From: Coffea arabica
Lineage: Eukaryota; Streptophyta; Magnoliopsida; Gentianales; Rubiaceae
DNA: 64,000 nt
Reading direction: 5' to 3'
Assembly: GCF_036785885.1 (NCBI RefSeq)
Contig: NC_092312.1
Span: forward strand, 16,324,001-16,388,000
Part shown: one piece after another, positions 1 through 64,000 of the stretch
Position numbering within the stretch: the first letter of the stretch is position 1
How the letters are laid out: each line of letters begins with the position of its first letter
Notes under the pieces: generated by a model
The model's database searches: none
Told to the model about the DNA's origin: nothing
Seen by the model: the letters and a program-made list of their open reading frames with translations, nothing else
Program-made: the position numbers and the translations under genes

Positions 1-477
1 AAATAGCCGGCAACAGGGTGGCGGTTAGATAGACGGAGCCTCCATTCTTCTTTTTTTTTTTAATCGATAAGAAGAGGTCCCTATTTTAGAGAGGGGAGGA
101 GAGGACCTGAGGAGGAGGTTCAAGTAATTCAGAGAGACTGAACCACCTACCGATAGAGCCTCCATTCAATATATTTGTTCTTCTAACTGATGGACCCAAA
201 AACTAATCAGCCAACACAAATGGTAAATTCTGTGACTCGTTCTGTGACATATACTGATAGGGCTGAATTGCACCAAGCGGGCCCAGATTCACGCGTGTCT
301 AATTTAAATTCGTTTATTGCACACATTTTAATGCTAATTATACGTTGTTAAAGCATAAAAAAAAGTGGCTAATTCCTCTGTTTATTGTCAACAAAAAAAA
401 AAAAAAAAAATCGTGCAAGTATTGATCTGACAAAGAGGAAGTATTGAACTCTGCTACTAAAGCCCGCTAGGCTACCA
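1..477. other. Intergenic, no gene seen
   Basis: The stretch holds a poly-T run near 50-62, a purine-rich patch near 90-120 and a poly-A run near 392-410. I see no open frame with family resemblance. The poly-T start resembles the T-headed repeats at 55.07 kb and 63.85 kb, so the first 180 bases may be a diverged retroposon. Confidence 0.4.
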
Positions 478-1816
478 AAATTTTTTTCAGAAAAAAATTA
501 CTGGCTATACAGCCCAGTAGCCTTGATCGCCGGTCATGCAAAGAGTGGGGAAGCTTCTCGCTTGTTTTCTCATAAACCTTCCAGAAATGTGATTTCTTAG
601 ACTCGCAGAACGGTTTGAGTACGCAGATGCACTGGCGTTGTATCTGGAAATGGAGAAAGAGAAAGGAGTGAGACCCAACCAAATGACCATAGCTATACTC
701 GGTTATAGGACCAACTGCTACTTCCGAATCTTTTCGACGGATATTCACATCTTTCCTGCCTAATCGTGATTGCTGATGCGGGGGGAAGGCATTTCACCGG
801 ATGACATCACATTTGTTGGGGCAATCTTGGTGTGCAGGCATAAAGGACGAGAACTCTTCAAGGCAATGGAGCAATAATTTTCTCTCACTCCTAGACTGGA
901 ACATTATATGGATGTATGATTGATCTTTTAGGTCGTGCAGTGCAGGAGACTTGCAAGAAGCTTATCATCTTATACAGAGAGTAGCATGCCCATGAGACCT
1001 AACAGATCTCTAGGGTCCGTTTGGATTCCTTATTTTTGTTTCTGTTTTTGAAAAATTATTTTTCACGTTCCAAATACTATAGTAAATGTGTATTTTCAAA
1101 ACAAACTCCAAAAACATCATATCCAAACATTATATAAAAAACAACTCCATATGTATATTTCAATTATGTATATTATATATATATATATTATATTAATATA
1201 AATTGAAATATACAAATTGAAAATTATATTTATATATTATATAATATTTATATTAATACATTTATACATAATATTAATATATATTTATAATATATTAATT
1301 TATACATTTATATAATATTCATTTATAATTTATAATAATATACACTTATACATTTATAAATATATTTATATTATTATTATATATAATATAATACATTTAT
1401 AATACATTTATATAAATATATAAATATATTTATTTATAAATATTTATAAATATTTATTTATAAATATTTTTATATATTTATTTATAAATATTTATAAATG
1501 TATTATAAATGCATAAATGTATATTTATATAAAAATATAAAAATTTTAAATTATAAAAATACTCAAAAATATGTTTTAAAAATACCTCCAAAAATAATCC
1601 AAAAAATATCTACAGTAAAAGTTTTTCATATAATTTTTCAAAAATAACCCTAAAAATAACTAATCAAAACGAACTTGTATTTTAAAAATGAAATATTACA
1701 GTGCTATTTTTAAAAAATAACCCAAAAATAGCTAATCCAAACGGAGCCAGATCTGTTATTTGGGGGACAATGCAGCCTTTTGCCTTTTGGCCTTTTGATG
1801 ACGGCTGCTGGGCTTA
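478..1816 (+). pseudogene. PPR protein pseudogene, split by a MITE
   Basis: Reading all three plus-strand frames gives scattered but ordered remnants of a plant pentatricopeptide repeat protein of the kind that binds organelle RNA. In order I see AKSGEASRLF followed by RNVIS, then YLEMEKEKGVRPNQMTIA, then ISPDDITFVG, then a frame-broken LEHYMDV and GDLQEAYHLI, then PMRPN. After an AT-rich insertion at about 1013-1749 the same motif resumes as RSVIWGTMQ. These match the last PPR repeats and the start of the E-type C-terminal motif. Stops and frameshifts separate almost every piece and no start or complete repeat array remains, so it cannot encode a working protein. The 5' end is only approximate. 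The insertion lies exactly inside the PMRPN-RSVIWG motif, which supports both calls. Confidence 0.75.
1013..1749. mobile_element. AT-rich MITE with GGTCCGTTTGGATT ends
   Basis: The left end reads GGGTCCGTTTGGATT and the right end reads AATCCAAACGGAGCC, an inverted repeat with one or two mismatches. The interior is almost pure A and T, with degenerate TTTATAAATAT-type tandem units at about 1150-1560, and has no coding capacity. The flanks carry CAGATCTCT (left) and CAGATCTGT (right), eight of nine bases matching, as expected for a target duplication. It lies within a PPR pseudogene. The superfamily is uncertain; a hAT or Mutator origin would fit an 8-9 bp duplication. Confidence 0.7.
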
Positions 1817-1830
1817 GCCATCAGTTTAAA

Positions 1831-2185
1831 AAAAAAACAGATGGTGCCAAGGGTGACAACAAAATATTAAGTACTGACTGAATGAGGAAGTCGCGTCTCG
1901 TAGTAGTCATAAAATTAAGTACTGGAATCAAAGTGTGTGGTTTAAAATTCATGTGGTGTCTAAGAAGTCAAATAACAATTTCAACACGGGATCACCGTCA
2001 CGGCGGTTGTCGGTTTGCTGCCTGCAGCACAGTGAGTGAAGCTGTGCGCCATCCTACATATCTAATACCCGGCCACACTTAATTGTTTTTCATCTCCATC
2101 AATTATTAGTACCATCGATCAAAATCTTGGTCCAAAGAAGAAATCGACAGCCAGCTAGCCAGACAGGGAACTAGTGAAAAAAAAA
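1831..2185. promoter_or_regulatory. Upstream region of the RD2-like gene
   Basis: This 355-base interval between the PPR remnant and the RD2-like start codon must contain the promoter and 5' leader of that gene. I see no convincing TATA box. The start codon at 2186 lies directly behind an A-rich run. Nothing else is recognisable. Confidence 0.4.
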
Positions 2186-3481
2186 ATGGAGACGCTAATG
2201 GAAGACGAAGAGTACAATTGGAGAGAAGTTAAGCTTCCGTCGCTGCTACCGATTGTAGGGGAGCCGGAATTGGAGAGGGAGCAGGGGGACAGACGAAGGG
2301 GTCGGGACATCTTGATCGCTGTGGATCACGGGCCCAATAGCAAGCACGCCTTTGATTGGGCCGTTGCTCATTTCTGCCGTCTCGCCGATACAATCCATCT
2401 CCTCCACGTCGTCTCCAGTACATCCTCCCTCCATTTCTAGCCATCATACTGACACCATTTTTCTTCGGGGGCCTTGTGTGGGGATGGACAAAAAAATCAC
2501 CCCAAGTTATTTCATATTTTGTCCTAAATTATTTAGTGTATTAGGAGTAAATTCTGCACCAGCATCATCTCTGTCACTTGTTACCTAATATTATTTACGG
2601 CGCATCGAGAATTAGATTTTTTGTAACCTCATGGTATTGTTTTGCTAGGCTTGGAGAATCAGATCGTGTATGAGATGACTCAGACACTAATGGAGAAGCT
2701 TTGTGTAGAGGCCTTTCAGGTTGCCATGGTCAGTGACTCCTTCCATTTTTTTTCCTTCTCTCTGTCGGTTTTTTCTAACTTAATTCGCTTCTCTTTCAAA
2801 AACACTTTCAGGATTTCATATTCCATAAGTCATGACTAAGTATACCAAGTATCAGCATGTCACTAATTCTAATCTGTAGTTCCGCAATCACGCTTTTTGT
2901 GCATCGCATTTTGATGTTTTCTAGCCTTTCTAGAGCCTCATGTCATGCAAACTATTGTGAAGTATGAGGAAAATGTAATTTCTTATTTGTAGCCCTCAAT
3001 GTCTATGAAACTTGAACTGTTTGTTCCAAATAGGTGAAATCGTTTGCTAGAATTGCGGAAGGAGATGCAGGTAAGGTTATCTGTAGGGAAGCTGAAAGGT
3101 TGAAGCCTGCAGCCGTTGTCATGGGTACCAGGGGTCGAGGCATAATTCAGAGGTTTGTGTTTGTGTTGTGTTCGACTGTGTTTCCCTTTTGCCTTGGTTT
3201 TTTTTCATGTGCTTGTGCACCTGTGCGTCTTCTCTGTATGACTTACGCGTTCGCTTCATGTTTCATCAGTGTATTGCAGGGAAGTGTGAGTGAGTTCTGC
3301 TTTCACCACTGTAAAGTAGCACCCATAATTATAGTTCCTGGAAAAGGTATACCTGAGCTCCCTGAAGGCCTGAACTTTTAGTATGACCATGCCAACATAG
3401 ATTTTTACTGATATCTGACGTTTCTCAAGTGAATCTTTTTCTGTAAAAATTGCAGAGGCTGGGAATGAAACTGTGGTTTAG
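2186..3481 (+). CDS. RD2: Universal stress protein, RD2-type
   Basis: Five exons are readable: 2186-2417, 2649-2728, 3034-3152, 3270-3346 and 3456-3481. All introns are GT-AG, and the joined frame gives 177 residues. The protein opens METLMEDEEYNWREVKLPSL, followed by an acidic linker and a USP domain from about residue 45: RDILIAVDHGPNSKHAFDWA, then EGDAGKVICREAERLKPAAV, then VMGTRGRG, and GSVSEFCFHHCK near the end. The GTRGRG-GSVSE region corresponds to the nucleotide-binding loop of the USP family. Order and length fit the Arabidopsis desiccation-responsive RD2 group. USP proteins of this kind are thought to be soluble stress-linked nucleotide-binding proteins; the exact role here is inferred. 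The start was chosen because it begins the conserved N-terminus; the in-frame codon 12 bases upstream is GTG, not ATG. No lesion was found. Confidence 0.93.
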
Positions 3482-6353
3482 TTGAAATTGGGCTACATAA
3501 GCAACTTGGGTCTGAAGATCGTCCACCAGTGGGAGTCATTTAACATGTTATTGATAACAACAGCTGTTTAAGGCAGGATTCATTTCATTCGACGTGAGTG
3601 TGTTGATGATAGTTTCGTATCATGTGTATGGTTGTTTGATCAGTCTTGAAGATTTCGTTATACTTTCAGATGCTATTATTTGATCATGTGAAACGTTCAT
3701 TGTATATACGTAGTGAGTTTGTTGTTGACCTTTTTAAACTAGGATTGCAGTTGTTTTATGGAAATTGCCGTTAACCATATCAGCCGTTCTAATTTACACT
3801 GTTGTAGATTGTGGTCCTTTGGAACAGGGAAGTAAGAATGCTGGCTATTTTGTGCTGAATTATAACTTTTATAGATTGTGGTCCTTTGGAAATATGTGAA
3901 GTAAGAATGCTGGCTGTTCTTGCAGAATGCTCACAGTTTAATCAGGAATACATGAAGGCATATTTTTCTGTTTTTCTCTTATCATAGTTTTCTCATATGT
4001 TTCATCTCTTGATTCTTCAATGGTTCTCCCTCCTCTATCTCCCCCCCCCCCCCCCCCCAAAAAAAAGAAATTTGTTTACTTGTATCATGAAGCACAGCTC
4101 TCTCATCTTTTTTTTTTTGGGTAAATGGTTCTCTCATCTTATTCCTACTTGTCTTACAAATTCATAGGTTTATCCAACTTTCACGTATTGCTATGTATTG
4201 GTTCACAATTCTTTTTTGGGGTTTGGGTCTTGAGAAAAGGGGATATGTTACCATGTAGATACCTTGATTCCGAGCTTTGGCATGTAAAGCCTGGACCTAC
4301 TCAAAGAAGAACATACTTTGGTTGGTTTCAGTCTGACTCAGGAGTCCTCATCTTTGGAAGTCTCTGAGAAAATGTTTTTGTGGGATTTTCTCTAAAAGCA
4401 TCGGGTTGAAATTTGCATCTGACATGTGCATTTAATATGATCAGGAAATCAAAAGGGGAAAGTGTCTGCTGGTTTAGTTTTCTCTGCTTCATAAAACTAA
4501 AGATAACGATACAGAACAGGAATCTTAGTCCACAAATTACTGAGTTCAGAAGCTGCATCTGGTGATAGGTTGCAATGTTTTTTTTCCACACTTGAGAAAT
4601 TCTTTTTCTTTGTTTATAGTAAGAGAAATAATGAACAGAGAAGATCTTGGACTACAAAATTTCTCATCGCTTAATTTCTGTTCCATATGAAGTTGAGTTT
4701 TGTGCCAGAATTTGTGTTTAAACATTGGAGATAACCACCAATAGAGACACAAATAACTTTGAAGTCATCTGTATAGTGCATGTCTCCTGGCAGATTACTG
4801 CCTTTTCCTATGACGGTCAATGAGAAGGTCCAAGGATGAAGCGATAAATATACATATGAGCTCTGAGGAAGCATACTTCTAATTTTCTTGTGTGTCTCGA
4901 TCCTCGAAAAGGAGTTTGATTGAATAATGAAAACACGCATCAGAAAAACTGTGTTCACCTCATAAAAATATGGTGATCTGTTTCTTAAACTGGTACTTAT
5001 ATTGGTGGTGTAATAGAAGCTTGAATTACAGCATGATTTGCCAAAAGTTTATACGTACCTGCTTCCAGTACATGTGAAAATTTTCATGCTTCCACACATG
5101 CACGCAGCGGAATGAAAGTCATCTTGTGATATTTGTGAAAAAAAACTTCAATCCGCTTGTCTTCTACTTGTTGCACATGAAAGTGGTCAGCATCAGTTCT
5201 TAACCCCAAATTAGTCCCTTTGTTGTCTGATTGTCTGGGGCTTAATCGACACGTCTTATTCTGTCCCAAAAAACAAACCGCTATAGTTCACCTGTTGGCT
5301 CTTTTACTTAATTCTGCGTCAAATGCTGATAATTGCCAGTCAGATTCAAAAACAACTTGTGCTAGTTGATGAGTATGACCCGTCTGATTAATAATTAATT
5401 CAAACTGTAGTTTTGATCTTGTTATTCCTTATGTTCTGTTTCCTATCAATGTTTGTGAACTTTCTGTTAAAGAGTCCAGTAGTTTTTCCCACTCGCAAGT
5501 CACACAATTTTTAGTACCAATCTTGGTTAACTTTTATGAATGTAACTTTCAGAAAACTGAAAGTGGCAGGCAGAATACAAGGCTGTGGTCAGAAAACATA
5601 CTGCTAAGGTTATATTATTTCTTGCAGAGATACATATAACATGCTCATCGTATACTTGAACGAGGAAAAGAATTAGAACGGGTAACAGATAGATTGAGCT
5701 CATCTAAGGGGTTTCGTGATTCAGATCACCATCTTTACATTGCTGCCTCCTAAATAACCTGCAATATACAAGTTCATATGGTTGCATCAGTTGAATAGAA
5801 GGTTTCGAACATGGAGTTGGATGCTTTCCAATATGTGATTGAAGGAAAACTGTAACAAATATTTATACTGATGGTATCTGTCTCTGTGCTACCTTACTAA
5901 TGCTTTAATGAAAAATATCAAATTGATCAGATTGGATTCCTCTGTTTCACCTTGTTTCTAAAGAGAAACAATTTAAAGAAAACGATAAATTCACCAGATC
6001 CTCCAAACTCCTCATCTGTGCGAAACAGCGTATGATCTTGAGGGCACATAATCCCTTTTGGCGCGGCATTGTTGAAGTACCAAGACATGTCATCTCTTGG
6101 CTAGTAAAACCATGGTGGTCACTTTTTTTTTTTTTTTTTTTTTGTTTTTTAATGAGAAAACTGGATATTGGACTTGGTAGTTGTCCAAAGAGTGATGAAT
6201 TCTCATTACTTTACGTGAATTAGGGAAAAGTACGGCAAGAAACCTACCGAGCATTTTCGGCAATCTCGAACTGGAGAGGACCCATTTTGTACAAAGTAAT
6301 ATCACTTAATGTTGTGGGGTAATTATTATGTTTCACATCTATTAGTGTCCAAT
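3482..6353. other. 3' UTR and intergenic spacer
   Basis: The first part should be the 3' untranslated region of the RD2-like gene; the rest lies between two convergent genes. A 40-45 bp segment is tandemly duplicated (3805-3846 and 3872-3915, beginning TAGATTGTGGTCCTTTGGAA). A C-run joins an A-run near 4041-4068, and a T-run lies at 6123-6143. Short open frames on both strands lack family resemblance or consistent splice structure. No further gene is supported. Confidence 0.5.
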
Positions 6354-8470
6354 TTAGCTTGATTCTCGTCTTTCTCCTTGTGGAATTATCAAATAGCCAC
6401 CAAAAGTTTGACAAGACATTAGGATACCTGTACATGGCTGAGAAAGCAATGATGTTGATTTCCCTTGTTGAAACTCCAGCGCGTAGAGGCTCTGTAACTC
6501 AGCATCCCAAGTTGAAGAGGGATGGATTTGCTGTATTTTGATTCATTTGTGAGATAAGTCATTTCGTTCATAGGATAATTACTCTATTCTACACGACATG
6601 AGCAGAGACATAATACTAGAGGAGATTACACTGAAATAAGGTGAGTCCCTGAGCGTTTCATGGATTGACACAGGGGCACTAATGGTTCTCCGAAGTGCCA
6701 TTTCAGAGGGATCTGCGCCAGTTTCCAATCCGCAACACGAAACCACTTGCTGTATTGAATCAAAAGGGTAATTGAGAGGATTAATTATCTCTGATGTTGA
6801 ACCAATTGTGTGTAATTCAGATGTGCCAACAGCAAAAATCTGCAGAGACAATGAACAAAAGCTTCTTAGAGACAAACTTTCAACCACTCATCATGCTAGT
6901 CCTATTAGGGGGCACAGGTAATCCCTTTCATTTCATTAATTGCTTTCAATGCATTGTCTTTTACTGCTCAATCAGCACGCTGTCGGGATCTACCACCTTG
7001 CTGGTATAACCTTGGTTTTCAGACTCTCTAGCTAACTTGTGATATTCCCTTACCTCTTTTGTGGAAATGTCGCCGATGTTGAAATCAAGCCTTGGATTTA
7101 TTGCGGCCAGTTTCATGGACAGGAACTGTTGCGAGGATGAGAGTTAGAATACCTTGACATGCATATATTCAATTAACAAGCATATGATAAGAGTGGATAG
7201 CTGGTGTTCGTACCTCAACTTGTCTTTGAAGCGACTGAACATAGTTGATTATCTCATCGAGCATTCCTGCTTTTCCGGTGATCTTATTACATCCTGGTAC
7301 CAAATCCTGCAGATATTTCATCCTCTCGCTAATCTTTTCCCTCCTTACCTGCGTGTTTCACGTAGATTGCACGATGTTAGCATTGTATTGATCCTAATAA
7401 CAAATGCCACCACACAAACCAACAGAAGAAACGGAGGCTTCAGTCAGAATTGAAATCCAACTCACTCTTTCAGCCAAGCTATGGCTATCAGTGGCTTGAC
7501 CACGACGTGCTCGGACATGAATGTAGTCTGGTTTCTGAACCTCAGATATCTTCGAGTTCTCTGAAGCTTCTCTGTTGATAGTGTTGTTTGTAGCAGTATT
7601 CTTGCTCGTGCTTTTTTGCTCTGTGACCTTGGAATCTTCCTCTTTCTGGCATCCTCTCGATCTCTTGTCTTTGCCCTCCTGTTCTGTTGCTTCCTAATTA
7701 AGTTCCGAGGAGTTAAAAAAAAAAAAAAAAAAAGTGCATGGATCAACTAGAACAAAGAAGGACAAACGAGCAATTTAACATCCGAGAGAACAGGAATCAG
7801 TGTACTCCCGGATGATGTGGCTAAACTGATTAGACGTAAGCTGCCTAGAGTAGATTCCCTGGCACTAGCGCTTGCATTTCAAAGAAATTGCATCACAAAC
7901 CTTCTGGTTTTGGGTCTTGTCAGCCTTCCTCTTCTTGAAGCTCTCTCTCCCTGCACTAGAGCTCAGCTTCTCAGGCAGTGTAGTCTCCCTTCCCTTACTG
8001 GCAGCGGTTGCCACATCCGCCATTGCAGCTGCCATTGCTGGTGGACAACTGACAGTCCTCGAGACTGCGTAATCCATTCCGAAACCAGTAATGTTTCCAA
8101 GCTCGCAAGCCCCAAGCCCTGCACTTGGCCCTCCAATATTTGTAAAATTATCACAGCCAGTAGTAGTTTGGACACCTGGATCCTGCTTCAATATCCCCTG
8201 AGTCAGCAGCCCAGAAAAATGGTGATCATTAGTGATAAACCCATGAAAATGGTGATGAGCTTGAGCAGGAGAGGAGAACACATTCAGCTGGTCAGTTGAG
8301 TTGAAAAAATCATGTCCCAGTTGCCGCACTTGTAATGGTAGTGGCGGTGGGTGGTGGAGCTGCTCTTCTTGCCACTTCATCCAAATTGCTTCTTGCCGTT
8401 CTAGCACGCTCATTATATCAAAACCACCGTCCCTGTTGAAATTTGCCGGCGTGTTTAGAGGGTCCAGCAT
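6354..8470 (-). CDS. bHLH transcription factor, CIB/bHLH63-like
   Basis: Six exons on the minus strand, each a multiple of three: 8470-7901, 7693-7466, 7348-7214, 7125-7054, 6839-6630 and 6530-6354, giving 463 residues. The N-terminus contains [11 protein letters not shown], as in cryptochrome-interacting bHLH (CIB) proteins, then a Q/H-rich segment and a basic KKRKADK patch. The basic region [20 protein letters not shown] sits at the end of exon 2, with the H-E-R residues that contact E-box DNA. Exon 3 holds helix-loop-helix residues [16 protein letters not shown] and [18 protein letters not shown]. Exon 5 has [12 protein letters not shown] and exon 6 has [18 protein letters not shown], both typical of this subfamily. 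Such proteins are nuclear E-box activators in light and flowering responses. The stop at 6354 adds about 25 residues beyond the conserved part, so the true C-terminus is less certain. Which CIB paralogue it is cannot be told. Confidence 0.92.
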
Positions 8471-9711
8471 AAAGCACTCTTTCTTTTAAAGAGAAATTGA
8501 GCAAAACCTGCAGAGAGAGTTAGGGAGGGAGGGAGGAAAAGAAGTGGTTCTCACATCCTGCAAAATTTTAGCAAGTCATTTGCACTTTGCGGAAAGTACC
8601 AAATAAAGGCGGTTTGTACAATTTGTACAACCTAGATTAGGTATCTTTTCTGCACTCTCAGCCAACATGCAAATGCTGTCACCTCTCTCTCTCTCTGTTT
8701 TTTTTTTTTTTTTTTGGCTCTCTCGCGTGTGTTTTTTTGGCAAGACAGAAAAAGATATGGTGAAAAGAAATGGTGACCTTTTCTTTCTTTGCCTCTGAGT
8801 TTTTAGAGGGAAAACCTGCGCTAAGGGTCAAGGGTAGGGAGCGGGGGGCCGGGGGCTATAAATAACCGGTGGAAAAAGTAGCCAAAATTTCTGACAAGCG
8901 ACCCCAACGCCGGACTCTGGCGCCACCAGCCGGAGTAAATATGACAGAGAAAATGATAAAAAGAAATGCGCACCGGATTTTTTGTCCAACGTTCCCTACC
9001 ACTCTCTCTTATTTTTTATTATATTATTATTTTTTCTACATAAATATCACGTTTTAATTTTTTTTATTTTCTTAAAATTCAATAACTATTAATTAAATAA
9101 TACACAAAATTTAAAAAACTCAAAAAACTAAAATACATAAAAAAATAAGATTTTTTATGAATTTTCTGTTGTATTTTTTAATTTTCTATTATATATTATT
9201 TTTTTGAAGCTACTGTATTTATATTTTATTTAATTAATAGGTATTAGATTTTAAAAAAATAAAAAAGAACTAAAACATAATATTTATATAAAAAATATAA
9301 TAATATAATAAAAAATAATAATAATATAATAAAAAGTGGCACAGAAAATAATATCTAGAAGAAAATCCGTTGCGAAAGCAATGCTACTGCTACTTGTGTA
9401 AGCTTACTAGTATATCCCAAATCCCAATAGATTTAGCCATCGAACGTAACCGTGACCAGTGGCCATGGAGAGTGGGCCCATGGTGACATGACAAGGCACG
9501 TGGGCCTCTCTTAAGGCCACTGAGTTGGAGAAGAGAAGGCCTACTTGGGGTTGGAGGAATCTGGGCTCCTCCTATGGGCCAGATGAATTTGTCTGACTCG
9601 TTCAATTGAACGTGTCAGATTGATGACGTGGGACATAGAAATCGGAGCTCAGCAGGTTTTTTTGTCGGCTCAGTTTATTTATCTACAATTGCACGATCGG
9701 ACCAGCCTAAT
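8471..9711. promoter_or_regulatory. Upstream region of the bHLH gene and AT-rich spacer
   Basis: The bHLH promoter and 5' leader should lie here, read on the minus strand. A CT-repeat joined to a T-run at about 8681-8717 appears as a GA-repeat in gene sense, a common leader or promoter element in plants. A plus-strand TATAAATA at 8856 has the wrong orientation for the bHLH gene and no credible plus-strand gene follows. From about 9000 to 9340 the DNA is extremely AT-rich. No other gene is recognised. Confidence 0.45.
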
Positions 9712-9897
9712 AATAGGTTTGTTTGGATTGTAAGTTACGTGGGATTATTTGAAATATTTTTACTGTATCACTTTTTGTGATGTGATGTATGTGAGATAAA
9801 AAGATAATTGAGAAGGTAAAAAGGTGTATTGAAAATTGTAATGATGATGTAAGCAAATAAAACTGGATAAATAATGTTCAATCCAAACAAACCTATT
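9712..9897. mobile_element. MITE, GTTTGGATTG family, copy 1
   Basis: A 186-bp element with perfect 19-bp inverted ends: AATAGGTTTGTTTGGATTG at 9712-9730 and its reverse complement at 9879-9897. The interior carries family signatures seen elsewhere in the window: ATTATTTGAAATA, CACTTTTTGTGATGTGATGT and GTATGTGAGATAAAAA. It has no coding capacity. Confidence 0.85.
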
Positions 9898-10312
9898 AAT
9901 GTGATTGACATTTTGATCATTAATTTTTGGATGAAAACAAATAAATAAAAAAAAATTTTAAAAAAAAATTTACATAAAACGAATAATACAAACAAATTAT
10001 AACTCTAATCAATTCACAAAACGGTAAGAATTACACCATTAACCCAAAGAGACTCACTTTCCATGTGACTTGAATCCAGGACCTTGAGTCTAATTTGACC
10101 TGATGTCATCTAATCTGGGTTTAAATTGCACTCAGCAATTGCCACTTAGAAATGCTCGTGTTCGTGATATGCATATGCATCTTCCAAGTTAAAAGAAGCT
10201 TTTTAAAAGGTTGCCCCCGCGAGCAATTGAAGGATGTAAACACCACCTCAGGAAGCCGGCGCAGTGCGTTCGCTCCTCCATCCGGAGTTGCGTGCTTTTG
10301 GCACGAAAACAC

Positions 10313-10481
10313 TTTTGGATAAAGTATTGTTTAAAGTATTATTTGAAATAATTACTGTAACACTTTTTGTGAGCTATGATGTATGTAAAATAAAAATGTG
10401 GTTGAAAATATAAAAAAAGTAGGTTAAGAAATATATTTATGATGCAAACTAAATATTATTTGAAAAAATTTGATATTCAAA
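10313..10481. mobile_element. MITE, GTTTGGAT family, copy 2
   Basis: The segment keeps the internal order of the family: ATTATTTGAAATAATTACTG, then CACTTTTTGTGA, then ATGTATGTAAAATAAAAATG, then TATTTATGATGCAAACTAAA. Its ends, near TTTTGGATAAAG and GATATTCAAAC, are more degenerate than in copy 1. It is non-coding. Confidence 0.7.
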
Positions 10482-11055
10482 CATTTCATTGTTATTGTCA
10501 TAATTTCAATTTATTGATATTTCAAAAATAAGAATCACAATTTCAAATTTAACACATAATTTCTAATCTTTATATTTAAAAAAGTAATTTTTTAAAATTT
10601 CAATACACATCTATCAAAAGAATATTTTAAATTCAATGATACATATATAAATTCATCAATATCGCCTCATTTAAGCATAACAATTACTATGTCTCCCCCA
10701 TAAAAAAGTTAAATCCTCAAAAAATGACTCTACTATTGGGATGATAAACATCATCTCATAAAATTAGGAGTTGAGTTTTATATATTAAAAAATATTGTTG
10801 GTAAAAGCTCAAATTTGGTGCTTTAAAAATGGCTTTTGTGTATTAAAAATAAAACATTAAACTTAATCATTTTATTCTATATAATGAACTAAGATAAATA
10901 CATTTAATAAATTTTGAATTACACATTATCTAATACAATAAATCTTGTTGAACTATGTATCCAAATAATATATTAAAAGCACTTAACATAAGTGATTTCA
11001 TTATAAGTTCTATTATGTGGAGTACTTTTTAATAAACTACTCCAATCCCAAATGG

Positions 11056-11345
11056 ATCCTAAAGCTTTTAACTTTTTTTTTTTTTTTTTTTATAGTTGTG
11101 ATAACACTTTTATAACATAATCTACCCTGTAGATTTTTTGGGATCCTAAAGCTTTTAACTTTTTTTTTTTAGATAACGACAACATTTCTATAACCTAATC
11201 TATTCTGTGGATAGGAGGAGGAGTCTAAAGACAATATGTAAGGGGTTAACAAGTATACAGATCTGATTAGACCAAAAGAATGTTCTAGGATCTCTTTTAA
11301 ATTTTTTTCATTACAAGTGGGATTTGAACCCCGATCTACGATGTA
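11056..11345 (-). mobile_element. Two adjacent T-headed SINE-like insertions
   Basis: The sequence GGATCCTAAAGCTTTTAAC occurs at about 11055-11073 and again at 11142-11160. Each copy is followed by a T-run and then related text (ATAATCTACCCTGTAGAT versus CTAATCTATTCTGTGGAT). This fits a short retroposon on the minus strand, whose A-tail reads as T on plus, placed beside a second member with an 18-19 bp target duplication between them. The downstream part ends with a GTGGGATTTGAACC motif near 11318, resembling a Pol III B box read in reverse. Family assignment is tentative. Confidence 0.5.
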
Positions 11346-11645
11346 AAGAAGGACTTAGTCCTTTTTTTTGTGTCACTGAGTCAAAGCTCAGTGCTTACCT
11401 AAAGCTCTTGACTGAGGAGCCGCTGTTGTTGAAACTTGAAAGGCATCTCAATCTTACCAAACATAGAAAATTCTTACTTAAACTTGAATGATAGAAACTA
11501 ATAGGAAAGAAAAGGACACCTAGATTAATTTTGTTTCTGTTACAACATTACTACAAATTACTAGTATGACAATTAGCGACGGGACGAATGGATTAATTGT
11601 ACATGGAAAGGCATTTTTTCCCCCTTTTCCGTTTCTAGGAAGAGA

Positions 11646-11906
11646 TTACAGGATCGTAACAAAACGGGCGGTAGCAACCCCTATAACGTCTGCACCAAGT
11701 ATTTGCCTTATCCCTTCAGGTGGCTCTCCAATGCATCTCTCTGATATGCTGCTTGTATAGTTACAGTTTCTTAGGCCACAACCGAGGAGCATAGAGTGAC
11801 ATCCAGCTTTAAGGACCACCATTCTCCGGGCGAGGATCAAATTTTCTATGTGATCGTTATCAAGGGACAACATAATCCGGGAAAGATTTGGTTTCATTTT
11901 CACCAA
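11646..11906 (-). other. Unrecognised 86-codon open frame
   Basis: A minus-strand frame of 86 residues runs from an ATG at 11906, with MLLGCGLRNCNY in the middle and GEPPEGIRQILGADVIGVAT near the end. Composition looks protein-like, but I recognise no family. No matching upstream or downstream exon was found. It may be a gene fragment or chance. I would not treat it as a gene without transcript evidence. Confidence 0.2.
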
Positions 11907-13595
11907 ATATTTATTGGCCTAGTCAAAATTTATGTGGCGGATGGTCCCAATTGTTTAGTTGCTACACTGGCTATGGCCTTCGATTGCAACAGTGAAAATT
12001 CTTGTCTTCCCATTTGTTGTGAGGGTGGATAAGATGCAAAAAAAGTGTCCATCTCGCGTAATTATTGCCTAATTCTAACGTACTAAGAGTGATACTATAA
12101 AGGGTCATTCTTACCTGAAACTAGACCTTCTATATTTGAGCAGTGCTTGAGGCAGGATATGAAGATTAGGAAAGGAGAGCATGCATATTTACATGCATAA
12201 ACTTTGGGTTTGTTGCAAAATTGAGAAGAAATTTGATCACAAATTTTCGAACTGTCAATTTGACAACTTCATTTGTAAAAAGAAATGATTTGTTTTTTTT
12301 TTTTTGTTTAAAAACTTGGAGTACAAAAGGGTTCTGCTAATAAACCTCCAGAATATGGTGAAGCCTAATGATTGAATGTATTTTGCATTAATGAAATTAA
12401 TCCACCAATAAGCACTCAAGTATTTGCCATATTTATCTTATTTTTGGTAGAGAAACTAGAAGAATATTTATATCTTTTCAATATGAGACACGCCTATTCA
12501 GTAATTCAAAACTTTTTGTAAATAAACAACATAACCAACTACTATTACTCATGCACGGAGTAGTAATGTCATGTGGCACTGGCACATCACATAGGGGTTT
12601 TAACTCAGTTTCAAATGGGATGGAGCATATTGCCAATCCGACAGTTGTTTGGATGGCGATCATCTGCAAATGATAGTAGTTGTTTGGTTGGAAGTTTTAA
12701 TCATGCAGTAACAGGGGGAGGACCCCAAATGGCAAATCCAGTAAGCTGGGATCGTTGGTGAGAACGAGTCCAGAGAGGACGAAGGCTACCCCCACTAAGC
12801 TTATATCCTTCGGCCCGTGGGTGGGTCACCCCCGTCCATTCTCCCTTCTCCCTTTTGATCTATCCTTCTCAAGGTTTCATGCTCAGGCAAACGGGACCTC
12901 CATTTCTCCGACGTCCCAGTTCTTCTATCGCTTTCTTTGTGGGCTAAATAAACGGAAAACTACCCTAGGCCACCATGTCTCAAAAAGTGTTTTTTTTTTT
13001 TTTTGGCCCTTTTCTTTTCTCACAAAAACATGTAAGCAGTAGTATCATCAGGAATGTCCATACTAACCAAGAATTAAAGTACTGTTTTCTCTGCTTGAGG
13101 GATTTATCGGGTAGCACTATTTTACAATTTGCGACATGGTTTTCATACCCTGCTAGTGTCTACTGATATGCCCTATTGTGGTAGTATAAAATATTTGTGA
13201 AGATAGATCACTTTATAAACACTTAAAAAGGGTAGGTAAATAAATCCAATTCTATTCGGCGGGGAGGTTCATCGTCGCATGAACTTCACAATTAAGAAAG
13301 GATGGGTGATGTTGTTGGGAAAAGGAGCCAAAGGAGTCAATTATGGAGTTTGCTGACAGCTGCTGATATCTATCAATAGAAATCCTGTGTGTTATGGGTT
13401 GTCCAAACTTCTAGGCAGAGCACAAATGATGCTAGTAGTTCTTTTATTTGGACACAGCTTACTAATGCACGAGTCCAAAGAGATAAGAGGAGAAAAGCCC
13501 TCTCGCGCCGCCCCGCCCCGCCCCCAGAAACCGAAAAAACCAAGGATGGTAAAGAGTGACAAGAGATGAATAGAAGTGGGAAGGGAAAACATATA

Positions 13596-13891
13596 CTCCC
13601 TCCATTCCACTTTGATAGTTCTGGTTCTTTTTTTACACAGTTTAATAAAAAATAGTTAACTTTATTGGAACAATCAATTTAGGTAACTATTTTTCTAAAA
13701 TACCCTTACATTAATTAGATTACAACTTTATAGAAACTTGAATTGATGGTAAAAAAAAAAAAATCAACTCTCATTAAATAGGGTAGTTTTATAGTAACAA
13801 CAACTTACATTGAATAAGGGTATTTTAAGAAATTTAAAATATAACTACATTCTTCAATTGAAAAGTGAACTACAATTTGGGACGGAGGGAC
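13596..13891. mobile_element. Stowaway-type MITE, copy 1
   Basis: Starts CTCCCTCCATTCCACTTTGA and ends GGGACGGAGGGAC, flanked by TA on both sides (13594-13595 and 13892-13893). These ends and the TA duplication are the hallmark of Stowaway elements mobilised by Tc1/mariner transposases. It is about 296 bp, non-coding, and shares its interior with the copies at 14894, 31428 and 57153. Confidence 0.88.
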
Positions 13892-13893
13892 TA

Positions 13894-14891
13894 CTATATA
13901 ACTTTTTCCCACTCTTTTAAGCATTTGTTGTTTTGCCCTCTCTCTCATATCCTGTAAGCACTTTGCAATTGTGGGTGGCAGTGCATGTACTTTCAGAACT
14001 GAACCTTCATTGGTGGCGATCCAAAAAATTCTTGGTAAGTGCAATAAATTGACTCAACCTTTCATGTGAAAGATTCCTACGTTAAACCCTCATCATCATA
14101 GCTTGCATGGATCATTCATGAATATACCACATACAAGGATATATGGATAACAACAACAACATTTACATTAAGTACAGAGTTGGTAAATGGGGGAAGAGTG
14201 GTAAGGAGCCTCAGCCAGCTGAACAAGTATAGCAGCAGATCCAATGAAACCATCCTGGTTTTGACTCAGAGATGACAAAAACAACAACACAATTGTTGCA
14301 AGTGTATGGCACATTCTTTTCTCCAATTGATTGCCTGGTTTTGATGCACCTTTATTTATTTCTGTTCCTTTCCTCGATTAAGAAAGAAAACAAAATAACG
14401 AGGGCAAGTTGTGAGTAGAATAGTAGTAACATGTTGACAGGTAAGCACAGTTACGTCCATCTCCAGCTGAGCTTGTGTTTCCTTACGTACTCTTTAGGTA
14501 AACCAAAATCATTATGTTATCAGGTGAGCTTCGACGTGTCATATACCCAAGGCATTCAAATATCATTGAACATTATTATTAATTACTTGATCGAGTCAAT
14601 ATTCAATGACACAATAACAACTACGACAGTTAATGCAAGAGTGAAACCTGAAGATTCAAGAAACAGGAACGTCTGAACAGGATTCAAGGGGTGTTATCCG
14701 TCATAGCTATGACGGACTCATCATGATAGTATTATATATGTGCATTCGCGGATAATATGAAAAACTGTATACCCCATTTTATGGAGCAAGAACGACTCCT
14801 AGTTCCAAGATTCAGGTACCTGACTACTGATGCCGCTTCCCTAGTCGACCTGCCATCACTATTTCCATCAACAAGTTTGTAGTCTATAATA
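13894..14891. other. Spacer between two Stowaway MITEs
   Basis: About 1 kb of AT-rich DNA. An 81-codon frame at 14431-14676 (+) lacks recognisable motifs and is probably chance. No RNA gene or further repeat was recognised. Confidence 0.4.
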
Positions 14892-14893
14892 TA

Positions 14894-15223
14894 CTCCCTC
14901 CGTCCCACTTTGATAGTCCTGTTTCTTTTTTCACACAGTTTAAAAAAAAAGTAGTTAACTTTATTGGAAAAGTAAATTCAGATTGCTATTTTCCTAAAAT
15001 ACCCTCACATTAAATATGGTACAACTTTATGGGAACTTGAATTGATGGTAAAAAAAGAATCAACTCTCATTAAATGGAATATGTTTATAGTAACAACTAC
15101 TTACATTGAATAAGTGTATTTTAGAAAAATTAAAATACAACTACGTTCTTCAATTGGAAAGTGGACTACAATTTGGAACAGATGAAAAAGGAATACAGGA
15201 CTATCAAAGTAGGACGAATGGAG
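14894..15223. mobile_element. Stowaway-type MITE, copy 2
   Basis: Starts CTCCCTCCGTCCCACTTTGA and ends CTATCAAAGTAGGACGAATG plus GAG, with TA at 14892-14893 and 15224-15225. About 330 bp, in the same orientation as copy 1 only 1 kb away. The interior words GTAGTTAACTTTATTGGAAA and AAAATACCC are shared with the other copies. Non-coding. Confidence 0.9.
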
Positions 15224-15724
15224 TAATAAAGATGCAGCAGTCTTCCCAAAAGGTTTCTTTGCCAGATTGCTACAATAGTGGTAGTATATAATATGCTACT
15301 AACATATAATGGCTGTCAAGTAATGCGATTCTAACATATAATGCGATTCTAACATATCGCTTGAGAAGACCACAAAATGCTTTCCAATCAACATGACTCA
15401 ATATGATTTCGCTATACTTTTCTTAAAATCTAACTTAAATGACTTCCTTATACTATATAAGATCGAGTTTTGGTTAAAGAATAGGTTGAATAGGTGGGGG
15501 ATTTTTGGAAATGTGAAATGTTGTGTATTAGTTTAAAAGCTTTAGGTACAACTTAACGAAGCATGTATTTGGGTATGTTTAATATATTTAAAATTATCAT
15601 TGCTGAACCATCTGGGTATTGATGGAATGTGTAATGAGTGCTCATGAAATTATTGGTAGCTAAGGGATATTCCGGTAATTACACCAGCACACAAGCATAT
15701 GTGGGTTGTACAAAATGCAAAAAG

Positions 15725-16175
15725 CATTATTCTCTATAGAGGTATTTTGGTTAGAGGTAAGTAGAGAGAAAATGGTGAAGCCTAACATACAGCATAGTAA
15801 TACTTTTGCCAATATTGGTTGCCCATAATGCCCTTTCAAATAATGAACTTAATGGCTTAAATTTGACATAAGACTGATAAAGCTTTGTTGGAGAGAGCTT
15901 TAATGGAGGGTACTTGAAAAATCACTTGTGCAACTGATGAATAGTGTACCTGCAACAAATAAAGCTTCATTTGCAGTCAATACAAATATTGTTGCAATAC
16001 TTTTGAGCTACCATAACCAATAAATAGTGTAACCGAAGCAAGTGAAGCATCATTTGCAGTCAATACAAGTGTTATTGCAATACATTTGAGTTGCTGCCCA
16101 TAATGGAAATTCTATACATATTAAAGAATCTTGACTCACATATATGTGGTCTATTTTCTCTTTTGTTTAGAAAGG
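15725..16175. repeat. Dispersed repeat, copy 1 (partner at 62833)
   Basis: The segment from GCATTATTCTCTATAGAGG to GTTTAGAAAGGTATA recurs at 62833-63225 in the same orientation. Shared text includes GAGAAAATGGTGAAGCCTA, TAATGAACTTAATGGCTTAA and ATTCTATACATATTAAAGAA. This copy has an extra internal duplication of about 80 bp: the unit with GCAGTCAATACAA appears at about 15972 and again near 16055. No coding sequence is evident. It could be a piece of a larger retroelement. The family is unknown to me. Confidence 0.75.
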
Positions 16176-16812
16176 TATAGCCACTTCATGCGAGACTAAG
16201 GCTATGTTTGCACCGCACTCAACCAGTAAGCAAGGCTGGAATCCTATGTCGTTATGCATAACTCCTGGGATTGTCTGTGTGTTCTTAGTACTTGCAATTA
16301 GCGACTTTTATTGCGTTGCCTAGCTGCAAGATAGCATTTTTTTCATAGATTCGGTTGCCCTCTGTAATTTGATTGGATTGGTTATAATCTTATAGGTTTG
16401 GAGCAACAGTAAGAAAGAGCTCTCGGTGGGGATTCTGGAATAAGGTTAGCTTTTTGTGTTGCTCTGCCTTTCTGTATTATCACCGACCTTAAATTTGACA
16501 CCGTTTTATTATAATGCTGTGTGAATTGATTGATTATATCGTTTATTGTTGATTTGGGAGTGAAGTGTTCACTTCACTTACTACTAAATATGTTCCTTAT
16601 TCTATATTGTATGAGAACAAATTTTTATGTTGTATTCCATGCTCGAAATAGCTATAAAATTAATGACAACTTAATCTATAATGAGAAGAAGCAATTTGAG
16701 ACTTGCATTCACGTACTTATTTGTCAAATGCAAGTTCGTCAAAGGTACCGGTTAAACATGAGACCACATCAAAATGGATTAGCAGTGCTACAAGCGTACA
16801 CAATAATAGAGC

Positions 16813-17121
16813 ACTTGAGAGATCTCCAGGAACTCAACTCCCGAAGAGCTCGCTGTCATATCTAAGTACACAACTAACTATACAACCACATCAACATCCT
16901 GGAATTCTGGCAATGCAATAAGCGTAGCTGAAGTAGCAGAAAAACTAGACTTTATCTCTCAAGGAACGGCAATAGATGTCGCAATGATAGAAATGGAGAC
17001 AAGGAAAAGAGTCGGCCCAACCAATTTGGACACCTCATCTTCTACAAAGTCCAGTGAAAGAACCAGTGGTGCAACACTTGCACAACAAAATAACGAAACC
17101 ACCAAGAAACAACACAACTGA
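16813..17121 (+). other. Weak open frame, Ser/Thr-rich, unrecognised
   Basis: One plus-strand frame is open for about 100 codons without a start: TPEELAVISKYTTNYTTTST, then SVAEVAEKLDFISQGTAIDV, then METRKRVGP, ending ETTKKQHN and a stop at about 17119-17121. The composition looks more like protein than the flanks. Two other frames overlap its start and no clean splice acceptor defines it. It lies downstream of a dispersed repeat and may be a remnant of a mobile element. I do not recognise the family. Confidence 0.22.
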
Positions 17122-18233
17122 GTACTTAAAGCTGCCTATTAAAGTATCTAAATTAGTCTACTACTATTACTATCACTAAATAAGGGACTACATGGTGCCA
17201 GGATTATAGCTATTACTATTTTTGTTTTCAACAATGCTTCCTTTATGGACTATTACTACTGTTCTTGTTCGACTACTTTATGGACTATTTTTTTTTTTTT
17301 AATAGTAACTGCTTCTCATTATTTGATGGCTATTTCTTCTCACAATATACTATTGCTTGTTCAATAAAAAAACCTCCTTCCCCACAAGCATCAAACACCT
17401 ACGCGTTGTGCGGACACTCCCCCCTAGTATCAAAAGAAAGACAACAAAGGCTGCAAGTACGGGAATACAATTTTGGTCACACAATTAGTACTTTATATTA
17501 AAAGGTATGGCGTTGATGACTTTTTAATAACTTCGCAGGAGATGAGATGTTGCTGCCTTCTCGTACAAGTGGAGTTTTTTTTTTTTTTTTTTTAAAGGAG
17601 AAACACTGCCCCGCATGTGTTTTAAACATTTTCCCACCGAACAAAGACATAAAAATCTCAAGGTGGATTTGGTTAAAGCGATAAACAAATACACTTCCCT
17701 GCATATAACAGAGTTGTGAGGATAAGTCAAGGAGTCAAACAAAAAAAAAAAAAAACAAACTTGACCATTTCTCCTTTGTTCTGCCCAACTCATGCTTAGC
17801 ATTGTTCTATCCAAATCCCAATTTGCACTTGCACTAAAAAATTTAATTAGTTCGTGCATATTCTTTTCCAGCTTCTCTCTAGTATTGATCTCACTACACA
17901 CACACATATGTACGAATCTGACCATTAGGATACAAGGCTGTGGATTTTGCTCTTCCTTCTTAGAAATTTATCATTATGGTCTAATGGCCATTTAACATCG
18001 ATTGGGGGTATATTATTAGGGTCTTCTTGTAATCCAATTGTGCGGCGTGAACAATGTTCATAGCCGACCGACGGGCTTATCACACTCATGGGAAAGGCCC
18101 ATTAAGGGGAGACAGAGACAGATCTTCAGCATTTTGTTGTTCAAGACATCGGTCCACATTCGGCAACTATTTTTAGAGTGCTTTAAGGCCTTCAATCAAA
18201 AAAAAGTTGCAACCGTGGCTCGAGTTGGCGCAG

Positions 18234-18383
18234 GCTATTTGTTTTTGGAGTTTTTTTTTAGAGTTTTTGTAGAAAAATGTAGAGCAATAATTTAATATAC
18301 ATGAGATAAAAATGTGATTAAAAAAATGTGATCACGAAAAATGTAAAATTTTTTTGTTGGAGAAAATTGCAATTCAAACATAG
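18234..18383. mobile_element. Degenerate MITE, GTTTGGAT family
   Basis: A 150-bp segment bounded by GGCTATTTGTTTTTGG and CAATTCAAACATAGCC, an imperfect inverted repeat. Its interior has TAATATACATGAGATAAAAA and GTGATCACGAAAAATG, which match the copy at 30497-30670. Non-coding. Confidence 0.6.
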
Positions 18384-19212
18384 CCTAATTTTGCTAAAAT
18401 GTGTCTCTTTTGATCGTTAAGCTGCATTGGAATTCGACTGATTTGATTCATGTACAATAAATTTTTTGTGTACTGAGATATACAAAAATTTACACCTGAT
18501 TTGACTGTTGGTAAAAGTTCAAGATCAGCTAGCGTGACATGATGTATGTGGTAATCTGGTCCAGCTTTGAACCATTAGATCTACAGCCTTAACTTTGACA
18601 TTTTTGCATTGGTGTGAGCAAGGTGCATAAAAAGAATCATTTAGACGTTAACATTTTTTCATTCGAGAGTGATTATCTTCACCTGCATGTAAGGATGAAG
18701 AGTCACGCGGGTTGCCTTATAAATTTTCTTCATATTGAGATTTGGGGTTTTTTTTTTTTTTTTTAACATTGGCTCAAGAGGGGAAAAATTGGAAAAGTCT
18801 CCCCTGCAACATTAGTAAATTGGATGACTATAGTCCCAAGTATTTGGCCCATAGATCAATTTATACCCTTGCATTTTAAGGAAAAGAAATAAAATTTTTT
18901 TTTTTGTTTAAGGAAAAGAAATGCATCCTAAAACTTAGATGAATTAGATATGTATACTTTTACACTAATGGTAGAAAACCTCTGTATACATAAATTCACT
19001 GATTTTGAGAGACAAGCTGCTCTGTACACGAGTTGTCCTTTCTCTAGGTTACACAATTATAATTGCCATGAGGAGGGAAAATCATGATCCTTTCGCAGGA
19101 GAAAAAAAAAAGGGTGCAGTTGTACAGGTTGCTTCTAGAATCTATGTATATACGTATTTTAGGAGGTTAAGCCTCTCGTCGATTATTATTATTGTGCCAC
19201 AAACCAACCACT

Positions 19213-19401
19213 TTTTTTTTGGTTTTTTTTTTTTTTTCTGACGGAGTGGGTATCCGAGCCTTTGACCCGACTAATCCCACTCTGGTTCGGGAGAGAAGGT
19301 TCCACTCCACTCTGAGCACGGTAGCAAGGGACCCTGGTTGTTCAGGTAAGTCAATCATACCCTAAAAAGGGGGAGCTGATCGCTCGAGCTATCTCTTGGG
19401 G
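19213..19401 (-). mobile_element. tRNA-like SINE with 15-bp target duplication
   Basis: CACAAACCAACCACT occurs at 19198-19212 and again at 19402-19416. Between them, on the minus strand, lies a 189-bp sequence that ends in an A-rich tail (the T-runs at 19213-19239 on plus). Near its 5' end on the minus strand is ATAGCTCGAGCGATCAG, resembling a Pol III A box (about 19392-19378). GGGTATGATTGA about 20 bases later resembles a degenerate B box (19362-19351). Target duplication, A-tail and internal promoter boxes together support a tRNA-derived SINE. Confidence 0.8.
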
Positions 19402-20838
19402 CACAAACCAACCACTCAATAGACGAAAGAAAGTAGTTTTCTAGCATCTGAATTCTACACACATTGGACACTTGTGTCCATATCATAAGCATGCATTTCG
19501 GGTAGCTTTCTTTTGGTAATTTTGTTGAAAAATGGGAAGTTTGCGGATTCAGCATTACATATGACAAGCTTGAAAGGCCAAATTGGTCTACAAATCCAAA
19601 TACTGAAGAAGAAGAAAAAAAAAACGGGTAGAATAATTAAAGCTTTTTGCTTTCTTTTTTTGGTACGAAGCATTTTTGCTTTCTTGTTCCTCTAGCTTGG
19701 GATGCTAAATAGGATCAAAGTGATCAACCAAATTAATTGCCTCTTGTCGATGAGAAAGAAATACGTCATTTGAACTCAGAGATAGATAATTATTCGTTCA
19801 GGGATAGTTACTCTCCAATATTCAAGATCAAGACCTCTACTGCACGAGCCAAGTGGTATCCGTGACATCGAAAGTGAACTCATGATTTTTCCAGTCAAGA
19901 ATCCGGCATTTTGCATGTTCTTAGTCAATAGAGGTCCAGTCTCATCGTATTCGCAACAATGATTGGTTTCACATTCTCAAGTCCCAACTTGCTCCTAAAA
20001 TATCCCAGCAATTGTTTCTTTACCAAGGAAAAAAAAAAAAGCCAAAGAAGATGTATAAAAAGAAAAGAACAAGAAAAAGGAGGGGGGGGGGGGGGGGGGG
20101 GGGAGGGGGGAGGAGAAAAAGACAGTAATGTAATTAGAACTTGAATCTTCATTATAGGTGAAATTATCCCTCGTTCCATTTGGTTGGCGCACGAAACTCA
20201 GCCAGCTATCCCCTTATCTTCAAATGTGCGATGGCAACAGAAGAAAGAAAAATGTAGGATGGCTAAATTGGAGATTCTTTATTTATTCCGCCAATTTCTC
20301 TTCTCCTTTTACTCCAATCACACGCACAAAAGTTCCATCATATGGATTCCTCCTAAACTTAGACTTGTGCTCTGTACTAACAATGGCATGGACCAGGAAT
20401 ATGAAGGCTGGACCTTCAGTCTCCCACAAGGGCTTGGTGCAGCTTTTGCCACCGAAGATCTGCCTCTTGAATCTTGAGTCTCCGGAAAGAGACTAATAAT
20501 CATTAGACAGTTTTGTTATGTGATGCATGCACATAGATTGGGAGAAAGGTTCCCTTCCAACTTGTGGGGAAGGACCACGCACCAATTGCAAGGACGGGAA
20601 CCATGAGGAGGAGGCGTAGCTGCTTCCAAAACCTTTACGCTATTATACAGAATTAATTCTGCATGCGCCGCCACCGATAGCAACAGTGAGCGAGCATCAT
20701 CGATGTATATATGGACCCATATACAAATATGGAAATTTAAAGTTGATTTTGGGTTAAGTGACATGCATCCATATCCGTTAATTAATTAATAAACTATTTG
20801 TATATAGATGATTAATCCTACCGTATAATGATTATTAA

Positions 20839-20841
<3 letters not shown>

Positions 20842-20874
<33 letters not shown>
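20842..20874. repeat. (TA)n microsatellite
   Basis: About 16 uninterrupted TA units. Likely length-variable between individuals. Confidence 0.95.
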
Positions 20875-20878
<4 letters not shown>

Positions 20879-21534
20879 CTAGCGGCCTCCTGAACATTGT
20901 AACTGTGAAATATCAAAGTTTTTTTTTTTTGTTCTCTCTTTTACTAAAGTAAGGAGGGATAAGATTTGAAAACGAAATATGGGACGTAAGTCCAAAACCT
21001 CTAATTTTTGAAAAATCTAGTGGTGCAATCTGCATGAAAAATCAAGTGTCAGTTTTCATCAATATCTTTGGACCACCCAACCCAAGGGCGGGCGGGCGGC
21101 GGCATTGAATATTGGCTCAATCATTTGTTCCTTCCTCCCGCAGCGCCACATTTTAACAATCTACATTAATTAATCGGACAAAGCAAAAGTGTTGTAAAGA
21201 AATCCAACCCACCCGAACTTCGCATAAAGTCGCTCAACATTTTGCCTTCTCCGACTTTTTCGTTATCATCTACAGTATATGCCATTGGGTTGAATAGTAT
21301 CCATATTCCATGGCATGGAATTTTTCTACTGATTTTGATACGCACAAACTCACACAAGGAGGAGAAAATTTTGTAGAATGGGAGTGGGGAGATGATTCAC
21401 TTGTGAGTTGGGTAGACTTTTTGCGTGAACGATGGAAAAGGCAGTAAAAAAAAATGCACGGCTCCGATCACGATATTTTGGATCAAAATTTTTTATCTTA
21501 ATAATATTTTTATTTCATATATATCAAATTGGTG

Positions 21535-21536
<2 letters not shown>

Positions 21537-21592
<56 letters not shown>
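21537..21592. repeat. (TA)n microsatellite, about 28 units
   Basis: A run of about 56 alternating A and T bases followed directly by a T-run. It produces spurious Ile-Tyr open frames on both strands that are not genes. Confidence 0.95.
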
Positions 21593-21600
<8 letters not shown>

Positions 21601-21649
21601 TTTTAACAGAAGCTTTAGAAAATAACAATAATGCAAACGTAATCTTATA

Positions 21650-22000
21650 CTTCCTCCGTCCCACTTTGATAGTCTTATTTTCCTTTTTCGTCTGTCCCAA
21701 ATTGTAGTCCACTTTCCCATTAAGAAATGTAGTAATCTTTTAAATTGTCTAAAATACCCTTATTAAATATCTTGTTATTAATACATTGTTATTAAATACT
21801 AACCCATTACATTCAATACATTGAGTTTTTCCAATACTAACCCATTAGCTGTAACTGATATTAATTGGCACTCTTCGTGATTAGCATAAGAGTATTTTAA
21901 AAAATTATTAATTTAAATTTATATTTCCAATCAAATTAATTACACTTTTTTAATCTGTGTGAAAAAAAAAATCAAGACTAATAAAACGGGACGGAGGGAG
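21650..22000. mobile_element. Stowaway-type MITE, copy 3 (inverted)
   Basis: Starts CTTCCTCCGTCCCACTTTGA and ends GGGACGGAGGGAG, with TA at 21648-21649 and 22001-22002. The text after the left end (TCGTCTGTCCCAAATTGTAG) matches the right half of the other copies in reverse complement, so this copy is inverted relative to copies 1, 2, 4 and 5. About 351 bp, non-coding. Confidence 0.88.
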
Positions 22001-22002
22001 TA

Positions 22003-25000
22003 TGTTTCTAACCTTTGCGTTATTTGTGTGGGTTGTAGAATTGGACTTGACACGAAGGCATAGCAGACAAGTCAAGGGGCATAAACCATGAAGCATTGGG
22101 CCGTTCATTGTATCTTTTTCTCTGGTCTTTCTCATTGGACCACTGGACCACGGCTTTAATAATTTTATGGTATCTATTGGCAAGTATTTGGATATACTTT
22201 GGGTGTATGAGATTGTAAGATGCATGGTACATTATAAGGCGGACCAATACGGACAATTCATGCATGGGCATATATACCCACATTAAAAAAATAAAAAATA
22301 AAAGGAACAAATGATGTAGGTAATTACATGTAATTTGGCAAATTATTCAACTACCAATTGGCCTATCTATTTTTCTATCTCTTGGAGTATATCCCGATAC
22401 GAATATGTAAAAAAAAAAAAAAAAAATCGGGTAATTTGTAAAAAATTGTTGATTCTTAAGGAACCGAACACATCCTGACCTAGAGACCCCGAGTTCCATT
22501 GTCTCGCTAAGTGTCGGGTTAGTTGGAATTTGAATTAACTCTTCGTAATTTGTCGTACTAATTCGACAAATTGTGAATTTTAATCTACTTTCACGTGATT
22601 TTTCAACGTTTAATACTAAAAAATTTTTCTTGCTGGATTTATAGTCGAGATAAAGGAGGTATAGTATGTCATTATTCACAATTCAACTGCGATATCATTT
22701 GATTACAGGAAGAAGCCAGAAGGTGGATGAGTCTGGAAAATATAGCTGTGGGATTAATTCGTTCGTGAACTAAAAGACAGACAAGCATGCATGCATGCAT
22801 GCATTTTGCCATTTAGTGGTGGTGGCGCTGCTGCTGCTGCTGCCGCTGCCGCCACTGGTTTGTGACTTTTTCAAGTGGGCGGCGACTGAGACAGCAGGCC
22901 GCTACAGCTAAGATCATTAATCCTTTTGAAATTTAACGATTTGGATCCGTCGAAACTCTGCAGCTAACAATTCCAATGATATCTGGCGAGGGCCTCCCCT
23001 GTGGCTTCTTGCCTGGCATTTTTCATATGTTAGTCCAAAATTATGAGGTCACTGGCCAGCAAGTTACAAAACCGGGGCTGGCCATGGCAACATGTTGATG
23101 AGCTTCAGAGCTCAAAGTCCGAGAGGGGCAGGGGTCGATGCAGTCATCCGCCGGGGGCAGGAGTTGTGTCGGAAATATTGAAGTTCAAGACGTGGAAATA
23201 CGGTTAAATTTTATTTTTGTACCATTTAGCTGTATTCCGGTTATTTTTTTGATCCCTAAACCATATATTGGAACACTTAATTTGGTCCCTTAAACTTTAA
23301 AGGCTGTTCCACTCAAGTACGATTATTAATAGGATGTTCAAAATTAATAGAATACTAGTCAAGTGAGAAGCAGCTGTAATCCAAAAAAGAATCCTAACAC
23401 TAGATAGAAGAAAAGAATTTGGGGACCAAAATGAGAATCGAGACATAGTTTAAGGACTACAGTGTCCTCATATAGAGTTTAAGCACCAAAAAGAGATTTG
23501 ACCTATAATTTAGGAAGTAAGGGGGGCACTTGGTCCTTGCTTTGGAATTGGAAAGGGAAATGGAATAATTTCTAGAGGGCCCACTAACGAGGGTTTTGAT
23601 CAATTCCTTTCAATTTGATCGGGAATCATGATGAATGGCTAAATTTTAAGGCATGATTCCAATATTTCAATTCCTATTACACCGGACCAAGCGCGCGGTA
23701 TCGGAATTATTGTAATTCTAAGTATCAAAACCCCTAAACTAAGCGGGCCCTAAATTGTACCAATTTAGAGTTTAGGCATTAAAGTGCAAACTGAAAGTAT
23801 AATTGAAGGGTGCAAAGTATAACCCTCGCTCCGTTGAGTTTCGATCCTTAATTACTATTACAATTCAATCAAATGAGCGTTTCCCTATGTATTAGTATCC
23901 TTGAATTGCCATTAAAAGTTGAGAGCACCGGATTATGTTTTGACATTTATAACGTACCATCGAGTATATTTGCTGGTCCAAGTTCAAGTGAATGTCTTTG
24001 TTTCTCGGCTTAAAATTTGCAAAGAGGACAAGACATCTAATCCCATTTTTCTTTCTTTTTGGACGACAAGATTTATATATAGATGCTCACGTCTTTGTAA
24101 GGATCAAGATTTATGGTAATTTAGGAAGGTTAGTGGGAGGATCTCCAAGCTTTGAATATATGGCTTGGCAACTTAACGTGCGGTGGCCACTGGGCACAGG
24201 GTAAAGTTGAATTGAACGAGTGGTGACAAAATCAGGGAACAATAATAATATCTCCCCATTTCGTCTTCTACTTTGCCGACTACCTTTCAACTTGACATCC
24301 TCACCCCAGTTGCAGATATTGCCAGGCAGGGAAAAGAACGGGATTAGAGTAAGTTTTGACTTAAACAACCATGCATTTTGTCCCAAATAGTAATACTCAG
24401 CCGAAGGTGGGGTAGAATTGTCCATCAAGTCAAAATTTGCTACTTTTTTGCTCTCCTTTCGCCCTCCAAAAGAAAAGAAAAGAAAAGAAAAGAAAACAGA
24501 AAGTGGACATATTTTTTTTTCTATTTCATTTATCTTAATTGCATTTTAATTAGAATCCTGTTTATGACTAGCATGATTCTGGCCGAGTATTCAGAGATCA
24601 TCAAAAGCCGAGGAAGATATATGAGGACTCTTGGAAAAAGAATTGCAATTATGTGCCCTTCCCAATTTTAAATTTTCAGAACGTGGATGGCTATTCCGTT
24701 TCTCCAATTCTTTTGACAGGAGAAGGTAAATCCGTAAAAGTAGTGCTCAAAACTGAAGAATCTAATTGATTATTCCAAGAAGATGCAGAGCCTCTTTGTG
24801 TGTGTGTGTGTGTGTGTGTGTGTGGATGAAATCTAGTTTAACAATACCGGTTATAAGGGCGTCGACTTCATCAGCTAGCATTCGGACACACAAAGCCCGC
24901 ATAAATCTATGTAATGAATATTTGCTCAGTATTTTGTACCCAAAAAAAATTTGATGGAAAAATAGGCAATCCTTTTACATTAATAGGAAAGCATTAAATC

Positions 25001-25452
25001 TTACAATTAATTCATCAACTTGATGATAAATTCACGGCCATATCAAAATCTGGCCAAGAAAACAATATAGTGGTCAGCTTTTTAATTTATACCCAATTAC
25101 AACTTATTCATATTCATTTTCTTATTAATTGCATGCAGTAATTAACTTTAAATATTCATTCATGAAAGTGTCTAAAAATCTTGAGTGGCAATAACTAAAA
25201 TAAAAAAAAAAAAAAAGATAATGATAGACTACTAATTATTTGAAAAAAAATCAGAGTGTGACATATCTATTGCCCCATTTGGATAAATAGATGCAACAAA
25301 TTCCCCACCCTCTTGCTGCTTCACCACCTTGTGGTTGCAGAGGAGACGGGTGGGTCACTCACTCCTCAACCTTTAGCCAAAAAAAATAGATGCACAGATC
25401 GGCTCCTCCTTCACTGCCATGCCATGCATCTCTTATAGCTCCTCCCTCGCGG
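22003..25452. other. Intergenic spacer upstream of a RADIALIS-like gene
   Basis: AT-rich DNA with a CATGCATGCATGCATGCAT tract near 22787-22803, a GCTGCTGCTGCTGC tract near 22828-22842, a GAAAA-type tandem near 24471-24494 and a TG microsatellite at 24799-24824. Around 23520-23760 the words CACTTGGTCC and GGACCAAGC hint at a decayed MITE, but I could not fix its ends. No gene was found. Confidence 0.4.
24799..24824. repeat. (TG)n microsatellite
   Basis: About 13 uninterrupted TG units. Confidence 0.93.
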
Positions 25453-25462
25453 CTATAAATAG
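25453..25462 (+). promoter_or_regulatory. TATA box of the first RADIALIS-like gene
   Basis: CTATAAATAG lies 108 bases upstream of the ATG at 25570, in the correct orientation. This leaves a short leader of roughly 75-85 bases. It is the best TATA match near any plus-strand gene in the window. Confidence 0.75.
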
Positions 25463-25569
25463 AGAGGATCGCTCCCATCGAAAATCCCAAGTTCATCTAT
25501 TTCTCATTCCCCGCCTTCTTGATCATAGTACAAGATAAACACGATACAAATCACGTAAGTAATAGTGCC

Positions 25570-25863
25570 ATGGCTTCAAGCTCGCTAAGTTCACGCAGGA
25601 CAGGATCATCATCATCATCATCATCAGCCGCAGCATGGACTCCGCAGCAAAACAAACTGTTTGAGAAGGCTCTTGCCCAATACGATAAGGAGACGCCGGA
25701 CCGGTGGCAGAACGTGGCCAGGGTTGTGGGCGGAGGGAAATCCGCAGATGAAGTCAAGAGACACTATGAAATCCTTGTTGAGGATGTCAGGCGCATCGAA
25801 ACAGGTCGCGTTCCGTACCCAAACTACACCACCACAAGGGGAACCACTGCTATTCCTAACTAA
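25570..25863 (+). CDS. RL: RADIALIS-like single-MYB (SANT) protein
   Basis: Ninety-seven residues in one exon. A serine-rich N-terminus with about eight consecutive serines is followed by one MYB/SANT domain at residues 23-75: [20 protein letters not shown], then [15 protein letters not shown], then [20 protein letters not shown]. After it come GRVPYPNY and a short tail. This is the typical length and layout of the RADIALIS/RSM group of small MYB-related proteins. They are nuclear and are thought to act by competing for partners of larger MYB factors; in Antirrhinum RADIALIS controls floral asymmetry. The ATG at 25570 begins the usual MASSS start; an in-frame upstream extension lacks family resemblance. 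Many relatives have a terminal intron, but here the frame ends in TAA. Confidence 0.93.
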
Positions 25864-27855
25864 ACAAAAGGTACCGAAACCTCACTAGCTGCTAGCTGCT
25901 AGCTGCTAGCTACTAGGACTGGATGTGTGTCTGCTCTTGACGGGTTTAAACAGTAGCTTCTTGTCCATTTTACCTTTGCCTGATTAAAGTAACAGGACCA
26001 TTGAACGTAAAATAAAAATTACTGTTTGCCTAGATTTCTATGTACGTGAGCCCACGAAAAGCATTGAACCTCTTACATCTGTTTGCTTCCCAATTAAGCA
26101 ATTAACCCCAAAAGCATCACATCTGACTCGTAAAAATATACGATAAAGTAAGTAGTCTTGTTTCAAGATTTCCACCACCTGTCTACATTCAACACAGGAC
26201 CTTCAACAGAGAACGTACAACGCGAGAAAAAGATGAAATTTAACGGAGATGCGATGTCATAAGTCGGTCTCCCATGCTAACATTCACTGAAAAGCCGCCT
26301 TGCTTGTGTTTTGCAGGCCTCTCAAGCGCTGCAAAAATGCCCAAACCGTAATAATTCGGAGTATTATGTCTACGATCGATCCCGCAGTCCCGTGTATCAA
26401 CTTAATTATAAACTCAACTCACAATATTATATTATATTTTTAGTGAGGTATTTTGAAGGTGCATACTATTTTCCTTTTCCAGTGCAATAATTAATTCCTC
26501 CCGTGAATGGATAAATTAAATGTTGTGTTGTCTAACTTTTATATTTTGCGGCAGTTATTTATCATATGAAAGTGAAGAAGCACGATTTTAATTTTATTTT
26601 CATTCTCAACCTTATTCAGTCAGATTGCGGGCCTCCTGGCTTCGTTTTCCAAGTCAAATAAATGCACTCCGTAATTTGGACCACTTTTTATTTTTATGGA
26701 CTGATATTCGACAAACAAAGACCGGCCACCTAAAATGAACAACTCATAATAGTCGAGGAAAATGATTAATTGGCCTCTAAACATACCTCGACCGGAAACT
26801 CAATAAATAAGCTATATATGTTCATAATATATATCACATCGGCCTCTTGGGCCACCAATGTGACAGGAAGTAGAGAGAAACTTGTAACTAAACTTCCAAC
26901 TTCCTCCCCACAGTGGACCTCACAATTTTTCGGACCTCAACGTTAAGCTCTTTTAGAAAACTATATATATGTTCAGAGTTTTAAACAATTTTAGAACTAA
27001 ATTCGCTTTGACATGCATATGTTTAATTTCTTCAATCTACTTTTCGTGCTCTTAGTTGCATGTAATCAGACGGCATTTGATCGTATTAGTTAATTGAGCT
27101 GCGGAGGAATAAAGGATAAATGACGAACATAAGCTGTATATTTAGCCTGAATAGGCTTATTTCACTTGGAAAACCTTAGGCATTTCCCCTGTCTCTGGAA
27201 AGTTAACATAACATGTGCCCAACCAAAGTATACATTAGTATCTTGTGCTGCAAACATTGGAGTTATACATCAAACAACATTTTCTTATTACAAACCGCGC
27301 GTACTACAAAAGAAAGAACGAATTTACTGGAACTTCGTATGTGCAGTGTTCAAAGGAAATTGTAGTATAGTTATATGCAATCCCCAATTCTCAATTCTCA
27401 TGCGTAATAAAGTTCTGAGGAATCTATCTTTATGGCAATGTCATGCGTTTGCTCTAATTTTTTTTTTAATTATTTAATGGTACCGCTTTAAAAAGCAATC
27501 ATACGCAACCTTATCTCTTCGTTGACTCCTCTAAAATGCGTTGAGGATTTCTTGTTGTGGGTTAGAATCATCCCCATTGGATTTCTTTTCATTGGTCTCT
27601 TCATTTATCCATATCTAAATTTATACAATGTTGTAAAATTATGCAATTATGTTATTCTTTTTCCTTTTAATCTCTAGACCAACATGAGAAAAAATGATAC
27701 TTTTTTTAGAATATTTTGGCACTCAATTTATTCTAAAACATTTGAACAGTGAAAAATGAGTCAAAAGTATGATAAAATTTGCAATGAAAAATCAAAAGGC
27801 AAAACTTGGTCAATTTGACATAAAATTTCATATTTAACTAACTAACACTAGCACT
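25864..27855. other. 3' UTR and intergenic spacer
   Basis: A short tandem of GCTAGCT units lies just after the stop of the RADIALIS-like gene at 25887-25912. The remainder is AT-rich without recognised genes. A 103-codon frame at 27166-27477 (+) has no family features. Confidence 0.4.
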
Positions 27856-27864
27856 TCAATATAT

Positions 27865-28745
27865 GGGATAATTTCAGAAACCTCCCTTGAGGTTTTTAGT
27901 CATTTAAGACAGCTCCCCTCACGTTTTGAAAATTACACATACCTCTCCTAGAACATAGGTTTGGGTTTCACCTTGATGATGTAAGACCAGAAAAATATAT
28001 GAATGCCCAAAATTGCCCTCATCTAAATTTCCTTAATAACGGTGGATTTTGACATCTCTATAGGTTTCGTCCATATGTTGCACACCAAATCGTTAGTTAT
28101 AAAACACACAATCCTTACATTTTTCCCACTCAAATGGCCAATCCCTCAGTTACCAAAATTTTTATAATCTCTGCTCTCAATATTTGGGTTGGTCATCCTA
28201 AATCAAGCCTATATATTTTTCTCTGAATTGACATAATTTTATTGAGAACAAGTTTGATTTTTATCAAGAGGAAACAGGCAAAACATCAACAAAAGTGTAA
28301 GTTTGGGGTAGTAGTTTTAGTACAATCTATCAAACTAATATTTTTCAGTAATCTAGTAATTTTTTTTATACCCAATGATATGAACAATTGGATTGTTGGC
28401 CGTGATGATTGCTTGCTAATCAACAACAGTAGCATATTTGAGTGATAAAAGGAAGCAGACATCTACCTTAATTAGTATATTTGGGTAATAGAAGACTACA
28501 ATTTTATTGGTCATAATTGAACTAGTTTGGCCACAATACATTGCCTGATCAAGAAGAATTATTTTCCTTTTTTCTGTTGTCTTTCTCTTTTTTTTTTTTT
28601 TTTATCAATGACTTGTCATTTGAAAAATTATGAAGATTATTATAGTCATTGTCTATCATCAAGAAAGGTAAGCGTAATATTAAAAATCTCAAGGGAATAC
28701 AGTGAAATTGTTAGAAATCTCAGGGGAAATTTCTGAAATTATCCC
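27865..28745. mobile_element. Mutator-like MITE, GGGATAATTTCAGAAACC family, copy 1
   Basis: About 881 bp bounded by GGGATAATTTCAGAAACCTC and AGGGGAAATTTCTGAAATTATCCC-type ends that are inverted repeats. The flanks TCAATATAT (27856-27864) and TAAATATAT (28746-28754) match at eight of nine bases, consistent with the 9-bp target duplication of Mutator elements. The interior is AT-rich with only chance open frames. Two relatives lie at 42243 and 55825. Confidence 0.78.
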
Positions 28746-28754
28746 TAAATATAT

Positions 28755-29357
28755 TATGAACGGAGTTGATTTTCATAAAGAAATTTTAAATTAATTTTAT
28801 TTGGATGTAATGGAGAGAAGTTCCCTCCAATGCAACGGAGAAGAGTCCGGTCCACTTATTGTTAGCACTCCAACAACGTACTATATTATCACTTGGTCAC
28901 GGTTACGTAGAAGTGTCACGTGATACATTAACGCTAATTATACCATATCCCGCATTAAATAAACAAGCCACTTCGACTGTGTTTGGCAGTATTAGCGGCA
29001 TCCACGGCACTAGCTGCTTCATTTTTAGAACGCAGATGGACCGTTTCCTTATGGCTAATAAAAAAAATTAATCCAGAAAGTGACATTGAACGTATAACAC
29101 ATGGCAAAAGAGTCTAGAATGGAGCGCTTTAGTTTAAGAACCCAAAGATAGGTGATTAGCAACTAGCCGACATGGTTGAAACCTTAAACTGAATATCCAT
29201 GTAAATCCAGCTTCAACTGAAAACCAAAAATAAAAAAAGGGACGAAGGGTTTTTGGTTTTTTTTTTTTTTTTTTTTTAAAAAAAATATGACATCCATAAG
29301 AAAGCTAGAAAAGGATGAGCTTAATGAGTGAAGTCCATTTTTTACCCACCATATAGC
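28755..29357. other. Spacer downstream of the alpha/beta hydrolase gene
   Basis: Includes the probable 3' UTR of the minus-strand hydrolase and a T-run at about 29258-29278 that reads as an A-tail on the minus strand. No gene seen. Confidence 0.4.
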
Positions 29358-31327
29358 TTATGATAAACTATACACCGATGCAAGAATTTTCTTGAGGCAG
29401 CGGTTGTAAAGGTAGGGTCGGTCCATCTGAACTAAATGCCCTGCACCCTCTATCCATACCAATCTTGCTTTATCTCCTAATTTCCTATAAAATCATGAAA
29501 GGCCAGATTTGAAAAATGATAATAAATACTGCAGGAGATTATTCTTACGCAAACAATAAATAAATAAATGAAGAAAACACCATAACTCTGCTTATCACCA
29601 CTTAATTAAAACATCTTATTAACATTTTAATATGGCTGAAAATGGGCTTACTTTTTTAGCATCCAAGCAAACTCCAGGCTCAAAATCCTGTCATTGGCGC
29701 CCCAAAGTAGATGGATCCTCTGCGTCAGATTTTCCAAATTGGAAGAGCCAAGAAAGAAAAAATCACTTCTTCTATACTATATATATATATATATGATGCG
29801 TAGTAAATCTCAAAGATGGTTACTTTTTCTGCTTGATATCCTAAATGAATAATCACAAACATTTTTGAAATTTGTATTAGGGATAGACTTCACACCCACA
29901 AACCTGAGAGTAGTTAGCTGGAGCCAAGTCATCATCACCGAAGTTTAAAGCGTCAAGCAGTTGAGCCTTCTCCTTTCTATTGTTGTACATTACCTGCCAA
30001 TTAAACCATAACTTTTGTTTTTGACCCATCAAGTTTTGATCTCACTACATATTTACCCCTCTTGGGTATTGAATCTGTCTGAATGCGAAAGTGTTACGCC
30101 ATAACTTTGCTATATGACATTTTCAGTCTCTTATAGTAGTAGTATTATAGTAGTATAAGATTTGAGAGCAACACATCATCACCCAATCACCCACCCACCC
30201 ACCCACTAATATGTATAACTCTAGTTAGGGCAATAAATACGTTAAAGCAAAAATTAGGGACTAAAGTGAGATATCCTCAACATATAGAGATAAATTTTGC
30301 TAAAATAAAATGCTTGGGACAAATTGGACTGAGTGAAGTCATGTCCTTCCAAATACGACAAGCTAATCATCCCCGAAACTACTTTTAGAAACAAAAAAAA
30401 AAAAAAAAAAAGAGACTAGTACATAGGGGAAAATAAAAAAGAAAAGGGACCCGATATCTGAAAGTGAGGCATAATTGCAAAAGTTAGGTCTCCTTTAAAT
30501 TGCAATTTTCTAAATTTTTAATTAAAAAAATATACTGTAATAATTTGATATATGCAAATTTTAATCACAAAAAATACATCATAGATTTGATACATGTAAA
30601 ATATAAATATAAATAAGAAATGTGATCACAAAAAAATGTAAAACTTTTAATTTGAAAAATTGCAAACCAAATAATTTATGGACAACAAGGAAATCAACAC
30701 AACTTGACGCACCTCCAGAAAATCAGAAACAACGAAGTCAGGAAACCATTGGAATCTGTGACTGCCAAAGGACAGCAGCATTCTACCAGCACTGATCGTT
30801 TCCGGCAACAAAAAATGTGACCACCGTGAAAATCTCTTCTTCTTCCACGATTCTGGGGCCTCATCACTGGTCTCGTCATCTGACTCCATAACTGTCCCGG
30901 TAACAACCACGGACTCGACCATGTTAGGATGCAGCTTAGCCAGCTTGAACGCTACCATCCCTCCATAACTGAACCCCACGACGCTGCACTTTTCCACTCC
31001 CAACATCCGCAACCCCTTAGCCAGGGACTCCGCCTGAAAGTTGGTGGACCGATCAGGACGGTCCGTGATCGAGGCACCAAAGAATAGAAGGTCAGGCACT
31101 ACAACCGCATACTTCCTACTCAATGCTCGGACTTGGAAGATCCAAGTCAGCAAGCCATCTGCACAAAATCCGTGTAGCAATACCACAACTGGTTTGTTAG
31201 CCATTTCATTAGGGACCCAAAAGTTCATGATGGTCCCTGCTTCGATTTCGATTTTCTGTTGTGTGATCCCAACCAGCTTCATCAACAAAGCTCCAAAGGG
31301 CTTCGCGGCAGTGAACAGGTTCACCAT
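29358..31327 (-). CDS. Alpha/beta hydrolase, intact
   Basis: Four exons: 31327-30713, 29993-29904, 29719-29652 and 29484-29358. All junctions are GT-AG and the joined frame is 299 residues. The serine-hydrolase fold is complete: oxyanion motif LLHGF (residues 50-54), nucleophile elbow VVGFSYGG with Ser120, acid HLLWGANDR with Asp245, and histidine loop GAGHLVQ with His274. The exon pattern and words such as MYNNRKEKAQLL and YNRCLKKIL match the plant family related to epoxide or semialdehyde hydrolases. The substrate cannot be inferred. No signal peptide is evident; a cytosolic enzyme is plausible. A broken paralogue with the same exon structure lies 2.6 kb upstream in the same orientation. 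Intron 1 contains a MITE (30497-30670), and a Stowaway element ends 100 bases upstream of the ATG. Confidence 0.93.
30497..30670. mobile_element. MITE in intron 1 of the hydrolase gene
   Basis: Bounded by ATTGCAATTTTCTAAA and GAAAAATTGCAAACCAAA, with family words AATACATCATAGATTTGATA and AGAAATGTGATCACAAAAAA. It corresponds to the degenerate copy at 18234 and to the GTTTGGATTG-type copies. It is fully inside the intron, so removal by splicing is expected. Confidence 0.65.
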
Positions 31328-31427
31328 TGTTCCAGTCTCTGTGTAGTGCAGATGGATTAGAGGGCTTTAAAATGCTAAGCTTTTGCTGATATATATTTCT
31401 CGAGTTGTGTGCCCATGTATATATATA
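31328..31427 (-). promoter_or_regulatory. Leader and proximal promoter of the hydrolase
   Basis: Only 100 bases separate the hydrolase ATG from a Stowaway MITE. The gene-sense sequence contains an ATATATATC stretch near 31390-31397 that could act as the TATA region. The upstream promoter must therefore overlap or lie beyond the MITE. Confidence 0.45.
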
Positions 31428-31777
31428 CTCCCTCTATCTCGTTTTGATAGTCTAATCTTTTCTGCACCGTTTAAGTAAAAGTAATTAAATTGATTACAAA
31501 ATAAATTTAAATTATTATTTTTTTAAAATATTCATGCATTAAATAAAATTAACTTTTTATATATCAATATATTTTAAAAAATTTAATTGTATTAAATGGG
31601 GTAGGTTATATTTAATACTAATAATTTATATTAAATAAAATAATTTATAGTAATAATAATTTATATTAAATAAAAATATTTTTAAAAAATTAAAAAAATA
31701 ATTATATTTTTTAATTAAAAAGTAAATTATAATTTGAGACAGATAAAAAAAAATTAGGACTGTCAAAATTAACTGAG
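31428..31777. mobile_element. Stowaway-type MITE, copy 4, in hydrolase promoter
   Basis: Starts CTCCCTCTATCTCGTTTTGA and ends CTGTCAAAATTAACTGAG, flanked by TA at 31426-31427 and 31778-31779. It is about 350 bp and more diverged than the other copies. Non-coding. Confidence 0.82.
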
Positions 31778-31779
31778 TA

Positions 31780-33967
31780 AGTATATAAAATCTAGAATTT
31801 GATGTGCTTGCCAAGACAACGACTACTGCATCAGCATGTCATAAAGACTGCGAGAAGCTGTGCTGTGCAGGCTAAGGAGAGTTATGATGGCGCAGAATGC
31901 CCATGGCGTCAGCATTTATCGGGGCGGATTTCATTTAGTACGCGTCCTTGCACACCGGTGGAAGATCCTTAGGTCGCATTCATGGTAATTACTGCTGTTC
32001 GTCTACCAGTACTTTTCAGACAAAGAAAGTTAATACTACGTAGTACAAAATGTTTTTTTCCTTTTTTTTTTTTTTTTTCCAATGCCAACTTCATGGACAT
32101 GAGACGTCTCGTGGAGTGAGCAAATGAGATAATGGGGGCTATAAGAATGAAGTTGATCAATGGTCAGTAATTGAGTTGAGAGTGCTGATCATACGTTTCA
32201 ATTCACCGATACTTAAGCTTGTCATGTGCTCCTAATAATTTGGTTTCCTGAGTAATTATTGACTCTTAATCGACGTCCACTTCTCCGGCTGCGCATGATT
32301 CCTTTTCCAATGTTACATCCACAACTCTCTGCCTTCTTAATTTGTCCGCAAAACAAAGAAAAACACACGAGCAATTTAGTTCACAAACATGAATCTGCTA
32401 CTGCAGCTGGGTTCGGACTTCACTACTCTTCTAATAATAACTGTTCTCCATTCTACTTGCTCGTTAATTCTATATCTGGTTTTAGGATTACCATAAACTA
32501 AACACTGAGTATTAAAGTTTGTCCTGTCTCAAGAAAGAGAAATCTTATTAAGCAACACAGAACAAAGAAGACTTTGTCACATCATAAGATTCATAACCAG
32601 AAAACTATGCCCTCCTTCGGAACCAATTGGCTAATTGGACTGGATGTTGATATCCAGCTTTCTTGGTGAAAAGCGGTAAAAGGCACGACCAGTAAAGGGA
32701 AAGAAGCAGCTGGAAAGCATGCTGGAAATAAATGGAGCCTGACTGTTGATCACCAACCCTAGGAGGAAAGTGGTAACACTAATGGTCCACTGTAGGAACT
32801 CAACTGCTCCCGGATGATAATTTTCATGTTTACGGGGCTCATCATTAAGGATGATAGGATATAAATGCGATCCCGGCCACCGATTTCGTACAAAAATCGA
32901 TAATTTTACTGGGACAGTAGCTCCAACTCACATTGACTACGATGTCCTTGACGAGTCCATACCAAGTGTTGACGTTCGATGAGAGATTTACTGCCGTGGC
33001 ATTAAAAACACTACAACGGCAATAACATTGGGGAATAGTAGTATAAGTCAGGATTGGAGTAAATTAGGATTTAAGTCTTTAAATGCAAAGGGCAAGACTA
33101 GGTGGTTTGGCGTTGTGACTTGTGAATTAAAACATCCACACCACCCCCCGCCCGCCCCCGGAAAAAAAATTGTTGACTGACCGATAAAACTAAGCACCGT
33201 TTGGATTTTTTTTCTTTTCCTTTTTTCAGAAAAATTGTTAACATGTTACCATTTTTTTTTTTTGGATTAAATGCAGAAACCCCCCCCCCCAATTTGTCAT
33301 TCATTAAAACCTTTACAACCTTGGTCAACTAAAAAATAAAATGAAAAAAAAAAGAGAAAAACACCTTTTTTGTGTTTTTGTTTTCTGGGAAAAACGAGTC
33401 TTGTGCATGCCAAGAACATTGAAGTAGTGCCATCAATAACATGCAATAACGAAGATTTATGGTTTCAACAAGGTCAAGTACAAAATGTGAATTCAGTTCT
33501 TACATTGGTATCGCAGGCGATGGAATGGCCTAAAGAAAATGAGGTCTAGTACAATAATAGCGGACGCAAACGGCATAATCTAATCCCTTGTCAAGGCTAT
33601 GATCGACTTGAAAGAGCTACATCTCACGACTCAGTGGCGGAGCCACATTCAGCCCAGGGTTGCAATTGGTTGTCTCTTTTTTCTGGTTCGATCGGTTCAA
33701 GAAAAAGGTTAATCATAATAGCATGTGTTCTTCCAGCTCCAGAAACACGACGCTTGAGGAATGTGCATTGTTAATTACAACCAAGGCTAATTAGTTAACT
33801 AGAGGATGTAAATGAATTTAGTGTGTGAAAACATTTCTTTCTTGCTTTCTTTCCCTTTTCAAAAATAAATAAAAAAGTGACCCAACAATTAATACAATAC
33901 AGCCACAAATGAAGGTTCATTGCTTCGACGTTTTTTTTTTTTTTTTTTTTTTTTGGGGGTTAAATTT
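31780..33967. other. Spacer between the two hydrolase copies
   Basis: Contains an unrecognised open frame (32631-32927, minus), a C-run at about 33279-33290, several T-runs and an A-run. The long T-run at about 33930-33953 lies just past the stop of the broken hydrolase. No other gene is supported. Confidence 0.4.
32631..32927 (-). other. Unrecognised open frame with a hydrophobic segment
   Basis: A minus-strand frame is open for 98 codons before a TAG at 32631-32633. It reads VPVKLSIFVRNRWPGSHLYP, then HPGAVEFLQW, then a hydrophobic stretch TISVTTFLLGLVIN, and ends RKLDINIQSN. It starts right after a TGA rather than at an ATG, so it would have to be a terminal exon or a fragment. I could not identify an upstream exon or a family. 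Chance is possible. Confidence 0.2.
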
Positions 33968-36695
33968 TCACAGGCGGAGTGACTGAAGAATTTTCTTGAG
34001 GTGGTTGTTGTAAATGCAGGGTCGCTCTAGATGAGAAATGTGTCCGGCGTTCTCCATGCAGTACAAGCTGGCCTTGTTTTTCAATTCCCTACAACAAAAG
34101 CCAGTGACTCTTTCAGTACATTAATGGAAGCTAAAAAGTTGCCTTACAACTTGAGTATATTATAGATAAAAGTTGAGTTTGGACTTTGGGGGGAGGAGAC
34201 ACACAAGTTTATGTTATGGGGCAACATCCAAGTCGAGAATGTTGTCTTCATTCGCCCACAGTAGATAAATTCTCTGCAGTAATTAAGGAGGCATTTTCGA
34301 GTTAGCGCCACTAGATCATACAATATGGAGTAGTATTTTTTACAATATATATATATATATATATATATAGCATGGGCAACCTGGGAATACGCTGTGGGTG
34401 TAAACTCCTGGTCGGGGACAACCATTGCCTCTAGAAGCTCCGTTCTCTCTTTCCTGCTATGGAACATAGCCTGCAATGAGGAAAAGAAATATGTGAGTAT
34501 CTTTTCCCTCTATATTTGCGGCTACAGGATTGGATGCTACCCTTTTTAGCTTGGAAAATTAGATTTAGACAGAAAACAAGGGAAAAGGAAAGAAAACTTT
34601 TTTTTTATTTAAATTCATTTTTGAAGGAAGACAAGGGTAAAGTTGCTCCTTGTTACTTGTTAGGGACGTTCAAATGGAAAGAAAATTAACCAGAGAGAGA
34701 GAGAGAGAGAAACGAAATGGAATGATGGAGATAGATGAAGGGAAACTTCAACTCATTTCTTGTTTTTTTTATATATATATATATATGTGCCAAATTAACC
34801 CACAAGTGTCAAATATTAATAACACCAAATGAGTTCAAAATCAATTATTTTCTCTTTTTGCCCTTGTCTCTCAATCCTATTTTCTTTTCTCACAGAACTG
34901 TACCTTTCTCCTTTTCTTTTCTTTTATTTTTTTTCCCTTCCTGAATTCCCAAACTCGGCCTTACATCTGACACTGACCTTAGATGGCTGACTGGAGGAAA
35001 GTTGGTAAGCATCTACCACCTTCTGCCTGCCCCCACAAAATTATGAAAGAACTTATCCTCAAAAGATTGAGAGACCAAGTTCCAAGTTCAAAATTGATAA
35101 GGAGTGGACACCAAAACTGTAGGTCTACAAGATCGTCTAGGAAGTCGGAACCAATATTCAATTGCTAAGTCAGACATTGATCGTGCCACTTCCTGAGGTT
35201 AGGATGATACGAATTGATATTACTACATAATAAATTCAGTAAGTTTTGACATAGATGTTATATACATAATTGACGCTGAATAAAAAGAGGCATATCGTCG
35301 TACCCGAAACCCAAAAAAAGGGAAGGAATTATTGTAGGATGATATAAGTCTTTCTATTTTATAAAAAAAGTGCTGCATTAATTATTCTAAATGATACGTA
35401 AAATAATCACCTATTCGAACACCTCCAATGCAATCTATCCTGTGTTTCCAGTTGGGATAATCGAAGAGAAATTGGAGAGAAGGCAACTCCTCCAACAAGC
35501 ATGCATAGAATACAGGCAACTGAGATTGAACTGAAATACCATTAACCATTGAAACGCTTGCTAGGGGGGCAATTATCTACTACCCTCTGCCTGAAAAACC
35601 GTCATCTGCATCTGCTTTTGCCACTTTTTCTTTGGCCCAATCTTTAAGATTTTATTCTATTCCTAACATGAATATTACTAGTACTTCATCATATACCGGG
35701 GATGTTGTGGATATAATACATCGATAAATTTGTTTAGAAAGTAGATCTGGTCTAAACATCATCCACCTATGATTAGGTATATTCAAGCTTTACGTCGTAC
35801 TTGTATTCTTGCCATCACTATCACCCAAAAACACATCGATTATGATATTTGCATAGTGGTAGCTGTTTAAGTTGGGAATAGACGTGTTTTAGAGGAAGAA
35901 GATATCAGCTCTGCATTTTACCACATTTTCAAATATTGGGTTGATGAGATGGTGTAATAAATTTGGGGTTAAAAGACCATATCTATCCAAGTTTTTGTCA
36001 ATTTGTTAAAGCAAAATTCTCCCGCCCGCTACCAGTTTCTCTATAGGGAAGGGATTTGGGTGAACATTCGAATAAGTAGCAAGAGAGAAAAGAATATAGC
36101 AAAGTACCTGGAGAAAATCCTTAAAGATGAAATTAGGAAACCTGGTGAATAAGCTTGAGTAGCTCCCGATTGAAAGAAGCCGTCTGAGTCCCTGCACTGT
36201 TTCCGGGAACAAAATGTCCGACCAGTTCGAGAACCCAAGCTTCTCCAATGTCGCCATGCTGTTTGATTCCGTCGAATCCGGAACTGATCCGAACACAATC
36301 ATGGATTCCACCAAGTCAGGATACAGTCTCGCCAGTTTGAATGCAATCATCCCTCCATAGCTAAACCCCACCACGCTGCACCTCTCCACTCCCAGCTTCA
36401 TCAAGCCTTTGGCCAAGCACTCGGCCTGAAAATCTGCCGTCCGTTCAGGTCTCCCGGTGATGGAGTCCCCGAAGAAAAGGAGGTCAGGGACGTAAACGGC
36501 GTAGTTTCTTGTCAAGCCCAGAACTTGGAAAAGCCACGTAAGAATGCCGTCGGCGAAGAATCCATGAATAAGTACCATCGGCGACTTATTTGTTGATGGT
36601 CTTTGGTTTTGGTGGCTGACGACTTGGGTTGGGACCCAAAAATTCATGATTGTCCCCCCGGTTCGATAATACCAGCCAGCTTCATCACTCCATGC
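33968..36695 (-). pseudogene. Alpha/beta hydrolase paralogue, broken
   Basis: The four-exon plan of the intact neighbour is preserved: about 36695-36108, 34470-34381, about 34273-34205 and 34088-33968. Conserved parts include VLIHGFFADGILTWLFQV, VVGFSYGGM, FHSRKERTELLEAM, YLLWANED and NAGHISHL, so Ser, Asp and His positions survive. Three lesions are visible. The first exon stops at 36695 where a hAT transposon end begins, removing the start and roughly the first dozen residues. The remaining N-terminal part changes frame across a six-G run near 36654-36659. Exon 3 has an in-frame TAA at 34214-34216. Exon 2 is 90 bp in both copies. This is therefore a tandem duplicate that has lost function; a short transcript could still be made. 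Confidence 0.85.
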
Positions 36696-37234
36696 CAATG
36701 TTTTTAAATCCGGACCGTCAATCGAATCGGTGAGGTAAAAGGATCAAAATTTAATCGATCAATCGGTTCAATCGAAATTTAATAAATAAATAAATAAATA
36801 ATATATATATATATATATATATACACACACCTATGCACAGAATAAGATATAAATGTCGAACCACAATAAATATAAGAGCAATATCCAATAATTAACACAC
36901 ACACAATTAACATAGTTATCAAACTTACATGTCCAATTGTCTAAATATTAAAATTAACAAAAAACAATACATGTCTAGAAAACAATCAAAAGGTTCAAAC
37001 GAGTCCAATTTCTGAGGCTTCGATAATCTTCTTCATAATTCTGGGACAACAAAACTTCAAAAAAAGCCATCTTGACAAGTCATCATCATTATCCAAGACC
37101 ATTATATGAATCACTGACAAGTGATAAAAGTATAAAATCATGTTAGTTTCATCACACCAACTGATACAAATCTTAAAAATAAAAATAAAAGAGTACAAAT
37201 AATTCTATACCAATTACCATTTGAATATTTAATG

Positions 37235-37775
37235 TCAATCATCATCTTCATCATTAAAAAAGTTTCGACGCTGAAATATTTCTAAATCAACATCTTCTAC
37301 TTCATCTCCATCGTCTAAAAAATTAGCATATTTAATTATATACATATTCAACGATTGAATATTATATCATACTAGCTTTATTTTTTGCATCAAACTAATG
37401 ATTTATGTCAAACTAACCTTCAAGTTGTTCAGAATTTGACCATTGACCATGAATTGGAGGTTCTTCAAGTTCTTCCTCTAACTCCTCATAATCAAGCTCC
37501 TCTTCTTATTCTTCTTCAACCACCCAAAATTCTGTTTTATTAATTGACTCATAATCAACGAGATCATACGATATCTTTTGCTCATTATGCCTATAACATA
37601 TATATATATATATATGTATATATACAACATATACACTTAGTTAGTACTAAAATATTTTCTTAAAAAGAATGAAATGTCATTTATAAAAATAAACCATTTA
37701 CATGTACCAATACTGCAAACGTAAATTGTAATGCACATATACAAGATCATTGAGCCTTTGATGCTCCAACCTATT
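37235..37775 (-). pseudogene. hAT transposase, C-terminal part
   Basis: Reading down from 37775: RLEHQRLNDLVYVHYNLRLQ, which continues the transposase interrupted by the LTR element. After an intron-like gap come YDLVDYESINKTEFWVVEEE, an in-frame TAA, and LDYEELEEELEEPPIHGQWS. A last piece reads DDGDEVEDVDLEIFQRRNFF and ends with TGA at 37235-37237. These are typical tails of plant hAT transposases with a dimerisation domain. The internal stop makes it non-functional. Confidence 0.8.
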
Positions 37776-38278
37776 TGTAAGTGCCCGGTGCAACCCAATG
37801 AGTACAAACAATTTCACAATGATGCACAAAGATATATCAAATTTAAGCACAATAAAGAAAACTTAATTAAAGAGAAAAGATAAGAAATGCAAACCAAATA
37901 TCAATCCAATAGCCTCTTCAATTGATGGCGATGCTAATCAAGATGTACAAGTGAAGGTTCACTCCTTCCTCACCCCAAATACTCTTTGGTTGAGCCAAGG
38001 AGTTTTACAACAATTCTAGTTAACCCTCAACAACCTACACTTGAAAGATCACTCACCCAATTAAGAACTATTTTATACAAATGAGGCAACCTTCACCAAG
38101 GTTTTACCACTCCAAGTGATAGGTTCACCTTCACCAAGGTTTTCACTTGAGCAACCTCACAACCCAACTTTCCCAACCCCTTATACAACCAACAAAGAAT
38201 CTTTCTACTCAAAAATCTCACTTGTAAGCTTGTATTTTGTGTTGGCAAAAGTATCTTGTCTTCTTGTACTTTGGGGTG

Positions 38279-38284
38279 TTTATA
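38279..38284 (-). promoter_or_regulatory. TATA box of the LTR promoter
   Basis: TATAAA read on the minus strand, in the context CTTCTATAAACACC. It lies about 77 bases downstream of the nearest GGACGTCC palindrome. The equivalent site in the other LTR is at 41102-41107. Confidence 0.7.
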
Positions 38285-38360
38285 GAAGGTGAGAAATGGC
38301 TTCAAAAGACTCTCCAACGGTCAAATATTAAATGCTGTCAAAACTAGCCGTTGGCCTGTC

Positions 38361-38598
38361 GGACGTCCGAGACCTCCTGTCGGACGTCCGAACCCTGCGT
38401 CCAAACCACCTGTCGGACGTCCGAACCCTGCGTCCGAACGTAGGCAGAGAGTCATCAAATCTTTGCGAAATTTCTCGGACGTCCGATGCGATCGATGTGC
38501 GTCCGAGGCGTGCGTCCGATCCTTCCGGACGTCCGATGCTTCTTCACGAGCGTCCGACAGAGTTTCCTTCTTGATGTTCTTCATTCTTTCGGACGTCC
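38361..38598. promoter_or_regulatory. Array of six GGACGTCC palindromes in U3
   Basis: GGACGTCC occurs at 38361, 38382, 38415, 38477, 38527 and 38591, most inside the longer palindrome TCGGACGTCCGA. At least six half-sites of the form GCGTCC(G/A)A or GCGTCCGAC lie between them. The core GACGTC is a C-box type ACGT motif bound by plant bZIP factors, so an enhancer role is plausible but not shown. The same array is present at 41184-41421 in the second LTR. Confidence 0.8.
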
Positions 38599-38994
38599 GA
38601 TAGCGTCCGACATGAGTGCCCTATTTTTGCTTCTTCTTTTATGCCACAAGAATCTGTTCTAACAAATTACTCACATAAAAACATTAGCCCAAATCTACAT
38701 TTTGGTTTGTTAATCATCAAAATCAAGGATTGATCGACCAAGGTCAACAATCTCCCCCTTTTTGATGATGACAAACAAAATGAAGATTTCTTTTATCAAA
38801 TAAGTTCAAATAAAGCTCCCCCTTAGAAAGTGCCAACATACAAAGAAATTTCAATAAATCCTACTCCCCCTTTTGGCATCAATCAAAAACAAACTCCCCC
38901 TTTATTTTTCAAATCAAGACCATATTGAATATCAAAATTTTCAATTGTACTTACAACCATATAGCACTTCTTGGATCAAATCATCATGATGTGT

Positions 38995-40542
38995 CTAAAT
39001 ATGAGAAATTTCATTTGGTACCCTTTCTTTATAGGGTCCTTGGGAGTTAATACGACATGATCTAGCAATCCACATGAATTTCATGCCTTTTCTCATATTT
39101 TTCTTTACATAGCAATCATTTTCCATATGTCCAAATTTGCAATAAAAGTTACACATGATAGAAGTATTTTGCACATAGGTAGATTTAATGCAACTAATTT
39201 TCTTATTTCTTATCATAGCAAACTTATTTGTGCCTTGAAAAGATTTGCTTTCTTTTGTTTGAGAAAACTTTTATTTTTCATTTTGGAGAAACTCGTTCAA
39301 GTCATTAATTCTTTTCTTTAACACATTTTGTTCCTCCAACATTTTTTCATAAAACTTTGTTTTTTGTTCTAACTTCCTTTTCAAATTATTTTTGCAATCA
39401 AAAACACTTTTTTGATTTTTTAAATCATCATTTTCCATTCTCAAACATTTGTTTTTTTGAAACAGTTTGGAGTTTTCTTCCAACAAATTATTTATTTTTG
39501 TTTTCAAATCTTTATTTTTAGCATAAGATTTTCTCAAACTTTTATGCATTTTAATCATAAGAATTTTCACATCATCATCTTCATTATCTTCATCACAAGA
39601 AGAGTGATAAGAACTTACCTCATCTTCTCCAACGGCCATTAGTGCCATTTGGGCCAACTCTTCTTTTTCTCTTTTTGAATTGCATTCATCCCATGTAATT
39701 TTGCAATCTCCTCTTGAGCATCTCTTGTTGAAGGTCTTCTTGAAACTTTTGATGTGAGGAGTTGTATCATTGTCCACTTCCATGAATTCATTACCCATGA
39801 AGGATGGGTTATCCCCCACTTGAGATGCTTTAAAAGCTATGCCTCTCTTATACATTCTTGCATTTTCTTCCTCTTGCACTTTGAATTTCAGCTTTAATTC
39901 ATAAGAGGTTAGGGTATCCACAAGAGATTCAATGGACATAAAATTTAAATCCTTTGCCTCTTCTATAGCATTTATTTTGTTTTCCCATTCTTTTGGCAAG
40001 GCATTCAAAATCTTTCTATTTTTCTCACCCAAAGAATATTCTTTTCCAAGCAATTTAAGATCTTCAATAATGTCACAAAATCTACTACACATCTTATCAA
40101 CATTTTGAAGAGGATGCATTTTGAAAAATTCATATTGAGAAACAAGCAAAGATTTCTTTTGTTCTTTAATATCTTGGTTACCTTCATGAAATACACACAA
40201 TTTATCCCAAATATCTTTAGCTGATTTACAACCTTTAATCCTGCTAGATTCATTTACATCTAATGCATTGTACAATATACAAATGGCCTTGGCATTTAAA
40301 GAAAGGTATCTCTTGTCTTTTTCATTCAATTCTTGTCTAGTCTTTAATCTACTCAAATTGGTGGTGGAGTCAACTATTCTAGTTTCATAAGGACCATCTT
40401 CTACCACATACCATAATTCAATATAAACGGATTGTAAGAAAATCATCATTCTTTGTTTCCACATGCTAAAATGAGAACCATTAAACATAGGTGGTCTATC
40501 AATAGATTGCCCTTCTAAAAAAGAAACTTTTATGGTTGCCAT
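38995..40542 (-). CDS. Copia-type GAG of the LTR element, one premature stop
   Basis: The first 423 residues are continuous from the ATG at 40542 to a TAA at 39271-39273. They include RPPMFNGSHFSMWKQRMMIF and YELWYVVEDG-like text of the UBN2/retrotran_gag family, a middle ALPKEWENKINAIEEAKDLN, and a Lys/Glu/Asn-rich coiled-coil tail. The same frame then continues to 38995 with a zinc-knuckle-like CNFYCKFGHMENDC (spacing C-x3-C-x3-H-x4-C, off the usual C-x2-C-x4-H-x4-C) and a basic tail. The stop thus removes the RNA-binding knuckle. GAG would form the particle that packages element RNA. Whether the stop is a recent mutation or read through is unknown. Confidence 0.85.
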
Positions 40543-40584
40543 GATTTTTACTCTAAGCGGTTAAGCTTGATCAAAAGAGACCAA

Positions 40585-40596
40585 ACTCTGATACCA
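40585..40596 (-). other. Primer binding site of the LTR element
   Basis: TGGTATCAGAGT begins three bases inside the 5' LTR boundary (element sense) and fits the 3' end of initiator methionine tRNA, the usual primer of Copia elements. Confidence 0.85.
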
Positions 40597-40598
40597 AC

Positions 40599-41572
40599 TG
40601 TAAGTGCCCGGTGCAACCCAATGAGTACAAACAATTTCACAATGATGCACAAAGATATATCAAATTTAAGCACAATAAAGAAAACTTAATTAAAGAGAAA
40701 AGATAAGAAATGCAAACCAAATATCAATCCAATAGTCTCTTCAATTGATGGCGATGCTAATCAAGATGTACAAGTGAAGGTTCACTCCTTCCTCACCCCA
40801 AATACTCTTTGGTTGAGCCAAGGAGTTTTACAACAATTCTAGTTAACCCTCAACAACCTACACTTGAAAGATCACTCACCCAATTAAAAACTATTTTATA
40901 CAAATGAGGCAACCTTCACCAAGGTTTTACCACTCCAAGTGATAGGTTCACCTTCACCAAGGTTTTCACTTGAGCAACCTCACAACCCAACTTTCCCAAC
41001 CCCTTATACAACCAACAAAGAATCTTTCTACTCAAAAATCTCACTTGTAAGCTTGTATTTTGTGTTGGCAAAAGTCTCTTGTCTTCTTGTGCTTTGGGGT
41101 GTTTATAGAAGGTGAGAAATGGCTTCAAAAGACTCTCCAACGATCAAATATTAAATGCTGTCAAAACTAGCCGTTGGCCTGTCGGACGTCCGAGACCTCC
41201 TGTCGGACGTCCGAACCCTGCGTCCAAACCACCTGTCGGACGTCCGAACCCTGCGTCCGAACGTAGGCAGAGAGTCATCAAATCTTTGCGAAATTTCTCG
41301 GACGTCCGATGCGATCGATGTGCGTCCGAGGCGTGCGTCCGATCCTTCCGGACGTCCGATGCTTCCTCACGAGCGTCCGACAGAGTTTCCTTCTTGATGT
41401 TCTTCATTCTTTCGGACGTCCGATAGCGTCCGACATGAGTGCCCTGTTTTTGCTTCTTCTTTTATGCCACAAGAATCTGTTATAACAAATTACTCACATA
41501 AAAACATTAGCCCAAATCTACATTTTGATTTGTTAATCATCAAAACCAAGGATTGATCGACCAAGGTCAACA
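40599..41572 (-). repeat. LTR (5' LTR in element orientation)
   Basis: 974 bp, same TG...CA ends as the partner LTR. By eye about ten differences separate the two, for example at the positions reading AAGTCTC versus AAGTATC and CCAACGATC versus CCAACGGTC. It contains its own TATA box (41102-41107) and palindrome array (41184-41421). It would drive transcription of GAG on the minus strand. Confidence 0.97.
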
Positions 41573-42240
41573 CTATTCCTTGTCTTAGTATGAATACGTT
41601 CAAAAACACTCCAATTACGCGCACATCCTGAAGAAGAAGCTGTTTGACTCAAAACCCGAATTGCAAGTTTTTGTAAGTTGGGAGCATCACAACCAAAGAG
41701 TTTCCACCAATTCTCTGTCATATTCAAAAGTTAAATATAAACAAAATATTTTTAAATTAGATATATATATTAGAAAGATTTAAATGCTAGAAAAATATAA
41801 ATTACCTGGTCTATCTTTCTTGCTAGTAAGAATAGCAAGTTTTCTGTCAAAACTTCCCTCCTGCTCTCGATACATTCCAATTTCTTTTGTTAAATTTTCC
41901 TCACTGCATCAATTTACATTTGATTCTATGTAATCCAACAAACCATTTGTAATTTCTGGATGTGTAGAGAATGTAGCAGTGTCATATTAAAAAGCGGGAT
42001 TTAAAAAATATGCCGTAGCATGCAAATTTTTCCTCAACATCCTATCCCATCGGTCATTGATGATATCAATGTAAGGCTTATATAGCCTTTCATTATTCCT
42101 AAACAACTTCTTGATTCCAGTAATTGCTCTAAACAAACCTTCATACACATACCCCAAAGAAGGTCTTTCATCAGTGTCACAAACTCTCAACAACCGAATA
42201 ATAGGACCCATTATTCTCACTGTAATCAAACAATTATTCC
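41573..42240 (-). pseudogene. hAT transposase, central part
   Basis: Reading down from about 42240: WNNCLITVRIMGPIIRLLRV, DERPSLGYVYEGLFRAITGI, KKLFRNNERLYKPYIDIIND and NLHATAYFLNPAF, then a TAA, then DTATFSTHPEITNGLLDYIE, another stop, and MYREQEGSFDRKLAIL. After an intron-like gap comes WWKLFGCDAPNLQKLAIRVL, then TASSSGCARNWSVFERIHTK. This is the hAT dimerisation region, broken at TRN by the LTR element and resumed at 37775. The 5' third of the transposase is missing. Confidence 0.85.
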
Positions 42241-42242
42241 AT

Positions 42243-43198
42243 GAAAAAATTGTGGAAACCTCCCCTGAGGTGTCTAGCACTGGCACTCACCTTCCTTATG
42301 GTTTAAGAAATTGCACTGATCTCCCTTGAACTTACTGATTCTTTGCATATTCAGTTCAGGCAATTAAAATATTGTTTGAGGGAGTGAAATAAAAAATTTG
42401 TACCATATTTGCCATTTGTGCAATATGCCAAGTATTATTAACAAATGAATGACAAAATACTACAAATCAATTAACAATTAATAAACTTTAAAAAGTGTAG
42501 TTTATGGGTAAATAGACATTACCTATTCAAAGTATTAGCTCTTTATGAGTATTTTATTTTCAAACATTTAATTTATGATAAATACATCAATGTTTATAAG
42601 TAAAATTCAACAAATGTTACAGTAATATTCTTACAAAAAAGAAACTAATAGATTCTATATTTAATATAAATTAAATATTAAAAAAAAAAGAAATGACCCA
42701 TAAAATATAAATTCTTTATGATTTTCCTCTATTACATGAGCAGAGTATTGGATCTTTATGAGCATTTTATTCTGAATCATTCAATTTATGTTAAATATAT
42801 AAATGTTTGTAACTAAATTGAAAAAGTGTTGCACTAATATTTTTGCGAAAGGAAAACTGGTAGGTTTTGTATTTAATAAAAATTAAATATGTGAAAGTAA
42901 ATACAAATTTATTAATAGATAATGCCTATTTACACATAAACTACACCGTTTAAAGTTTATTAATTGTTAATTAATTTGTAATATTTTGTCATTCCTTTAC
43001 TAATACTACTTGGCATGTAGCACAAAGGACAAATCTATCACAAATTTTTCATTTTATTCTCTAAAATAATATTTTAATCATCTGGACTGAATATGCAAAA
43101 AATCAGTAAGTTCAAGAGAGGTCCGTGCAATTTCTTAAACCATAGGAGGGGTGAATACAAGTGCCAGAAACCTTAGGGGAGGTTTCTGCAATTTTCCC
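42243..43198. mobile_element. Mutator-like MITE, AAACCTCCCC family, copy 2
   Basis: Ends read GAAAAAATTGTGGAAACCTCCCC on the left and the inverse (GGGGAGGTTTCTGCAATTTTCCC, split here as two words) on the right. About 956 bp, AT-rich, non-coding. No clear target duplication was seen. It abuts the point where the hAT transposase reading ends, so it or an associated deletion truncated that gene. Confidence 0.65.
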
Positions 43199-43530
43199 AA
43201 TATATATTGTCATGTTTCCCTCAGTGTATAACAAGGACGCGATGCTGGGGGAAATCGTGCAATTTCGGTCGCGCCAAATTCAACATTTTCGAACAACTTC
43301 CACATAAAATGATAGTACTACAACTACTACTTGACAAGCTTTGGAAAGGACACAAACCCCAAGCTCACATCGGATAACAACAATTACTACTAATGAGTAG
43401 TACGAGTATCATCTACTTACTTAAATTATTGTCCAATCTTCGTGGAAATCTATAGAAGTACCTGTCAGACACACAACTGTTGGTGATGGTAGCTTGATGA
43501 AATACTAATTATCAATTGCTAGACGGCTAA
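43199..43530. other. Spacer downstream of the KCS gene
   Basis: About 330 bases that should include the 3' UTR of the minus-strand KCS gene. No other feature is recognised. Confidence 0.4.
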
Positions 43531-45087
43531 TCAGTTGGCCATCTCAACAGGATACCTATCGACGCAATCTTGCCATGGACTATTTGGAGATGGCTTCACA
43601 TTTCTGAGAGCCTGCCAAACTGCACTGTTGCACTTGAATCCACTCCCAAAGGCAATCTGCCAAACTCGATGCCCTTTTTTCATCCTCCCCTTAGCTTCAG
43701 TGTATGCCAATTCGTACCAAATCGAGCTAGAAGAAGTGTTCCCAAATCGATGCAGAGTCATCCTAGAGGCCTCCACGTGAATTGGTGAAAGTTGCAAATT
43801 CTTCTCGAGCTCATCAATCACGCCCCTCCCACCAGCGTGAATGCAGAAATGGTCAAAGGCAAGCTTGAAATCTGGGATATAGGGCCTGATCTTGGCGTCA
43901 TTGCAGAGCTTCCGGGCCGCAAGGGTCACAAAGAAAAGCAATTGTTCGCTGATGGGCAGCACCAGAGGCCCCAGCGTCGTGATATTGGTCTTGAGGGCAC
44001 CCCCCGCAATAGCCATCAAATCTTTGGATAAGGACACCCCGGTTTTCCCATGGTCATCTTGTTCCTGATAAACACACCTGAAGGCAGTGTCTTGGGCCCC
44101 TTTGTGAGTCCTCACCACATGGACAAGCTTGTACTTGGCCCTTCTCTTCTCAGATGCCTTATTTGACAATAGCGTGGCTGCACACCCCACACGGAACAAG
44201 CAATTTGGGATCAGCATTGATTTCTTGTTACCAAAATACCAGTTCTGGGTGATGTTCTCGGTGCTGACAACTACTGCGTATGTGTTCCGGTGAACCTGGA
44301 GCATGTCCTTAGCAAGATCAATTCCGATAACTCCAGCACTACAGCCCATGCCCCCCAAATTGAAGCTCTGAATATTGCCTCTTAATCCGTACCTGTTGAC
44401 GATCATGGCAGAGAGGGAAGGCGTGGGATTGAACAAACTGCAATTCACGACAAGAATACCGATGTCCTTAGGCTTGACGTTGGTGGATTTGAAGAGATTT
44501 TCAAGCGCGCCGAACATGACTTGCTCAGCTTCTTCACGTGCGGTGGACATGGACGGTCGGGGTGGGACGCAGTGCATTGCCTCGGGCAAGTACGTCTCCA
44601 CGCCAAGACCAGACCTTTCCAAGATCTTGCGCTGAAACTCCAAAGAAGACTCGTCGAAATCTCCAGTGAGCCTGGAGTGGTCCATGAATTTGTTGAACTT
44701 GACTTGGAGATGATGAGGAGGACGATAACAGGCATAGTCGACGAGGTAAACGGATCTAGGCCGGGTCATGATGTAAACAGTGGATCCGAAGACCATGATG
44801 GCAGTGGCGAGGAGGACGGTGATGAGATTGAGTTGGAGTTGGAGATAGAGAGTCTGGAAGTCTTGATAGTTCATCTGGGAGGCTTGGAGGAGTGTGATGG
44901 CAATGAGGGGGAGCAGGCACAGCGTCAAAAAGTGAGACATGAGATGGTGGTATCCCAGTTTAACGTACTTTAGGTTGACGCTCTGGACAAAATCTGGAAG
45001 CCCTTTTCGAGCTCTTTTAATCCTAACAACCGGATCGGCACCGGAACAGCAAAGGTTACCGTCAGCCGCCTCGTTGTGATTGCTCAT
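43531..45087 (-). CDS. KCS: 3-ketoacyl-CoA synthase (KCS)
   Basis: A single intron-less frame of 518 residues, the usual size of plant FAE1-type KCS enzymes. These condense malonyl-CoA with a long-chain acyl-CoA in the endoplasmic reticulum, the first and substrate-selecting step of very-long-chain fatty acid elongation for waxes, suberin and sphingolipids. Two hydrophobic segments at about residues 49-69 and 86-107 are the membrane anchors. The catalytic triad is complete: Cys249 in [10 protein letters not shown], His417 in [11 protein letters not shown] and Asn450 in [11 protein letters not shown]. Further conserved blocks are [25 protein letters not shown] and [16 protein letters not shown]. 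The sequence is closest in feel to the KCS4/9/17 subgroup, but that is memory only. The start at 45087 is the first ATG and fits the family. Confidence 0.96.
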
Positions 45088-46450
45088 ACTACGGCAGGAG
45101 GACAGTAATGGCTTTTGGTTCTGGGTTTTGTGTTTTGAGTTTGGGGTTGTAATGTAACGTAACTAATGTTATGTTGCGGGATTGTTTCACTTTCAAATAA
45201 TCAAATGTGTTTTGTTTTTTTTTGGGGGGGGGGGGGGGGGGGGGGAGGGGGGAGGATGGGTTGCTGTCGACCAGGTATTATATGTACCGTGCGTGTGCTA
45301 TGTGATCTATGATGTAGAGGAGTGTGTGTTGCGGGTGTGCTAGCTGTGAGTAAGTAGCTGTGAGTAAGTAGGTACAGAGGGGAGGACGGATCTGGAAAGA
45401 AGGAAAGGGTAGATACAACTGCACAACGGCCAGAGTCAGTCAATAACAAGGCATTGGATGAGAACTGTACAATCTTGTGGACTGCTCTACTCTAGTTTTT
45501 TTTTTTGTTGGAATCAGCAAAATGGTGATGGTATGTAACCATATAGTAGCAGACACCGAGCGAGCATTGATGAAGAAGGTTAGAAATAGCGGAAATGGAG
45601 GGAAATTTTAAAGCGATTAATTTAATTTGTCAGGTTTATTCTTAGCTCTGCTGCTGCTGCTAGTAATTGTTTACCCTCCTCACTCTTCTCTGTTTATGGT
45701 CATCTCCCATTGATCTCTGGCTCTAAGCCGGGGAATGATTTTGTACACAAATTCAACAATACTTATTGCGTTAAGTGGTAAGACGCATTTTGGTTATCAA
45801 ACATACTGAATACAAAATTCTGCATGATTTAATTTGCAGCGTTAAACAGAGACGAATTATGTAACACAACAACTTGCAATTGTAAAGTGATTTATCGCCA
45901 CACATGGTAAAGTGGACTAGTCTAACCTTCGTACTTGACGTCAATTTGACCGATTGATTATTAAATTCCAATAAAACGTTTGGAACGGAAAAGAAAAATA
46001 ACTTCAAACGTTTCATGTAACCAAATTACATTTACAAACGGAACTAAAATACTTGAATGAACATTGAGTACAAACTTCACTTCACGCTCCAATTGAAGGT
46101 GTGATCTTTTCTACTTACTTTTGAGGTTTGAATTTGTTTTCTCTCTTTTTTCTTTTTTTTTTTTTGCGGTCCCTGAAAAGTGAATGTGTTTGTTTGTTTG
46201 ATAATAACACTCCAAAAAAGTACCTTATTTGATTACTCCTCGTTAATTTGGTTTAAAGGTAATTTTTGGTAAAGTCGAAAATTGGAGCTTTTGGTTTGGC
46301 AAGCATTTCCCGAATACAAACCTGTGTTAGGATCGAAATAGTTCTTTTTTCTTTTTTCTTTTTTTTTGTGTTGGGAATTCTGCCATGACATCAACAATCA
46401 AATTTCCAAAAATAGCTTTTAACTTTCTCACTTAGTCCGAGTGAAGGCAA
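45088..46450. promoter_or_regulatory. KCS upstream region and spacer
   Basis: Holds the KCS promoter on the minus strand. A 25-base G-run with a few interruptions (about 45222-45256) lies 135 bases upstream of the KCS start and reads as a C-run in gene sense. Two nearly identical units GTGAGTAAGTAG follow at 45346 and 45360. No other gene was recognised. Confidence 0.45.
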
Positions 46451-46494
46451 TGGGCTGCGGCCCAACGGGAGACCATTACCCTCCGCCAAGCCCA
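46451..46494 (+). promoter_or_regulatory. GCCCA (site II) cluster
   Basis: TGGGCT at 46451, GGCCCAA at 46459 and AAGCCCA at 46488 form a cluster of GCCCA elements. Such site II motifs are common in promoters of plant housekeeping genes for ribosomal and mitochondrial proteins. The cluster is about 240-280 bases upstream of the likely leader of the small gene at 48175. Confidence 0.5.
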
Positions 46495-46732
46495 TTACAG
46501 ACAACTTGTTTTCCAAGCCGGGACACACTACTCTACGCCCGGGGCGTTAATCAATTTAAGCCGACACCCAATCAGACAAAATGTCGGCTTTTTTCTGCCC
46601 ACTGAATTTTCAACACGTGGAGACTAGATCAGCCCCACCTCTATTCTCTTGTAAATAATTTTATTTATTTATTCCACAGAGCATTCTCACACGATTTTTA
46701 ATATTTGCCGGCGTTTTTTTTTTTTTTTTTTC

Positions 46733-48174
46733 GATTTCGAAGTTAGTTAGAACTTAGAAGGCAAGCTCACCCAATTGCTTCAGTTTGATCTGAAAGGTAC
46801 TCGTTTTCTATCCCTTAATGCGAATAATTTCATTTACTTTTCTTAATTTTTTGGTGCTCCTGCTTTTAGGTTCGGAAATCTTCCATGCATAATCCTTTAC
46901 TATGTTTTATCGCAATCTGTCAGCGATTCCCCTAACAAACTAATTCAAGTTGAAGTGGAAGAGTAAAAGGAAAAAATTGAAGTCTCGTAAAGAAATCTGA
47001 GTCTATTGATATTGTTTGCATTCTCTGTAAGCCTCTGCGGAATTTTGTCAAATAGTTGATATGCGTGTTGTTCCTTAATACTTGCTATTGCTTTTTTGTG
47101 GCTTGTTAACTTGTAGCTGGGCTCGAAGGCACGGTTAGATGAGAAAGATTTTTTGAATTATCTTGTCTATAATTTTATCCTCTCGGGCTTCTTCTTCCCG
47201 ATGTCCATCATGAGGGATTCGTTTCTTTAAGTTGCCTAGAATTTAAAAGTCCGACAAAATTTCGTTGTTCGTAATCTGCGAACAACTTTTTAGTTGGGTT
47301 GTCTGACTTGTCCGATGCTTCCCAAGATGAGGCGCATGTGGTTACTATTCTTTTTCTAGCTTCTATTGAAAAAATTACATGATGCTTTCCATTTCTTTGC
47401 ATTCCCACTTCTAAAAGGTTTAGGAGCTTATGAGAGCGGGAACAGGGACAGTGTTGATTGGTCAGGGAAGCACCTTGATCGTTGTATGGCTTTACATACT
47501 TGGATTTGGTCGACTGAGAATGTTATCAGTTCACAAATTTGTGAATTTTTAGTGGCCCTGTTATAGTATGGTTTTCTCTAATTTGAATATTGACGTTCGA
47601 TCCTGTGAAATATTAAATACCATGTAGCCTGTTGGTTTTGCGGTAGTGCATTATTAAATGCTCTGTAGTTTGTTGGTTTCACCTGACGATATGCTGATTC
47701 TTATTCAAATGTTTGATATTTAGTTATGTGTGGTTTGGAACTGGTACAACTAGATAAGGTTGACTAGGTAGTGGGAATTGTGTAACAATATAGTCTTGCC
47801 TAATGCATTTTAAGAGCTTATCCGATCTTAGACTTGGGCTAGGTGATTTTCTTTTGCTTAGATTTGAGTTTATGTGATCAGCTGCAGAAGGTCTGTGAAT
47901 CTTGAAATCAATTTGCTTGCTATTTGGAAACAGTTCCACTTTCTTGTTTCCTATTTCCTTTCTATTGTACTTGAAGTGGGAACTCCTTGGGTGTCTGGTC
48001 TTTCAGAATCTTGTTGATAAACATAACAAGTACATGCTAAGCTCTTCCTAGGTAAACGAATATTTGCTCCTTGTTGAGTTAATGCTATTGTCAGTGAACA
48101 CCTTAGGGTTAACATTTTTTTTTTGTTTGTGGCATGGTCATAGTTCTTTAGGGAAAAGCTTCACACCAGGTACC
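46733..48174 (+). other. Probable 5' leader with a long leader intron
   Basis: A leader-like exon from about 46733 ends in GATCTGAAAG followed by GTACTCG at 46797, a plausible donor. A TTTAG acceptor ends at 48151, followed by GGAAAAGCTTCACACC and the ATG at 48175. The intervening 1.35 kb is T-rich with no gene. Leader introns of this length are common in constitutive plant genes. The transcription start is a guess. Confidence 0.5.
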
Positions 48175-48569
48175 ATGGCAGCTGAAAATAGCCAAAATGA
48201 AAAGCTGCCATCCTCCAAAGCTCCAACTCAAGCCATGACTTCTTGCAGAAAGAAGAAGAATGAAGATGCAACCTTTTTGGAAGATTTGAAGGATCACATA
48301 GATGAGTTCATGCATGCTTCAATGGATGAGCACAAAACTTGCTTTCAGAAGACAATAAAAAAGGTTTTAGTCCACTTCCTTATACCAAATCCTATGAGGA
48401 ACTTCTTGAACCGCGAATTATGAATATTCTTTGTCTAATTACTAGTATTGTTGATATTAATTTTGACCTCGTGCAGATGTTTAGCATGTCAAAAGTTGTT
48501 GCAGAGCGAAACGCAGAGACTGCTAATGTTGAAAGCTCACTGCCCCTTCGAACATCATTGTCCGAGTAA
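48175..48569 (+). CDS. Small conserved plant protein, unrecognised
   Basis: Two exons, 48175-48363 and 48477-48569, joined by a GT-AG intron in phase 0, give 93 residues. A polar, lysine-rich N-terminus (MAAENSQNEKLPSS) precedes TFLEDLKDHIDEFMHASMDE, then HKTCFQKTIKKMFSMSKVVA and a short tail ending PLRTSLSE. The middle is probably helical and acidic then basic. I have the impression that similar small proteins are conserved in plants, but I cannot name a function. There is no signal peptide or membrane segment. The splice junction falls inside the best-looking motif (TIKK|MFSMSK), which supports the model. A GCCCA-element promoter and leader intron suggest constitutive expression. Confidence 0.78.
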
Positions 48570-51500
48570 AATGTCCCGCAAGTTTTGTATTAACAGCCTG
48601 ATGTCAAATAAAAGAGGAAGACTTTACAGTTGGTCGCACATCCCACTCTGTGGATGTGTGTTTTCTGTCTGAAATGGGAGAATCGTCCATCTTCCCCATT
48701 TTGAGTTAGTTTGTCATTTATATCACTGTGTTAACATGGTGGAGTTGATAGCGTTTGTTAAATTGCATATTAACCTGGACCGGGGCTGGTCATGAGATGA
48801 AATTTGGTTGGGTTTCTAGTGTCTTTTTTTGCAAAAAAATACAGTTGATTTCAAGCCTTTGACTTTGCGTGTGCGGTGTTGTATGTTCATATATTGTGTA
48901 AATAGCTTCGTAATTAGTTACCAGGCAGTTTTGTAACTCGTGAAGTGTGCTTGATGATCTGTTGGATCATAAAGGACGAATACTCTTTTCCTTGGATGCA
49001 GTTAGCAAAATACTACATACGGAAAATTTTAATGCTGAGATGCGTCATACGGCCTGCAAAAATTAGAAAAATGTTGATTGCACTGTGTGTTTTTTATTTT
49101 TTTTTTTTAAATAATGGTACTCTCGCTAACTATCTTTTTCATCATATATAGTAATCTAATAAATGAAAATTACATGATAAAATTTGATAATGAAAAAAAC
49201 AATGGAGTGCGACTAATATGTAACTTCTGAATTTTACTTAATGTCCCACCCAATGTCTGGATGGGCAACCATCGCCTCATGAACCGTAGGCATATGAACC
49301 GTGTAAATAGTTTTTAAATTTTTTGTGGGGCGCTGATTTATTATTTTCTTTTTTGAAAATTATGTCTGAAAGATGAAAGGTAGTTGAAGGGATTTCCTAG
49401 AAACACAAAGTCTATTTATTTTTTTTTAGAAAAAAAAATTCTGTATGATTTATTTATTTGTGTTTTGCAAATCATGTCTGAAAGAAAGATAGAAGGGAGG
49501 CGGAAAGTATTTAGTAGAAACACAACGCCTATTATGCCCTGCCCGGTTTTGGTGTCAGTTGTTCACCAGTTCGTAAGGGAAGGCAGTTGGATTAGAGATT
49601 GGAGTGCCAATGCCAACAATGTCTGCATGTGCGGGTTGTTGAAGGAACAACGCCCCGAAAAATGAAGAATGAAAAATGGTGCCTGTAATAATACAGTACT
49701 AATTTTCAAGTACTCTTTTATCTAATATCCTAACTGCTGCTACCTCAATGGACGCCCAAAGTGGTAGCTGAGATTGTCTGTCGACTTCAATCTCATGAGA
49801 ACGCAGGCTGTCCTCAAGTTCAGTAACAAAAATTTCAACGTTCTGTTTGAATTTATTGTGACGGAAATTCTGGTAGTAGACTAAGAAGGAAAGGGAAAAG
49901 AAGAAGAAAAAAAAAAACAAGAAGTGTCATTTAGACTTGTCTGTCTTAGGGCTGTGCTCAAATTGTTGTTGAAAAGAGTTCCTTCGGACTTTACACAGGA
50001 GGGACGTATAATATTGGACCCCAAAACAGGTAGAAATCTAGGAATCCCACGTACGCATATATAACTTTTGGTTTCTTGGACGGACCCTATTGGCATTATA
50101 GCTAAAACAGGCTCATGAATCAGGCGCATATATGAGTTTGGACGATCAGTTTTTTTTTTTTTTTTTTTTTTATGGACCCCTTGATGATGATGATGATGAT
50201 GATGATGAGGACGAGGACAGATTATAAGATTTAAGTACTGAAACTCAAATGGTATCACGATCAGGCTGTGCTGCTGTATCATCCATTCTATGAACTACGT
50301 AGATTATCCAGCTACTTCATTTTCGCAGTTGCTTCTCATCATCACCGGACCGTAACTGAAAATTTGCCCAGATACTGTTCAAATCAAACTGTAGGAAACT
50401 AGAGTGGTGTGCTATATATATAGTACAGTAATTGATTTACTAGTAGTAATAAGTACGACTGGAATTGATTACTGAAAATAACGAAAGCGAAAATGCTTCC
50501 ACGTTTTACAAGACATTCTTATCAAAGGTAGAAAACACTGCAAGTACTCGTACTATAGTACGACTGGGATTACACAAATATTCTACTTGCTTTTCTTGAT
50601 TGACAAATCAAAGGTAGAAAATACTTTATTTTTTTTTGAATAAAGGCTCCATCCATGCACGTTTAGAACAGAGCTGAATGATAATGAACTCTTGCATCTT
50701 AATTTCTTCACGACTGGACGCCTTCTGTGCTTCACCAGAGCTCCAGCCTTTTCACCCTGCATGTCAATATATATACATGTCACTGGTCATTATTAGTTTT
50801 CTAAAGTTTGATAGCCAAAATTTACGATTACTAGCTACTAATGATTCTTGTTCCTAATTAATTTTCATTGCATGGTGAGGTGGTGAGTCCGTAAGCCTAG
50901 CTAGGGTGTATACTTCAAATTTAATTTTTTTTTTAAAAGAAAAAAGAAGACATTCTTATCGACTTCATGACTCATCCACACGCAAACTTCGTTCTAACTG
51001 TCTATCAAGTTCTTTTTGCTAGTGCGAAAAAAAAAAAAAAAGGAAGAAGAAAACAAAAAATCAAGAGGGTTTCATGAAATAGTTATTAGTTGCACGCAGA
51101 AAGGGCAAGGCACGTAGGGGCAACGAAAAAAAAAAATACAGTAGCTTCTGGAACAGAAAGTAGTACCGTGAAGATAAATCACATCATCTATTGAGAAGTA
51201 CTAGGTAATTTGTCGACTGTCCAAAAGTCGTCTTCGTACGCATTATTCTACTTTGGAAATCTATGTAAAATGATTCCCTGATCCCTCCCAAAAGGTCCCA
51301 TCCAAGGGCTTGTGCGCCATGTCAAAGATAAATCTCATATCTTCACTAAGCCCCTACAACTGCAAGCTAGTTCATATACGGCGGTTGACATAACAACGTA
51401 CATGAGCCTGTCCATGGCTCGAGTCTGTTGGTGCTAGTTTAAAGCGCAATATAGATTGATTGATTAATTAATATGGCTGCAATTATGTCTGCTGATAATG

Positions 51501-51628
51501 CAGGAATTAGAAAGAATTTTAATGGGGTTCACTCAGTATGGATTGTTTGAAAAAATTAGACAAGTTTTGTTATAAGTAGCTGGTATGGTATGTAGCTTTT
51601 CTGATGATCAGTAGCAGTAGTAGCGGTG
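48570..51628. other. Intergenic spacer
   Basis: The start should be the 3' UTR of the small gene. A T-run with a (GAT)n tract lies at about 50151-50207. Another A-run lies near 51029-51043. A minus-strand frame at 50583-50783 could be considered a last exon of the RADIALIS-like gene at 51889 but the match is weak. No other gene was recognised. Confidence 0.4.
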
Positions 51629-51889
51629 TTAGTTACCTGAAGCGGTGGTCCTGTAGTTGGGATAGGGCACATGACCGCTCTCGATTTGCTTGATGTCTTC
51701 AACAAGGATTTCATAGTGCCTCTTCACCTCATCTGGGGTTTTCCCACCAACGGCCCTGGCCACCTTGGACCAGCGGTCAGGTGTGTCCTTATCGTACTCG
51801 GCCAAAGCCTTTTCAAAGGCTTTGTTCTGTGTTACGGTCCAAGAACCTGATGATGAGGTGGTGCGGGAGGAAATTGAGCTTGATGCCAT
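51629..51889 (-). CDS. RL: RADIALIS-like single-MYB (SANT) protein
   Basis: Eighty-six residues from the ATG at 51889. A short serine-rich start is followed by one MYB/SANT domain: [35 protein letters not shown] and [20 protein letters not shown], then [16 protein letters not shown]. It is closer to the standard RADIALIS length than the copy at 25570 and lacks its long serine run. The two lie 26 kb apart in opposite orientation. Near the end, TCAG followed by GTAACT at 51636 is a good splice donor, so the real last codons may lie in a downstream exon; if so the final two residues change. Role as for other RADIALIS-like proteins: a small nuclear competitor of larger MYB factors. Confidence 0.92.
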
Positions 51890-52065
51890 GCAAACAGGTA
51901 ATTAAAGAAGGTTAGGAAATGGAGAGGGAATAATGAGCAAATGGATCTAGTACGTACTGCTAGAAGTAGAAGGAGAAAAAAAAGAGGGCGAGAGCTGTAG
52001 CTCAGTAAATTAAACGGAGGGCAAGGGGTGCTTTGTTTTGTGCAAGGAGGCTGGCAGGAGTGCGT

Positions 52066-52076
52066 GCGTTTTATAA
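52066..52076 (-). promoter_or_regulatory. Probable TATA box of the second RADIALIS-like gene
   Basis: TTATAAAA on the minus strand, in the context GCTTATAAAACGC, lies about 180 bases upstream of the ATG at 51889. Orientation and distance fit. Confidence 0.55.
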
Positions 52077-52079
52077 GCT

Positions 52080-54740
52080 TCAGGAAGGGTGGGGTCGTGC
52101 CAGTTGGCCTATAGAACTTGCAAATAGCTGAAGAACTTTAGTGTGTTGTCCGCTTAGGAACCGCAGGAAAAACGAAACAATGAACCATAACAATAACAAT
52201 GACAATAATATTTTGTGTTTTTAGAAGAATCAGTATCTCCAAGGTCCTCAACATATTCTTCCTTCCTGGCTATTCCACTTGACATCACAAATTCTGTTGC
52301 CTCTTCTTCTTCTTCTTTTTTTTTTTTTTTTTTTTTTTTTTTTGTTGTGGGTCAGTGTCATATCCTCCATAGATTTTCTTTCCTTCATCGGCACCATACC
52401 AACGGGAGGGCCAGGTTTTTGTTCCCAATCAATGTAGGATTGAAGCTACTACTGTTCCTATATATACATTCCTCTTCTACGTACACATGTACTGGGATAT
52501 ATATATGTGATGTATTTAATACTCCATCTTGTTGAAAGCACAGTTACACGATGCATGCTAGTACTGGATTTTTTTTGTAATAGCCAATTATTTTATATAT
52601 ATATATATATATGATGTCTTCACAGCAGCGCCTCGTATAATATGCAAAATGCAAATAAGAAGAAAAAAGAATATCTGAAGTGATTGTTATTAGTTACCCT
52701 AATAAGCATATATAGGCATACTAATTCAAATCTTCCTCGTTTGGTTCTGTCATTTGCGAACAAGCTTAAGATTAGTTTGCGGTAAACTTCACATTTCTAA
52801 TTTAAACAGCTAATTACCAAATCCAAATTAGGTCATGCGGTTGGTTTATGCGGCCGGGACAGCCAATTGCCTTAGAAAGTAAAATCTTCCTAATTTGGCG
52901 GACCCAACCCGCTTGTAGTTTTGCCGTAAAACTCAAGCATCCCTCCCTAAGAAAACCCATGTCAAACCCTACTCATTCCACCACCCCTCCTCAGTCCTCT
53001 CCTTCTTTCCAATTTGACAGGAAGGATTATAAGTTATAAGCAGGTATGTGTCAAAACTTATCCCCTGCCGTTTGGCACGACCTATCAGCTAGTTTATGCT
53101 CCATCCTCTAACAAAATGTCCGAATCCACTGCATTCTTTCTCACGAGCATTAGCTCCCTGTCTTGACAAAATCAAATCAAATCAAATCTTCACTCGCTTG
53201 AGAGTTTGAGTAGGGTAACTTTCTTGGAATTAGGATCTGTGGTGATTTTCATGGTAATGAATGTGCATAGAAGGTTTAGCACGAGAGACTTTGAGGGCTT
53301 GCCTGGCATCGGATCACAAAAAAATACGACTCAGGAATTAGGATGATCTTTCTGGATTGAGGAGCAATGCCACTAGAGATTATACTGTTGTCACTACTGT
53401 GTACATGCATGCGTGCTGCTGTACTATGTCCTGAACAACATTCCAAATTCTATAGCTGTCCAGATGAGATGAAGCCCCGTACAATGACTATTTAGTGTTT
53501 ACACTACTTTGTAGTCTAGTCTCTCTACCATCTGTTCCAAGAAAAGATCTACACGTTTCTTAGACACTCGTATATGGATCCCGGCCGTTCTGAATCTTTA
53601 TGCTATTTGCGGTCAAGAAAACAGCACTAGCGGATCAGGATTCTCTGCAATTGTCAAAACATTTCATAAATTTGTACCAGGCAGTAGTTGATTGTCCAAG
53701 TGGATTAATTTAACACCACCAATTTTAATCAAACACAAAATTTGTTGTATTTTTTCACGTTATCATCATGATATTTATAGTTCTTTTCTTTATCTTAGTA
53801 TCTAAATTTGTTGTGTTAGTGTATACATTGTGCGATGTACTTCATACTGATGAGTACACAAATCCCTCATCCTGCATTTTTGGAGGGGTGGTCAGTTATT
53901 TGCATTTTTGTCACCCCTTCCAACCATTACGAATAATCAAGCCTCTCCCTTCCCTTCCCTTCCCTTCCTCTGTTAGGAACATTATATTTGGTTCTGATTT
54001 TGCCGTACTAGAGTTCAATTTTTTTTAAGATCTCCGGGCCAACAAAAAGTTTGTCGATATTTCTGACATTCTGAAAATGCATACTGTGATTTTATTTTAT
54101 TTTATTTTTTATGTGTTCAAGGGAGCCGGCCGGTTAGCATTATATACAAGGAGGAGGTGGAGTCAAGATGAGTATATCTTTGAAGCTATTATTGCAGACT
54201 AGCAGCAACCTTAACTCGTAAATGGTACAATTCTCACATGCGAGAATCTTATTTTTGAGATACATGTCCTGTGACCTTATATCATGTTTCATGTCTTTTA
54301 GTTTATTTTTTGTTAAACATGGAGCCGGTGAAAAAAACAGCGAAATTAAAATGCACTTACTTCGTATATATATAGTCTGTCTATCTTTTACATTTACTTT
54401 TGTTCTTCCCTTAGCCGCATGAAGATATTCCATTCATAGAGTCTCTTTGGTAGCTGGGTTGCCGTAATGATTGTCCACTCCAAAGAAACAATAATGCAAT
54501 CCAACAAAAGTTCGGAAATAAAACAAATAACCACTTTTTTAAACCTGTCTGATCTTCAACGTCCACTACATAGCAGTTAGCATATCTAGACTAATGAAAT
54601 TGCTAATTACTATTGATATAACCCAAAAAAAAAAAAAAAGAAAACACAGCTTGATGAGAAAGAACTAGCTAGGAAGTAACCTCCAAGGTGGATTGGGGTA
54701 ATAGGAAAATGAAATACTCCAAGGTGGATTGTATCGCCTT
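52080..54740. other. Intergenic spacer
   Basis: A T-run of about 27 bases lies at 52317-52343 and a TA microsatellite at about 52594-52611. The rest has no recognised gene; short frames at 52215, 52848 and 53768 (+) lack motifs and splice partners. Confidence 0.4.
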
Positions 54741-54764
54741 GCAATTTTGGTGGGTCTGAGTTTT

Positions 54765-54893
54765 GGCATGCTTCTGCATATTGCCGGTGGATTTTATCCT
54801 CCATTAGACGTACGACTCGCTGATTTTATCCTTCTGGACGAAGGCAAGCCAACAAAGGTTTCCATTTCGTTTTTAAAAAAAAAAAAAAAAAAA
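54765..54893 (+). mobile_element. Short A-tailed retroposon with long target duplication
   Basis: A 24-bp direct repeat with two mismatches, containing TTTGGTGGGTCTGAGTTTT, lies at about 54741-54764 and 54894-54918. The 129 bases between end in about 18 A residues. This is the signature of target-primed retroposition. The body has no recognisable Pol III boxes or coding sequence; its source RNA is unknown. Confidence 0.75.
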
Positions 54894-55063
54894 GCAAATT
54901 TGGTGGGTCTGAGTTTTTGAAGGGTTTTTTTAAATTTAAAAAAAAAAAAAAGAAGAAGAAGTAGAAGAAGAAACAAAAAAATATATATATACGACAGCCA
55001 AGAGAAAAAACGACACAAACACAATAAATAGGAATCTTGAATAAATAAAATAATACAATGAGT

Positions 55064-55345
55064 TTTTTTTTTTCGAACAACGGTAACAATTGTGTAATCT
55101 ATTCTATTCTAATCTATCTATCGGGGAGAGAAGCCTAAGGAGACTTATATGTTAGGTGCTAATAGATATACAATTATGAGTATATCAAAAAAGTGTTATG
55201 ACACCGCACTTAAATTTTTTTTTTTTTTTCTTACGGATGAAATTTGAACCCACTAAGCTTACAGAACGAGTTTATAACGAGGGGAGCCAAGCCCAAGGAG
55301 GGACTTACGTGTTAGGGACTGAGTCTCATAATTGTAAGTTCGATT
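55064..55345 (-). repeat. T-headed dispersed repeat, two adjoining copies
   Basis: T-runs at 55064-55073 and 55217-55229 are each followed by related text: GTAATCTATTCTATTC and GGGGAGAGAAGCCTAAGGAG in the first, GGGGAGCCAAGCCCAAGGAG in the second. The first matches the repeat at 63848 (ATAATCTAATCCATCAT and GGGGGAGAGAGTGG) and that at 11056. Read on minus these would be A-tailed retroposons. No clear target duplication was seen. Confidence 0.55.
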
Positions 55346-55824
55346 TGTTCAGGCTGAGCTGGGTACCAAAAAGCGAATAGATTCGAAATATTCTGCATTA
55401 AATCGCACTCTGTAGAAGGAAGTATCAACCACCGACATAAGTGACATAAGTGCTATCGTAGGATTCAGGATACAAGTTGCAGGATTTTTATACATCACTG
55501 GCATGTACAGGAAGTCGTGTTGACCTATCAATAATGATGATGCCCGAACTCAAAACTCATTTAGGAAAAATAAATAAAGTAGTAGTGCTATGTTTTATTT
55601 TTAGGTTCTGAATGCCTGCAACTAAGTAGTAGTGTTTATCTGTCAGTTAAACTTTAAAAGGTAGAGTGAATTTGTGGTTACAATCCGGTGGTTGAAGTCA
55701 ACTTGGAACTGGACTTTGGGGGCTGAATTGAACACATATAATGCAGTTGCACTGAGGCAGTGGGTTAGTGCTGACCAGTTAGTACTTTTATTGCCACTTG
55801 ACGATGAAATGTTCAAACAAGAGA

Positions 55825-56456
55825 GGGATAATTTCAAACAAAAACCTCCCTCCAGATTTTTCATACTATCACGAGATTTTTAAAATCTCACTTATCTCTC
55901 TTGAATTGGCATTTCTAGCGTAAACTATTTATTTTAGTTGTATTGAAATAAGAGCAAAATTTACACTTTGAAAATTTCACACGCATGAAGAGATTATTTT
56001 AGTTTTCGATACAACTTTAACTATATCATGAATTAAAACATATTTCTCCAACAAAAAAAAATATCTTGACTTTCTTAAGTGTAACTATGCACGAAATTTT
56101 TTTTTAGGGTGTTTAATTACTCTCTAAAATTCTCCTAAGTGGTTGATCTTGATTACACTTAATTTATTCACGTCATTTGCTATCCCACCATGACTCCAAT
56201 GTAAAAGAAATATGGACTATTATTAGCTAGCAATTTGCTTTTACATTTTTTGCTTTTAAAATTTTATTTTGTTTTGACTTTTTGATTAAATAGTTATTAA
56301 GAGCAAGGGTCATGTTGTTAGTTTGTGACCTTTGATAGGAATATTTAGTCTTGTCAAATTGACAAGGGAGATAAATGAGATTTTAAAAATTTAAAAAAAA
56401 AAAAACTGAGTGACATTATGATGATAAACCTCAGGGGAGATTTTTGAAATTATCCC
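55825..56456. mobile_element. Mutator-like MITE, GGGATAATTTCA family, copy 3
   Basis: About 632 bp with ends GGGATAATTTCAAACAAAAA and TTTTTGAAATTATCCC. Flanks AACAAGAGA (55816-55824) and AACAAGAAA (56457-56465) agree at eight of nine bases, supporting a Mutator-type 9-bp target duplication. Non-coding. Confidence 0.82.
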
Positions 56457-57152
56457 AACAAGAAATGACGCGGGAAATCCGTAGCAGTTGATTTGAGGGC
56501 AATGTGAGTGACGGGCAGCCCCCGTATCAGTAAAAAACAATAATAATGCCATACAGAATCTTTTGTCTCCTTCTCTTTTTGAGCTTAGGCCAAAACGGAG
56601 AGCATCCGCTTGGTCCAGTTGCCTCTGATTTACCTTTCCCTCTCAGTCTTGATTCTGGGAATAAAATCTCCACAACAGATCGTGTTACTTTTCCCACTTA
56701 CCAGACCTCCACAAGAGAGGAAAAAGCCCAATCTCTCTCCTTTCTCTCTCTTTATTTTCATGTTTTCATCTGCCACCGTCAATCTCTCTTGCTCATTATG
56801 CCGTGTTTTGGAAATCTAACAACTAATTTTGGTAAAGCATGCATGGCCTGTTTACGCAAGTTCGTGGACTGTGATTCCCAGGGACAGAGCTTGGTGCAGA
56901 GAGGTCAAATGGGCAGAATCTGGGCGGGATTTAAATGGAAATGAAAAAACATGGTGCTGTGTCCAAGTAGTTTTATACAGGTCACGAGACTAATATGAGA
57001 GGACTAAAGTGGGTCATACCTATTTTGAAATATTGTCTAAAATTACTAAGCATTTCATCATACAAAGGAAGACACATTTGTACAATAATTACTCTACAGT
57101 CAATATTAACGTAACAATAATAATATTTTTCTAACCAATCCAATCTCATATA

Positions 57153-57513
57153 CTCCGTCTGTCCCATTTTGATAGTCCTAGTTTTTTTTTTCACACACTT
57201 TAAGAAAAAATAGTTAATTTTGTTGGAAAAACAAATTTAGATTGCTATTTTTCTAAAATACCCTTACATTAAATAAAGTTGGCTTTTCATATATCAATAT
57301 GTTTTAGAAAATCCAAATGCATTAAATGGGGTAGACTGTATTCAATACTAACAATCTATATTAAATAAGGTAATTTAAAATAATAACAACTTACATTAAA
57401 TAAGGGTGTTTTAGAAAAATTAAAAGACAACTACATTCTTTAATTATAAAATGGACTACAATTTGGAACAGACGAAAATGAAAAATAGGACTATCAAAGT
57501 GGGACGGAGAGAG
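57153..57513. mobile_element. Stowaway-type MITE, copy 5
   Basis: Starts CTCCGTCTGTCCCATTTTGA and ends CTATCAAAGTGGGACGGAGA plus GAG, flanked by TA at 57151-57152 and 57514-57515. About 361 bp. The interior matches copies 1 and 2 but keeps a middle segment (CATATATCAATATGTTTTAG) also seen in copy 4. Confidence 0.9.
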
Positions 57514-57750
57514 TATATCTAAAACTCATCTTGCCCAAATTATCTCTAAGCATTCGAACTTGGAATCCTTTTGCCACCATTAAATTAATTGACAGCGTGC
57601 CTCTCGTCTGTACCATTGCATTTTGGAAGTGTTATTCCTATGGTACTTGATCACTTTCTCTTTGGACAAATTCTCTTGCTACATCGCCAATCTTTTCTTT
57701 TCTCGTTTGCTTCATGTTCATGATGCCCGCATTGGAAGTCCTATCTTTAT

Positions 57751-58631
57751 TAGGACTGTCAATAGGGTTGGGTCAGCTCGAGCTCGGCTCGTTCGACCCG
57801 ACAGAAAGTCCGATGAGCCCGATCATTTAGTGAGTCGGTCTGAGTTTGAGCCTAAAAATTAGGCCCGAATTAAATGTGAGTCGAGTTTGGGCCTTATTAG
57901 GCTCAAACCCGATATAGGTTCGGACCTTTAATTACCTATATATATAATATTTATATTTTGATATTATGTATAATTATATATCCAAATATATTTTTACTAA
58001 ATACTAAATATATATATAAATTACAAAACACAAAAATACATCTAAAGACTCTTTCATGAGCTTTCTTGAGAGCCAATATTAGTAATGCATAACTAAATCT
58101 CTAATTTTTCTTATTGGTTGAGTAAATTTTTGTATTAGCATATTATTGGTTGATTTTTTTTTGGTCTACAAACACAAAAATCATCAAGCATATTTGGATT
58201 TAAATCACAAGATTATAAAAAAAAGTTTCAACTTTTAAAGATGTATTGGCTTATGATCGCATGTTTTATTACTATTTTTCATGCATTTTAAATGGATTAA
58301 ATATAAATATTGTTGAAAAAAATTTTGGTTTATATACTTTTTAAGAACTATTATTTGTTCATGTTTAGTTTTAATATTATAGTCTTGTAAATGTTAAATT
58401 AGTTTTACAACTTAATAGTTATAGTAATTATATTAAGAAAATTAAGGAGTAATAAGTGAGTTTGGGCTAAACCCGATTAAGGCTCACAACCCGAATATTA
58501 TGTGAGCTGAGTATGAGCTTCACATTTACGAACCTAAAACTCATAACCCGAAACCCGAAAATGTTTCAAATTAAATGAGTTGAGTTTGAACTCATCAAAG
58601 CCCGACTCATTAGACCCAATTGATAGGCCTA
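57751..58631. mobile_element. hAT-type MITE with perfect 8-bp target duplication
   Basis: 881 bp. Left end TAGGACTGTCAATAGGGTTG; right end ACCCAATTGATAGGCCTA, an imperfect inverted repeat. ATCTTTAT flanks both sides (57743-57750 and 58632-58639). The outer 150 bases on each side are rich in GGCCCGA/TCGGGC-type words (for example AACCCGATATAGG and AACCCGATTAAGG), while the middle is AT-rich. An 8-bp duplication is typical of the hAT superfamily. No transposase is encoded. Confidence 0.9.
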
Positions 58632-58639
58632 ATCTTTAT

Positions 58640-61465
58640 CCAACTGGATGAAATAAAAATGATTGGGCAACAAAAAACATTTTAGCAGAATACACTCTTA
58701 TCTCAATTATTTATAATACCTCAATGAATAGCAGGTCGGTATACTTTTTTTGAATCTATGTCAGTTTGCTTGGAAATTTCCAAATTTCATTTTGGAGCGT
58801 TTTACCAAACGATTGCTTGCATAGTATTTGATCCCCGAATCTGATGAACACAAGAGTGTGAGGGACCAAAAAAGGCTACCCTTAAATGTCAGCAAACCGT
58901 CTACGTGATCTGTTTTTTCGCCACAACTGAGGAGATAAGATGCCAGTCGAAGGTCCCGTAATTGGAGGAGAAGATCATTTACAAAATCTGTTCTCTGATC
59001 CATTAGCTACTGCGGGATTTTATTTCTTAGGCCACACACTACCAATCTCCTAACCAACAAAACTTTTACTAGTATTTTATTTTATGAAGCAGTCAGCAAG
59101 TAGCCGCCGCCACCCAAAACCAACACAAAAAAAAAATCTACCTTTTTGGCTGTGTGGGCAGAATCCTTGCAACTTACTGTTGAACCAACCAACCAACCCC
59201 CAACCCCCTCCCCGGGGGACCCCCAAACAAAAGAAACAGCTTTAATGAGTCTGTCTGCTGAAAATGCTCAGCTTGCATTGGAACCGAAGATGTGATATTT
59301 TTTTGGGTAAAAAATATAAAAGTCCTTGCGATAAATTTAATATACAAAAAAATTTTTATATAATTTTAAAATATACAAAACGACGCCTCATATTTTGAAC
59401 TAAATTATAAAAGTAATGAAATTCATTAAAGTTAACAGAAATGACTTATTGAAACTTAAAAACACTTTTTATACATAATTTTTAACAAATATACTTGTTG
59501 TACTCTTTAGACCCCAATTATCTCTCTCTGGAGAATGAACCAAGTGATTTTGTTGAACTGCCTTTTGCTTTGTTATGTCAGGACATTTTTGTCATTTCGC
59601 CCGTTCCCGTTAATTTTAATGAATTTCGTCACCTTTACAATTTAGTTCAAAGAATGAAGTGTCATTTTGTGCATTTTGAAACCACGAACGACTTTTGTGT
59701 ATATTAGATTTACCATATGAAGCTTTTTTGCTTTTTATCTTTTTTTTTTTTTAGTGTAATGGCTCTAGCGTAGGAATCCATCCCTAAACTAGAGGGAAAA
59801 CCGTGGTGATTTCCTGATGGTGGAAATTGTGGATATTAGGCCCGTGGTGGCAATGGCATCACTCAAATCGCATGTAATTCCACCATGGATATGTGCCTTT
59901 CAAGATGGAATCGTAGAAAATCACACACACACATACACACACTTAAGAATTGAAAAGGACCTTTGTTGAATAGACAGGCTTTAAGTCACTAGGCCTTTAG
60001 TCGGGTGGTCACCACCAAAGACTTAAGTATTGGCGGTCTTCGATGCCTCCCACCAGTTTATCACTAAATGTGACAGTTTTAATTGGCCTTCTTTGATGGA
60101 ATTTGTACTCAACTGCAGTCAATTTTATTACTAGCACCACATTAATATCCTTCCAACCTAACAGTAAAAGCTTTTGTGTGATTATAAAAAGTTTTACCAA
60201 GTTCTTTTTACACATGGACGACAACATGAAGTAGCAGAAAACTAGCAAGTTGTTCTAAGTAAGCAGGAATCCAAGCTATTGATAATGACGACTAAGTGAA
60301 TTGGTAGTCGGAAGGAATTACCTAATCCAGATTTTTAGAGAAAATCTTGCCTTACTTCATTCCCCTGTCCATTTTCAAACTTGTCGGAAAGTTAGTAGTA
60401 AGGATACAAACCAAAAAAATAACAAAAAAAGAAAAGAAAAGAAAAGAGAGGAAACAATTGATCGTATTATCTTCACCCTTCAGTGTAATTGGTTAAACTC
60501 ATTCTGCCATTCAATTTAGTGACCACCTCATTCAACATTTATCACCGGCAAGAAAATGTTTGAGAATCTCGTCCAATGGAAATATTCTAAATCTGATCTA
60601 TACTATCCTTTGTCACTTTTCCAAAGTTCACACGACCAAATCGCAATGATTGCAGGGTGACAAGAAAGGACCAAACTAAATTAACATCACTCCCACCCCA
60701 CAATCGAAAGGTTCAGATAGCTCCAACAGAAGAATATACTTTATCGATCTCAAAAAAAAAAAAAAGTGTCCCAACTGAATAAAGCATGGCGGAAAGACTT
60801 GCCGTATAGCAACTTTGGAGAATTTGAGCTTGAATCGGCCCCGATAAACAAGTTGCCCGTGTCATATTCATCGGATCCAGTCCACAGATGATGGACCTCA
60901 GCTGATGATTGGCTGAAAATTCCTCCTCTCAGTCCTCTGTCTAGGCATTTATTATTTTCTTCTACTTTCTACGAATCTGTAGGTAGAAAATTGAGAAGGG
61001 AATTTTTGTTACGAAAACTTATGCAAGTCTCGGTGTAGATATTTGTTTTCGGAATCTAATCGTGGAAATGGGAGAGCCTAAGTTAGTAGAGAAAATAACG
61101 TCTGCGGATGCTTTTTCTGTCAGTACCACTTTTAAACGGAGGGTGGCCACTTTTGGGGAGTGGTCCGACCCACAAGTTGGGGCAAAATATATGGTAACTT
61201 GGGCTCCTAATTCCATGGTCCAGAAAGCAATTATGTCCTTCGAGTAAAATGAGGTGGATGCTGGTCTATAGACTACGATCACCAGCTTAGGGAAAAATAA
61301 ATATCAGGAAGAGGAATCCTACTTAATTCTTTGTTTATTTTCTTTTTCTTTTTTCCTTGAGAGAAATTCACTTAATATAGCCCAAAATCTACTCCTTGAA
61401 CGTCAAAGACTTCAAAATGGCCCCCAAGACCTTTCTTCTAGTATTGAATAATGGTTCACGGAAGT
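58640..61465. other. Intergenic spacer
   Basis: AT-rich with scattered A- and T-runs. Frames at 58761-59003 (-), 59495-59707 (+) and 61062-61247 (+) have no recognisable motifs. A GAAAA-type tandem lies near 60430-60450. No gene is supported. Confidence 0.4.
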
Positions 61466-61632
61466 GTTTGGATTGCAAATTTATCTCAAATAATATTTCG
61501 CTTGTATCATAAATACATTTTCTAATCTACCTTTTTATATTTCCAACTACTTTTTATCTCACATATATCACATCACAAAAAGTACTACTGTAATTATTCT
61601 AAATAATATTTCAAATAATACTCTATCCAAAC
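61466..61632. mobile_element. MITE, GTTTGGATTG family, copy near 61.5 kb
   Basis: 167 bp with ends GTTTGGATTGCAAATT and ACTCTATCCAAAC. Family words present in inverse orientation to copy 1: CTTTTTATCTCACATATATC and ACATCACAAAAAGTACTACT. Non-coding. Confidence 0.82.
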
Positions 61633-61723
61633 ATTAGTCTAGGTAACCAGAATTTTCTTGGTGTCACTTTTAAACTCTTTCCTATATCCTTTTTATCTTG
61701 TGAAATTTGAAGTCTCCCATGAA

Positions 61724-61725
<2 letters not shown>

Positions 61726-61762
<37 letters not shown>
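61726..61762. repeat. (TA)n microsatellite
   Basis: About 18 TA units between two members of the same MITE family. Confidence 0.93.
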
Positions 61763-61767
<5 letters not shown>

Positions 61768-61844
61768 TAACATTGTATGCTAGGAAGTTTAGTCAAAATA
61801 ACTTGAATAATCAGTTAAAGATCACAACTTCCACAGTAAGGTCA

Positions 61845-61978
61845 TGTAGCAATATTATTTGGAATAATTGCTATAGCACCTTTTTATGATATGACGTATG
61901 TGAGATAAAAATAATTAAAAATATATTTATGGTGCAAGTAAAATAATATTTAAAAACTTGACTATACAAACACACCTA
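61845..61978. mobile_element. MITE, GTTTGGAT family, degenerate copy
   Basis: Carries AATATTATTTGGAATAATTG, TATGATATGACGTATGTGAG and GGTGCAAGTAAAATAATATT in the family order. Ends are degenerate. Orientation is opposite to the copy at 61466. Confidence 0.65.
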
Positions 61979-62101
61979 TGCATGATTTCCAATTGTTAGC
62001 GGATGCATAATATGACCTATTTTCCATATTGAAAGGTTAACTGTGCAACTTGTTCAAAATTTAGCTTTATAAGTGGAATACAGAAATAGGCTAGACTCCA
62101 G

Positions 62102-62528
62102 GAGAGCAAATCATCTGTCCAATATTTTGTGTCCAATTTCCTGTCCAATGTGAAACTACGTAGTTTCACTTATTATATCTGCTGATATGGCAACTAAAAA
62201 TAAGTGGCTGTTTAGCTGCCTTATACTTCTTTTTCCTTTCTTCTTTTTGGGTTTCCTTTATTTATACAACTTTGTTACGGTTCTCATCTTTTTTAAAACA
62301 AAGTATCAAGGATTTCAAATACAAAAGAATATTTAAAAAAGATGAGAATTGTAACAAAGTTGTGTAAATAAAAGGAAACCCAAAAAAGAAGAAAGAAAAA
62401 GAAGTATAAGGCAGCCAAACAGCCACCTATTTTTAGTTACCATATCAGCAGATATAATAAGTGAAACTACGTAGTTTCATATTTGACAGAAAATTGGACA
62501 CAAAATATTGGACAGAGGATCTGCTCTC
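62102..62528. mobile_element. Foldback element with perfect 9-bp target duplication
   Basis: Two arms of about 196 bases (62102-62297 and 62332-62528) are inverted repeats separated by a 34-base loop. Arms start GAGAGCAAATCATCTGTCC and end GGACAGAGGATCTGCTCTC. AGACTCCAG flanks both sides (62093-62101 and 62529-62537). Each arm also contains a palindrome of its own, GTGAAACTACGTAGTTTCAC at 62150-62169 and a near-identical one in the other arm. The 9-bp duplication points to a Mutator-type origin. A transcript across it would form a very long hairpin. Confidence 0.92.
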
Positions 62529-62832
62529 AGACTCCAGAGGGCGAGTCCGGAGACGTTGGGTTGAAGGGCGTTTTCATTTTTTTTCTTTGGGAAAAAAAAA
62601 AGAAGAAAAAACCCCAAGTCATGCGATCTTTGGTTAGTTGTTTCCTATACATATATAAAAAGCAGTTAGCATCTAACTCTTGGGAATTTTTCATCTGTCT
62701 TATGGAGGGGTATTTTAGGGAGTGAAAAAATGACATGGTGGATTTTGTGCAAAGAGTACAAGCTGGTTGATGTTGTAATAATAGTGTACTCTCTATATTG
62801 CCCTTTTGGCTAGGTTGTGACAGACCGTTGGG

Positions 62833-63225
62833 AAATGAGCATTATTCTCTATAGTGGTATTTTGGTCAGAGAAAAGTAAGGAGAAAATGGTGAAGCCTAT
62901 CATACAACATGGTAATACTTTTGCCAATGTTGGTTGCCTATAATGCCCTCTTAAGGGGGCACATAGCTTTTAAATAATGAACTTAATGGCTTAAATTTGA
63001 CATAAGAGTGATAAAGCTTTGTTGGAGAGAGCTTTCATGGAGGGTAATTGAAAAATCACTTGTGTAACCGATGAATAGTGTAACCGCAACAAGTGAAGCA
63101 TCATTTGCGGTCAATACAAATATTATTGCAATACTTTTGGGCGGCAATGGAAATTCTATACATATTAAAGAATCTTGGCTCACATATTTGTGGTCCGTTT
63201 GCTCTTTTGTTTAGAAAGGTATATT
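62833..63225. repeat. Dispersed repeat, copy 2 (partner at 15725)
   Basis: Matches 15725-16175 in the same orientation, from GCATTATTCTCTATAGTGG to GTTTAGAAAGGTATA. It has one instead of two copies of the GAAGCATCATTTGCGGTCAA unit and carries a short insertion CTCTTAAGGGGGCACATAGC that is absent from the partner. Non-coding. Confidence 0.75.
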
Positions 63226-63460
63226 CACTTCCTGCTGCAATTTCACCATTTTTTATGTGTAGGAAGTATATTAGACGTGTTACTGTGCATGGGGAATTTT
63301 TTAATATTTGCTAACTATATTTGTGAATTGTCAATTTTACTTTTGTAGTCGGCTGAGCAGTGAGAAAAAAATGGTCTGCATATAGGGATTTTTGGTGAAG
63401 GTAAGCTCTGAATCTTCACTCCACAAAACAAAAGGTGCATGCCAATTGTATATTGTTAAC

Positions 63461-63733
63461 GGGGATTTCGATTTATATGCTAAAAGTCTAAGTTCTCTCC
63501 GAAATTGACAAAAAGACAGAACTCTCCGTTACGGGGTACTTGGGGGGTCTTTACTTTCTAGTAGCAAGATCCCTGTGGAGGTTCTATCCTACATCGACTA
63601 TGGGGGGGGTTTGGGGGGTTAGTTTATAAGTCCCCTAGATGTCTTCAAAAGTTGCCGGCTTTTGAAGATTGTTCGGGGATTTCGATTTATATGCTAAAAG
63701 CCTGAGTTCTCTCAGAAATTGACAAAAAAAAAA
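63461..63733 (+). mobile_element. A-tailed retroposon with perfect 16-bp target duplication
   Basis: ATTGTATATTGTTAAC occurs at 63445-63460 and 63734-63749, and the insertion ends in a run of A. Inside, a unit of about 49 bases beginning GGGGATTTCGATTTATATGC occurs at both ends (63461 and 63675), so the source RNA looks dimeric or carried a repeat at each end. Upstream of the second unit, ATCCTACATCG (about 63587-63597) resembles the plant snRNA upstream element RTCCCACATCG. TTTATAAG follows about 25 bases later, a spacing reminiscent of Pol III snRNA promoters. The transcript identity is unknown. Confidence 0.8.
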
Positions 63734-63847
63734 ATTGTATATTGTTAACACCTTGTATAGGATTCTTTGCCCAATAGTGTGACTGTTTGTGTAGCTATCT
63801 CTGCTTATTGTGCTTTATTAATTTAAATGTTTGGTTTAGCCTACTTT

Positions 63848-64000
63848 TTTTTTTTCAAAAATGATAACTATTGTATAATCTAATCCATCATATACTAGGG
63901 GGAGAGAGTGGATCTAAGGGGGTTTAGGAGTAATCCGAAGGGGATTAAACCACACCAAATCAAACAAGTGTACTACGCACCCATTTGAATTTTTTTAAGC
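63848..64000 (-). repeat. T-headed dispersed repeat, cut by window end
   Basis: A T-run is followed by AATGATAACTATTGTATAAT, CTAATCCATCATATACTAGG and GGGAGAGAGTGGATC, similar to the copy at 55064. It may continue beyond the window. Confidence 0.45.

Follow-up and report, generated by a model that had tools for sequence, protein, structure and literature searches.

A gag-only LTR retrotransposon of Coffea arabica assigned to a large TR-GAG family of the Sirevirus lineage

We have found in Coffea arabica an LTR retrotransposon that carries gag and no pol. It occupies positions 37776-41572 of the window, the 64,000-nucleotide stretch of contig NC_092312.1 that was analyzed, and the observation is confirmed. 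The element is very probably a non-autonomous Ty1/copia element of the Sirevirus lineage and TR-GAG type, belonging to a family (family A) whose replication cycle we infer below. TR-GAG elements were reportedly described by Chaparro et al. in 2015, a study cited in PMC5818461 and PMC6022998; family A is a new family of this known kind, large and recently active.

Structure of the window copy

Because the window element is oriented on the minus strand, its 5' LTR is the one on the right. Its features are:

37771..37775, no strand: target site duplication CTATT, left (sequence)
37776..38749, minus: 3' LTR, 974 bp (LTR comparison)
38361..38598, minus: six GGACGTCC (CGGACGTCCG) palindromes, a Sirevirus-type repeated motif, in the CpG-rich block of the 3' LTR
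38752..38759, minus: terminal polypurine tract (PPT) AGGGGGAG, starting exactly 10 bp upstream of the 3' LTR, with AT/TG next
38816-38823, 38864-38871 and 38894-38901, minus: three additional AGGGGGAG tracts
38995..39216, minus: C-terminal remainder of the gag frame beyond the in-frame stop, with an incomplete CCHC box (six-frame reading)
39271..40542, minus: truncated gag ORF, 423 aa, Retrotran_gag_2 (Pfam E=2.7e-28)
40586..40598, minus: Met-tRNA-type primer binding site junction GTTGGTATCAGAG, abutting the 5' LTR on its downstream side
40599..41572, minus: 5' LTR, 974 bp (LTR comparison)
41573..41577, no strand: target site duplication CTATT, right (sequence)
41578..41727, minus: C-terminal fragment of a hAT transposase, the insertion target (ORF 41533-41727, ending in LTR codons)

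Both LTRs have TG...CA ends, and the pair differs by 10 substitutions (8 transitions, 2 transversions) and no indels, in agreement with the initial annotation, which had reported about ten differences between two 974-bp LTRs together with the CTATT duplication, the Met-tRNA primer site and the purine tract, all of which were found. The right-flank ORF 41533-41727 matches Dimer_Tnp_hAT (Pfam E=7e-10), and the hAT frame resumes from 37775 leftwards of the element. Rebuilding the empty site by joining the flanks yields a single open frame for the C-terminal part of a hAT transposase, and the element boundaries are therefore confirmed independently. LTR substitution rates of 1.3e-8 and 7e-9 per site per year were applied. 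The K2P divergence of the LTR pair (0.0104) corresponds to 0.40 My at the first rate and 0.74 My at the second; an insertion age of roughly half a million years, as proposed earlier, holds at the former and not at the latter.

GAG is the sole domain between the LTRs, both in the window copy and in the family A internal regions read. No further ORF of at least 130 aa was found on either strand of the window element, and six-frame reading of 38750-40598, including the 38.75-38.99 kb interval, returned only short frames besides gag; the Pfam search among the element's reading frames covered the two gag pieces. A pol region hidden in that interval or on the other strand, which had been named as grounds for refutation, was thus looked for without success and is rejected, and the reading of a GAG frame with no pol domains stands. 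The claim that the element is structurally complete is borne out for the two LTRs, the target duplication, the primer site and the PPT. It is unsupported for coding because an in-frame stop following codon 423 truncates the element's own GAG. The window copy inserted into the remnant of a hAT transposase and, as a source of Gag, is now defective. An element of BARE2 type (no translatable gag, pol kept) is ruled out by the retained gag and absent pol, and a TRIM or LARD, which have no coding domain, by the gag domain.

Marks of the Sirevirus genus are present around the PPT and in the LTRs. AAAAAGGGGGAGAT immediately precedes the 3' LTR, and the window copy has both the AT/TG attachment site and an inverted repeat, ATCATCAAAA...TTTTGATGAT, flanking the terminal PPT. 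The six CGGACGTCCG boxes compare with a mean of 0.01 and a maximum of 1 per dinucleotide-shuffled LTR (2000 shuffles), and the palindrome block has a counterpart in the 5' LTR. These CGG-CCG palindromes lie in a CpG island (CpG o/e 1.58 at LTR 131-430 vs 0.17 at 431-974) upstream of a TATA box (CTATAAAC) at about LTR position 466. Among 20 family A internal regions, 16 carry four AGGGGGAG tracts and 4 carry three, in a count for which L022, L024 and L026, as cut, lacked a few bases on one side. The 5' junction, CA/ATTGG/TATCAGAGC, has two deviating bases in the window copy; TATCAGAGC is intact in 16 of the 20 regions, the window copy and three others differing at its last base. The C-rich integrase signal expected about 21 bp from the LTR end was not seen: the window copy has no C run of at least 4 there, and the signal is also absent from all 15 other family A LTRs checked. 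Judged by this anatomy, family A having no reverse transcriptase, the element belongs as a TR-GAG to the Sirevirus branch of Ty1/copia.

Size, recent movement and coding capacity of family A

The 26-mer at the LTR start of family A has 878 exact matches in the 1.2-Gb genome, and its exact PPT/3' LTR junction has 541 (control 0 in both cases). Among the best 40 of 3005 candidate LTR places, 37 border the same internal region, which carries gag only, and three are solo LTRs, each with 5-bp duplications. In 16 two-LTR elements, the window copy included, the LTRs of a pair differ at 0-12 of 940-974 sites; the same range in the other 15 is better evidence for the recent insertion proposed initially than the age of a single copy. 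The window copy might instead have arisen when one autonomous element lost its interior, a unique event with no lineage behind it; this idea is hardly credible. Its sole supporting point is the absence of pol from this copy, and it is refuted by the family A data: the LTR start and 3' junction recur at hundreds of places, and the internal plan is alike in the copies read, which fall into several length classes.

A surviving autonomous parent with the same LTRs, rather than the diverged family B described below, might instead drive family A. We regard this as somewhat doubtful. Such a pattern is known, the Arabidopsis TR-GAG AT5TE33540 being highly similar to the potentially autonomous AT3TE48480 in the part of PMC8704663 used here, and the places scored were the best 40 of 3005, outside which a pol-bearing member of family A could lie. 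Against it, pol was found beside none of those 40 places. The first 100 of the 878 LTR-start places gave 36 same-strand intervals below 13 kb, of which 29 measure 2.7-2.9 kb, too short to accommodate pol. The seven of odd length were followed, five read whole or nearly so, L064 over 2.4 of 3.3 kb (3307 bp) and L047 (3004 bp) in its gag part, and no family-B-like pol was found in the parts read. A full-length Copia element sharing these LTRs, for which the initial annotation had proposed a search, was accordingly not found among the places read (the best 40 of 3005 and the odd intervals).

Several longer intervals were rejected as pol-bearing A elements. L009 (5106 bp) is an A/B chimera. L038 (5680 bp) and L039 (4324 bp) are A copies of older date (aligned blocks 89-95% identical), broken up by other DNA, that share the pol-less, knuckle-less plan; the two gag parts of L038 overlap by 5 bp, which is what nested insertion would give. 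L061 (7743 bp) consists of two adjacent A copies with no pol between them, L040 plus L065 (11345 bp) is an A copy interrupted by DNA with a Ty3-type gag, and the part of L064 that was read holds a reversed, related gag. For insertions without one LTR and ending at the PPT, no published match was found in a search too narrow to show absence.

In 15 of the 20 internal regions the Gag frame runs uninterrupted to codon 515; these regions were chosen by LTR similarity to the window copy and are a sample biased toward young copies. In a wider set of 40, to which 20 copies (L041-L060) were added from LTR pairs for variety of spacing, the frame is open in 24. The other 16 failed a strict intactness test, L053 and L054 solely through a 20-base indel near the C-terminus that leaves open frames of 517 and 543 aa. 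L028, identical to L027, was excluded from the 20-region frame count, the pN/pS analysis and the 40-copy test; the L018 units were excluded from pN/pS, and the second of them from the 40-copy test. The 515-aa Gag has a domain of capsid type and, towards the C-terminus, a charged part resembling a coiled coil; it is without the approximately 60 residues that carry the main zinc knuckle in a pol-bearing relative.

No significant departure from neutrality was detected among Gag variants within family A. N:S counts were 122:52 for variants confined to 1 copy, 33:15 for those in 2 copies and 40:23 for those in at least 3 (p = 0.55, 0.63 and 0.12), relative to a neutral reference of about 2.6, a value to which transition bias alone lowers the neutral ratio; a pN/pS of 0.42 was rejected as a sign of constraint after allowing for this bias. 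The stop at codon 424 is common to 3 of 40 copies, one in another clade, and is not taken as evidence because common descent and recurrence are indistinguishable. We consider it quite unlikely that family A is dead, with every copy a relic and no helper functional today. The stop and incomplete CCHC box of the window copy and the 16 failures among 40 copies would fit a dead family, and they are opposed by nine of the 16 two-LTR elements, whose LTR pairs show 0-4 differences, and by clusters of closely similar copies in the family A tree.

A pol-bearing relative and the proposed cycle

Recent insertions without pol imply movement by enzymes supplied in trans, which supports the earlier view of a TR-GAG element that must borrow them. 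We infer that family A would be trans-mobilised as follows. It keeps the cis signals for copying (LTR promoter, Met-tRNA primer site, PPT and attachment sites) and would supply the 515-aa Gag itself, with the main CCHC knuckle and the whole of pol missing. Gag would be translated from the LTR transcript, and the same RNA would enter particles with the protease, integrase and reverse transcriptase of a pol-bearing Sirevirus. The tRNA-primed cDNA would then integrate with a 5-bp duplication.

Family B (L029, L030), with 800 exact 3' junctions in the genome, is our tentative first choice of helper, a call we put just short of even. Pfam identified Retrotran_gag_2, zf-CCHC, Pol_BBD, gag_pre-integrs, rve and RVT_2 in L029, the reverse transcriptase being assigned by Pfam name. 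Families A and B share the lineage marks, primer-site junction, PPT context and GGACGTCC boxes in the LTR, and their Gag proteins are homologous (52% aa identity). Unlike A, family B has pol, the zf-CCHC knuckle, a C-rich LTR end and, in L029, an extra 679-aa ORF, and the two LTRs resemble each other in blocks only. Gag DNA identity is 66-74% in blocks for A vs B and A vs C and 71% over the whole stretch for B vs C; family B is therefore unlike a direct parent of A. The true pol-bearing parent of A is probably unseen or gone.

The candidate status of family B is supported by one chimeric A/B insertion with a target duplication. This copy, L009, is a family A insertion with GATTG duplications and 0 differences between its outer LTRs, and contains 2285 bp of B sequence that match L030 at 99% identity; it could instead derive from recombination in the genome. 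The missing C-rich LTR signal in A counts against B as helper. On chromosome C1, A lies farther than B from the median B position (18 vs 45 places, one-sided p=0.0009), on C2, the other chromosome tested, it does not (11 vs 34, p=0.76), and the two combined give a two-sided p=0.047; this difference in spread is weak evidence against a shared integrase, or a selection effect.

A fuller reading, which we consider unlikely as a whole, is that family A is an orphan, a TR-GAG lineage whose own pol-bearing parent was lost, perhaps millions of years ago. Its Gag would have been trimmed of the main zinc knuckle, and it would be cross-mobilised by a Sirevirus family with only about 52% Gag identity; particles of mixed content would now and then give rise to A/B chimeras, L009 among them. 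What makes the case interesting, the orphan status and the identity of the helper, is unproven. If true, one genome would hold a large, recent TR-GAG family, a candidate helper that is both abundant and clearly diverged, and an A/B chimera of natural origin, a setting in which the need of gag-only elements for a close or a distant partner would be directly testable. The specificity of these proteins, which bears on how such elements persist with a close or a distant partner, is called 'a poorly understood topic' in PMC8704663.

Comparison with known systems

A close described counterpart is the Arabidopsis TR-GAG AT5TE33540, which like family A has two LTRs and a single ORF with a GAG domain only, and whose transposition was caught in ddm1 (PMC8704663, in part). 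Family A differs from it in its Sirevirus lineage, in a Gag without the main zinc-knuckle region and in that no full-length partner of high similarity was found among the places read. The TR-GAG rule of Inpactor, as given in the section of PMC6022998 used here, asks for GAG, or GAG plus protease, and does not require full-length GAG.

Family A resembles the Sirevirus genus, as portrayed in the excerpted text of PMC2829016, in its multiple AGGGGGAG tracts with the terminal one 10 bp from the 3' LTR, its AT/TG site and inverted repeat around the PPT, its CGG-CCG palindromes before the TATA box and its short Met-tRNA primer site. The repeated motif in that source is GTCGGACGTCCGAC, listed for Usier. 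Family A differs from the genus in that pol and the C-rich integrase signal are both missing, the latter being present in 17 of 21 Sireviruses and so not universal (PMC2829016). In barley a relative likewise carries a defective family in trans, as proposed for A: according to the passages of PMC3735527 cited here, BARE2 RNA is packaged in BARE1 particles. BARE2 is the mirror image of family A: in BARE2 Gag is not made and pol is kept, whereas in A gag is kept and pol is lost.

Anatomy and lineage of the window element

The initial annotation described a young, structurally complete LTR element encoding only GAG, and a genuine GAG-only LTR element does occupy 37776-41572 of the window on the minus strand.

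Features of the window element
37776-38749, minus strand: LTR, 974 bp
39271-40542, minus strand: gag ORF, 423 aa (Pfam Retrotran_gag_2, E=2.7e-28)
40599-41572, minus strand: LTR, 974 bp

The two LTRs differ at 10 sites, and the 5-bp duplication CTATT lies on both sides of the element. Between the LTRs are a Met-tRNA-type primer site, a single gag ORF, a linker and a purine tract (PPT), with no pol-sized frame on either strand, as originally proposed. Completeness holds for the LTRs and cis signals but not for the Gag gene, which is incomplete because its frame is interrupted by a stop after codon 423. Joining the flanks yields a single open hAT-transposase C-terminal frame (Pfam was run on the right-flank ORF), so the element was inserted into a hAT remnant. 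Its neighbors include a 3-ketoacyl-CoA-synthase-like ORF (43531-45087, minus strand; FAE1_CUT1_RppA, E=2.5e-142) and two alpha/beta hydrolase ORFs (36006-36698 and 30647-31327, both minus strand).

Sirevirus non-coding marks, taken from excerpts of PMC2829016, were checked in the window copy. It has an AT/TG site, a PPT flanked by a 10-bp inverted repeat, and four AGGGGGAG tracts, the terminal one exactly 10 bp upstream of the 3' LTR. The LTR carries six CGGACGTCCG palindromes, versus a mean of 0.01 GGACGTCC in each shuffled window LTR; the block that holds them is CpG-rich, and a TATA box comes after it. The same excerpts list GTCGGACGTCCGAC as the motif of Usier. A C-rich integrase signal near the LTR end was found neither in the window copy nor in 15 of 15 other LTRs of family A, the gag-only elements sharing its LTRs and internal region. 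The 9-base primer site reads TATCAGAGC in 16 of 20 family A internal regions; its last base deviates in the window copy and three others. We file the element as TR-GAG (an LTR element with a GAG domain only) by type and Sirevirus by lineage, the lineage being assigned from cis signals and Gag only because the element has no RT.

Size, age and coding state of family A

In the 1.198-Gb genome (131 contigs), the LTR-start 26-mer of family A occurs exactly 878 times and its PPT/3' LTR junction 541 times (control 0 for each). The best 40 of 3005 candidate LTR places were all followed; a gag-only internal region adjoins 37, and three are solo LTRs with 5-bp duplications. Sixteen two-LTR elements, including the window copy, show 0, 1, 2, 2, 3, 3, 3, 4, 4, 7, 8, 8, 10, 10, 12 and 12 LTR differences, which places the window copy toward the older end of the set. 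At LTR substitution rates of 1.3e-8 and 7e-9, it was inserted 0.40 My and 0.74 My ago, respectively. Two older copies (L038 and L039) are 89-95% identical to it in aligned blocks. Since both share the gag-only plan, that plan predates the present burst, perhaps by a few million years judging from divergence.

Several copies have unusual arrangements. A tandem LTR-internal array of at least seven units, spaced at exactly 2834 bp, spans C6:35594579-35611608 and possibly further; several evenly spaced triples occur elsewhere (C1:7496779, C1:49000675, C2:42751105), with tandem units also at place L018. Two insertions (L022:2566-5386 and L026:2486-5307) have a 5' LTR and internal region, lack the 3' LTR, and end at the identical base just past the terminal PPT. 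Perfect 5-bp duplications flank them (TGAAC and AAGAG, respectively), as if cDNA that ended at the PPT had been integrated. The elements at L027 (C11:60460000) and L028 (C11:60000200), 460 kb apart, are identical, as are their compared flanks (575 and 663 bp). The pair reflects either a segmental duplication of recent date or an artefact of assembly.

Counting the window copy, 20 internal regions were read, of which 15 have a gag frame open to codon 515; in a wider set, 24 of 40 copies are free of stops and of frame-shifting indels. Translated from the gag start, 16 of the 20 have a complete C-terminal CCHC box; the four exceptions are the window copy, L015 and both frame-shifted L018 units. 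Neutrality was not rejected for Gag variation within the family, where N:S was 122:52, 33:15 and 40:23 versus about 2.6 (p=0.55, 0.63 and 0.12, respectively).

Family B as a candidate helper

Family B, a pol-bearing Sirevirus relative, is a candidate helper of family A. The query was a B-type Gag stretch, including the segment missing in A, from the following insertion:

L009:1001-7079 (G000:C1:31680364-31686442, in the genome containing the window): chimeric A/B insertion, 6079 bp

The best 150 of 6302 candidate places were all 100% identical to this query; open frames >1000 aa were present at 18 of the 150 scored places, and were exactly 1413 aa at 12 (counted by eye). Exact 3' junctions of B number 800 (control 0), five of them, from C3:43607278 onward, at 8842-bp spacing. 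At least two forms exist. At L030, gag is 578 aa long and pol lies in a different frame, with stops. The copy at L029 encodes gag, Pol_BBD, gag_pre-integrs, integrase core and RVT_2, plus a second ORF; 632 bp of gag are missing, and the remaining gag and pol form one 1413-aa frame. The second ORF, which is 679 aa long and follows pol (L029:5569-7605), matches Transposase_32, and two GGACGTCC boxes near its start, at 5665 and 5687, are reminiscent of those described before the Sirevirus env-like gene in the excerpts of PMC2829016.

The chimera consists of an A LTR, 2285 bp of B, a full A internal region and an A LTR. Its B segment, in which gag' runs into a B LTR truncated at the 5' end, is 99% identical to L030; GATTG duplications stand at the ends and the outer LTRs show zero differences. 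This structure suggests recombination between nucleic acids of A and B, prior to or in the course of a single integration, the alternative being recombination in the genome after integration. The A/B contact seen in this chimera favors B as helper. However, the C-rich LTR end of B is missing from A, the LTRs of the two families are alike only in blocks, and they spread differently on C1 (18 and 45 places, one-sided p=0.0009). On C2 (11 and 34 places) their spread showed no difference (p=0.76), and both chromosomes together gave a two-sided p=0.047.

The 515-aa A Gag aligns to the 578-aa B Gag with 52% identity; it lacks approximately 60 residues, and with them the zf-CCHC knuckle that Pfam detects in B, but retains the second, C-terminal CCHC box. 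Their gag comparison (dN 0.36; dS about 1.96, near saturation) indicates long-term constraint on Gag, much of which may predate pol loss. A third pol-bearing family, C (read at L026), has a protease-type domain. Its Gag DNA matches that of B at 71% over the whole stretch, and blocks of A Gag DNA are 66-74% identical to either; for this reason B does not look like the parent of A.

An unseen pol-bearing A parent could instead be the source of enzymes. The search for a pol-bearing element with the window LTRs, suggested in the initial annotation, found none among the places followed. The first 100 of the 878 LTR starts, the scope of a further search, gave 36 same-strand intervals, 29 of them too short for pol; no B-like pol was found in the remaining seven, whole or partly read, and no pol-bearing A member among these 100 starts.

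A reversed related element at L064:24-2287 (G000:C3:33396023-33398286) has a 588-aa Gag frame with zf-CCHC, and its gag shares 75% DNA identity with that of B. A PPT/LTR-start match lies only ~450 bases behind this frame with no pol between, and the element is possibly a second, independent gag-only family.

Family A among known gag-only systems

The founding TR-GAG paper is reportedly that of Chaparro et al. 2015. Family A is a genuine, recent, family-rich member of a class that is itself already known, TR-GAGs being treated as accepted in passages of PMC8704663, PMC5818461, PMC6022998 and PMC9784723. Those parts of the TR-GAG literature hold no description of a Sirevirus TR-GAG family resembling A, which is not proof of absence. 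A is of interest for three features: it appears to be an orphan family, its Gag is trimmed, and an A/B chimera occurs. According to sections of PMC8704663, movement of an Arabidopsis TR-GAG was observed in ddm1, and a potentially autonomous relative shows high similarity to that element. BARE2, as portrayed in an extract of PMC3735527, is the mirror case of family A.
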